Source: a virus
Virus record (IMG/VR): IMGVR_UViG_3300021185_001846
Location: 1 to 25,237 of that record
Reading direction: 5' to 3' (one strand)
Length of the DNA stretch: 25,237 nucleotides
A program made the translations under genes and the position numbers. Positions 1 through 25,237 of the stretch are shown piece by piece (positions within the stretch are counted from its first letter, which is position 1; each line of letters opens with the position of its first letter). The notes below the pieces were generated by a model. The model saw only the letters and a list, made by a program, of their open reading frames with translations, was not told the origin of the DNA and searched no databases.

Positions 1-2
1 GA

Positions 3-944
3 TATGTAGACTCTGATGGTAACATCAGTCTAAAAGACTTTAGAGCTAATCCATTAGTTAGAGAAATAGTAAGACATACTAGAGTACCAGCTAGTGATAT
101 CTATCAGAGACATGCAGAGCTTTATGGACTACCCACATTATCCGATACTCGGCACTATTCATATGAAGAGTTAGAAAAAAGTTTATCAAAAATAGGAAAG
201 AGAGTGGATATCAATCAAAGTCATATATCATCAGATGTTGTACAAGAATACATACAGCCTTCTGGTAACCCTGCTTCATACACAGGATTCCAGAAGATGA
301 GTAATGTAACTTATTCCAATATCCATCCAGAAGGGGCATGGCGTAACTTAGGCGCTAGCGGCCCTTATAGTGATATTCTAAATTTCATTCAAAGCGTAGA
401 AGCTGTGGGTGGTTATGATGTATTAAATACAGTAGGATCTACACCAGGCTTAGATCAGATGACAATAGCTGAAGCACATGGAGTAGCAATGAATTCAAGA
501 GGATCTGGAGCTATGGGCGCTTACCAACAGATGCCTGGATACTTATTTGATAGAGCTAAGAGAGTTGGATTAGATCCTAATACAGCACTCTTTAATAAAG
601 AAAACCAAGAGAAACTAGCCATACTATTGATAAATGGAAGTGGTTATAATGATTGGATGAATGGTCAATTACCTACTAGCACTTTCGCTAATAGATTAGC
701 AGGTCAGTGGCGTGGTTTACCGGCTGGTTCTCATAATAAAACTTATCAAGATCAGTACTCAGGAGCAAATAAAGCTGGTGAAAGCTGGGATAGGTTTATA
801 CAGATGCTAGAAGCACATAAACATGTAAAAACACAACCAAAGCAGGAACAACCACAAGAACTAGAACCAGTGCCAACTAAAGCTACACCAGAAATCAAAA
901 GTATACTTAATCTATGGGGGTTGATAAATGACAAATTCTTATAA
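3..944 (+). CDS. Internal virion protein (T7 gp15-like position) with C-terminal lysozyme domain, 5' partial
   Basis: The frame is open from position 3 with no stop, so the gene starts before the window and the GTG at 204 is probably only an internal valine. The visible 313 residues contain a peptidoglycan-hydrolase-like domain (about positions 380-780). It includes SVEAVGGYD with a candidate catalytic Glu at codon 399-401, then GSGAMGAYQQMPGYL, GLDP, NKENQEKLA and WRGLP. This order matches the lambda R lysozyme/transglycosylase family (SEG, then TGAGRYQ, then the WASLPG element). The tail after about 800 is Pro/Gln/Glu-rich and likely flexible. The gene lies directly before a gp16-like ejection protein and overlaps it by 17 bases, which fits an internal-core protein ejected with the DNA and cutting the wall locally. 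The fold assignment comes from motif spacing only. Assignment to the gp15 slot rests on gene order. Confidence 0.75.
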   Translation, partial: YVDSDGNISLKDFRANPLVREIVRHTRVPASDIYQRHAELYGLPTLSDTRHYSYEELEKSLSKIGKRVDINQSHISSDVVQEYIQPSGNPASYTGFQKMSNVTYSNIHPEGAWRNLGASGPYSDILNFIQSVEAVGGYDVLNTVGSTPGLDQMTIAEAHGVAMNSRGSGAMGAYQQMPGYLFDRAKRVGLDPNTALFNKENQEKLAILLINGSGYNDWMNGQLPTSTFANRLAGQWRGLPAGSHNKTYQDQYSGANKAGESWDRFIQMLEAHKHVKTQPKQEQPQELEPVPTKATPEIKSILNLWGLINDKFL

Positions 945-3900
945 CCCCTATCAAGAAAAGCTAGACAGTCAGTTAGAAGAAGAACTACTGATGCATGAAC
1001 AGATAGCTGAAGAAGAAGAAGCAGCGCTAGAACAGTATAATGAAGTAAGTCAAGTTGCACCGCAAGCTGTGGGTAAAGAAGGCCCTTCATTTATACCTGG
1101 AGCTTCAGAAGAAGCAGCTGCTGAATTAGAAGCAGCAGAAGAAGAGGGACCAATACCTACTAACCCTATTGAAGCAGTAGCACAGTCTACAGCTACATTT
1201 GGGCAAGCTATCGGTCAAGGATTAGGTGATACAGCCGTAGGGCTTGCTAAAAATATTGCAGGTATAGCTGCTTCCAGTTCAGCAGGTTGGGATGAACTAG
1301 CTGAAGGTCAAGTAGCACCTAACTATGCTCAACAAGGAACAGAAGCATTACATGACTTCTGGCATAAACATAATCCACAGTCTGATAATGGTGCAGCTCA
1401 TGCTGTACGTCAGATATCAGGAGTTGTACTTCCTTCAATCATTGCACCACAAGCTATAATTCCTAGAGTAGCAGCCCTACCTTGGGCTGCAAAACTGCCT
1501 GCAGTAGCGAAGACTACAGGAGCTATCGCAGCACGTCTCGGTATTGATACCACTATTGTAGCTGCATCAAGCTCAGCAACAGATGATAACGCAGCTAAGG
1601 CATTAAATGATGCATTAGGATGGAATTTACCTTGGGCTACTGAAGAAGGTGCTAGTCCTGATGCAAAGAGAAAGTATCAACTATATGAAAATATGGGATT
1701 CGGTGTAGCTGGAGAGTTACTTCAAGGTGTTTTTGCACTAAGATCTTACTTAAAAGCACGTCCAAAGCGTAATACTTTTGCTGCTTCTTGGATACATAAC
1801 TATGACGTTGAACGTTTTGAAGTTGCTAGAAGTGGAGCAAAAGTTGATTCTTTAATTGAATGGGACCCTGGTCTTGTAGTTAGACCTACAACAGAAGAGA
1901 CTGCTGCACAACTAACAAGGAATGCAGATGCTATTGCAGCGCAGTCTAGGAGTCCAGCTATTAAAGAGATTGATGATGCTATTGAAAAGTTAGGTGGTCT
2001 AGGAGACGAACTAACAGAACAAGGTGAGAATGCTTTAGCTGAACTTGTAGAACTTAGAAAGAGAACTGAAGTAGATGAACTACCTACAGACTCTTTAACT
2101 CGCTATGTCGATGAAGGAGTTAAGACAAGGAGCAATGCTTTAGCAACTGAAGCTGAAGAGATAGCACCTCTTAATCAAGGTGAATATAATCCAATACTCC
2201 ATGAACCTGCAGAAGCACAAGCAAGAGCACAGCCTATCAGTGGCCCAGCAGACCCACTAGGAGCAGGCTATGATCACGTACGTATACAAAAGTCTATTGA
2301 CACTGCTTACGGACGTGCTAGAGCCGTTTTACCTACTGATGGTATGAGGAAGTTCTTTAATGCTGCACTAGGTACAGATCGTGGTAATATCTTAGATGAA
2401 GTTGTTGCAGCCTTTACTCCTGGTAAGGAGATGGAAGCAATGATTGAAGGTAAGTGGAGATCATCACCAGAAGACTACAAAGCTGCTATAGATCAAGTAT
2501 CCAAAGATATACATAATTTAGACCCTAAAGTATTTGCTGAGCAACTTAATAGTTTGAAGACTAAAGCTCTCAAGGGAGTGGATGTTCTTCCTACTGAAGA
2601 TTTTCTCGTATATTCATCAGCACTGAAAGAGGTATTCAGATCTCTTGACCCTGATCAACTTAGAGCTTCTGCTCTTGTTGTAAGGCAGGCTGCTGATAGT
2701 GTAGAGAGTGCAGCTAAGGCTGCTAATATCCTAGATGGAGTTCTTGACACAACACGACAGCAACATAATTTATATGATAACTTAGGCATAGTAGCTAAAG
2801 AAACTAGAGCTGTAAGATATCTATGGGGATATACAGGTAGATTGATAGATATGGCTAATAACCGTAGATTCAATCCTCAAGAACTGATGGACTTGGTAGA
2901 TGGTTTTGACCAAGGACTAGCTGATGCTACATCATCTGCAACTAAGTTTGTTGATGAAATGAAGCGTATCGCTACAGAAGATCCAGAGTATCTAAAAGCT
3001 TTCACGAAAGCGTACGATCTAACGGAAGGTAAAGTAGACGATATATTGAAACTACAGAGATGGGCAGAAGAGAAAGTAAGTCTTTCTAAACTAATCTTTA
3101 ATAAAAATACAAATGTAAAGAGTCTAATAGTACAAGGTATTCATGGCATACGTTACAACAGTATGCTGAATGGCTTAGCACCAGTAAGAGCTTTTGCAGG
3201 TAACACATTACTTACGGTAGGCAAGCCTATATCAGTATTGGCTGGATCTGCTTTCCAAGCAGTAACAGGCAATCCTGGGCAGGCAGCAGTACTTAAACGT
3301 GCTCTATATACCTATGGTGGTGTTGCCGAGAACTTCCAACGTGCTCTAAAGCATATGGGTAAAGAGTGGAGCTTTGCAGTAGCTAACCCTGAGCAAGCAA
3401 TGATTAGAGGTAGGGCTGATGTTAAGTTCTCTAATAGTGATGACTTTGAAGTGATGGAGGCTGTAGCTGAAGGCTGGAGACATGAAGGTAAGCACGGTAA
3501 CTTAGCACTATTAAACATGGCTAAGCTTACATCTTGGTATAATAACTTAAGTTTAAATCGCTGGGGTATTAACGCACTGCACTCTATTGACGGGTTTACG
3601 AACTCTATGATGGCTAGTGGTGTAGCAAGAGCTAAAGCTTATGATGAACTACTTGATTCAACTGGTGGTTTAATTAAACAAGCTGACTTTGAGAAACTTC
3701 AACAGAAACTATACTCTCAATCATTTGATGAGACAGGACTATTAACAGATACAGCAGCTAAACATGCTTCTCAAGAGATCGCTCTTAACTTAGATAGTGC
3801 TACCGCTAAGATGGTAGAAGAAGCTATGGATAAAGTACCAGTACTTAAACCGCTATTTATGTTCCCACGAACAGGTGTAAATGGTTTCAAAGTAGCTTGG

Positions 3901-5139
3901 TCTTATAATCCCCTTAGTGCTCTACCTGATGCACTTGGTAAAGGTAACAAAGTATTCAATGCTAGAACTAAAGCAGAGATCCTTGATGTCTTAAGGACAC
4001 ATGGTATTACTGACTTCAGTGATCCACTAGTCGCTCTTGATGCTCTTAAAGCTGAGTATCGTGGTAGACAAGTGATGGGATCTGCAGTAGTAATGGGTGC
4101 AGGATTGTTAGCCGTTAACGGTAACCTAACAGGTAATGGGCCTTGGCAAGCTGAAGAAAAGAACGATATGATGAGGCTAGGCTGGAAGCCTAACTCAATC
4201 AGAATCAACGGTACTTGGTATAGTTATAAGGGCTTAGAACCTTATCAGCAGATTCTGTCCTTAACAGCAGATGCTATCTATAACAGTGACCGTGTTGACT
4301 CAGCTATTACTGAAGATTGGCTTCAGAAGATTGGCTTTGCTATGAGTATGAATGTAACTAATCAGACATTCCTCAGTGGTATGGCACCTCTTGTAGGTAT
4401 CATTAACCGAGATCAAACACAAGTTCAACGATTCTTAGCAGGATGGGTTGATCCAGGTGTGTACTTTACATGGTCTGGAACACGTAGTATCTTGAATAAA
4501 GCTATTGCTCCACAGCTAAAGGATGTAGAAAATGATATGCTATCCTATCTTAAGAACAGTAATAAGTACTTATTTAGTGATAATGCTAATTTAAAAGATC
4601 AATTAGATGTATATACAGGTCAAAGGATTAACTATTTTGAACCTATGACTGCTGCTATTAACTCAGTACTACCATTCTTTAAATCAAATGGTGGTCAAGA
4701 GCCTTGGAGACAGTGGTTAATCGGTACAGGATGGAATAACCTACAGACACTACGCACCAATAGACTGACAGATCAGCCGTTATCAACAGAAGATCGTTAC
4801 TTTATTAATAATTGGGTAGCTAAACATGCTGGATTAAGGAGACAGATCGAAACTTTAATGGAAGAAGACAGAAAAGGTAAATATACAAATAGATACGTCA
4901 ACGCAAGAGGACAACAAAAACAAAAAGAATTCCCAATCAGTGATACTTACATACACGATAAATTAGATGCTATGCATACAGCAGCATTTAAAGCAGCTTG
5001 GAAAGCACTTTCTATGGAGAATACTTCTTACAGAAGTCTAGATCTACTAGAAGCACGTAAGAAAGAGATGCTTGAAAGAGGTATGGTAAGTGGAGCTAGC
5101 AGCGTTCAAAATCAAATTGACTCTATATTAAAGAATTAA
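928..5139 (+). CDS. Large internal virion/ejection protein (T7 gp16-like)
   Basis: This 1403-residue protein is close in size to T7 gp16 (about 1318) and sits exactly between a gp15-like gene and the tail fibre, as in T7. The N-terminus is acidic and Glu/Ala-rich, with long stretches of predicted helix. A hydrophobic, Ala/Gly-rich part around residues 745-800 (containing LAPVRAFAGNTLL) and another near 1050-1075 could cross or line a membrane channel. No transglycosylase domain of the SLT type is visible at the N-terminus, where T7 gp16 has one. The muralytic domain is instead in the preceding gene. The ATG at 928 overlaps the previous gene by 17 bases with a G-rich stretch (916-920) upstream, suggesting coupled translation. 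Expected role: part of the ejectosome that carries DNA through the cell envelope. The family call comes from size, context and composition; no catalytic motif was seen. Confidence 0.8.
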   Translation: MTNSYNPYQEKLDSQLEEELLMHEQIAEEEEAALEQYNEVSQVAPQAVGKEGPSFIPGASEEAAAELEAAEEEGPIPTNPIEAVAQSTATFGQAIGQGLGDTAVGLAKNIAGIAASSSAGWDELAEGQVAPNYAQQGTEALHDFWHKHNPQSDNGAAHAVRQISGVVLPSIIAPQAIIPRVAALPWAAKLPAVAKTTGAIAARLGIDTTIVAASSSATDDNAAKALNDALGWNLPWATEEGASPDAKRKYQLYENMGFGVAGELLQGVFALRSYLKARPKRNTFAASWIHNYDVERFEVARSGAKVDSLIEWDPGLVVRPTTEETAAQLTRNADAIAAQSRSPAIKEIDDAIEKLGGLGDELTEQGENALAELVELRKRTEVDELPTDSLTRYVDEGVKTRSNALATEAEEIAPLNQGEYNPILHEPAEAQARAQPISGPADPLGAGYDHVRIQKSIDTAYGRARAVLPTDGMRKFFNAALGTDRGNILDEVVAAFTPGKEMEAMIEGKWRSSPEDYKAAIDQVSKDIHNLDPKVFAEQLNSLKTKALKGVDVLPTEDFLVYSSALKEVFRSLDPDQLRASALVVRQAADSVESAAKAANILDGVLDTTRQQHNLYDNLGIVAKETRAVRYLWGYTGRLIDMANNRRFNPQELMDLVDGFDQGLADATSSATKFVDEMKRIATEDPEYLKAFTKAYDLTEGKVDDILKLQRWAEEKVSLSKLIFNKNTNVKSLIVQGIHGIRYNSMLNGLAPVRAFAGNTLLTVGKPISVLAGSAFQAVTGNPGQAAVLKRALYTYGGVAENFQRALKHMGKEWSFAVANPEQAMIRGRADVKFSNSDDFEVMEAVAEGWRHEGKHGNLALLNMAKLTSWYNNLSLNRWGINALHSIDGFTNSMMASGVARAKAYDELLDSTGGLIKQADFEKLQQKLYSQSFDETGLLTDTAAKHASQEIALNLDSATAKMVEEAMDKVPVLKPLFMFPRTGVNGFKVAWSYNPLSALPDALGKGNKVFNARTKAEILDVLRTHGITDFSDPLVALDALKAEYRGRQVMGSAVVMGAGLLAVNGNLTGNGPWQAEEKNDMMRLGWKPNSIRINGTWYSYKGLEPYQQILSLTADAIYNSDRVDSAITEDWLQKIGFAMSMNVTNQTFLSGMAPLVGIINRDQTQVQRFLAGWVDPGVYFTWSGTRSILNKAIAPQLKDVENDMLSYLKNSNKYLFSDNANLKDQLDVYTGQRINYFEPMTAAINSVLPFFKSNGGQEPWRQWLIGTGWNNLQTLRTNRLTDQPLSTEDRYFINNWVAKHAGLRRQIETLMEEDRKGKYTNRYVNARGQQKQKEFPISDTYIHDKLDAMHTAAFKAAWKALSMENTSYRSLDLLEARKKEMLERGMVSGASSVQNQIDSILKN

Positions 5140-7179
5140 ATGGCTTATACAGAGAAGTGGCAGACTAATCCCACCGCCGGTGCTGCAATAAACTTTACAT
5201 TCCCATATATTAAAGAATCTGATGTTAAAGTAGAGCTAAATGGTGCTCTACTTAGTAACTCAGGAACAACTAAATACTCACAAGCAACAACTAGCATAAC
5301 ACTTCTAGCCTCTTATTTCACAGGTGGTAATGCCCTTGTATCTTCCGATATAGTAAGGGTTTATAGGGATACAGATGTAGATGCTTCTGTATCTACCTTT
5401 TACCCTGGTTCAGCTATTAGATCTGGTGATCTAAACGATAACTTCACTCAAAGTCTATATACAGCACAAGAATCAGAAGAAAGTGCTGAAGATGCTTTGA
5501 GGGCTACTAATGCTTTTATCGCTACTACAGCAGATGAAGGTACTACATGGACACTAAAAGGTAATAATACTAACTCTAGTACTGACCCTAAAGGGGTTGG
5601 CTATGCAGTTACTACATCAGAAGCAGCTAATACTAAATCAGATGCTGCTGTATTAACTGCTAATGCTGCAGATGTTATTGCTGATGATGCAGCAGATGAT
5701 GTTAAACGATGGATTAAAGATGGTGATGGTACAGATACAGCAGGTAATGAAGATGATGCTGACTTTACCGCAAGGCCACTTAAACCTCAAGGCGTACCTT
5801 ATGCAGTAGCTCAAGCGACTGCAGCTGTATCTTCTGCTGCTAGTGCAAATACTACTGCAGCTAGTGCAGTTGTATCTGCTTCTACTGCTAATACTGTAGC
5901 AGCTGCTGCTGTAGTAACTGCTAATGCTGCCTTCCAGAGGGACGGTACTACTACAATGACAGGTGGTATTGCTTTTGAAGGAGCTTCAAATGATAATCAT
6001 GAGACGACGCTAACAGTTGTAGATCCTACAGCTGATAGAACTATTACTTTACCTAATGAAACAGGTACAGTAATCACTTCAGCTGGTACTAATGTTATTG
6101 ATTCTGATCATTATGTTGATGGATCAATTGATAACGTACACATGTCAGTAAACTCTGTTGATAGTGATCAATATGTAGACGGAAGTATAGATGGAGTACA
6201 TATAGCTAATGATGCTATAGATAGCCAGCACTATGCTGCTGGTTCAATTGATAATGAGCATATAGCTGATGGTGCAATTGATTCAGCTGCTTTAAGTGAT
6301 GCTACTGTTATTACTAATAGTGAGCAAGCATCAGCTACTGCTAATGACACGTCATTCCTCACTTCCAGTGCATCTGATGCTAGATACTTCTTACAGAATA
6401 GCACTGAGACATTAAAGGATGGTGTATCTTGGGCATCTACTGATGCTTATATAGCAACAGCAGCAGCTATTGATGACCGTGTAGCTTCATTAGTAAATGA
6501 GGTTGGTGGTTTTGTAGCTATTGCCAATGAAGGAAGCTTCCCAACAACTAACCCTGATATTAATGACAACACTGGTACTGTTGTTTCTATTACATCTTTA
6601 AGTGCTGATAGAACAGCTAGCGGTAGTGGTGTATTAACAACAGGATTCACAACAACTGGTAGTGTAGCAGTTACTATTACTGGATGTACTAACAACCAAG
6701 TATATAAGCAAGGTTATGGACTCCAAGTTGAAACAACTTCTACTTTAAATACCTATACATTTGTAAGGTATGTACCACAGACAAGCGATGTTATAACTAT
6801 AGCAGCTGCTGCTACTAATATTAATACCGTAGCAGGTATTGCTTCCCATGTAACTACTGTAGCAGGTATTAGCGGAAATGTAACTACAGTTGCTGGAAAT
6901 AACGCTAATATAACTACTTGTGCTACTAATATAAGTAATATTAACAGTGCATCAGGACATGCAACTACAGCCACAACAAAGGCAACAGAAGCAGCTTCAT
7001 CCGCTACCGCAGCCGCAACAAGTGCTACTGCAGCAGCTTCATCTACTACCGCAGCTGCAACCAGTGCTACTTCAGCAGCTGGAGCAGTAACAGCATTAAA
7101 CACCCTTTCTTATTATAAAAACTTAGGATCAATTGCGGATTCCGCAGGAACAACATCAGATTATGGAGCTATTGCTTAA
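5140..7179 (+). CDS. Tail fibre protein with T7 gp17-type N-terminal domain
   Basis: This is a 679-residue protein. Residues 1-110 match the phage T7 tail-fibre N-terminal domain: MAYTEKWQTNPT, FPYIKESDVKVELNG, DIVRVYRDT and PGSAIRSGDLNDNF. That domain binds the tail tube and adaptor. Residues 110-265 are Ala-rich with heptad-like spacing, probably a trimeric coiled coil. Residues 268-315 (GTTTMTGGIAFEG ... RTITLPNETGT) resemble a phage-fibre beta element. Three 20-residue repeats follow at 320-379. The C-terminal third is rich in Ala, Thr and Asn with VTTVAG and ATAAATSATAAASS runs, likely coiled coil. No receptor-binding tip or chaperone domain is visible, so this looks like the proximal half of a fibre whose distal half is the next gene. 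The ATG abuts the previous TAA with no spacer, and the downstream gene abuts in the same way. Confidence 0.85.
   Translation: MAYTEKWQTNPTAGAAINFTFPYIKESDVKVELNGALLSNSGTTKYSQATTSITLLASYFTGGNALVSSDIVRVYRDTDVDASVSTFYPGSAIRSGDLNDNFTQSLYTAQESEESAEDALRATNAFIATTADEGTTWTLKGNNTNSSTDPKGVGYAVTTSEAANTKSDAAVLTANAADVIADDAADDVKRWIKDGDGTDTAGNEDDADFTARPLKPQGVPYAVAQATAAVSSAASANTTAASAVVSASTANTVAAAAVVTANAAFQRDGTTTMTGGIAFEGASNDNHETTLTVVDPTADRTITLPNETGTVITSAGTNVIDSDHYVDGSIDNVHMSVNSVDSDQYVDGSIDGVHIANDAIDSQHYAAGSIDNEHIADGAIDSAALSDATVITNSEQASATANDTSFLTSSASDARYFLQNSTETLKDGVSWASTDAYIATAAAIDDRVASLVNEVGGFVAIANEGSFPTTNPDINDNTGTVVSITSLSADRTASGSGVLTTGFTTTGSVAVTITGCTNNQVYKQGYGLQVETTSTLNTYTFVRYVPQTSDVITIAAAATNINTVAGIASHVTTVAGISGNVTTVAGNNANITTCATNISNINSASGHATTATTKATEAASSATAAATSATAAASSTTAAATSATSAAGAVTALNTLSYYKNLGSIADSAGTTSDYGAIA
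6097..6276 (+). repeat. Three tandem 60-base units coding a 20-residue fibre repeat
   Basis: Three consecutive units of 20 codons begin with IDSDHYVDGSIDNVH, VDSDQYVDGSIDGVH and IDSQHYAAGSIDNEH, followed by a partial fourth unit starting IDSAAL. Asp/His/Ser positions are conserved while synonymous positions vary, so the repeat is maintained at the protein level. It probably forms a rod segment within the fibre shaft. Confidence 0.8.
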
Positions 7180-10100
7180 ATGACTACACAAATACAACGC
7201 CGCAAAGGCACAACAGCACAGCATGCTTCATTTACAGGTGCTGAAGCTGAAATCACAATCGATACTGATAAGGAAACAGTTGTTGTTCATGATGGATCTA
7301 CAGCTGGTGGATTCCCACTAATGAGAGAAGGTCAAGCAAATGATGCAACCATCAGCGGTCTCACTGTTGGTAAAGGTTTAGCAGGAGTTGCTACTAATAC
7401 TGTAGTAGGTAAAGATGCACTAAATGCTAATACAACAGGTGCTGATAATGTAGCAATTGGTAGTGATGCTTTAGGTGCAAACACTACTGCTAGTTATAAT
7501 ACAGCAGTTGGTCACATGGCACTCAGATTAACTACTACTGGTGCACGTAATTCAGCATTTGGTAGAACTGCACTTGATAATAATAGTACGGGTTCATATA
7601 ATACAGCATGTGGAATGCATGCTCTTCTGAGTAACACTACTGCTAGTTATAATACAGCAGTTGGTTACATGTCACTTACATCAAACACAACTGGTGCTTC
7701 CAACGTAGCAAGTGGTTATGAAGCACTCTACGCAAACACTACCGGTAATCAAAACGTAGCAAGTGGGCGTCATGCACTCTACACAAACACTACCGGTTCT
7801 AATAACACAGCAACTGGATATCTTTCACTCCGATATAACACTACCGGTTCTGAAAACGTAGCAGTAGGTCTAAATGCACTAAGGGGAAATACTACTGCTT
7901 CCTACAACACAGCAGTAGGTAGTGAAGCACTTCAAGCAAACACTACCGGTTCTAACAACACAGCAAGCGGTTATAAAGCACTAAAATCAAACACTACCGG
8001 TGGTTCCAGCACAGCAAGTGGATATCAAGCACTGTTCAAAAACACAACCGGTGCTGAGAACACAGCATGTGGAGCGGTGTCTCTCTATGAAAACACTACT
8101 GGTGGATATAACACAGCAGTAGGAAGAGCAGCACTCCACTCAAACACTACCGGTGCAAATAATACAGCAGTTGGACATAGTGCACTTGTATCGAATACTA
8201 CTGCTGCTGCTAATGCAGCATTTGGTCATTTTGCACTGAGATACAACACTACTGGTTATTCAAACACTGCGATTGGTTATTATGCATTAGAAGATAATAC
8301 TACTGGTTACAGCAATACAGCAGTAGCATCTCCTTGTCTGGAAAGTAACACTACAGGTGTTCAGAACACAGCAGTCGGTCGGTATTCACTAAGTGCAAAC
8401 ACTACCGCTTCTTATAATAGTGCATTAGGTTATTATGCTCTGTTTAGTAATACTACCGGTGCTTACAACGTAGCAGTTGGTACGTATTCACTCCAAACAC
8501 ATACTACCGGTTCCCACAACACAGCCATTGGGGTGGCTTCACTCTTCTCCAACTCTACCGGTGCTGATAACACAGCAGTAGGTAGTAATGCCCTTTACCA
8601 TGCTACAAGTTCTTCTAATACAGCAGTAGGTAGGTTGGCACTCTACGGAAATACTACCGGTGCTGATAATACAGCCGTAGGTAGAAGTGCACTTCAAAAT
8701 AACACTACCGGTGCTAGGAACACAGCAAGTGGGAGGCATGCACTCTACGCAAACACTACCGGTAATGACAACACAGCAAATGGTTGGCATGTACTAGAAT
8801 CAAACACTACCGGTGCTAACAACACAGCAAGCGGTTATAAAGCACTAGAAGCAAATACTGCTGGTACTAACAACACAGCGAGTGGTTATCAAACACTCTT
8901 ATATAACACTACTGGCGGTAACAACACAGCAACTGGTGTTAATGCACTTAAAGCAAATACTACCGGTGATAACAACTCAGCAGTAGGATATGAAGCGCTC
9001 AACTCAAACACTACTGGTGCCGCAAACGTAGCAGTAGGTTACAAAGCACTGAAACTTACTAGCACTGGTAATTATAACACAGCAGTAGGATATAATGCAA
9101 TGATCACCAACTCCACCGGTGAGAGGAATGCAGCATATGGTTATGAGTCAATGGCTTTAAATACTACCGGTTACCGAAATACAGGGTGTGGCATGTATTC
9201 GCTATACAACAACACTACCGGTGTTCAAAACGTAGCAGTTGGCTATTCGACACTACAAAACAACACAACCGGTGGTAACAATGTAGGGATTGGTTTTGAA
9301 GCTCTTATGTCTAATACTACTGCTAGTTATAACGTAGCAGTTGGTAGACAAGCACTTACCTTCAACACAACCGGTACTAATAACTCAGCATTTGGTTACC
9401 TTGCATTAGGCGCTAACACTACCGGTAACCACAACACAGCAAGCGGTTATTATGCACTCAAAGCAAACACTACCGGTGGTAATAACACAGCAGTTGGTAA
9501 AGAAGCACTTGCTACAAATACTTCTGGACAATCCAACACAGCAGTTGGATATGAAGCATTATACACGAATAATGGTAATTACAATGTAGCAGTCGGTGAT
9601 TGGGCGGGTGCAGCAAACACTACTGGTTATGCAAATTCGTCAGTTGGATATCAATCTACATACTCAAACACTACCGGATATCGTAATGCAGTATTAGGTT
9701 ACCAAGCACTATATTGGAACACAACAGGTCATAGTAATGTAGCAGTTGGATATGCTGCTCTTGCTCCAAATACCACTGCAGCATATAACACAGCAGTAGG
9801 TAATCAGGCTCTAGGTTCAAACACTACCGGAGGCAATAACACAGCTAGTGGTGGTGGTACACTCTACTCAAACACTACCGGTGCTGAAAACACAGCAAAT
9901 GGTTATAATGCACTCTATGCTAATACTACCGCTTCCCACAACACAGCAAGTGGTTTTCGAGCACTCTATTCAAACACTACCGGAGGCGCCAATACAGCAA
10001 GTGGATATAAAGCACTTTATACTACTACTACAGGCGCTCATAACACAGCGTTTGGGTATCAAGCAATATATTCCAATACCACTGGTAATTACAATACATC

Positions 10101-10680
10101 AATTGGTGGGAATTCATTATATACCTGTTCAACAGGACTTGAAAACACAGCAATAGGCCGTGATTCATTATTTTCATTAACTACTGGTAGGAATAACGTT
10201 GCCCTAGGAGATGCCGCTGGTTATATGATAACGACTGGTGATGCTAATATTGTTATTGGATCTAGAAATGGTTCTGGTAACTATGCACCTGTTAATAACC
10301 CTTCAACCAGTAGCAATAAAGTTGTTATAGGTCATACAAGTATTGCTAATGCTTATGTCCAAGTTGACTGGACTATCACTTCCGATGAACGGGATAAGAT
10401 GAACTTTGCATCTATTCCACATGGTTTAGATTTTGTAAATAAGTTAAAGCCAACGGCTTACCAATATAAAGAGTCACGTGATTCTAACACACCTAATGGA
10501 TCTAAGAGGTATGGATTTAAAGCACAGGAAATATTAGCTTTAGAAGATGCAAATGATGCAGTAATCATTGATAATACTGATACAGATAAACTATATTTAA
10601 ATACTGATGCATTAGTACCAGTACTAGTACAAGCTATTCAAGAGCTATCGGCTCAAGTAAAAGAACTACAAACACCATGA
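7180..10680 (+). CDS. Distal tail-fibre/receptor-binding protein: 56 beta-roll-like repeats plus Peptidase_S74 chaperone
   Basis: This is a 1166-residue protein. Residues 1-72 form a short N-terminal domain (TTQIQRRKGTTAQHASFTGAEAEITIDTDKE is split here as TTQIQRRKGT and AEITIDTDKE, ending HDGSTAGGFP), typical of phage fibre and adhesin N-termini. Residues 73-1022 are 56 tandem repeats of 17 residues with consensus NTAVGYxALxxNTTGxx. These resemble the left-handed beta-roll of YadA-like trimeric adhesin heads. The C-terminus is a Peptidase_S74 intramolecular chaperone: SDERDK supplies Ser1068 and Lys1073, spaced as in endosialidase, followed by GLDFVNKLKPTAYQY, RYGFKAQEI and a final coiled coil. 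By family knowledge the chaperone aids trimerisation and cuts itself off just before the Ser, releasing 99 residues here. The ATG abuts the TAA of the other fibre gene, so the two probably form one long fibre that determines host range. Confidence 0.85.
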   Translation: MTTQIQRRKGTTAQHASFTGAEAEITIDTDKETVVVHDGSTAGGFPLMREGQANDATISGLTVGKGLAGVATNTVVGKDALNANTTGADNVAIGSDALGANTTASYNTAVGHMALRLTTTGARNSAFGRTALDNNSTGSYNTACGMHALLSNTTASYNTAVGYMSLTSNTTGASNVASGYEALYANTTGNQNVASGRHALYTNTTGSNNTATGYLSLRYNTTGSENVAVGLNALRGNTTASYNTAVGSEALQANTTGSNNTASGYKALKSNTTGGSSTASGYQALFKNTTGAENTACGAVSLYENTTGGYNTAVGRAALHSNTTGANNTAVGHSALVSNTTAAANAAFGHFALRYNTTGYSNTAIGYYALEDNTTGYSNTAVASPCLESNTTGVQNTAVGRYSLSANTTASYNSALGYYALFSNTTGAYNVAVGTYSLQTHTTGSHNTAIGVASLFSNSTGADNTAVGSNALYHATSSSNTAVGRLALYGNTTGADNTAVGRSALQNNTTGARNTASGRHALYANTTGNDNTANGWHVLESNTTGANNTASGYKALEANTAGTNNTASGYQTLLYNTTGGNNTATGVNALKANTTGDNNSAVGYEALNSNTTGAANVAVGYKALKLTSTGNYNTAVGYNAMITNSTGERNAAYGYESMALNTTGYRNTGCGMYSLYNNTTGVQNVAVGYSTLQNNTTGGNNVGIGFEALMSNTTASYNVAVGRQALTFNTTGTNNSAFGYLALGANTTGNHNTASGYYALKANTTGGNNTAVGKEALATNTSGQSNTAVGYEALYTNNGNYNVAVGDWAGAANTTGYANSSVGYQSTYSNTTGYRNAVLGYQALYWNTTGHSNVAVGYAALAPNTTAAYNTAVGNQALGSNTTGGNNTASGGGTLYSNTTGAENTANGYNALYANTTASHNTASGFRALYSNTTGGANTASGYKALYTTTTGAHNTAFGYQAIYSNTTGNYNTSIGGNSLYTCSTGLENTAIGRDSLFSLTTGRNNVALGDAAGYMITTGDANIVIGSRNGSGNYAPVNNPSTSSNKVVIGHTSIANAYVQVDWTITSDERDKMNFASIPHGLDFVNKLKPTAYQYKESRDSNTPNGSKRYGFKAQEILALEDANDAVIIDNTDTDKLYLNTDALVPVLVQAIQELSAQVKELQTP
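7396..10245 (+). repeat. 56-unit tandem coding repeat, 51-base period
   Basis: I aligned 56 units by hand from N73 to A1022 of the fibre protein. All are 17 codons except two of 16 (units 24 and 43). The constant core is Asn1, Ala3, Gly5, Ala/Ser8, Leu9, Asn12, Thr13-Thr14, Gly/Ala15. Positions 6, 7, 10, 11, 16 and 17 vary strongly (Tyr, His, Arg, Lys, Glu, Phe, Trp). At DNA level the string AACACTACCGGT recurs many times, so recombination between units is plausible. Confidence 0.95.
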
Positions 10681-10847
10681 CAGACATCACCCAACGAGCA
10701 CAAGCTCTGCTACAGGAAAAAGAACAACTTATCGCCCGTCTACATCAGGTGGACGGCGCTCTAATTGAATTAGATCGTTTAGTTACAGAGGATCAGACTG
10801 AAGATCCAGATACAGATACAGATACAGAAACCGAAATCCCTAACTAA
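10677..10847 (+). CDS. Small acidic coiled-coil protein, unknown function (56 aa)
   Basis: The ATG overlaps the TGA of the fibre gene (ATGA), a typical coupling signal. The frame gives MTDITQRAQALLQEKEQLIA followed by RLHQVDGALIELDRL and an acidic Asp-Thr repeat tail (DPDTDTDTETE). The first 36 residues are a predicted amphipathic coiled coil. The gene fills the space between the fibre and the next ORF almost completely and uses ordinary phage codons, so I regard it as real. Function is unknown. Its location after the fibre suggests a structural accessory or chaperone role, but that is a guess. Confidence 0.65.
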   Translation: MTDITQRAQALLQEKEQLIARLHQVDGALIELDRLVTEDQTEDPDTDTDTETEIPN

Positions 10848-10856
10848 TTATTTATC

Positions 10857-11108
10857 ATGGAAGAAAGAACAGCAGACGAAGTAGCAGCAATCTTTGCAGC
10901 AGCTGGAGACAGTGTTACTGCAATCAACACTGACAAAACAACTGATGAAACAGCTGAAGACTATAAAGATAAAATTCAACGTAATGTAGATCACCTAGAG
11001 CTAATCAAAGCCTATAAGAAAGTAGATGGTACTACTTCTATTTGGGGTAGTGAGAGCTTCACTGCTATTGATGCAGCAGTAACGGCAGGCAAAGCTAAGC
11101 TAGCTTAG
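10857..11108 (+). CDS. Hypothetical protein (83 aa)
   Basis: This 83-residue soluble, mostly helical protein starts MEERTADEVAAIFAAAGDSV and contains YKDKIQRNVDHLELIKAY. No membrane segment, cysteine or catalytic motif is visible. It begins 9 bases after the previous stop. A 14-base palindrome at 11095-11108 encodes its last four residues and includes the stop. I do not recognise the family. Confidence 0.65.
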   Translation: MEERTADEVAAIFAAAGDSVTAINTDKTTDETAEDYKDKIQRNVDHLELIKAYKKVDGTTSIWGSESFTAIDAAVTAGKAKLA

Positions 11109-11578
11109 TGGTTGAACCGCCGATCTTCCCTTCTTTAAACTTACCCAATCAGTTAATACCTGAACCACCCATCATCCCTGAGCCTATCCTGTCGCTGCCT
11201 ACAGCAGACATTCCAAGCTATGAGCCTATGATTGCTCCTCCAGGTGAATTAAGACCTCCTGTAGGCGTACCTGGAGAGGATGAGGAAAGTGTAAAAGAGA
11301 ACCCAAAACCTACATCTCCAGAGGTAAGGAAAATAACTATACCCTGGACTGATATAGAAGTACCTGTTCCTAAGGAAGAGATCGTAGTTACTGCAGCCAC
11401 CACTGCTGCAGTTTCTGTTGTCGCTACCTTAACAGCTACCTCTATCTTTAACTATTTGGTTAAGGTATTTAAACCTGTATTTATGCAGGCTGTAAAACGT
11501 ATTCAGAAGAAACTTGGAAGAGAACAAACCGGAAAAACAGAAGAACGTGTTGGAGAAACTGAAGGACGGGATGGATGA
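11108..11578 (+). CDS. Proline-rich single-pass membrane protein, unknown function
   Basis: The gene starts at GTG 11108, sharing one base with the previous stop. The 156-residue product has a very Pro-rich N-terminal 75 residues (PPIFPSLNLP, PEPPIIPEP, APPGELRPP). A hydrophobic Ala/Thr/Val segment follows at about 92-118, and then a basic C-terminus (KRIQKKLGR). This suggests an extended Pro-rich arm attached to a membrane anchor. It lies directly before the holin-like gene, between fibre and terminase, where T7-like phages place lysis genes. A spanin or envelope-bridging role is possible but unproven: there is no lipobox and no signal-peptidase site. No Shine-Dalgarno sequence is seen before the GTG, so the start depends on coupling or lies slightly elsewhere. 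Confidence 0.6.
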   Translation: MVEPPIFPSLNLPNQLIPEPPIIPEPILSLPTADIPSYEPMIAPPGELRPPVGVPGEDEESVKENPKPTSPEVRKITIPWTDIEVPVPKEEIVVTAATTAAVSVVATLTATSIFNYLVKVFKPVFMQAVKRIQKKLGREQTGKTEERVGETEGRDG

Positions 11579-11798
11579 CAAAGAAGAACAGATTCTTATC
11601 CTATCCACCTTCGTACGGCTAGGGGTAGTCGTATGGGCAGGGTTCATCATTTCTCTAAATTATATTGAGATCCCAGGATTGGGACAACAAACCCCTAAAG
11701 ATATTACATTCCCTGCTTCTATTTTTACTGGAGCATTAGCTACATTTGGGTTACAGCCTAATAACAATAATGGTAAGGAGAAAAAGAAGAGTGATTAA
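11571..11798 (+). CDS. Putative holin-like small membrane protein
   Basis: I chose the ATG at 11571, preceded by GAAGGA (11561-11566), over an in-frame TTG at 11514 that would overlap the previous gene by 65 bases. The product has 75 residues: a short acidic N-terminus (MDDKEEQ), a hydrophobic helix (LSTFVRLGVVVWAGFIISLN), a linker with IEIPG and DITFP, a second hydrophobic stretch (ASIFTGALATFGL) and a charged C-terminus (NNNNGKEKKKSD). Two membrane segments, a charged tail and a position between fibre and small terminase fit the T7 gene 17.5 holin slot. There is no recognisable sequence identity to T7 gp17.5, so the call rests on architecture and position. Confidence 0.55.
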   Translation: MDDKEEQILILSTFVRLGVVVWAGFIISLNYIEIPGLGQQTPKDITFPASIFTGALATFGLQPNNNNGKEKKKSD

Positions 11799-12147
11799 AC
11801 TATGGCTCCTACCCTTACTACTATTAGCAACAACAGTTCAAGCAAATCAAATAACACCTTCCTTCACACAGGGAAGTATGCAAGCAACAACGACAACAAC
11901 TCAAGCAGTAACAGAGACAATCGATACCGAAGTCTTTGGAGGCGCTTACAACAGTTGGTCAGGAACCAACGTAGTACCGAGTGCAGCGATAAGAGATGCG
12001 AACACAACATTCACAGTTCATACAGCAGGGGATCAGTTTCAACTAGAGACTGTAACCAGAGCTGCAGGAGTAGTGGAAACAATCGACATCGATCGCACAA
12101 TAAACACAACAGCTACTACTACATCCTTATCTATCTTCTCTCAGTAA
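11770..12147 (+). CDS. Predicted exported small protein, unknown function
   Basis: Candidate starts are ATG 11770 (MVRRKRRVIKLW) and GTG 11791, the latter 10 bases after AAGGAG (11775-11780). Either gives a clear signal peptide: a basic n-region, hydrophobic WLLPLLLLATTV and a cleavage motif VQA followed by NQ. The mature part, about 100 residues, is rich in Thr, Asn and Val and looks like beta structure, with no cysteines. The gene overlaps the end of the holin-like gene. Its sequence is also open in the -1 frame for its whole length from 11802. It is probably periplasmic in the host. It lacks a lipobox, so it is not an evident outer spanin. Confidence 0.6.
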   Translation: MVRRKRRVIKLWLLPLLLLATTVQANQITPSFTQGSMQATTTTTQAVTETIDTEVFGGAYNSWSGTNVVPSAAIRDANTTFTVHTAGDQFQLETVTRAAGVVETIDIDRTINTTATTTSLSIFSQ

Positions 12148-12611
12148 CTCCTGCTTATGCAGAGGACGTATATAACAATGCTGCACCTTCCAGTACTGCT
12201 ACAGGTAACGTCACAAACCAAGCTGTCCAGTTCCAGAATAATGGAGCGCCAAGTAGACAGAACTATGGTGGTGGTGTTGCCTGTAATGGCACTACGATGA
12301 CAGTTACACCATTCTATATGGGTAATGATTCAATACCTTTTGACAATGAATCATATGTTAGAAGTAATAACTGGGGAGCACAGCTTAGTTTTATGGTCCC
12401 TTTAGACTTTTCTACGGTAGCTAGATGCAAATCTATAGCTAAAAGACAAGAGGAGAAACTAAGGTTAGATTATGAATTAGTTAGAGCACTTAAATGTGCA
12501 GAGATACAGCAGAAGGGATTTACCTTTCGTCCAGGGTCACGTGTTGAACACTTATGTAATGACATCGTACCTATCGTCCTATTAGAAAAACAACTTACTA
12601 AAAAACCATGA
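12123..12611 (+). CDS. Predicted exported protein with no canonical start codon
   Basis: The frame encodes a likely signal peptide (ILIYLLSVTPAYA then ED) followed by a mature domain. That domain contains VTNQAVQFQNNGAPSRQNYG, VACNGTTMTVTPFYMG, WGAQLSFMVPLDFS and RQEEKLRLDYELVRALKC, with four cysteines in all, and resembles a conserved hypothetical protein of cyanophages as far as I recall. No ATG, GTG or TTG lies at a sensible place before the signal peptide. The listed start, ATC 12123, is provisional. The frame is open back to ATG 11802, but that would add 107 residues rich in Ser, Asn and Arg that are a frame shadow of the preceding gene. Alternatives are an ATC start coupled to the upstream gene, -1 frameshifting from it, or a sequence error. 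Confidence 0.6.
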   Translation: MLIYLLSVTPAYAEDVYNNAAPSSTATGNVTNQAVQFQNNGAPSRQNYGGGVACNGTTMTVTPFYMGNDSIPFDNESYVRSNNWGAQLSFMVPLDFSTVARCKSIAKRQEEKLRLDYELVRALKCAEIQQKGFTFRPGSRVEHLCNDIVPIVLLEKQLTKKP

Positions 12612-12706
12612 GTACACTATCTGATCAACGTGAAGCAGCAGCTAAAGCAGCAGCTAAGAAGACTACAAAGAAACCCGCTAAGAAAGCTCCTAAAGAGGAA
12701 GAGTGA
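12608..12706 (+). CDS. Lysine/alanine-rich 32-residue peptide
   Basis: The ATG overlaps the preceding TGA (ATGA), and the gene's own TGA shares a base with the next ATG. The product has 32 residues, mainly Ala and Lys, in a helical arrangement (REAAAKAAAKKTTKKPAKK) like the tail of a histone H1-type protein. It may bind nucleic acid. It could also exist mainly to couple translation to the small terminase, since it contains that gene's ribosome binding site (AGAGGAAGAG). Function unknown. Confidence 0.5.
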   Translation: MSTLSDQREAAAKAAAKKTTKKPAKKAPKEEE

Positions 12707-12945
12707 TGACTAAGAAAGCTACAGAGGAGCAATTCAATGAACTACACAACCTAGTTACTGAAGAGTTCCTGAAACGAGTAAAGAGCGGAGAAGCCTCTGC
12801 TCATGAATTAAAAGCAGCCTGTGATTGGCTGGTTAAGAATGATATCAGTGGTGTAGCTTATGAAGGAAACCCGTTACATAAACTCGCTGATATCATGCCA
12901 AAAGTAGACCCTGAATTAGTAAAGAGGAGGTTATATAAGGTATGA
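12706..12945 (+). CDS. terS: Terminase small subunit (DNA packaging protein A), T7 gp18-like
   Basis: The start at ATG 12706 follows a good Shine-Dalgarno (AGAGGAAGAG, 12693-12703). An in-frame GTG at 12703 is less likely. The 79 residues form a small helical protein: FNELHNLVTEEFLKRVKSGE, ASAHELKAACDWLVKNDISG, then IMPKVDPELVKRRL. The pattern of a first helix, KSGEA, a second helix and a short acidic/basic tail is that of podovirus small terminase subunits, which recognise concatemer DNA and recruit the large subunit. Size (T7 gp18 has 89) and position between holin and large terminase agree. It overlaps its neighbours at both ends, so production is translationally coupled. Confidence 0.7.
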   Translation: MTKKATEEQFNELHNLVTEEFLKRVKSGEASAHELKAACDWLVKNDISGVAYEGNPLHKLADIMPKVDPELVKRRLYKV

Positions 12946-13370
12946 GTACTGATGAAATATATAGTTATATGGAAAAACGCAGTCACCCTGATCTTTTCAG
13001 TAGTACTGATAAAGATACCTATATAGGCTCTCCTAATTGGTCGGGTACTGATATATTTGATGGATTACAGATAGATGGTAGACCTCCAAACTCGACAGAA
13101 GCCTTACCGGGTTACGACAACGACACTAAACCTGGCACATCTCCAATAATACCAGGTACAAAAGCACAGAATGGATTAAGTCCAGAGACTGCAGAAGCTT
13201 GGGGAGCAGGTATAACGGCAATTAATCTTTTAAGTAAGATGATTAGAGATCACAAAAATCAACCTACTACTAAGCCCTTAGGTAAAGCTGAAGTTAAAGA
13301 AGCTAGAAATAAGGCGGTAAGTAAATATCTAAACCCGAAGAAGAAGAAAAAGAAGAAGTACTTCGCATGA
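12942..13370 (+). CDS. Hypothetical protein with Lys-rich C-terminus
   Basis: The start overlaps the previous stop (ATGA). The 142-residue product has an N-terminal half rich in Asp, Pro, Gly and Ser (NWSGTDIFDG, GRPPNSTEALPGYDND), probably disordered. A helical stretch follows (SPETAEAWGAGITAINLLSK), and the C-terminus is strongly basic and ends in a run of lysines (13338-13357). No known domain was recognised. The basic tail and the following very basic gene suggest DNA or RNA contact. Confidence 0.6.
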   Translation: MSTDEIYSYMEKRSHPDLFSSTDKDTYIGSPNWSGTDIFDGLQIDGRPPNSTEALPGYDNDTKPGTSPIIPGTKAQNGLSPETAEAWGAGITAINLLSKMIRDHKNQPTTKPLGKAEVKEARNKAVSKYLNPKKKKKKKYFA

Positions 13371-13606
13371 AAAAGAAACGTGGAGCCCGTTACGCTAACG
13401 GAAATAGGAAGGCTCAACAGAAAGCCTATAATAAGACTAAGAAGGGTCTTAAACTAAGGATCAGAGCTAATAAGCTTCGTAGGAAACTGAAGCTTAAGGT
13501 AGGGGATAAACGTGATGCTGCTCATTATAAGGGCAGCAAATCTAAAGGTAGACCACAAAGCCGTGCTAAGAACAGGGCTAGTAGACTTAAGATTAGGAGG
13601 AAGTGA
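13367..13606 (+). CDS. Very basic 79-residue protein, probable nucleic-acid binder
   Basis: About 40 percent of residues are Lys or Arg, with almost no acidic ones. Segments include KKKRGARYANGNRK, LKLRIRANKLRRKLKLK and the characteristic VGDKRDAAHYKGSKSKGRPQ, then SRAKNRASRLKIRRK. I recall similar short basic proteins with a GD-x-K-D ... KSKG core in marine podoviruses, but no function. It could coat or condense DNA, bind RNA, or be a packaged virion protein. The start overlaps the previous stop (ATGA), and the gene ends in an AGGAGG ribosome binding site for the next gene. Confidence 0.65.
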   Translation: MKKKRGARYANGNRKAQQKAYNKTKKGLKLRIRANKLRRKLKLKVGDKRDAAHYKGSKSKGRPQSRAKNRASRLKIRRK

Positions 13607-15105
13607 TGCCAGTAATAGGAAGTGGTGGTGGTCCTAATATAGAAGGACGTGACGAACAGGTGAAACCAGCAAAGAAAGTGCATCAAAGTCAGATAGGAGG
13701 GCCAGGTAACCGAAGTGCTGTAAAGAGAGGTACGTTACGGGATATACTTTATAAGATACCGCCTGCTGTAAAAGCAGATTTTAAAAGAAGAGAAGCTGAA
13801 GTAGAATTCGCTAAAGAATCTAAGAAATGGTCAGGTAACCTCGATGGAGCACACAAAAAATATGGCCACTTAATACATAGAAAGAGGCTCCAAGCAATAT
13901 ACGATAACCCTAAAAAATACATAAACCAGTTAGGTATAGGTGCACATTCTGCTATTAAAAATCAGCAAGACTTAGCTTCTATGAAAGGGTTTGAAAAATA
14001 TGTTAGAAGAACTCTAGATGAGGCAGCTAAAAAAACTAAAAAGCTTAATACATATTTATTCCCAGGAGGACATAAACTTAGTAATATAGTTAGAAGTATA
14101 CACTTCGGGCATGGACAAGGTTTAATGGCTGCTGGCCCAAACATAGGAGGATCACATACTGGACAATACCCACTTGATAATATGAGGCAGAGTAAGTGGT
14201 CTGGCCCTAGTAAGGGTGCAATGGGAGCTGACGGGTGGTATAAAGTAGATGATGCATATTCAGCAATAAATCATCCTCAATTCTGGGATGAAGCTTGGTC
14301 AAACTACATCTTAGGCGAAGATATGCCTATATTAGTAGACTTAACTGATGAAGCTAAGAATAAAGTACTTCATAGAGGCTACAATCCAGATAGAATAATC
14401 ATCGAGCAGGATAACATCAATCTAAATAGAATAGATGATGATGTAGCTGAATATATACCATTTAAACGTAAGGGACCACCTCCAAAAGGTGAAATACTTA
14501 AAATCGAAGACCCGTCTGGTCAAAGAAGACCTAGTAATGTACCAGGCATTGAAGAAGCATTCGATTCTATACCTGGAGCTAAACAGTTAAGAATAGCATC
14601 TAAAAATCCATTGGTTAGAAAAGCGGCTATAGTAGCTGGTGTTGCGACACCATTTCTAGGCCCATTAGGTGTAATAGCTAGTGAAGCTCAAATAGGCGAT
14701 AGGGAGAGAGAAGTAGCTGAAAATCCAAACGATCCAGTACTTAAATTCCAGTTAGAACTAGATAAAGCAACATATAATGCTGATTTAGCAGCTTTAGAGG
14801 GTGAACCAATCCCTGAAGCTGTTAGTCTGGTTACAGGATTAGCTAGTCTAAGTTTAGATGCTGGTAGATCTTTAACAAAAACCTCAGAGAAATTCATTAA
14901 AGAACAAACATCTGGGAATATACCTGATCATACAGATGTTGTAAAAAGAACACAAGAACGAAACAGTGGACTTTCTGAAGAGGATAGAAATATATATAAA
15001 GCTGGCGGTGGTAATGCTGCTATGACTAAGTACGGATGGGATATAAAACAAACAATGGCTCAAGGTTATAAAAACCTACTATTACAAACACCAGATTACG
15101 AATGA
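13606..15105 (+). CDS. Large hypothetical protein, possible virion/ejected protein
   Basis: The start at ATG 13606 lies 5 bases after AGGAGG (13595-13600). An in-frame GTG at 13603 is also possible. The 499-residue protein is basic at the N-terminus ([27 protein letters not shown]). It has a middle part with many His, Tyr and Gly residues ([17 protein letters not shown]), and a hydrophobic Ala/Gly segment near 345-365 ([20 protein letters not shown]) that may insert in a membrane. No enzyme motif was identified. Its place in the late operon between packaging and psbA genes and its lone membrane-active-looking segment suggest a structural or injected protein, which is inference. It overlaps psbA by 4 bases (ATGA). 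Confidence 0.65.
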
Positions 15106-16178
15106 CACTAACCCTAACAGAACAGACAACAGATAAGTGGGAAGAGCTATGTCAATGGGTCACATCAACCGAGAACCGGCTATATGTCGGTTGGTTTGGT
15201 GTGCTCATGATCCCCACCTTAGCAGTAGCAACAACCGCATACATTCTAGCATTCATTGCGGCTCCTCCCGTTGACATCGACGGCATTAGGGAGCCAGTCG
15301 CAGGATCTTTACTTTATGGAAACAATATTATTTCTGGCGCTATTGTGCCTAGCTCCAACGCTATTGGGCTTCATTTCTATCCCATTTGGGAAGCGATTTC
15401 TTTAGATGAATGGCTTTACAATGGCGGACCGTACCAGCTCATTGTATTTCACTTCCTGATTGGCACCTCAGCGTACCTAGGAAGGCAGTGGGAGCTATCT
15501 TATAGGTTAGGTATGCGTCCTTGGAATGCAGTGGCATTCTCGGCTCCCCTAGCGGCAGCCTTTGCAGTATTTTTTGTGTACCCAATTGGACAAGGAAGTT
15601 TTAGCGACGGGATGCCGCTTGGCATCTCAGGCACGTTTAATTTTATGTTTGTCTTCCAAGCAGAGCATAACATTCTCATGCATCCTTTTCATATGCTTGG
15701 GGTTGCCGGTGTATTCGGCGGTGCTCTTTTCTCTGCTATGCATGGGTCGCTTGTCACAAGTAGCCTCATACGTGAGACATCAGAAGATATAAGTCAGAAC
15801 TATGGCTACAAGTTCGGACAAGAAGAAGAGACATACAATATTGTAGCTGCTCATGGATACTTCGGTAGATTAATTTTCCAATATGCATCGTTCAACAACT
15901 CAAGGAGTCTTCACTTCTTCCTCGCTGCTTGGCCTGTTATTGCCATCTGGTTTACTAGCATTGGTGTTAGCACTATGGCTTTCAACCTTAACGGGTTCAA
16001 CTTCAATCAGTCCATTGTAAATAGTGAAGGTAGGGTTATTCCTACTTGGGCTGACGTATTAAATAGACAGAATCTAGGTTTTGAGGTAATGCATGAACGT
16101 AATGCTCATAACTTCCCATTAGACCTAGCAGCTAATAACATTGTACCAATTGCACTTAAAACACCCGCTATAGGTTAA
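15102..16178 (+). CDS. psbA: Photosystem II D1 protein (viral auxiliary photosynthesis gene)
   Basis: The gene encodes a full-length D1 of 358 residues; cyanobacterial D1 has 360. All key residues are present at standard number minus one: Gln129 (the 130 position, in the low-light Gln form), redox Tyr160, His189, Asp169 and Glu188 at the Mn cluster, iron ligands His214 and His271, Ser263 at the QB site, and His331, Glu332 and Asp341. The C-terminal extension after Ala343 has 15 residues starting ANNIV, for removal by the host CtpA protease. D1 turns over quickly in light, and viral copies keep photosystem II working during infection. It overlaps the upstream gene by 4 bases and is therefore transcribed with late genes. 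GC is uneven: about 50 percent in the first 650 bases and about 38 percent in the last 350. Confidence 0.98.
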
Positions 16179-16179
16179 C

Positions 16180-16368
16180 ATGAATACACAAGGTATGTCT
16201 GGTAAAGGATACCTAGCACCTTGGGCAAGAGGGACTGACATGAAAGAAGTCGGCCCCATGCCACAGGTTAAGCATACAATCTACACACTAGAAGAAAGAG
16301 AAGAACTAATTAGTATTATTATGGAAGCTCACAAACGTCTACATGGAGGTAAGGATGGACCCAGTTAA
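16180..16368 (+). CDS. Hypothetical protein (62 aa)
   Basis: The gene begins one base after the psbA stop. The 62-residue product has a Gly-rich start (MNTQGMSGKGYLAPWARG) and a C-terminal helix (LEEREELISIIMEAHKRLH). It does not carry the high-light-inducible protein signature (ExxNGRxAM), so it is not the hli gene often found next to psbA in cyanophages. Function unknown. Confidence 0.6.
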   Translation: MNTQGMSGKGYLAPWARGTDMKEVGPMPQVKHTIYTLEEREELISIIMEAHKRLHGGKDGPS

Positions 16369-16555
16369 AGCCTTTAAATTAGTATTAGACACTTTTAAAT
16401 TTAAAGATAAAACAGCCCCACTTAATGGTGGGGAGAAGTTATATAAAGCTTGGAGAGCTTCAGGGAATGAATCCTACGGGAAACAGTATAAAAAGTGGAA
16501 GCTAGTTAACCCTCAAATTGACTGGAAAAAGCAGGAACCAAGGTGGGATAAATGA
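16355..16555 (+). CDS. Hypothetical protein (66 aa)
   Basis: I prefer ATG 16355 because GGAGG (16345-16349) lies 5 bases before it. An in-frame ATG at 16343 would put that sequence inside the gene. The product is basic and aromatic-rich (FKLVLDTFKFKDK, GEKLYKAWRASG, YGKQYKKWKLVNPQIDW), perhaps a small folded helical protein. It overlaps the previous gene by 14 bases and the next by 4. No family recognised. Confidence 0.6.
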   Translation: MDPVKAFKLVLDTFKFKDKTAPLNGGEKLYKAWRASGNESYGKQYKKWKLVNPQIDWKKQEPRWDK

Positions 16556-16743
16556 CAAGCAGAAAGGAGCTATTAGAATGGTTTCAGAGAGAGCAGGAAA
16601 TTGCTGGCTATTATCAGTCAGGTGGTGCAGGATATGGAAATCCAGAGAAGATTGATTGGGGTCCTGGTGGCGGTAGAAAGAATCCCCCAGGACCCGGCGC
16701 AAGACCACCTATTAAGATAAGACCACCTATTAAGAAAGTATGA
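16552..16743 (+). CDS. Small Gly/Pro-rich protein before large terminase
   Basis: The start overlaps the previous stop (ATGA), and the end overlaps the large terminase start in the same way. The 63 residues comprise a short helix (RKELLEWFQREQEIAGYY) and a Gly/Pro-rich tail with a duplicated IKIRPP / IKKV element (RPPIKIRPPIKKV). The tail repeat is visible in DNA as ACCACCTATTAAGA, present twice near 16707-16736. T7 places the Rz-type spanin gene before the large terminase, but this protein has no membrane segment, so it is not an Rz. Function unknown. Confidence 0.6.
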   Translation: MTSRKELLEWFQREQEIAGYYQSGGAGYGNPEKIDWGPGGGRKNPPGPGARPPIKIRPPIKKV

Positions 16744-18479
16744 CAGACATCCTAACTGCCCTTCAGGATGACTTCAAGCTGTTCCTACAAGCACTGTGGG
16801 ATCAGCTTGACCTACCATCCCCTACAAGGGCACAGTACGCTATTGCAGACTACTTACAGAATGGTCCTAAACGTTTACAGATCCAAGCCTTCCGAGGAGT
16901 CGGTAAGAGCTGGATTACTGGAGCGTTTGTATTATGGACTCTTTTCAAAGATCCAGAACGAAAGATAATGATCATCAGTGCTTCTAAAGAACGTGCTGAT
17001 AACATGTCCATTTTCCTACAGAAACTAATCATTGAAACCCCATGGCTGAATCACTTACAACCCAAATCGGACGAATCAAGATGGTCGCGTATAAGCTTCG
17101 ACGTAAACTGTTCTCCCCACCAAGCCCCAAGCGTAAAGTCGGTGGGCATAACTGGGCAGCTAACCGGAAGCCGCGCAGATCTTATGATTCTGGACGACAT
17201 TGAGGTTCCAGGTAATTCGATGACGGAGATGATGCGTGAGAAACTACTTCAATTATGTACGGAAGCTGAATCTATCCTCACGCCAAAAAATGATAGCCGT
17301 ATTATGTATCTCGGGACTCCTCAGACTGTTTTTACTGTTTATCGTAAGTTGGCAGAGCGGAATTATAGACCTTTCGTTTGGCCAAGTAGATACCCAAGAA
17401 AAGGTAAGCTATCCCAATACGAAGGACTATTAGCACCACAGATCGTTGAAGACATAGAGAATGGTGTAAAGGATTGGGATGTAACAGACCCAGATAGATT
17501 TGATAATGAAGACCTCCTAGAGCGTGAAGCAGCTATGGGTAGGTCTAACTACATGCTTCAATTCCAACTAGACACGAGCCTTTCCGATGCAGAGAAATTC
17601 CCCCTTAAAATGGCTGATTTGGTCGTTACCAGCGTCAATCCTGACACTGCTCCCGAATCCGTCATTTGGTGCTCAGATCCCTCAAACGTTATACGAGAGT
17701 TACCCACAGTCGGTCTCCCAGGAGATTACTTTTATTCTCCAATGCGACTCGTTGGCGAATGGGATTCTTACTCAGAAAGAATCTGCAGCGTTGATCCGTC
17801 AGGTAGAGGAGCAGACGAAACAGCAGCAGCATACCTATCTCAAAGAAACGGTTTCATCTACTTGCATGAGATGCGTTCTTACAGAGATGGGTACAGTGAC
17901 GGAACACTGCTCGATATTATACGGGGATGTAGAAAGTATGGAGTAACTAAGCTCCTTATTGAATCTAACTTCGGTGATGGTATCGTAGCTGAGCTATTCA
18001 AGAAACACTTAATTAACACACAACAACACATAGACATAGAAGAGACTAGAGCTAATGTTAGAAAAGAGGATAGGATTATTGACTCTCTTGAGCCTGTGCT
18101 TAATCAGCATCGCCTTATCGTCGACAAGTCTGTTATTGAGTGGGATTACAGCAGTAATAAAGACGCAGCACCAGAGCAACGTCTTCTCTATATGCTGTTC
18201 TACCAGATGAGCAGAATGTGCCGAGAAAAAGGCGCAGTACGGCATGACGACAGACTAGATTGTCTTAGTCAGGGTGTACAATACTATACAGACGCTCTTT
18301 CTATCTCTGCTCACGAAGCAATGAAAACACGTAAGAGAGAAGATTGGAATAGTTTGCTTGAGGACTTCCTTGAGAACCCTCAGAATAGTGCTAATCATAT
18401 GATTTTTGGAATGAATAAAGAACAAAGAGATAGGGCAAGAGGACTAGAAGGCGGAAAGTCAGTCCCCACCTGGGTTTAA
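16740..18479 (+). CDS. terL: Terminase large subunit (T7 gp19-like packaging ATPase/nuclease)
   Basis: This is a 579-residue protein, like T7 gp19 (586). ATPase domain: Walker A in QAFRGVGKSW (51-58), Walker B in ADLMILDDIEVP (Asp152, Asp153, Glu155), and coupling motif SRIMYLGTPQT (187-196). RNase-H-like nuclease domain: Asp352 in ICSVDPSGRGADE, acidic Glu408 in LLIESNFGDG, and Asp503/Asp504/Asp507 in RHDDRLDCLSQG. It moves concatemeric DNA into the procapsid through the portal and cuts at the terminal repeat. It overlaps the upstream gene (ATGA) and is the last gene before two hairpins. Base composition is patchy, with a GC-rich stretch near 17080-17180 (57 percent at 17101-17160) against about 30-40 percent elsewhere. 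Confidence 0.95.
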   Translation: MTDILTALQDDFKLFLQALWDQLDLPSPTRAQYAIADYLQNGPKRLQIQAFRGVGKSWITGAFVLWTLFKDPERKIMIISASKERADNMSIFLQKLIIETPWLNHLQPKSDESRWSRISFDVNCSPHQAPSVKSVGITGQLTGSRADLMILDDIEVPGNSMTEMMREKLLQLCTEAESILTPKNDSRIMYLGTPQTVFTVYRKLAERNYRPFVWPSRYPRKGKLSQYEGLLAPQIVEDIENGVKDWDVTDPDRFDNEDLLEREAAMGRSNYMLQFQLDTSLSDAEKFPLKMADLVVTSVNPDTAPESVIWCSDPSNVIRELPTVGLPGDYFYSPMRLVGEWDSYSERICSVDPSGRGADETAAAYLSQRNGFIYLHEMRSYRDGYSDGTLLDIIRGCRKYGVTKLLIESNFGDGIVAELFKKHLINTQQHIDIEETRANVRKEDRIIDSLEPVLNQHRLIVDKSVIEWDYSSNKDAAPEQRLLYMLFYQMSRMCREKGAVRHDDRLDCLSQGVQYYTDALSISAHEAMKTRKREDWNSLLEDFLENPQNSANHMIFGMNKEQRDRARGLEGGKSVPTWV

Positions 18480-18497
18480 GACACATCACGTACGTAT

Positions 18498-18530
18498 ACA
18501 GGGAGAGAGAAGGGTGGACTCTCTTTCTGT
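18498..18530 (+). terminator. Strong hairpin after terL (candidate late-transcript terminator or processing site)
   Basis: Arms 18498-18509 and 18519-18530 form a 12-bp stem (ACAGGGAGAGAG with CTCTCTTTCTGT, two G-U pairs) around a 9-base loop. It lies 19 bases after the large terminase stop. It has no long U-tract directly after it, so it may be a processing site or block for either RNA polymerase rather than a classical terminator. Confidence 0.6.
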
Positions 18531-18536
18531 ACATAA

Positions 18537-18563
18537 GGGAGGGTTAATTCCCTCCTATTTATT
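18537..18563 (+). terminator. Second tandem hairpin with AT-rich tail
   Basis: The stem GGGAGGG (18537-18543) pairs with CCCTCCT (18550-18556) around a TTAATT loop, followed by ATTTATT. This is a compact GC-rich stem with a U-rich tail, consistent with a weak rho-independent terminator. It immediately follows another hairpin and precedes thyX. Confidence 0.6.
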
Positions 18564-18584
18564 CACCATATCCACTAATAATAA

Positions 18585-19217
18585 ATGCATTCTGCTACAA
18601 TCGTTCATCATACTCCCTACGGGGATAATGAAGTCGCCTATATGGCACGAGTATCTAACCCAGAAGGGCAGGATAATGAAGATAAAGCTAAACTAATTAG
18701 CTATTTAATTAAACATAAACATTGGTCTCCATTTGAAATGGTGAATATGTGCGTACAAATTGACACTACCAGAAGTATAGCTGCTCAAATATTACGACAT
18801 AGATCATTTAGTTTTCAAGAATTTAGTCAGAGATACGCAGAAGTAGAACTGTTAGGTAGACCTATAGTCCCAGAACTGCGGAGACAAGACACTAAAAATA
18901 GACAAAATAGTATTGATGACTTAAAAGATACTGATAAAGTAATCTTTAATAGATATGTATCTAATCATTTTGATGAAGCTATGGCTATCTACAAAAATAT
19001 GATTAAACATGGTGTGGCTAAGGAATGTGCTAGAGAAGTACTACCTATGGGCTCTCCAACACGTCTATATATGAATGGTACTCTTAGGTCTTGGATGCAT
19101 TACTGTGACCTTAGAACCGCTAATGGAACCCAATTAGAACATCAACAGATAGCTTTAGACTGTCAAGAATTAATTAAAGAATACTTCCCTATAATTTATA
19201 AAGCATGGAAGCAGTAG
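18585..19217 (+). CDS. thyX: Flavin-dependent thymidylate synthase
   Basis: This 210-residue protein has the ThyX signature RHRSFSFQEFSQRY (Arg71-His72-Arg73 ... Ser81, Arg83, Tyr84), preceded by HWSPFEM. It is followed by ECAREVLPM and the substrate-binding stretch LRSWMHYCDLRTANGTQLEHQ. The enzyme methylates dUMP to dTMP using FAD, NADPH and methylene-tetrahydrofolate, supplying thymidine for phage DNA. There is no Shine-Dalgarno before ATG 18585. The start is set by the conserved N-terminus (ATIVHHTPYGDNEVAYMARVS). It lies between the late-end hairpins and the early promoters, not with other nucleotide-metabolism genes. The C-terminus overlaps the next small gene. Confidence 0.95.
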   Translation: MHSATIVHHTPYGDNEVAYMARVSNPEGQDNEDKAKLISYLIKHKHWSPFEMVNMCVQIDTTRSIAAQILRHRSFSFQEFSQRYAEVELLGRPIVPELRRQDTKNRQNSIDDLKDTDKVIFNRYVSNHFDEAMAIYKNMIKHGVAKECAREVLPMGSPTRLYMNGTLRSWMHYCDLRTANGTQLEHQQIALDCQELIKEYFPIIYKAWKQ

Positions 19218-19369
19218 ACATACTACTAATGCTTAGTGGCTTACATACTGCTACTGCTAACAGAACTAATTTATGGAATAAAGAAGAAGAAGACTTTATT
19301 AATGAAATGATAACTAAATATTATAAGTTATATTTTAAAATGAAGAGAGAAGAAAAGTTAATTAATTAA
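19205..19369 (+). CDS. Small hypothetical protein (54 aa)
   Basis: The ATG at 19205 lies inside the last codons of thyX in another frame (13-base overlap). The frame encodes MEAVDILLMLSGLHTATANR then a charged, Tyr/Lys-rich helix (EEEDFINEMITKYYKLYFKMKREEK). It fills the space up to the next gene without leaving a gap. AT content is high, so chance is possible. Gene density and composition favour a real gene. Function unknown. Confidence 0.5.
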   Translation: MEAVDILLMLSGLHTATANRTNLWNKEEEDFINEMITKYYKLYFKMKREEKLIN

Positions 19370-19375
19370 TTAAAC

Positions 19376-19591
19376 ATGGATGAAATCTGGAATACTATGA
19401 ATCAAGAGTTTATTGACTCTGGAGAGAACTTTAGAATAATGACAGAATCTGAATCTAAAGAATTTCAATCTCAACATCCATTTACTCAACAACTAGAACT
19501 ATTACCACTCTTAAACAGATATGGACAGCCAAGAGGAGTTAAAAACTGGAAAGGAGACCTCATCAATCCAGAATTCGATGATTATCGATGA
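19376..19591 (+). CDS. Hypothetical protein (71 aa)
   Basis: The gene starts 6 bases after the previous stop and gives a 71-residue acidic protein (MDEIWNTMNQEFIDSGENFR, QHPFTQQLELLPLLNRYGQPRGVKNW). No Shine-Dalgarno, membrane segment or known motif was seen. It overlaps the next candidate gene by 14 bases. Confidence 0.55.
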   Translation: MDEIWNTMNQEFIDSGENFRIMTESESKEFQSQHPFTQQLELLPLLNRYGQPRGVKNWKGDLINPEFDDYR

Positions 19592-19718
19592 AATAATTAA
19601 GTTAGGTCAACAATTAAATGCTCACTTAATTAATCAAAAGACTACCCTTGATCATATGGGTAGAACTTCTAATAAAATAACTATTGAATACAATATTAAA
19701 CATGCAACCTCTAATTAA
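19578..19718 (+). CDS. Small hypothetical protein (46 aa)
   Basis: ATG 19578 gives MIIDEIIKLGQQLNAHLINQ followed by KTTLDHMGRTSNKI, a likely short helical protein. An earlier in-frame ATG at 19521 would add 19 residues inside the upstream gene and looks less natural. The 3' end overlaps the next gene by 17 bases. It is short and without a recognised family, so confidence is limited. Confidence 0.4.
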   Translation: MIIDEIIKLGQQLNAHLINQKTTLDHMGRTSNKITIEYNIKHATSN

Positions 19719-19941
19719 TGTACTCGCTATTTCGTCTTTTGTTGTATCTAGTGCCGTTGTCGGTAGTGGTGTCTATATTTATCAACAACAAGACTTCTTA
19801 ATTGAACAGTTAATGAATAGTGCCCTAGAAGCCTCTACAGAGGCCCTTACCGAAAGCTTTATAGAATCCCCCTCAGGTCTTATACCAACCCCATTAGAGG
19901 TCCCTCTAGAGCCCTCTCAGGCCCTTCCTGATGTTTTCTGA
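19702..19941 (+). CDS. Small single-pass membrane protein (79 aa)
   Basis: I chose ATG 19702 over an upstream TTG (19684). The product begins MQPLINVLAISSFVVSSAVV with a Gly-Tyr-rich membrane segment (about residues 5-29). An acidic Glu/Ser/Thr region follows (LEASTEALTESFIE), then a Pro/Leu-rich tail (IPTPLEVPLEPSQALPDVF). I recall similar NVLAIxSF...VYxY proteins in cyanophages, annotated only as hypothetical. The gene's TGA shares a base with the ATG of a 25-residue membrane peptide. Confidence 0.65.
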   Translation: MQPLINVLAISSFVVSSAVVGSGVYIYQQQDFLIEQLMNSALEASTEALTESFIESPSGLIPTPLEVPLEPSQALPDVF

Positions 19942-20018
19942 TGTATATATCTCCCATTACTGTCTTTGCTTGCCTTATGGTCGCTCCACTCTTGGTCGTA
20001 CTACTCAAGGAAAAATGA
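19941..20018 (+). CDS. 25-residue membrane peptide
   Basis: The ATG shares its A with the TGA of the preceding membrane-protein gene. The product has 25 residues, starting MYISPITVFACLMVAPLLVV and ending LLKEK: one hydrophobic helix with a basic C-terminal end. The tight TGATG overlap, good hydrophobic profile and the start of non-coding DNA right after it make it a credible micro-gene. The two membrane products may work together. Photosystem II small subunits are of similar size, but no specific match is claimed. Confidence 0.5.
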   Translation: MYISPITVFACLMVAPLLVVLLKEK

Positions 20019-20025
20019 CATAATT

Positions 20026-20069
20026 TTGGGAGGGGATATTACGTTAACACAGTTTCAAAATCCCCCCAA
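20026..20069 (+). terminator. Long-loop hairpin after the micro-membrane gene
   Basis: TTGG-GA-GGGGAT (20026-20037) pairs with ATCCCCCCAA (20060-20069), giving 10 bp with a 2-base bulge and a 22-base loop that itself contains GTTAAC. It begins 8 bases after the last stop codon of this gene group. It could terminate or protect the transcript, or mark a genome-end region. There is no U-tract. Confidence 0.4.
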
Positions 20070-20293
20070 GGCCCCTTAATGAATTGAATTATTAGCAGAT
20101 TTAATCGATTAATAGTCGATCGATAAGCAATGCTGATTAATAAGTTGTATTAATTTAACGCTATCTGTCCCCATTTTAAATACTGTACGATAACGATTGA
20201 GCCACTACTAATAGCCACACTCATTATTGTACTGACTGAGCTGACTACTACTGTGTGGTGCTGACTAACATTATTACAGTATATTAAGTGAGC

Positions 20294-20322
20294 TTGACAA
20301 ACCAGTGCAACCCGTGTATAAT
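20294..20322 (+). promoter_or_regulatory. Consensus sigma70-type promoter, early promoter 1
   Basis: TTGACA (20294-20299), a 17-base spacer and TATAAT (20317-20322) match the sigma70 consensus perfectly. Transcription would start near 20329, heading into the early genes and the RNA polymerase gene. This is the position of the T7 A-promoters used by host RNA polymerase. Confidence 0.9.
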
Positions 20323-20404
20323 ATAAGGGTGAAGACGAGAGATCGACGCGAAGTCTGATTAAACTCCTTCAAAGTGGGACACTTCTCGAAGTGACCGCCA
20401 AGCG

Positions 20405-20433
20405 TTGACAGACCGCTTCAACTCTGTTATACT
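20405..20433 (+). promoter_or_regulatory. Sigma70-type promoter, early promoter 2
   Basis: TTGACA (20405-20410), a 17-base spacer and TATACT (20428-20433) form a second near-consensus promoter 111 bases downstream of the first and in the same direction. Tandem strong host-type promoters resemble the A1-A3 set of T7. Confidence 0.85.
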
Positions 20434-20499
20434 GACTAAGTCGGTTGAGATACTGACAACAAATGAAACTAGACAATGAACTAATAGTTCTACATATTA

Positions 20500-20604
20500 C
20501 CTAATTATTAGGGGTTGAAGCTGAACTTAAGTAAGCCTTCTTACGATTACTATTTATTTAGTAAAGGAATAAGATTGGAGATTCCAGCTTAATAATTATT
20601 TAGG
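20500..20604 (+). promoter_or_regulatory. Foldable three-helix element in the early leader
   Basis: Within the leader, helix P1 pairs 20518-20525 (AAGCTGAA) with 20582-20590 (one bulged C). P1 encloses hairpin P2 (GTAAG 20531-20535 with CTTAC 20540-20544, CCTT loop) and hairpin P3 (TTACTA 20547-20552 with TAGTAA 20559-20564). CCTAA (20500-20504) can pair with TTAGG (20600-20604) outside P1. Each arm is perfect. As RNA this is a three-way junction. Function is unknown; a regulatory RNA, RNase site or origin element are all possible. Confidence 0.4.
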
Positions 20605-20727
20605 CATTCTTTCTTAAATGTATTTATAATTAATTATTAATTTAATTAGTTATTAATATATTTAACTAAGGATTACCTATGTAATTCTTATTATCCACAC
20701 TCACACATCGTATCAAGGACTTGACAC

Positions 20728-20907
20728 ATGTATGCTGAAGAATCATTCATTCAAGAGGTTATGGATCGTACTTATGATGGTATCTTAACTCGCAGTGATG
20801 CTGAGTATATGATTACTGAGCACGGTCATAGCGTTAAAGAGTATGAACAAGAGTTAGGTGATAGTATCCTTGATGCTCGGGTATTACTTGAGTTCTTGGG
20901 ATACTAA
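20728..20907 (+). CDS. Small acidic early protein (59 aa)
   Basis: This is the first gene after the early promoters. ATG 20728 follows AAGGA (20715-20719) by 8 bases. The 59-residue product (MYAEESFIQEVMDRTYDGIL, TRSDAEYMITEHGHS, then EYEQELGDSILDARVLLEFL) is acidic and helical with codon use like its neighbours. Early genes in this position in T7-like phages often act against host functions. No specific function can be read from the sequence. Confidence 0.75.
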   Translation: MYAEESFIQEVMDRTYDGILTRSDAEYMITEHGHSVKEYEQELGDSILDARVLLEFLGY

Positions 20908-20917
20908 TCCCTTTATT

Positions 20918-20989
20918 GGTCTATTAGTGTAGTGGTTAACACGCTAGCCTGTCACGCTGGTATCACGAGTTCAAATCTCGTATAGACCG
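20918..20989 (+). tRNA. tRNA-Asp (anticodon GTC)
   Basis: A complete cloverleaf is present. The acceptor stem GGTCTAT pairs with ATAGACC, and the D-stem GTGT pairs with ACAC. The anticodon stem CTAGC pairs with GCTGG (one U-G), with loop CTGTCAC giving anticodon GTC at 20951-20953. The T-stem ACGAG pairs with CTCGT around TTCAAAT. The discriminator base is G and no CCA is encoded. It begins 10 bases after the previous stop codon. Confidence 0.95.
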
Positions 20990-20991
20990 TT

Positions 20992-21016
20992 GGCTATACA
21001 ATACAGTATAGTCTTT
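20992..21016 (+). terminator. Hairpin 3' of tRNA-Asp
   Basis: GGCTATAC (20992-20999) pairs with GTATAGTC (21006-21013) around a six-base loop, followed by TTTATTT. It starts three bases after the tRNA discriminator. It may terminate transcription or define the tRNA 3' processing end. A similar hairpin follows the other tRNA. Confidence 0.55.
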
Positions 21017-21031
21017 ATTTGAGGTTAATTG

Positions 21032-21388
21032 ATGACAGTTGCAGAAGTTAAAGCACCTCTCAGTGAAGAGTATGCTGAACTATATGAGTATGTTGAGGAT
21101 GTAATTGATTCAATTGATGAAGAACTCTTTGAAGAGATCATTGATTCAGGTATTGAAACAGTTACACAGTTTGAAGATGCATTCGCTGGTTGTTACGAAG
21201 GTTCTGGTTTTACCAGTCCTGAAGCTCAATTCTGTGAAGAATTAATATCAGACTGTGGTTACATTAACGAAATGGATGTCCCTTCATTCATTACTAATCA
21301 TATTGATTATCAATCAATGTGGGACTGTGACCTCCGTCATGATTATTTCACATGTGGTGAGATCTATTTCTTCTCTAATCAATTCTAA
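21032..21388 (+). CDS. ArdA-like antirestriction protein (acidic DNA mimic)
   Basis: ATG 21032 is preceded by GAGG (21021-21024). The 118-residue product has about 29 Asp/Glu against one Lys and one Arg. The second half follows the ArdA pattern: FEDAFAGCYEG (47-57), then FCEELISDCGYINE, IDYQSMWDCDL and YFTCGEIYFF (ArdA: eDaF.Gey.s.edFa.el, then yiDye.ya.dl, then ...vF). ArdA proteins imitate bent B-DNA and block type I restriction enzymes and related methylases. It is shorter than plasmid ArdA (about 165) and has a distinct N-terminus (SEEYAELYEYVEDVIDSIDE). In T7 the first early gene, 0.3, encodes the unrelated DNA mimic Ocr, so this is a positional analogue. Immediate early expression from the sigma70 promoters fits. 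Family call by motif; activity untested. Confidence 0.7.
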   Translation: MTVAEVKAPLSEEYAELYEYVEDVIDSIDEELFEEIIDSGIETVTQFEDAFAGCYEGSGFTSPEAQFCEELISDCGYINEMDVPSFITNHIDYQSMWDCDLRHDYFTCGEIYFFSNQF

Positions 21389-21405
21389 TCATACACACTC
21401 ATAAA

Positions 21406-21678
21406 ATGCTTAAACTATCAATGGAAAGTATCACACTTATTGAGACTACTAAAGAAGGTGTCAATGTCATACCTATTCAAGAGTATGTCACTGACATTAA
21501 GAAAAGAGTAGACATCAATAACCAAGAGGTATCACTATTAATCAAGGACTTAGTTCAAGTTTATAATAAAGCTAAGCCAAGTATTGATTCAATGGTGCAA
21601 TACCTCAAGAATACTTACACTAACATCAGTAAGTTCGTCACTGAACAAACAAAGGAGTCAACTAAAGTTAACACCTAA
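21406..21678 (+). CDS. Hypothetical early protein (90 aa)
   Basis: The start is ATG 21406, with no Shine-Dalgarno; the in-frame ATG at 21421 is an alternative. The product is helical, with a segment KKRVDINNQEVSLLIKDLVQ and a coiled-coil-like C-terminal half (SIDSMVQYLKNTYTNISKF). A CACACTCAT motif lies 4 bases before the ATG. The stop codon lies at the base of a UUCG hairpin that precedes a tRNA. Function unknown. Confidence 0.65.
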   Translation: MLKLSMESITLIETTKEGVNVIPIQEYVTDIKKRVDINNQEVSLLIKDLVQVYNKAKPSIDSMVQYLKNTYTNISKFVTEQTKESTKVNT

Positions 21679-21690
21679 GCCTTCGGGCTT
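21677..21690 (+). terminator. UUCG-tetraloop hairpin before tRNA-Gly
   Basis: AAGCC (21677-21681) pairs with GGCTT (21686-21690) around TTCG, an ultrastable C(UUCG)G loop, and is followed by TCTT. It ends 4 bases before the mature tRNA-Gly 5' end and overlaps the stop codon of the upstream gene. It may protect the upstream mRNA 3' end after RNase P cleavage or weakly terminate transcription. Confidence 0.6.
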
Positions 21691-21694
21691 TCTT

Positions 21695-21765
21695 GCGGGT
21701 ATAGTTTAAAGGTAAAACTATAGTCTTCCAAACTGTTGTTATCGGTTCGATTCCGATTACCCGCT
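21695..21765 (+). tRNA. tRNA-Gly (anticodon TCC)
   Basis: A complete cloverleaf is present. The acceptor stem GCGGGTA pairs with TACCCGC, and the D-stem GTTT pairs with AAAC. The anticodon stem ATAGT pairs with ACTGT (one U-G), with loop CTTCCAA giving anticodon TCC at 21727-21729. The T-stem ATCGG pairs with CCGAT around TTCGATT. The discriminator base is T and no CCA is encoded. It decodes GGA/GGG; GGA is visibly common in the phage genes. Confidence 0.95.
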
Positions 21766-21767
21766 TT

Positions 21768-21785
21768 GGCAGTATTCATACTGTC
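21768..21785 (+). terminator. Hairpin 3' of tRNA-Gly
   Basis: GGCAGTA (21768-21774) pairs with TACTGTC (21779-21785) with a TTCA loop, starting three bases after the tRNA. Layout and the flanking TTGGC ... GTC match the hairpin after tRNA-Asp although the arm sequences differ. Confidence 0.5.
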
Positions 21786-21811
21786 ATCTTATCCACCTAT
21801 TATTATTTATT

Positions 21812-22117
21812 ATGCCACGTTTTAACTATGGAACTTCACGCCTTTATGATGAGTACGCTGCTAACATCAATTCTTATGTACAGGAAGTGTATGGAATGGA
21901 GTACTACAAAGCAATTAAGATGTGTACTGACCAAACACCTGCTGCTGTAAAGTATAAGCTGTTGGTTGAGACTCTGAATAGCTTGGTAGTATCACCACAA
22001 GTAGAGGTTAATTCAATTACTGTAGAGAATGATGCAACAGAGTACACAGTTCAAGACCAAGGACAATACACGGAAGTTGAAAGGCAAGAAGAAGCACAAG
22101 TATATGCAACAGCGTAA
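21812..22117 (+). CDS. Hypothetical early protein (101 aa)
   Basis: The 101-residue product has an aromatic N-terminal half (MPRFNYGTSRLYDEYAANIN, YGMEYYKAIKMC), then KYKLLVETLNSLVV. The C-terminal 35 residues are acidic, Gln/Glu/Val-rich and probably disordered (TEYTVQDQGQYTEVERQEEA). No Shine-Dalgarno is seen before ATG 21812; TTATCCACC lies 14 bases upstream. The 3' end overlaps another open frame coding a basic tail. A terminator hairpin follows. No family recognised. Confidence 0.65.
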   Translation: MPRFNYGTSRLYDEYAANINSYVQEVYGMEYYKAIKMCTDQTPAAVKYKLLVETLNSLVVSPQVEVNSITVENDATEYTVQDQGQYTEVERQEEAQVYATA

Positions 22118-22137
22118 GGCTGCATTGCAAGCATTAA

Positions 22138-22168
22138 AGAGGAAGCTGCAATAACTTCCTCTATTTAT
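22138..22168 (+). terminator. Terminator hairpin with AT-rich tail
   Basis: AGAGGAAG (22138-22145) pairs perfectly with CTTCCTCT (22155-22162) around a 9-base loop, followed by ATTTATT. This is the best-formed terminator-like element of the early region and would separate the first early genes from the group leading to RNA polymerase. A CACACTCAC motif follows at once (22172). Confidence 0.65.
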
Positions 22169-22207
22169 TATTCACACTCACGGGGCAAACTATTGTACAC
22201 TGATTAC

Positions 22208-22366
22208 ATGAGGCGCTATAAAGCAACTACTAGTGATGGTGGTAAGTTCTATGTACTTGCTACAGAACACCATGAGGCAGCACAAGAAGCTGCTGATTAT
22301 GCTAGGGAGCAAGGACAAGAACTACAAGATGTTGCTCTACTTCCAGAAAGACGTTACCATACTTAG
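22208..22366 (+). CDS. Small hypothetical protein (52 aa)
   Basis: ATG 22208 opens MRRYKATTSDGGKFYVLATE, HHEAAQEAADYAREQGQELQ and DVALLPERRYHT. The N-terminus looks like a beta hairpin followed by a helix, reminiscent of small phage proteins that resemble part of a double-stranded-RNA-binding or DUF-type fold, but I do not recognise a family. It is the first gene after the terminator at 22138 and the CACACTCAC motif at 22172. The next ATG follows its stop by 4 bases. Confidence 0.7.
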   Translation: MRRYKATTSDGGKFYVLATEHHEAAQEAADYAREQGQELQDVALLPERRYHT

Positions 22367-22370
22367 GAGA

Positions 22371-22685
22371 ATGAGAAAGAAGAAACCATATTGTGCTAAT
22401 AATTGGAAAGAGTATGCTTCAGCTCCTAGTGATATGTTCGAACCATGTAGTTATGAAGACTTCATGGACTGGAAACTAACACAATGGGAGCTGTCAGCTT
22501 CTCATGTATGTATTATTAGAGCAACAACTAAGAAAGGTAAAGTTAAAGAGTACAGCTACAAACTATATAAAGCTGCACAAAAGAAGATTAACAAGCTTAT
22601 GTCAGATGATAAGATAGCTGAGTTATGTATTGCTGATGATGATCAAGTAGCTTTTATTACGAGGAAAGAAGATGGACCCGAGTGA
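22371..22685 (+). CDS. Hypothetical protein (104 aa)
   Basis: I chose ATG 22371, just after AGGAG (22365-22369). An upstream in-frame start would be only the shadow of the preceding gene. The 104-residue product is basic at first (MRKKKPYCANNWKEYASAPS) and has aromatic segments (FEPCSYEDFMDWKLTQWELS), then KKGKVKEYSYKLYKAAQKKI and an acidic end. The pattern suggests a small folded alpha/beta protein. It overlaps the next gene by 14 bases. No known family. Confidence 0.7.
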   Translation: MRKKKPYCANNWKEYASAPSDMFEPCSYEDFMDWKLTQWELSASHVCIIRATTKKGKVKEYSYKLYKAAQKKINKLMSDDKIAELCIADDDQVAFITRKEDGPE

Positions 22686-22830
22686 TTACTTACAATTAGC
22701 ATATAAAGCTATTGAAGGTCATCCTAATTATGATGAACTATGGAAATTAGTTTGTGAACAGTATGTTGACATGTGTTTGGATGAATTGAATGCCGACTCC
22801 AGCAGAAATAGAAGAGCAAGTACAGCTTGA
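22672..22830 (+). CDS. Small hypothetical protein overlapping the RNA polymerase start (52 aa)
   Basis: ATG 22672 lies 6 bases after AGGA (22662-22665), within the end of the previous gene. The product, MDPSDYLQLAYKAIEGHPNY then DELWKLVCEQYVDMCLDELN, is an acidic helical protein. Its last 13 residues (ADSSRNRRASTA part) overlap the RNA polymerase gene by 41 bases and are likely constrained by it. Translation of this gene may feed ribosomes to the polymerase start. Function unknown. Confidence 0.6.
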   Translation: MDPSDYLQLAYKAIEGHPNYDELWKLVCEQYVDMCLDELNADSSRNRRASTA

Positions 22831-25129
22831 ACGTGATCAGATAAGACAAGGACTTAAACGATTACGTGATAACACACGGAGACTAGAAGAGAAGAACTAT
22901 GCGTCAGCTTCTGTATATGGAATTGCTTCTATCGATTCTTTACTACCACTTGTGGTCGATCGTATTGAAGACACTTCTCATGACAGGTTAAAGCGTGGTA
23001 CAGGTCATCAGTTTAAGATAATCAAGGACTATGTTACCAGGCTTGAGCCATTAGCTGCTGCTGCTATAACATGTAAGATTACCTTTGATAAGGTATTCGG
23101 TTATAGAGATAATAGTAGCCTATTAGCTAACGTATGTGATTCTATTGGTAAAGCAGTAGAGGATGAATGTCAACTAAGGCATTATGAATTGAATGCACCA
23201 GGATTACTTAATATCTTGAAGAAGAACTATTGGCATAAATCAATAGGTACTAATCAAAAGATAGTAGTAATATCCACACTCATGAATCGTTATGATGTTA
23301 AGAAGTGGGTAGCCTGGGGCAGAGCTAATAGAATTAAACTAGGTAGTTGGTTATTAGATTGTTTGTTAGTATCAAGTGGATGGTTTGAAAAAGAATGCAG
23401 AAGAGAGGGTAAGAAAACAGTTAACTATGTTGTACCTACTCCTGAGTTCTTAAAGATTAAGGATGAAGTCATGGCTAACGCTGAGTTATTTAGCCCTTTA
23501 ACCTGGCCAATGTTGATACCTCCAAACGACTGGACTAACTATACACCTGGCGGATATCTCTTAAATGAGATCATGAAAGGCCACGAATTAGTAAGACATG
23601 GACATCACGGACGTATACAGGGAGAAACACCACTAGCATTTCTCAATCATATACAGAAGGTTGCTTATACTCTTAATCCATTCATAATGGATGTGGCTGA
23701 AACATTGCAGACAAGAGGTATAGCAGTTGGTAAGTTTCTTCCTATTGTAGAACATGTTTTACCACCTAAACCAGTAGATATAGCAGACAATAAGGATAGC
23801 CGTAAGGCTTATCGTAGAGCTGCAGCTGAGGTTAGGAATAGGAATGCACAAGAATTTAAACGTTCTTGTAGAACACGCATGACAATGGAGGCAGCGACTA
23901 GATTTAAAGGAGTGAAAGAGTTCTTTATCCCTTGGTCTTTTGATTATAGAGGTAGAGCTTATCCTATCCCTGCCTTCCTAACTCCTCAGGATACAGACTT
24001 TGGAAAAAGTTTATTACAGTTTGCTGATCAAGCATTCTTAACACCTGATGCTGAGGATTGGTTAGCATTTCAAGTAGCTACTACATATGGATTAGATAAA
24101 TCCACTATGCAAGAGCGATTGGAATGGACAAAGAATAACACCACACTCATAGGTGCTATAGCATTAGATCCTATTAGCAATCTACCAGAGTGGGAAGTAG
24201 CTGAAGAACCATGGCAGTTCTTAGCAGCATGTGAGGAGTATTATCATTGCATACTTAAATGCGATAGACACTTCACCTCATTACCTGTAGCTACGGATGC
24301 CACCTGTTCAGGATTACAAATTCTAGCAGGATTAGCTAGAGATAAATCTACTGCTAAACTAGTTAATGTAATACCTAGTGATAAGCCTCAAGATGCTTAT
24401 GCAGTAGTAGCTGAAACCGCTAAACCTGACTGTCCTAAGGACTTCAGAGCATTTATGGATAGGAAAACTGTCAAACGTACAGTAATGACCGTACCATATA
24501 ATGCTAAACCTTTCTCCAATAGATCTTATATAAGAGAAGCATTATTAGAGAAAGGTGTAGAAGTAGATAAAGATAATTTAACTCAATTAGTTAAAGCAGT
24601 TAGAGCAGCAATGCATACAATAGTTCCCGGTCCTATGTCTGTTATGAAATGGATAGAGGATGAGGTAACTAATATAATTAAGCGTGGTGAAACAGAACTT
24701 GAATGGTGTACTCCTTCAGGTTTTGTAGTTCATCAAAGGTTAATGAAAAAGAATACTGTCTCATTACAACTACAACTATTAGGAAGATGTGACTTAAAGG
24801 TTGCAACTGACGATTCAGATGAAGTAGATATTAATAGACATAAAGCAGCAACAGCACCTAATCTGATTCACAGTTTAGATGCTTCGCTGATCCACTTATC
24901 AGCAGTTAAATTCAATGCACCGATTGCAGTTATCCATGATAGCGTCTTGTCTCGTGCTACAGACATGTCTCAGCTATCCACCGTGGTCAGAGACTCTTAC
25001 ATGCACCTTTTTGCTGACAACGATTACCTTACCGATTTTGCCCGTCAAGTCGGCGCTGAAACAGACCCCCCAATTATTGGAGACTTAGAACCGTCTTCAG
25101 TAGTTGAATCCACTTATTTTTTCTGTTAA
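22790..25129 (+). CDS. Single-subunit DNA-directed RNA polymerase (T7 type)
   Basis: The 779-residue enzyme is shorter than T7 RNA polymerase (883), mainly in the N-terminal half. Order of motifs: SFDYRGRAYPIPAFL (383-397, T7 DWRGR); motif A VATDATCSGLQILAGLARD with catalytic Asp503; fingers motif B VKRTVMTVPYNAKPF (561-574) with Tyr570 at the sugar-selecting position (T7 Tyr639); APNLIHSLDASL (689-700); motif C AVIHDSVLSRA with His716 and catalytic Asp717. It transcribes phage middle and late genes from its own promoters. It lies downstream of the host-type promoters as in T7. Two CACACTCAT motifs occur inside the gene. Both neighbouring junctions are tight: 41 bases of overlap upstream and TAA directly followed by ATG downstream. 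The C-terminal 150 bases are more GC-rich than the rest. Confidence 0.97.
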   Translation: MPTPAEIEEQVQLERDQIRQGLKRLRDNTRRLEEKNYASASVYGIASIDSLLPLVVDRIEDTSHDRLKRGTGHQFKIIKDYVTRLEPLAAAAITCKITFDKVFGYRDNSSLLANVCDSIGKAVEDECQLRHYELNAPGLLNILKKNYWHKSIGTNQKIVVISTLMNRYDVKKWVAWGRANRIKLGSWLLDCLLVSSGWFEKECRREGKKTVNYVVPTPEFLKIKDEVMANAELFSPLTWPMLIPPNDWTNYTPGGYLLNEIMKGHELVRHGHHGRIQGETPLAFLNHIQKVAYTLNPFIMDVAETLQTRGIAVGKFLPIVEHVLPPKPVDIADNKDSRKAYRRAAAEVRNRNAQEFKRSCRTRMTMEAATRFKGVKEFFIPWSFDYRGRAYPIPAFLTPQDTDFGKSLLQFADQAFLTPDAEDWLAFQVATTYGLDKSTMQERLEWTKNNTTLIGAIALDPISNLPEWEVAEEPWQFLAACEEYYHCILKCDRHFTSLPVATDATCSGLQILAGLARDKSTAKLVNVIPSDKPQDAYAVVAETAKPDCPKDFRAFMDRKTVKRTVMTVPYNAKPFSNRSYIREALLEKGVEVDKDNLTQLVKAVRAAMHTIVPGPMSVMKWIEDEVTNIIKRGETELEWCTPSGFVVHQRLMKKNTVSLQLQLLGRCDLKVATDDSDEVDINRHKAATAPNLIHSLDASLIHLSAVKFNAPIAVIHDSVLSRATDMSQLSTVVRDSYMHLFADNDYLTDFARQVGAETDPPIIGDLEPSSVVESTYFFC

Positions 25130-25237
25130 ATGACACGAACAATCCACAAAACAAATGAGCCTGTTGTATTGGAAGGTTTCCAATGCATCATGAAGCCTAG
25201 TGAGAAATATGGCAACTACTCTCTATCAGCAATAGTA
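25130..25237 (+). CDS. N-terminus of possible single-stranded-DNA-binding protein, 3' partial
   Basis: The ATG directly abuts the RNA polymerase TAA, and 36 codons are visible: MTRTIHKTNEPVVLEGFQCI then MKPSEKYGNYSLSAIV. A short leader followed by a strand-rich KPSxxYGNYSLS segment resembles the start of T7 gp2.5-like single-stranded-DNA-binding proteins, which lie downstream of RNA polymerase in many cyanopodoviruses. Too little is present for a firm call. Confidence 0.45.
   Translation, partial: MTRTIHKTNEPVVLEGFQCIMKPSEKYGNYSLSAIV

What the first reader, a model, noticed from the sequence alone, without database searches (positions are those of the whole stretch)
7396..10245. Fibre made of 56 near-perfect 17-residue repeats with an S74 chaperone
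A 950-residue uninterrupted array with NTAVGYxALxxNTTG consensus resembles YadA-type trimeric adhesin heads but with a 17-residue period. It forms most of a phage fibre and ends in a self-cleaving chaperone. Variable positions 6-7, 10-11 and 16-17 carry Tyr, His, Trp, Arg and Lys, so each coil presents different surface residues. DNA-level identity of AACACTACCGGT across units would allow unequal recombination to lengthen or shorten the fibre and shift host range.
Basis: partly seen in the sequence, partly recalled or inferred. Interest (0 to 1): 0.55.

Follow-up and report, generated by a model that had tools for sequence, protein, structure and literature searches.

The report
Phage fibre of 56 adhesin-like coils
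A virus that probably infects marine cyanobacteria carries a long attachment fibre built from 56 stacked 17-residue coils, a common viral building block shaped like bacterial adhesin heads, and close relatives have swapped stretches of these coils and changed their number.

Summary
The repeat array is real. One 1166-residue gene (7180-10680) contains 56 units (54 of 17 residues, 2 of 16) exactly at 7396-10245, between an Mtd_N anchor domain and a C-terminal S74 chaperone with an intact SDxxxK motif. "Near-perfect" is wrong: mean identity to consensus is 63%, and AACACTACCGGT occurs in 13 of 56 units. AlphaFold2 (pLDDT 88.5) predicts a beta-solenoid with one coil per unit. Its best solved matches are trimeric-adhesin heads (CbpF Z 16.9; YadA Z 14.1), though a curli subunit and left-handed beta-helix enzymes also score 14-15. 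The module is common: 160 distinct arrays with 4-186 units in fetched loci; 134 of 50,697 phage records match. The useful new result concerns variation. A contig otherwise almost identical to the window (2 differences in 1854 nt of the gene) has a 193-nt block of the array replaced by a divergent block one unit longer. Three other groups of near-identical contigs also break inside the array. This looks like exchange with divergent arrays, not slippage. Against generality, nine SPO1-like isolates all keep 10 units. It is a new member of a known kind. Receptor binding and host-range effects are untested.

The parts
5140..7179 (+). gp17-like tail fibre gene upstream (679 aa), possible attachment partner
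   Evidence: Pfam Phage_T7_tail, residues 13-124, E 1.8e-7; PHROG tail fibre families. Partnership is inferred from order only
7180..10680 (+). array fibre gene, 1166 aa
   Evidence: ORF; PHROG virion structural / tail spike families 23837, 6002, 4636
7192..7302 (+). Mtd_N anchor domain, residues 5-41
   Evidence: Pfam PF18454 E 1e-13; phmmer to Bordetella Mtd chains
7396..10245 (+). 56-unit array, residues 73-1022
   Evidence: unit parse and column statistics; predicted beta-solenoid
8569..8616 (+). unit 24, one of two 16-residue units
9535..9582 (+). unit 43, the other 16-residue unit
9782..9974 (+). block replaced by a divergent block 51 nt (one unit) longer in the near-identical contig L059
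   Evidence: alignment; 2 differences in 1854 nt outside the block, 43 substitutions plus the insertion inside
10246..10380 (+). 45-residue tip between array and S74, residues 1023-1067
10381..10677 (+). S74 chaperone domain from Ser1068 (SDERDK), 99 residues
   Evidence: Pfam PF13884 E 9.4e-9; motif; PDB profile matches

Best explanation
The gene encodes an elongated tail adhesin of a T7-like virus that probably infects cyanobacteria. Mtd_N attaches it to the tail or to the neighbouring gp17-like fibre (inferred). [quoted passage not shown] The C-terminal S74 domain drives trimer folding and cuts itself off before Ser1068 (inferred from motif and family), leaving a shaft in which the array is 950 of 1067 residues plus a 45-residue tip. 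From the published rise of the BpaC head, 56 layers would span about 24 nm (inferred). Conserved core residues hold the coil; positions 6, 7, 10, 11, 16 and 17 vary and probably form the outer surface that contacts the host (inferred). Because units share core codons and register, recombination with other arrays can replace runs of units in frame, changing surface and length together. Such replacements are seen between near-identical contigs; that they alter host binding is inferred.
For: Mtd_N; S74 with SDxxxK, S, D and K of the motif invariant in 33 of 33 rows; one predicted coil per 17 residues, pLDDT 88.5; best solved matches are adhesin heads; Gly5 column invariant in 12 of 12 units over 78 rows. 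Replaced block with one unit more in L059, L060 identical to the window over 9239-13332, breaks inside the array in L063/L066 and L256/L259 and across it in L120/L126. Array variable positions average 2.81 bits against 1.25 for the tip and 0.59 for S74 in 24 non-redundant relatives. Other fibre genes occupy the same slot in syntenic relatives.
Against: Left-handed beta-helix enzymes and a curli subunit score nearly as high as the adhesin heads. No Pfam or NCBIfam model matches the array and a PDB profile search found no adhesin head. Trimer and cleavage are not shown. Nine SPO1-like isolates keep 10 units. In 22 of 40 non-identical pairs the unit number is the same, and in 14 of 18 groups with near-identical flanks the array is unchanged (grouped by hand). 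Contigs come from metagenome assemblies.
Confidence: 0.72

Rival explanations
1. The array is only a spacer. Host recognition lies in the 45-residue tip that S74 cleavage would expose, and variation in the array is tolerated rather than selected.
For: In a Bdellovibrio S74 fibre the tip just before the cleavage site has a cleft proposed to bind ligand (PMC10769870, passages). The tip here has a variable stretch, residues 1028-1036, up to 3.14 bits.
Against: The tip as a whole is far less variable (1.25 bits) than the variable array positions (2.81 bits). CbpF binds its receptors through a passenger made of such heads and a stalk (PMC6346709, passages).
Confidence: 0.3
2. Length and content change mainly by unequal crossing-over or slippage within one array.
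For: Adjacent units are slightly more alike than random order gives (nt z 3.1), and codon choice agrees within columns beyond chance (0.548 against 0.432).
Against: No two units are identical, the longest exact repeat is 33 nt and the best unit pair is 86% alike at DNA level and 29 units apart. The replaced block in L059 is divergent, not a copy of its neighbours.
Confidence: 0.17
3. The differences between contigs are assembly errors in a repetitive gene.
For: All are metagenome contigs; some arrays (L256/L259) contain near-identical stretches of 74-77 nt.
Against: In the window array the longest exact repeat is 33 nt. L060, a separate contig, repeats the window's version exactly. L059 returns to identity on both sides of the block. 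Cultured isolates HTVC111P and HTVC112P also differ, 31 against 27 units, though they are more diverged.
Confidence: 0.12
4. A diversity-generating retroelement rewrites the array, as for Bordetella Mtd.
For: The N-terminal domain is Mtd_N.
Against: No reverse transcriptase among the 16 ORFs scanned with Pfam (16 of 29 listed). The L059 block differs at all codon positions (15, 13, 15), 27 of 43 substitutions involve A, and it carries an extra unit. The window is a fragment, so a retroelement elsewhere is not excluded.
Confidence: 0.02

Closest known systems
YadA-like heads of trimeric autotransporter adhesins (YadA, BoaA, UspA1, CbpF, BpaC)
   Same: Predicted fold: one coil per repeat, VIA-align Z 12.0-16.9; invariant Gly and xNTAVG in place of NSVAIG (register is mine).
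   Different: 17 residues per coil instead of 14-15; not recognised by Pfam models; S74 chaperone at the C-terminus rather than a membrane anchor.
Phage fibres with the same repeat and S74 (PHROG 23837, 6002, 4636; P-SSM2 fibre; HTVC111P and HTVC112P)
   Same: Same repeat and mostly S74.
   Different: The window's version has Mtd_N in front, seen by the same test in only 4 of 186 array ORFs (L001, which is the window itself, L084, L085, L264).
T7-like pelagiphage fibre with YadA-like domain and S74 in metaviromic islands (PMC3909814)
   Same: S74 and YadA-like domain; under-recruiting region in metagenomes (passages).
   Different: There the domain is fused to the T7-like N-terminus; here it is a separate gene behind gp17.
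Bordetella phage Mtd
   Same: N-terminal Mtd_N domain (E 1e-13).
   Different: Beyond residue 103 the best match ends; array and S74 instead; no retroelement seen in the fragment.
Bdellovibrio MAT S74 fibres (PMC10769870)
   Same: SDxxxK motif, trimeric fibre with chaperone end (passages).
   Different: Bacterial proteins; shaft not reported in those passages as 17-residue repeats.

Membership tests
YadA-like head repeats (Ylhead / Hep_Hag) | beta-roll with one coil per repeat | tested here: met
   AlphaFold2 strand at positions 2-4 of each of 12 units, pLDDT 88.5; CbpF Z 16.9, 2.5 A over 171 residues; YadA Z 14.1
YadA-like head repeats (Ylhead / Hep_Hag) | completely conserved Gly at position 8 (PMC9543794) | tested here: met
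   Gly in 55 of 56 units; invariant in 12 of 12 columns over 78 rows; register set by me
YadA-like head repeats (Ylhead / Hep_Hag) | about 14 residues per repeat (15 in UspA1) | tested here: not met
   17 in 54 of 56 units; 3931 of 4260 spacings in relatives are 17. Filed as fold-like, not as a member
YadA-like head repeats (Ylhead / Hep_Hag) | match to the family's sequence models | tested here: not met
   no Pfam family on the array at E up to 10
YadA-like head repeats (Ylhead / Hep_Hag) | trimer | not testable with these tools
   only single chains could be predicted
Peptidase S74 intramolecular chaperone | domain match and SDxxxK motif | tested here: met
   PF13884 35.9 bits against cut-off 22; SDERDK at 1068; profile matches to solved S74 proteins
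Peptidase S74 intramolecular chaperone | self-cleavage before the Ser | not testable with these tools
   needs an experiment
Major tropism determinant (Mtd) | Mtd_N domain | tested here: met
   PF18454 51.4 bits against cut-off 26.3
Major tropism determinant (Mtd) | variable C-terminal lectin-type domain (feature recalled) | tested here: not met
   best match ends at residue 103; second stretch has negative score; C-terminus is S74
Major tropism determinant (Mtd) | neighbouring reverse transcriptase and template repeat (feature recalled) | tested here: inconclusive
   none in 16 of 29 ORFs scanned, but the window is a fragment

The most novel reading that the evidence does not exclude
The 17-residue coil is a general exchange unit of phage adhesins. 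Because core residues, codons and register are shared across unrelated phages, two arrays can recombine in frame at many units, so phages reshuffle surface and fibre length by block exchange without a dedicated mutator, doing by recombination what retroelements do for Mtd.
Probability: 0.3. Interest if true: 0.6.

Novelty: new member of a known kind. Interest (0 to 1): 0.34.

Why it matters
The module is widespread in marine phages and occurs in other viruses and bacteria. If runs of coils are traded in frame between arrays, fibre length and surface become a readable, testable record of host adaptation. The window and L059 are a pair whose shared part of this gene differs almost only by one such exchange.

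Tried and rejected
Pfam and NCBIfam models for the array: none matched; a weak MgpC match on L084 (E 0.0028, below cut-off) was taken as compositional. A PDB profile search with A1 found only S74 proteins and one weak coiled-coil protein. Retroelement diversification was rejected for the L059 block. Donor of the L059 block: no near-identical copy; best other hits 62-64% (80 of 136 relatives kept). A search of open-access text for NTAVGY found 0 papers, and one for tail fibre, number of repeats, host range and recombination found 0; this does not show absence from print.

Rows dropped before counts: one search used only ORFs with both ends (138) and left out identical pairs; the alignment for the second model used one block per array with 12 regular units (80 non-redundant); one search kept only pairs with at least 85% flank coverage, which biases against seeing change in flanks. 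The 45 pairs were grouped by hand into 18 independent groups, leaving out L062/L107, which are the same record. The array differs in 4 groups (window/L059, L063/L066, L120/L126, L256/L259); in a fifth (L261/L263) only the non-array part differs; in two (L245/L246, L291/L294) one contig is cut off inside the array, so only the overlap was compared. One search aligned the window and 32 of the 36 fragments listed.

Full report
What is there. The window is a 25,237-base virus record, probably a fragment. It encodes T7-like small and large terminase subunits, a gp17-like fibre, RNA polymerase, ThyX and psbA. Its longest matches in named phages are the terminase genes of Synechococcus and Prochlorococcus podoviruses at 72-75% identity, so the host is probably a marine cyanobacterium (inferred). 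The gene at 7180-10680 encodes 1166 residues: Mtd_N (5-41), 56 repeat units (73-1022), a 45-residue tip (1023-1067) and an S74 domain starting with SDERDK at 1068.

The repeat. There are 54 units of 17 and two of 16 residues. Position 1 is Asn in 55 of 56 and position 5 Gly in 55 of 56. Positions 6, 7, 10, 11, 16 and 17 are the most variable. Mean identity to consensus is 63%; no two units are identical; AACACTACCGGT is present in 13 of 56. Shuffled versions of the protein give at most 4 units. Synonymous codons agree within columns more than chance gives (0.548 against 0.432), and neighbours are only slightly more alike than in random order. I read this as an old duplicated array held by its core rather than a freshly amplified one. 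At the variable positions of the 54 full units, 73 of 324 residues are aromatic, 31 Lys/Arg, 29 Asp/Glu and 13 His.

Fold. With 33 sequences, units 45-56 plus S74 gave a mean pLDDT of 65. Foldseek was blank, but VIA-align of 50 chains left 5 chains with Z 2 or more, and all four entries listed are YadA-like adhesin heads. With 78 in-register rows, units 25-36 gave a mean pLDDT of 88.5 and a strand at positions 2-4 of every unit. Best solved chains: CbpF Z 16.9, YadA 14.1, AtaA 13.1, BoaA 12.8, UspA1 12.0. In the same list a curli subunit (Z 15.0) and left-handed beta-helix enzymes such as GlmU and LpxD (Z up to 14.9) score nearly as high. So the fold class is well supported, and kinship with adhesins rests also on the glycine motif. 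Set against GxNSVAIGAxSxAx, the unit reads xNTAVG for NSVAIG and is three residues longer than 14 (PMC9543794, passages; register mine). From that paper's 81.5 A over layers 23-42, 56 layers would be about 24 nm long (inferred). BFVD has 87 hits at E 0.001 or better, including the P-SSM2 fibre and giant-virus proteins.

How common. tblastn finds matches in 134 of 50,697 phage records, 31 with one place covering at least 80% of the query, and in 5 of 72,556 plasmids. Twelve loci came from bacterial genomes. Among the 323 loci held at that point, 175 contain 186 array ORFs, 160 distinct, with 4 to 186 units. Of 4260 spacings up to 24 residues, 3931 are 17. In 113 distinct complete ORFs the median is 24 units, and 10 have 56 or more. 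Because many loci were fetched with queries of this kind, these are not frequencies in nature. Front ends vary: T7-tail-like, Mtd_N (the window, L084, L085, L264) or others. In relatives with the same neighbouring genes (L100, L101, L102; gp16-like protein 61-66% identical; terminase large subunit 98% over 138 residues in L102) no array was found, and other fibre genes fill the slot.

Variation between near-identical contigs. L059 matches the window with no difference over 8634-9781 and two over 9975-10680, but 9782-9974 is replaced by divergent sequence 51 nt longer, one more unit. L059 begins inside the array, so the first part could not be compared. L060 is identical to the window over 9239-13332. 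L063/L064/L070 (44 units) and L066 (39 units) are 99.9% identical up to a point inside the array, then diverge, with a length difference of 255 nt or 5 units. L256 and L259 are 99.97% identical over 8822 nt up to a break inside the array. L120 and L126 differ across the array and adjoining parts by 279 nt, not a whole number of units. Of 40 non-identical pairs of complete ORFs sharing at least 300 nt at 95% or more, unit number differs in 18 and is equal in 22; these pairs are not independent. In 18 independent groups with near-identical flanks the array differs in 4 (grouped by hand). Other pairs share array plus S74 but not the N-terminal part: L086/L087, 100% over 1455 nt, and L069/L071, 98% over 1849 nt. 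Within one contig, L092, two array genes share 383 nt at 96.6%. Against generality, nine SPO1-like isolates (89-99.8% identical) all have 10 units. Two cultured marine isolates on one host strain, HTVC111P and HTVC112P, have 31 and 27 units, with flanks that align better than the arrays.

Mechanism. Shown: domains, array, predicted coil, and replaced blocks with number change. Inferred: trimer, cleavage, surface contact, and exchange with other phages' arrays. The replaced block in L059 carries divergent units rather than extra copies, so recombination with a different array explains it better than slippage; the donor was not found. The tip is more conserved (1.25 bits) than the variable array positions (2.81 bits; 24 relatives), which favours the array as contact surface. 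The tip also has a variable stretch, so this is not decisive.

Prior work. A pelagiphage fibre with T7-like N-terminus and a YadA domain, in a region that under-recruits in metagenomes, was described in 2014 (PMC3909814, passages). Layer addition and loss as adaptation was proposed for BpaC (PMC9543794, passages). CbpF groups differ in head repeat number and in receptor preference (PMC6346709, passages). T4 host-range expansion by duplication of a small adhesin domain is known to me only as a title in the reference list of PMC12906663. The kind is therefore known. What is added is the clean window/L059 exchange and the breadth of the 17-residue module.

Noticed in passing
window 12938-13133 (start of gene 12942-13370): A second block that differs between the window and L059 while the DNA on both sides is 96-99% identical; the N-terminal half of the encoded protein, next to the small terminase gene, is replaced.
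   Followed up: no
window 15102-16178, 20917-20990, 21695-21765: psbA lies just before the large terminase gene, and tRNA-Asp and tRNA-Gly genes lie between thyX and the RNA polymerase gene.
   Followed up: no
window 11746-12147 and 11802-12611: Two long ORFs overlap in different frames; the same pair of overlapping ORFs is present in the relative L102 at 7196-7573 and 7228-8031.
   Followed up: no
L246:2166-15245 and L065:1396-9825: Very long array proteins: 4360 aa with 186 units and 2810 aa with 153 units; neither matched the window's S74 or Mtd_N in the phmmer test.
   Followed up: no
L092:1521-4196 and L092:8520-10877: Two of three array genes in one viral contig share 383 nt at 96.6% identity, as if one had copied part of the other.
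   Followed up: partly
L100, L101, L102, between the gp16-like gene and the genes before terminase: Syntenic relatives have quite different fibre genes in this slot: a single 1050-aa fibre in L102, several genes in L100 and L101.
   Followed up: partly
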